Below are positions 1 to 6,456 of a stretch of DNA of 6,456 nt, in pieces. The notes under the pieces are model-generated. The model ran no database searches, had not been told where the DNA came from, and saw nothing but the letters and a program-made list of their open reading frames with translations. The stretch is from Sporomusa sp. (lineage in GTDB: Bacteria > Bacillota_C > Negativicutes > Sporomusales > Sporomusaceae): the NCBI GenBank assembly GCA_029256645.1, contig JAQSXM010000204.1, positions 1 to 6,456 on the forward strand, read 5' to 3'. Numbering within the stretch: position 1 is the first letter of the stretch; each line of letters opens with the position of its first letter. The position numbers and the translations under genes are program-made.

Positions 1-277
1 TCGCCATCCCCAATACAAAGCGCACAACCGGCTGGGAACCGCCGCGTGACCTAAACTCACCACTAGCACGGGACAAACCGAAAGCACCAAGCACAAAGCC
101 CAGAATCTCAGGCCGTGCATACTGCAGGGTAGGCGTGCTGTGAATTCCCAGCGCACCGGCAATATCCCGCAATTGACAAGCAGCACAGAAGCCATAATTG
201 CCCGGATTACCGAACTTCACCAAAAGTACCGCCCCGAGACCAAATACTACCCCGGTAATAATAATCAGCCAGTTCAC
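1..277 (-). CDS. yedE: YedE/FdhT-like selenium-metabolism membrane protein (N-terminal part)
   Basis: This is the first 92 codons of a minus-strand gene whose C-terminus lies beyond base 1. The protein begins MNWLIIITGVVFGLGAVLLV, a hydrophobic first membrane segment (residues about 3-20). It continues with FGNPGNYGFCAACQLRDIAG, an LGIHST stretch and a second glycine-rich hydrophobic segment (ILGFVLGAF). The 'G-N-x-G-F-C-x-x-C-x-x-R-D-I-A-G-A-L-G' pattern is what I recall from the selenium-metabolism branch of YedE/YeeE membrane proteins (YedE/FdhT), thought to move a selenium or sulfur species across the inner membrane. The transported substrate is inferred from gene context in the family, not demonstrated. 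The start is GTG at 277-275, preceded by GAGGTGAT (288-281). The nearby ATG at 290-288 runs straight into a stop, so GTG is the only sensible start. A LysR gene lies divergently, as expected for a regulator and its target. Confidence 0.8.
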   Translation of the reverse strand, partial: MNWLIIITGVVFGLGAVLLVKFGNPGNYGFCAACQLRDIAGALGIHSTPTLQYARPEILGFVLGAFGLSRASGEFRSRGGSQPVVRFVLGMA

Positions 278-280
278 CTA

Positions 281-288
281 ATCACCTC
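281..288 (-). promoter_or_regulatory. Shine-Dalgarno site of yedE
   Basis: GAGGTGAT on the minus strand lies 3 bases upstream of the GTG start at 277; the GAGGTG core lies 5 bases upstream. It decides the GTG start. The first two bases of the site (288 and 287) fall inside the arm of the adjacent 15-bp inverted repeat, so a hairpin in the leader could partly mask it. Confidence 0.7.
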
Positions 289-329
289 ATATATAATATT
301 TTGAATACATAAATAAATATTATATATGA
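287..329. repeat. Perfect 15-bp AT-rich inverted repeat between the divergent genes
   Basis: The left arm (287-301, TCATATATAATATTT) and right arm (315-329, AAATATTATATATGA) are exact reverse complements separated by 13 bases. Each arm contains a TATAAT: plus strand at 292-297 and minus strand at 324-319. These point towards each other and could be the -10 elements of face-to-face promoters for the LysR and yedE genes, though no good -35 partner is visible for either. The repeat may be an operator or a leader hairpin next to the yedE ribosome binding site. The structure is seen directly; its role is inferred. Confidence 0.6.
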
Positions 330-393
330 ACAATAATATTCCTGCTCTACCAGGCTTTAACAGGAAATTTTATCTTACTCTGTCGAATTAGTT

Positions 394-408
394 GACTATA
401 GTTTAGTC
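394..408. promoter_or_regulatory. Candidate LysR-type operator (GACTA-N5-TAGTC)
   Basis: A perfect 5-bp inverted repeat, GACTA (394-398) and TAGTC (404-408), with a 5-base centre, lies 25 bases before the LysR start codon. The 15-bp size and dyad symmetry fit the general LysR-type recognition pattern (T-N11-A boxes with dyad symmetry). Its position would suit negative autoregulation. A short dyad in AT-rich DNA can arise by chance, so the assignment is tentative. Confidence 0.35.
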
Positions 409-433
409 CGCACAAATTAATTGAGGTGAGCGC

Positions 434-1321
434 ATGTCTTACATACAATCTTTAACTGTATTCTCATATGTTGCCGAAGAGGGAAGCTTTTCGGCTGCTG
501 CAAAAAAATTGGAGCTTACACAGCCAACCGTTTCGTTCCACATTGATAACCTGGAAAAGAATTTTGGATGTCCCTTATTTATCCGGACATCCAAAGGGGT
601 CTCCTTAACAATATACGGCGAGAGACTATATGAGACTACCCGGATAATAAACGACCTGGTTGCTGGCACCCACAAAGAAATTCAAGCAATGGCGCAAGGT
701 TCAGCCGGCCGGATACTTCTTGGCGCCAGCACAATTCCTGCAGATTATATCTTACCGCCGCTCCTATCGTATTTCCTTAAAGACCACCCCGGCTTGAGCA
801 TATCCTTGATAACAGGGGACAGTCATACTATCTTAGAGAAATTTAGCCAGGGTGAGTTTCCGATTGCCGTAATCGGCACTAAGCCAGATGCTAGTCTTAT
901 TAGTCAGCCGCTATGGACTGATAATCTGATCCTTGCAGCCCACCCGAATTACAAAACAACAGCCCAAAATCCCCCGTCTAAAGACTGGTTACTTACGTTG
1001 CCGTTCATTTTACGTAAAAAGTCGTCTGGCACAATCAGCTCCGCCCTCAATGCTCTAAGTCGCCTCAATATCAACCCGGACGACCTCAATATTGTTATGG
1101 AAGCTGGCAGCAATCAGGCTGTAAAAGCAGCTATCCTGAATGAAATAGGGGTTGGCTTTATTTCGGCCTGGGCTGTTGAACCAGAGCTTACCTCCGGGCA
1201 GTTAGTTGCACTGCCGCTGCCCGGACCGGTAATAGAGCGTCAATTTTACGCAATTTGCCGCCAACCGCTACTGCCGGCATGCCTGGGATTATTCTGGGAA
1301 TACCTGATTGCACAGAGATAA
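434..1321 (+). CDS. LysR-family transcriptional regulator, probably selenium-metabolism associated
   Basis: This is a 295-residue protein of the usual LysR length. An N-terminal winged helix-turn-helix covers residues about 1-60; the recognition region reads GSFSAAAKKLELTQPTVSFH (17-36), followed by IDNLEKNFGCPLFIRTSKGV. A linker helix (about 62-88) leads to a periplasmic-binding-protein-like effector domain from about residue 90 to 292. The ATG at 434 is preceded by GAGGTGAG (423-430). The gene is divergent from a YedE/FdhT-like selenium membrane gene. A LysR subgroup is known from comparative genomics to neighbour selenium-metabolism genes, so I infer that this one controls yedE in response to a selenium or sulfur metabolite. 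LysR membership is certain; the selenium role rests on context. No convincing sigma-A promoter stands out before it. The palindrome just after its stop codon may also help end its transcript. Confidence 0.9.
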   Translation: MSYIQSLTVFSYVAEEGSFSAAAKKLELTQPTVSFHIDNLEKNFGCPLFIRTSKGVSLTIYGERLYETTRIINDLVAGTHKEIQAMAQGSAGRILLGASTIPADYILPPLLSYFLKDHPGLSISLITGDSHTILEKFSQGEFPIAVIGTKPDASLISQPLWTDNLILAAHPNYKTTAQNPPSKDWLLTLPFILRKKSSGTISSALNALSRLNINPDDLNIVMEAGSNQAVKAAILNEIGVGFISAWAVEPELTSGQLVALPLPGPVIERQFYAICRQPLLPACLGLFWEYLIAQR

Positions 1322-1349
1322 AAACAACAGTTTTTTTATTATACACCCA

Positions 1350-1361
1350 GAACAAATGTTT
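1350..1361 (+). promoter_or_regulatory. Candidate LexA (SOS) box 1
   Basis: GAACAAATGTTT, in the wider context AGAACAAATGTTTG (1349-1362), matches the Bacillus-type SOS box CGAACRNRYGTTYC at 12 of 14 positions, including the GAAC...GTT half-sites and the R-N-R-Y centre (AAAT). It overlaps the -35 element at 1360-1365 by two bases, so bound LexA would block RNA polymerase. The motif match is seen in the sequence and the consensus is established for Gram-positive LexA. That the host's LexA reads this site is an inference. Confidence 0.6.
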
Positions 1362-1388
1362 GCAAAACATTTGTTCTGGGTGTATAAT
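1360..1388 (+). promoter_or_regulatory. Sigma-A promoter of the radical SAM operon
   Basis: TTGCAA (1360-1365), a 17-base spacer and a perfect TATAAT (1383-1388) form a strong housekeeping promoter. Transcription would begin near 1395, leaving a leader of about 65 bases to the GTG at 1460. TTGCAA is self-complementary and sits at the palindrome centre, so the minus strand carries a mirror promoter (TTGCAA, 16 bases, TATAAT at 1343-1338) firing into the 3' end of the LysR gene. SOS-like boxes overlap the whole region. Confidence 0.65.
1365..1376 (-). promoter_or_regulatory. Candidate LexA (SOS) box 2, inverted copy
   Basis: This is the exact inverted copy of box 1 (minus strand GAACAAATGTTT). 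Its centre is 15 bp from that of box 1. It fills most of the spacer between the -35 (1360-1365) and -10 (1383-1388) elements. At 15 bp (about 1.4 helical turns) two dimers would sit on different faces of the helix, so binding may be single or alternative rather than cooperative. Confidence 0.55.
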
Positions 1389-1459
1389 TATTTTAGAACG
1401 CCCTGATGGTTAACGCTTGGCCTTTCAAGACATTAAGATTAAGCAAGAGAGTGATTCAT

Positions 1460-2785
1460 GTGGATGTTTTCGATAAGTTAAAAATTCTAACCGATGCGGC
1501 AAAATATGATGTAGCTTGCACATCTAGTGGTGTGAATAAAAAGGCATCGGCCGGAGGAATTGGTAGTGCGTCCGCTTGTGGAATCTGTCACAGCTTTTCG
1601 GCAGATGGGCGGTGCATTTCTCTGTTAAAAGTATTGCTGACCAATGTTTGCGCTTATGATTGTAAATACTGCGTTAATCGCTTGTCTAACGACACGCCGC
1701 GGGCTTCCTTTACGCCACGGGAATTAGCTGAGCTGACCATCAATTTTTATCGCCGAAATTATATTGAAGGCCTTTTTTTGAGCTCTGGTGTGCTGAAAAA
1801 TCCAGACTATACTTGCGAACAAATGATTGAGGTCCTGCGAATTCTGCGACAAGAGTATCGGTTTTCGGGATACATCCATGCCAAGGCCATCCCCGGAGCC
1901 GACAGTACACTGCTTGCCAACCTTGGTATGCTGGCTGACCGAATGAGTGTGAATATTGAGCTGCCATCTCAAAATAGTTTGCAGCTGCTGGCACCGGATA
2001 AGTCCAAACATTCCATTTTTACACCCATGGGCTATATTCAAAATCGCATACAAGAAAATTCGCGAGATTTAGCAAAGTATCGGCATGCAGCCAAGTTTGT
2101 TCCTGCCGGACAGAGTACTCAGATGATCATAGGCGCTACGCCAGACACAGATTATCAAATTTTAAATTTAACCGAAGGCCTTTATCGGAAATATAAACTG
2201 AAGCGCGTCTTTTTTTCTGCCTATATGCCAGTAGCTGAAAATAGTCTTCTACCTACATTAGATACAAAACCACCGCTATGGCGTGAGCACCGGCTTTACC
2301 AGGCGGACTGGCTATTACGGTTTTACGGCTTTGCCGCTAACGAGCTTCTTGATCAGCAACATCAAAGTTTTAATCCCTATTTAGATCCTAAATGCAACTG
2401 GGCACTCAATCATATGGATTTTTTTCCTGTGGATGTAAACCGTGCTCCCTATCGTGACTTGCTGCGAATACCAGGCATCGGCATAACCAGCGCCAAGCGC
2501 ATTGTAACTGCCCGACGTACAACGTCGCTCTATTCTGATGACCTGAAAAATCTGGGGGTTGTCCTCAAGCGAGCGCAGTATTTTATAACCTGCGGTGGAA
2601 AAACAGTGGACGGCATAAAGATCACACAAAATATGATGCTCCGCTCTTTACTATCCGAGAAAACGCTGGAACTATATCATGCAAATTTCTCCTCGCAGAC
2701 AGAACAGCTTTCACTTTTTGCCCAGCCGCCGCTGCTCACCTTTCCACAGGAGGATATACGAAAATGCATAACCAGTCAGATCTGA
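1460..2785 (+). CDS. Putative DNA modification/repair radical SAM protein
   Basis: This 441-residue protein matches the radical SAM family that is always paired with a DUF4130/UDG-linked partner (TIGR03916 type); its reaction is unknown. The radical SAM cluster motif CAYDCKYC is at residues 64-71, binding [4Fe-4S] and SAM. Further cysteines precede it (C20, C40, C43, C52). The N-terminus DVFDKLKILTDAAKYD is, as I recall, the typical family start. Near the C-terminus a helix-hairpin-helix, LLRIPGIGITSAKRIVTARR (334-353), suggests DNA binding. QLSLF at 416-420 is a consensus beta-clamp-binding motif. I chose GTG at 1460, preceded by the partial SD GAGAGTGA, over the in-frame ATG at 1406. That ATG has no SD, lies about 11 bases after the predicted transcription start, and would add 18 residues unlike the family. 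GTG at 1451 is another option. The gene overlaps its partner by 22 bases, and transcription is probably SOS controlled. Confidence 0.88.
   Translation: MDVFDKLKILTDAAKYDVACTSSGVNKKASAGGIGSASACGICHSFSADGRCISLLKVLLTNVCAYDCKYCVNRLSNDTPRASFTPRELAELTINFYRRNYIEGLFLSSGVLKNPDYTCEQMIEVLRILRQEYRFSGYIHAKAIPGADSTLLANLGMLADRMSVNIELPSQNSLQLLAPDKSKHSIFTPMGYIQNRIQENSRDLAKYRHAAKFVPAGQSTQMIIGATPDTDYQILNLTEGLYRKYKLKRVFFSAYMPVAENSLLPTLDTKPPLWREHRLYQADWLLRFYGFAANELLDQQHQSFNPYLDPKCNWALNHMDFFPVDVNRAPYRDLLRIPGIGITSAKRIVTARRTTSLYSDDLKNLGVVLKRAQYFITCGGKTVDGIKITQNMMLRSLLSEKTLELYHANFSSQTEQLSLFAQPPLLTFPQEDIRKCITSQI
2705..2719 (+). other. Sliding-clamp-binding motif QLSLF within the radical SAM protein
   Basis: These codons encode Gln-Leu-Ser-Leu-Phe, an exact match to the bacterial beta-clamp-binding pentapeptide QL(S/D)LF found in polymerases, MutS, MutL and other repair proteins. 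It lies in a polar, probably unstructured tail (SSQTEQLSLFAQPP), after the folded domains and about 21 residues from the C-terminus. That is a typical place for such motifs. The motif is seen directly; binding is inferred. Confidence 0.6.
2748..2753 (+). promoter_or_regulatory. Shine-Dalgarno site of the DUF4130 gene inside the radical SAM gene
   Basis: A perfect AGGAGG lies 10 bases before the ATG at 2764 and 30 bases before the end of the radical SAM stop codon. It supports the overlapping start and independent, probably stoichiometric, translation of the second protein. Confidence 0.7.
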
Positions 2786-3588
2786 TTTACAGCTATGATG
2801 GAAGTTTTGATGGATTATTGTGCTGCGTATTTGAAAGTTATGAAAAAAAAGAAATTCCACTAGATATTCTACTGGCAGATGCATCCCAGCCCCTGCTCTT
2901 TTCCGCAAAAAAAATTCATACTGATTTGTCAAAAGCAAGTCGAGTGTTAGCTTCTATCCCTAAAAAAATGGGTACTTCAGCACTAAATTTAGTACGACAC
3001 GCCTTTTTAACTTGTCTTGTTCAAAAAGAGTTGTACATCCTGCTATTTCTGCGACTAGGGTATAGCTATGGCCCGACTGTAATGAACATGCTAACCGACG
3101 ACGTAGTGAATACACTCTTTAAAGCAGTTAATCACTTAAATAGGGAAAGTCATTTGCTAAAGGGCTTCCTGCGGTTTTCTATTTTTAATAACGTTCTCGT
3201 GGGCGAAATCGAACCCAAAAATTACGTACTGCCGCTACTGGTGCAGCATTTTTGCGAGCGTTATCCAGAAGAGCGCTTTTTAATCCATGATAAAGCACAT
3301 GGCATGGGACTAGTGTATCAGCCATACCAGTCTGCGGTCATTCCTATTGGAGCTCTTGAATTGCCGGAAGTAGATGAGGAAGAGCAAACCTTTCGCGAAC
3401 TATGGCAATTATTTTATGATACTATTGCGATACAGGGACGGCATAACCCACAATGCCGCATGAGCCACATGCCTAAGCGTTACTGGGCATACATGACAGA
3501 GTTTGACCGCACACAAAAAAATATCACGCCAAAGCTGCCTGGCTCTAGCGTGAAGTTATTGAGCATGGGATTGGCTAAGAATAACTAA
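2764..3588 (+). CDS. DUF4130-type partner of the radical SAM protein (probable DNA metabolism protein)
   Basis: This 274-residue protein resembles the family always found next to the DNA-repair-like radical SAM protein (TIGR03915/DUF4130 type). Family hallmarks are the N-terminal IYSYDGSFDGLLCCVFESYE (8-27), RFLIHDKAHGMGLVY (171-185), and a C-terminal block around LWQLFYDTIAIQGRHNPQCR (213-232) followed by MSHMPKRYWAYMTEF (233-247). His, Arg and Tyr are abundant in that block, but I cannot name catalytic residues. Its function is unknown; the family is called DNA metabolism because many relatives are fused to a uracil-DNA-glycosylase-like domain. No such domain is visible here: the protein ends about 27 residues after the DUF4130 block. 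The ATG at 2764 lies inside the upstream gene with AGGAGG at 2748-2753 (10-base spacing), so translation is probably coupled and the two proteins may act as a complex. The pair has no other visible promoter. Confidence 0.85.
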   Translation: MHNQSDLIYSYDGSFDGLLCCVFESYEKKEIPLDILLADASQPLLFSAKKIHTDLSKASRVLASIPKKMGTSALNLVRHAFLTCLVQKELYILLFLRLGYSYGPTVMNMLTDDVVNTLFKAVNHLNRESHLLKGFLRFSIFNNVLVGEIEPKNYVLPLLVQHFCERYPEERFLIHDKAHGMGLVYQPYQSAVIPIGALELPEVDEEEQTFRELWQLFYDTIAIQGRHNPQCRMSHMPKRYWAYMTEFDRTQKNITPKLPGSSVKLLSMGLAKNN

Positions 3589-3676
3589 GAAAGATTTATC
3601 ATTTCCTGGTAGCCAAAAGAGGAAAACTATGGATATTAATCGAAGCTATATGTAACTTTATAGAAGGAGCGACATT
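3589..3676 (+). other. Short intergenic region with an 8-codon mini-ORF and weak hairpin
   Basis: The gap holds no convincing promoter or intrinsic terminator, so the downstream gene may be partly read through from the repair-like operon. A 6-bp inverted repeat (TTTCCT 3602-3607, AGGAAA 3620-3625) has no T-run after it. An 8-codon reading frame (ATG 3629, stop 3653-3655; MDINRSYM) follows an AAGAGGA site; it may be fortuitous. The real SD of the next gene is AAGGAG at 3664-3669. Confidence 0.4.
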
Positions 3677-4729
3677 ATGCAGGCATCCATATTAGTCTAC
3701 CGCTTATTTGATACTGCCGACTCTATCGACCTGGTTAAGGCTGAATCCCTGTTGGCTACCGGCGGTCATGTATCAAGGCTGCGCCTGACTCGTGTTTCAC
3801 CCAAAGCCATCGTTTTTAAAGATCCGCCAGTCACCGTCATGCTGGCTCAGCAGCAAATCCCTGTCGGTGATCGTACTTTTCCGGCTGATGTCCGCGCCAG
3901 GATCTATGACTTCGGCGTAATTAGCATTATTATGCAGGTGAATCTTCCTGATGATTTTGTGTATCAGGATCTAATTAACCTGGCCCCAGCCATCGATCAA
4001 ATGCCTGATATATTTTTTCTCCGCACACTTGAGGCTGTCCTGACTGGCATCAGACCGGCGCTCAAAAGCGAACACGCATCAATCGTTGAAGAAGATCTGG
4101 TCGTCTACTATTTCAAGGAATGGCATCAGGACTGGGACCCAGTACCTGTTCTTCTTGCTGACAAAGAGCCTGTCAGTCCCGAAACACGGCAGGAAACATT
4201 GGCGAACCGTTTATCTTATGCAAATGATTTTACCCTGCTCGGCTGGAATACGGTAATTGTTTATGACCCGTCCGGCAGCCCGGATATTCCCGACCTGCTG
4301 GAGTTTGCCAATGCGCAGTTTCTGGAGCTGCGCTATTATGATCTGATGCTCAACCAGGAGATTGACAAAATGTATGATGCGATTACCGAAGCCGAACGCA
4401 CCGTTGTCTACCGGCGGCTGGGCAGGTATCGCCGGATCAGGCGGCAGCTCTTAGAGCTGATGGCCGATATTACCTCTGTCACCAGCGAAATTGAAAATTC
4501 GCTAAGAATCACAGAAGATGTTTTCTACGCCAGGGTATATACAACCTACCTGCGTATCCTGCGCATCCACGACTGGACGGCCAGTATTGATCAGCGGGTA
4601 GAGGTTATTCAACGCAGCTATAACCTGCTGACTGATGAAGTAGTAACCAACAGAGCCGAAATCATGGAGGTTGCAATCATCCTCCTCATAGCTTTTGAAA
4701 TAATATTATCTCTTGTAAAATTTCATTGA
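3677..4729 (+). CDS. RMD1/DUF155-family protein, C-terminal membrane anchor
   Basis: This 350-residue protein resembles the RMD1 (DUF155, YagE-like) family, shared between bacteria and fungal or mitochondrial proteins and of poorly defined function. The core shows RIYDFGVISIIMQVNLP (75-91), where family members carry a conserved aromatic/Gly 'YDFG' strand, then LSYANDFTLLGWNTVIVYD (179-197). A long charged helical region (about 205-325), rich in Arg and Glu, has coiled-coil character. A single hydrophobic segment, IMEVAIILLIAFEIILSLV (329-347), ends the protein, leaving only KFH beyond it; such a C-terminal anchor preceded by R/E is typical of the family. The protein is therefore expected to be tail-anchored with the bulk in the cytoplasm. 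The ATG follows AAGGAG (3664-3669) with good spacing. It is convergent with the deacetylase gene, with a 15-base gap. The family call comes from the overall pattern and is less certain than for the other genes. Confidence 0.7.
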   Translation: MQASILVYRLFDTADSIDLVKAESLLATGGHVSRLRLTRVSPKAIVFKDPPVTVMLAQQQIPVGDRTFPADVRARIYDFGVISIIMQVNLPDDFVYQDLINLAPAIDQMPDIFFLRTLEAVLTGIRPALKSEHASIVEEDLVVYYFKEWHQDWDPVPVLLADKEPVSPETRQETLANRLSYANDFTLLGWNTVIVYDPSGSPDIPDLLEFANAQFLELRYYDLMLNQEIDKMYDAITEAERTVVYRRLGRYRRIRRQLLELMADITSVTSEIENSLRITEDVFYARVYTTYLRILRIHDWTASIDQRVEVIQRSYNLLTDEVVTNRAEIMEVAIILLIAFEIILSLVKFH

Positions 4730-4730
4730 T

Positions 4731-4744
4731 AGGTTAACAAACCT
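4731..4744. terminator. Weak bidirectional hairpin between convergent genes
   Basis: AGGTT (4731-4735) and AACCT (4740-4744) form a 5-bp stem with a 4-base loop in the 15-base gap between the two convergent genes. TTTAT follows on the plus strand. The stem is short and the T-run brief, so termination here would be inefficient; this is a tentative call. Confidence 0.25.
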
Positions 4745-5956
4745 TTATCTAACCAGCTGATCTGCATATACCAGCCTGATGCCGGCTGCCTCAATTTCCG
4801 GGATCATTTCCCGTACAGCAATGACAGAATTAGGCCGGGCATGACCAATGACCGTTACACTCCCATTTCTCTGAGCCATAGCAACTGCTTTACGCAGTTG
4901 TTTTTTTATTAACTCAACATCTGAGCTGTTATCTAAAAACAGCTCATTTTCTCCTGTCCGCAGCCCAAGTTGCCTTGACACATCAGCCGCCACCGTTTTG
5001 CCGTTGGTACGACTGTCAATGAAAAAAAGATTATGCTCTTTGATAACACTCAATACAGTTTTCATCACCCGCCGGTCTGCAGTTGCCTTTGATCCCTGAT
5101 GATTATTGACACCTTTGAGGCCAGGTATCGAAGCAATGGCCTTTTCCACCCTCTGCTGGATCTCTTCATCAGACATATTTACAGTAATGACTGTCGGCTC
5201 TACCTCTTCAGCCGCTGACAACGGCTCCAGCGGCAGGTGCAGCATCACCAAATGACCGGCGCTAAGGGCCTTTGACGCCGCCTCATTACTGTATGGGCGA
5301 TATGGCAGCACAGCAAATGTAATCGGTCGTCCCATATTAGCATATTCGGCAATTGGTTCCCTGATATAGCCAAAATCATCAATCACTATCGCCATATAAC
5401 CAGCCTTGCTTTCCGTTTTTGGCTTAGGCGGTAATGCACCCTTTTCTTTAGCAATATATATCCTGTCAGTTACCAGGGTTAGCGGTTCACTGTTTAGGCT
5501 ATCCTTGATACCGACATCAATACGCACAGCCGGCGATCCGTTATAAGTATCTGGTTCAGTAGCGATTACCTTACCGCCGGCTTTAGCAGCAAGTGGGGTT
5601 AACACCTGTTCCACCGCCTCCGGTGACCTTGTTTCCGGGAGCGTAATCAGCATACTCCGGGTATGCCAGCGGATAATCCCCTCAACCCCGGTGCGGGGAA
5701 CCTCCTGCTTAGCTTCTTTCACCGCTGTAGGTGTTACATTAATACTGTTTAGACCGCCATCAACAGCGGCATGAATTTTATTAGCTTTTTCTGTGAAGTC
5801 AACTACCACACCGGCTCCCGTCTTCTCCAGATTATAGCCAGGATTAGGCTGTATTGGAGCCTTTTCGGTGGGGTGACTGGTTTGATAAAAGATGATTGCT
5901 GCCAAAATAGCGCTGAGTGCCAGTATCCATTTAAGATTATTGCTTTTTTTCGCCAT
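4745..5956 (-). CDS. Membrane-anchored divergent polysaccharide deacetylase
   Basis: This 403-residue protein belongs to the divergent polysaccharide deacetylase family (PF04748, YibQ-like), related to NodB carbohydrate esterases. An uncleaved signal anchor covers residues about 9-24 (KWILALSAILAAIIFY). A Pro/Lys-rich linker and a small alpha/beta region (about 90-170) follow. The catalytic-type domain spans about 186-403, with IVIDDFGY (190-197, paired Asp), HLPLEPL (240-246), GVNNHQGS (282-289, His), FFIDSRT (311-317) and IGHARPN (370-376, His). These correspond to the metal-binding and catalytic motifs of the family, so it should face the cell envelope and act on a surface or peptidoglycan-related glycan; the substrate is unknown. 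The start ATG (5956-5954) follows AAGGAGAA (5969-5962). A divergent promoter lies upstream. Confidence 0.9.
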   Translation of the reverse strand: MAKKSNNLKWILALSAILAAIIFYQTSHPTEKAPIQPNPGYNLEKTGAGVVVDFTEKANKIHAAVDGGLNSINVTPTAVKEAKQEVPRTGVEGIIRWHTRSMLITLPETRSPEAVEQVLTPLAAKAGGKVIATEPDTYNGSPAVRIDVGIKDSLNSEPLTLVTDRIYIAKEKGALPPKPKTESKAGYMAIVIDDFGYIREPIAEYANMGRPITFAVLPYRPYSNEAASKALSAGHLVMLHLPLEPLSAAEEVEPTVITVNMSDEEIQQRVEKAIASIPGLKGVNNHQGSKATADRRVMKTVLSVIKEHNLFFIDSRTNGKTVAADVSRQLGLRTGENELFLDNSSDVELIKKQLRKAVAMAQRNGSVTVIGHARPNSVIAVREMIPEIEAAGIRLVYADQLVR

Positions 5957-6001
5957 AGCGGTTCTCCTTGTGTGTTGTGCACCAATTAATTTTCCATAAT
6001 C

Positions 6002-6031
6002 ATTATATATTTGGGGTGATGTTAATGTCTA
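6002..6031 (-). promoter_or_regulatory. Sigma-A promoter of the deacetylase gene
   Basis: On the minus strand TAGACA (6031-6026), an 18-base spacer and a perfect TATAAT (6007-6002) lie upstream of the deacetylase gene. Transcription would start near 5995, giving a leader of about 39 bases. It is the best match in the intergenic region for this gene. Confidence 0.5.
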
Positions 6032-6075
6032 CCCGCTTTCTACTGATTCTGTCATTATAACCAGATAACAGAAAC

Positions 6076-6104
6076 TTAACATAAAGTTAACACACCCTTA
6101 AAAT
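6076..6104 (+). promoter_or_regulatory. Sigma-A promoter of the chemotaxis receptor gene
   Basis: TTAACA (6076-6081), a 17-base spacer and TAAAAT (6099-6104) each match the housekeeping consensus at 5 of 6 positions. Transcription would begin near 6111, leaving about 90 bases of leader. No sigma-D flagellar promoter (TAAA, about 15 bases, GCCGATAA) was found at an acceptable position. Confidence 0.45.
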
Positions 6105-6120
6105 ACCAGTGCAGGATAAT

Positions 6121-6153
6121 CTCTTGCCAAAGACTAACAGTTTATAGCAAGAG
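6121..6153 (+). repeat. 7-bp inverted repeat in the chemotaxis receptor leader
   Basis: CTCTTGC (6121-6127) and GCAAGAG (6147-6153) are exact complements around 19 bases, within the predicted leader. The structure is modest. It does not resemble the conserved core of c-di-GMP riboswitches that precede some such genes. It may be a leader hairpin or chance. Confidence 0.3.
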
Positions 6154-6199
6154 CAAAAATGACTTATGAGAAAATACTTGCACGATAAAGGAGTACAGC

Positions 6200-6456
6200 G
6201 TGAGCTTATTAAAGCGCATTACAGCCAGAAGCAAGCTACCACAAAATTTCAACATTAAACTACCTGCCAGATTGCGTTGTCAGCTAAAGCTGCCTGAGGA
6301 TCTAAAAAAATTCCAGGTAAAAGCCTTTTCGACTTTGTTGTGCCGCTTCAGCTTACGAGCAAAGCTACTCATTGTAGTAGCAATTTTTTCGCTATTATCT
6401 ATTGTTATTGGAGTAGTCGGATTACATAGCATAAAGACTGCCAATGATGCCCTTAA
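6200..6456 (+). CDS. Probable methyl-accepting chemotaxis protein (N-terminal part)
   Basis: An open frame of 85 codons runs off the window end. The GTG start (6200-6202) follows AAAGGAG (6187-6193) with ideal 6-base spacing; there is no in-frame ATG. Residues about 51-75, SLRAKLLIVVAIFSLLSIVI then GVVGL, match the first transmembrane helix of chemotaxis receptors (typical start 'FSIRTKLLLL...'). The following HSIKTANDAL resembles the opening of a four-helix-bundle sensor domain. The signalling domain lies outside the window, so a histidine kinase or diguanylate cyclase with the same kind of N-terminus remains possible. The segment before the membrane helix is unusually long (about 50 residues), basic, and carries three spaced KLP motifs (12-14, 20-22, 30-32). 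It is divergent from the deacetylase gene. Confidence 0.65.
   Translation, partial: MSLLKRITARSKLPQNFNIKLPARLRCQLKLPEDLKKFQVKAFSTLLCRFSLRAKLLIVVAIFSLLSIVIGVVGLHSIKTANDAL

What the first reader, a model, noticed from the sequence alone, without database searches (positions are those of the whole stretch)
1338..1388. Palindromic double SOS box wrapped around the promoter of a repair-like operon
A perfect palindrome with 24-bp arms contains two inverted GAACAAATGTTT sites (12 of 14 matches to the Bacillus-type LexA box in the first site's context) and a TTGCAA-N17-TATAAT promoter. The genes downstream are a putative DNA repair or modification pair. The match of operator type and gene type suggests that this uncharacterised pair belongs to the SOS regulon. 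The exact symmetry over 51 bp is far more than one LexA site needs and may also give an RNA hairpin.
Basis: partly seen in the sequence, partly recalled or inferred. Interest (0 to 1): 0.75.

Follow-up and report, generated by a model that had tools for sequence, protein, structure and literature searches.

The report
Double SOS switch before repair genes
The mirror-image DNA stretch is most likely a doubled docking site for the DNA-damage repressor LexA, built over the promoter of an uncharacterised gene pair that looks like DNA repair, and the same kind of switch recurs before that pair in many related bacteria.

Summary
In detail: a perfect palindrome (24-bp arms, 3-nt centre) at 1338-1388 contains two inverted LexA-type boxes and a TTGCAA-N17-TATAAT promoter. 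The SOS reading is strongly supported by comparison. The window's own genome is not held, but lexA and recA promoters of 10 of 10 examined relatives carry the same box type. Of 80 related loci, 71 have a box (at least 7/8) within 200 nt upstream, against 4.3 expected from shuffles; 43 have a perfect 8/8 box, against 0 of 2717 control windows. In the order, 26 of 26 above-cut-off genes have a box and 19 of 26 have two, 15 bp apart. The exact double-box pattern hits 17 of 380 class genomes: 13 at this operon, 3 at lexA, 1 inside mutS2. The outer palindrome arms are not conserved: they pair in 7 of 10 double-box loci of the family, with arm sequences that change together, fitting arm homogenisation (template switching) better than a required hairpin. 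SOS control of such a pair was already predicted in Clostridium acetobutylicum (PMC3828012). Added here: breadth, the fixed 15-bp double operator, covarying arms, and the same operator above two about 45%-identical versions of the genes.

The parts
1338..1388 (.). perfect palindrome, 24-bp arms, 3-nt centre: double LexA operator plus promoter, with mirrored outer arms
   Evidence: (outer arms pair for 11 bp beyond the boxes)
1349..1362 (+). LexA box 1 (AGAACAAATGTTTG), overlaps the -35 element
   Evidence: same type as recA/lexA boxes of relatives
1364..1377 (-). LexA box 2, inverted, 15 bp from box 1, almost wholly within the -35/-10 spacer
   Evidence: two boxes at 15-bp spacing in 19 of 26 orthologues of the order
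1360..1365 (+). -35-like hexamer TTGCAA (self-complementary, so it also serves the minus-strand mirror)
1383..1388 (+). -10-like hexamer TATAAT
   Evidence: TATAAT or a similar hexamer lies at or within 1-2 bp of this place in the related rows (partly by eye)
1338..1343 (-). mirrored -10-like hexamer on the minus strand; the locus's own -10 is mirrored in 4 of 24 aligned rows (window, L141, L156, L119)
1460..2785 (+). radical SAM gene, TIGR03916 (putative DNA modification/repair); likely GTG start at 1460 (start assigned by eye)
   Evidence: 671.4 bits, cut-off 343.5; for the start
2764..3588 (+). TIGR03915 / DUF4130 gene, overlaps the radical SAM gene by 22 nt
   Evidence: a DUF4130 relative is found in 79 of 80 related loci, the remaining locus ends inside the radical SAM gene

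Best explanation
1338-1388 is the LexA-repressed promoter of a two-gene SOS operon (TIGR03916 radical SAM protein plus DUF4130 protein). In undamaged cells two LexA dimers sit on two inverted boxes whose centres are 15 bp apart: box 2 fills most of the spacer between -35 and -10, box 1 covers part of the -35 and the DNA upstream, so RNA polymerase is excluded. After DNA damage, RecA-stimulated LexA self-cleavage frees the promoter. Shown by comparison: the boxes, their likeness to lexA/recA boxes of relatives, their conservation, the fixed spacing, and the near-restriction of this layout to SOS genes. Inferred: LexA binding, double occupancy, induction. The perfect outer arms are probably a by-product: two inverted boxes make a quasi-palindrome, and template switching repeatedly copies one arm onto the other.
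For: Box in 71 of 80 related upstreams within 200 nt (shuffle mean 4.3; control windows 138 of 2717); 8/8 box in 43 of 80 versus 0 of 2717. lexA and recA boxes of the same type in 7 of 7 and 3 of 3 genomes. Double box at 15-bp spacing in 19 of 26 orthologues of the order. The exact double-box pattern occurs in 13 of 28 order genomes, once each, reversed control 0 of 28; all 13 sites lie upstream of this gene. In the class it occurs in 17 of 380, reversed control 3 of 380; the other 4 are lexA upstreams (3) and mutS2 coding sequence (1). The single-box scan of three relatives hits recA and this operon in 3 of 3, lexA in 2 of 3 and a Y-family polymerase gene in at least 2 of 3. Outer arms: 82 of 120 positions pair in the family, against 21-43 with one arm slid by 1 to 4 bases; permuting arms among loci reaches the observed value in 2 of 20000. 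Published prediction for C. acetobutylicum with expression data (PMC3828012, passages and one section). Template switching makes quasi-palindromes more perfect in E. coli (PMC7202029, abstract and start of the introduction).
Against: No binding or expression data for this organism; its genome is not held, so its own lexA/recA boxes are unseen. 7 of 80 loci have no box of at least 7/8 within 300 nt. 7 of 26 orthologues of the order lack a full second box. The single-box pattern has fewer hits than its reversed control in all three genomes (forward 10 against 20, 13 against 21, 6 against 12), so one box alone is weak evidence. The arm permutation ignores kinship between loci; outside the family there is no excess (5646 of 20000).
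Confidence: 0.9

Rival explanations
1. Intrinsic terminator or RNA hairpin: the palindrome acts as RNA, ending the upstream LysR transcript or structuring the operon leader.
For: Very stable fold, z -11.3 as RNA; the LysR gene ends at 1321, just upstream; terminator-like scan hits at the palindrome.
Against: The tail after the stem is ATTATTTTAG, not a clean T run. In L001 and L002 the LysR match ends over 1.4 kb upstream of the boxes. 17 of 24 aligned rows have outer arms paired for 2 bp or less. In 3 clade-B loci a divergent helicase gene lies upstream instead (family scan for L120 only; L121 and L122 by eye). The start point expected from the -10 is downstream of the hairpin (inference).
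Confidence: 0.06
2. Bidirectional SOS promoter: the mirrored -35/-10 on the minus strand also fires, giving a damage-induced antisense RNA into the LysR gene; in clade-B relatives the same double operator may serve a divergent PcrA/UvrD-type helicase gene.
For: Minus-strand promoter-like match 10 of 12; self-complementary TTGCAA centre; the own -10 is mirrored exactly in 4 of 10 double-box loci of the family (window, L141, L156, L119); divergent helicase gene in L120-L122.
Against: The -10 is not mirrored in 6 of 10 loci of the family nor in the 14 rows outside it. The only minus-strand ORF of 60 aa or more near it is a mechanical 60-aa one that begins inside the palindrome (1188-1370).
Confidence: 0.25
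3. The exact outer symmetry is selected, for example for cruciform extrusion or a palindrome-binding factor, rather than produced by mutation.
For: Outer arms pair for at least 5 bp in 7 of 10 double-box loci of the family, with arm sequences that differ between loci and still pair.
Against: 3 of 10 loci in the family and all 14 aligned rows outside it have outer runs of 2 bp or less. Among the 7, the run varies from 5 to 14 bp.
Confidence: 0.2
4. The boxes belong to another regulator (a phage-type or LexA-like repressor) rather than host LexA.
For: Weaker LexA-like matches, below the cut-off, exist in the same genomes.
Against: Same box type at the lexA and recA promoters of 10 of 10 relatives.
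Confidence: 0.03

Closest known systems
CAC3343-CAC3344 of Clostridium acetobutylicum, predicted LexA operon (PMC3828012)
   Same: [quoted passage not shown]
   Different: One species; that section says nothing of a double operator or palindrome. That this pair is the orthologue of the window's genes rests on the description; its sequence was not fetched.
'A radical SAM protein' in the core Gram-positive SOS regulon (PMC7739468)
   Same: Comparative genomics puts a radical SAM protein under LexA in Gram-positive bacteria and in Balneolaeota (passages)
   Different: The passages do not say which radical SAM family it is, so it may or may not be TIGR03916
DUF4130 in an SOS-linked gene network (PMC3765255)
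   Same: [quoted passage not shown]
   Different: Gene-context prediction; no operator is described in the passages seen
Bacillota LexA operator GAAC-N4-GTTC (given for B. subtilis in PMC4234289, passages)
   Same: Half-sites, spacing and promoter overlap
   Different: Here two boxes, each 7/8, in exact mirror image, 15 bp apart
Double LexA sites of colicin genes such as cea8 (PMC4482635, passages)
   Same: Two LexA dimers on two overlapping targets over a promoter
   Different: Plasmid colicin gene of E. coli, whose LexA motif differs (CTGT-N8-ACAG in PMC4234289); no palindromic arms in the passages read
Quasi-palindrome correction by template switching (PMC7202029, abstract and start of the introduction)
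   Same: Imperfect inverted repeats become more perfect as one strand templates the other arm
   Different: Described there for reporters and mutational hot spots; an SOS operator is not mentioned in the part read

Membership tests
LexA (SOS) operator of Bacillota | GAAC-N4-GTTC-type dyad, same as the lexA/recA boxes of the group | tested here: met
   both boxes 7 of 8 core positions; tested against relatives, as the host genome is not held
LexA (SOS) operator of Bacillota | lies over the promoter of the regulated gene | tested here: met
   (box 2 in the spacer); same layout at recA of relatives; the promoter itself is a consensus match only
LexA (SOS) operator of Bacillota | conserved upstream of orthologues | tested here: met
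   71 of 80 within 200 nt; 26 of 26 in the order
LexA (SOS) operator of Bacillota | bound by LexA and induced by DNA damage | not testable with these tools
   needs gel shift and expression
TIGR03916 rSAM_link_UDG | score above the curated cut-off | tested here: met
   671.4 against 343.5 bits
TIGR03915 / DUF4130 | score above the curated cut-off | tested here: met
   235.4 against 112.25 bits; PF13566 164.3 against 27
Double LexA operator (colicin type) | two LexA dimers bound at once | not testable with these tools
   two sites seen; occupancy unknown
Template-switch quasi-palindrome correction | arms homogenised in independent lineages with differing arm sequence | tested here: inconclusive
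   arms pair and covary in the family; direction and independence of events not reconstructed

The most novel reading that the evidence does not exclude
A self-symmetrising double LexA switch: a mirror-image SOS promoter whose two operators, 15 bp apart and centred on a self-complementary -35, repress both directions at once. Its symmetry is renewed by template switching, a damage-linked mutation process, and it stays in place while the repair gene pair beneath it is exchanged between two about 45%-identical versions.
Probability: 0.2. Interest if true: 0.65.

Novelty: new variant of a known kind. Interest (0 to 1): 0.5.

Why it matters
The conserved LexA-type control ties a widespread radical SAM / DUF4130 pair of unknown biochemistry to the DNA-damage response in Clostridia and Negativicutes, giving a direct way to look for its substrate (induce SOS, look at lesions). 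The fixed 15-bp double operator offers a natural series (single 8/8 box versus paired 7/8 boxes) for asking how operator number and strength are traded in SOS timing. The covarying arms are a possible natural record of template-switch mutation in a promoter.

Tried and rejected

Errors made and corrected: one search read minus-strand loci in the wrong orientation, redone; one search placed the window row one base off, corrected.

Full report
What is there. The palindrome is real and exact: arms 1338-1361 and 1365-1388. Inside it are two LexA-type boxes, 1349-1362 and 1364-1377, inverted with respect to each other and 15 bp apart, and a promoter-like TTGCAA (1360-1365), 17 nt, TATAAT (1383-1388). 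Box 2 fills most of the promoter spacer. Because TTGCAA is self-complementary, the minus strand also carries a -35/-10 match. Downstream lie a radical SAM gene (TIGR03916, 671.4 bits) and an overlapping DUF4130 gene (TIGR03915, 235.4 bits). Upstream are a LysR-type regulator gene (434-1321) and, divergent from it, the first 92 codons of a YedE-type putative selenium transporter gene, cut by the window's edge; the closest named NCBIfam models for both are below their cut-offs.

Is it a LexA operator? The window's own genome is not held, so relatives were used. Eighty genome loci encoding the radical SAM protein were fetched, 80 being the cap out of 164 confirmed. Within 200 nt upstream of the matched start (less where the contig ends), 71 of 80 have a GAAC-N4-GTTC box with at least 7 of 8 core bases; shuffles give 4.3 on average, and 138 of 2717 control windows of the same loci have one. 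A perfect 8/8 box occurs in 43 of 80 and in 0 of 2717 control windows. Seven of 80 (L023, L038, L039, L040, L062, L074, L078) have none even within 300 nt. A DUF4130 relative is found in 79 of 80; the last locus ends inside the radical SAM gene. lexA and recA promoters of seven relatives carry the same box type in 7 of 7 each, and of three more in 3 of 3 each. At recA the box lies between TTGACA and a -10 element, as box 2 does here.

The double operator. In the order of the Sporomusa genomes, 26 of 28 genomes have the radical SAM gene above the cut-off, among them one split by contig ends (G030); the other two have a contig-edge fragment (G012) and a weak match (G008). All 26 have at least one box; 19 of 26 have two of at least 7/8, each time with 15-bp spacing; 3 more (L148, L152, L154) have a 6/8 second box at that spacing; 4 (L134, L135, L138, L139) have one box only, and in all 4 it is 8/8, whereas in 18 of the 19 doubles both boxes are 7/8. 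The G012 fragment also has the double box. A genome-wide pattern for the double box (exact) matches 13 of 28 genomes, once each, reversed control 0 of 28, and all 13 sites are upstream of this gene. In the class it matches 17 of 380, reversed control 3 of 380; the 4 extra are upstream of lexA in 3 and inside a mutS2 gene in 1. Outside the order, loci of the 80 that have two boxes have them at other spacings, mostly 25-38 bp (19 in L058, 4 and 68 in L069).

The single-box scan. MGAACRNNYGTTYK gives 10, 13 and 6 forward hits in three relatives (G011, G003, G015), fewer than its reversed control (20, 21, 12), so counts alone prove nothing. The hits nevertheless include recA and this operon in all three, lexA in G011 and G015, and a Y-family polymerase gene in G011 and G015. 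Others lie inside genes or were not explained, and not all hits were looked at.

The outer symmetry. Two inverted boxes give palindromy for free; the 11 bp beyond them in the window do not follow from that. In the 10 double-box loci of the family (window, L133, L136, L137, L141, L142, L119, L156, L157, L158; the window's place in the family is inferred) the outer runs are 11, 7, 0, 5, 14, 7, 11, 11, 0 and 1 bp. Own arms pair better than arms swapped among loci (2 of 20000 permutations reach the observed value); the other 14 rows show no such excess (5646 of 20000). Over 12 outer positions, 82 of 120 pair, against 21-43 for slid arms, and each of the five pairs nearest the boxes shows at least two Watson-Crick types. 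So the arms change together. The own -10 is mirrored exactly in 4 of 10 (window, L141, L156, L119). Relatives without paired arms keep the boxes and the promoter, so the arms look dispensable. Template switching at quasi-palindromes, known to make them more perfect (PMC7202029, abstract and start of introduction), is the simplest source; selection is not excluded, and kinship between loci was not modelled.

Same operator, different genes. The order has two versions of the radical SAM protein: clade A (the window's) and clade B, about 44-48% identical depending on the program, separated in a protein tree with full support. B scores above the TIGR03916 cut-off too; its partner in L116 is below the TIGR03915 cut-off (77.6 against 112.25 bits) but above that of Pfam DUF4130. 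In G011 the flanking LysR and deacetylase proteins are 83% and 82% identical to the window's and the flanking DNA aligns at 79-80%, yet nothing between 1390 and 4742 aligns at DNA level (E 1e-5), while 1338-1389 aligns at 90%. In contrast the window's gene pair aligns at 84% with G009, whose LysR protein is only 59% identical. So versions A and B sit under recognisably the same operator at the same place. In a tree of the two flanking proteins of 7 loci the window pairs with G014 (clade A, single box; support 99/99), and the order of A and B is not resolved, so the direction of exchange is open.

How it most likely works. LexA occupies both boxes and blocks RNA polymerase; damage-activated RecA triggers LexA self-cleavage and the pair is made (established SOS mechanism; binding and induction here are inferred). 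The products are predicted DNA repair or modification proteins by family name only. A published analysis already placed a pair of this description, CAC3343-CAC3344, in the LexA regulon of C. acetobutylicum (PMC3828012); another lists 'a radical SAM protein' in the core Gram-positive SOS regulon without naming the family in the passages seen (PMC7739468); and DUF4130 has been linked by gene context to an SOS-related network (PMC3765255, passage). The SOS assignment is therefore an extension; the double operator, its arm behaviour and the exchange beneath it are what this work adds, as far as the searches can tell.

Noticed in passing
[not shown]
   Followed up: partly
L163 (G011) versus window 1390-4742: The radical SAM / DUF4130 pair differs (about 45% identical radical SAM protein) between well-conserved flanks.
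   Followed up: partly
L120, L121, L122: The double LexA box lies between divergent helicase and clade-B radical SAM genes, suggesting a shared SOS control region; the helicase was identified as PcrA/UvrD-type by scan in L120 and by eye in the other two.
   Followed up: no
L186/L189 (G011), L179 and L187 (G003): Another pair of LexA-type boxes, 24 bp apart: before a Y-family polymerase gene in G011, and twice before a similar short gene in G003, where the L179 region also holds a Ku gene.
   Followed up: no
L191 (G015), L173 (G011): LexA-type 8/8 box between an ABC-protein-like gene (by eye) and a short conserved gene; no Pfam match for the short protein of L191.
   Followed up: no
window 3677-4729: 350-aa protein without NCBIfam or Pfam match; relatives lie near the operon in G009 and G015.
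   Followed up: no
window 287-329: Second perfect inverted repeat (15-bp arms, 13 nt between, A+T-rich) between the divergent YedE and LysR genes; a LysR operator is one guess.
   Followed up: no
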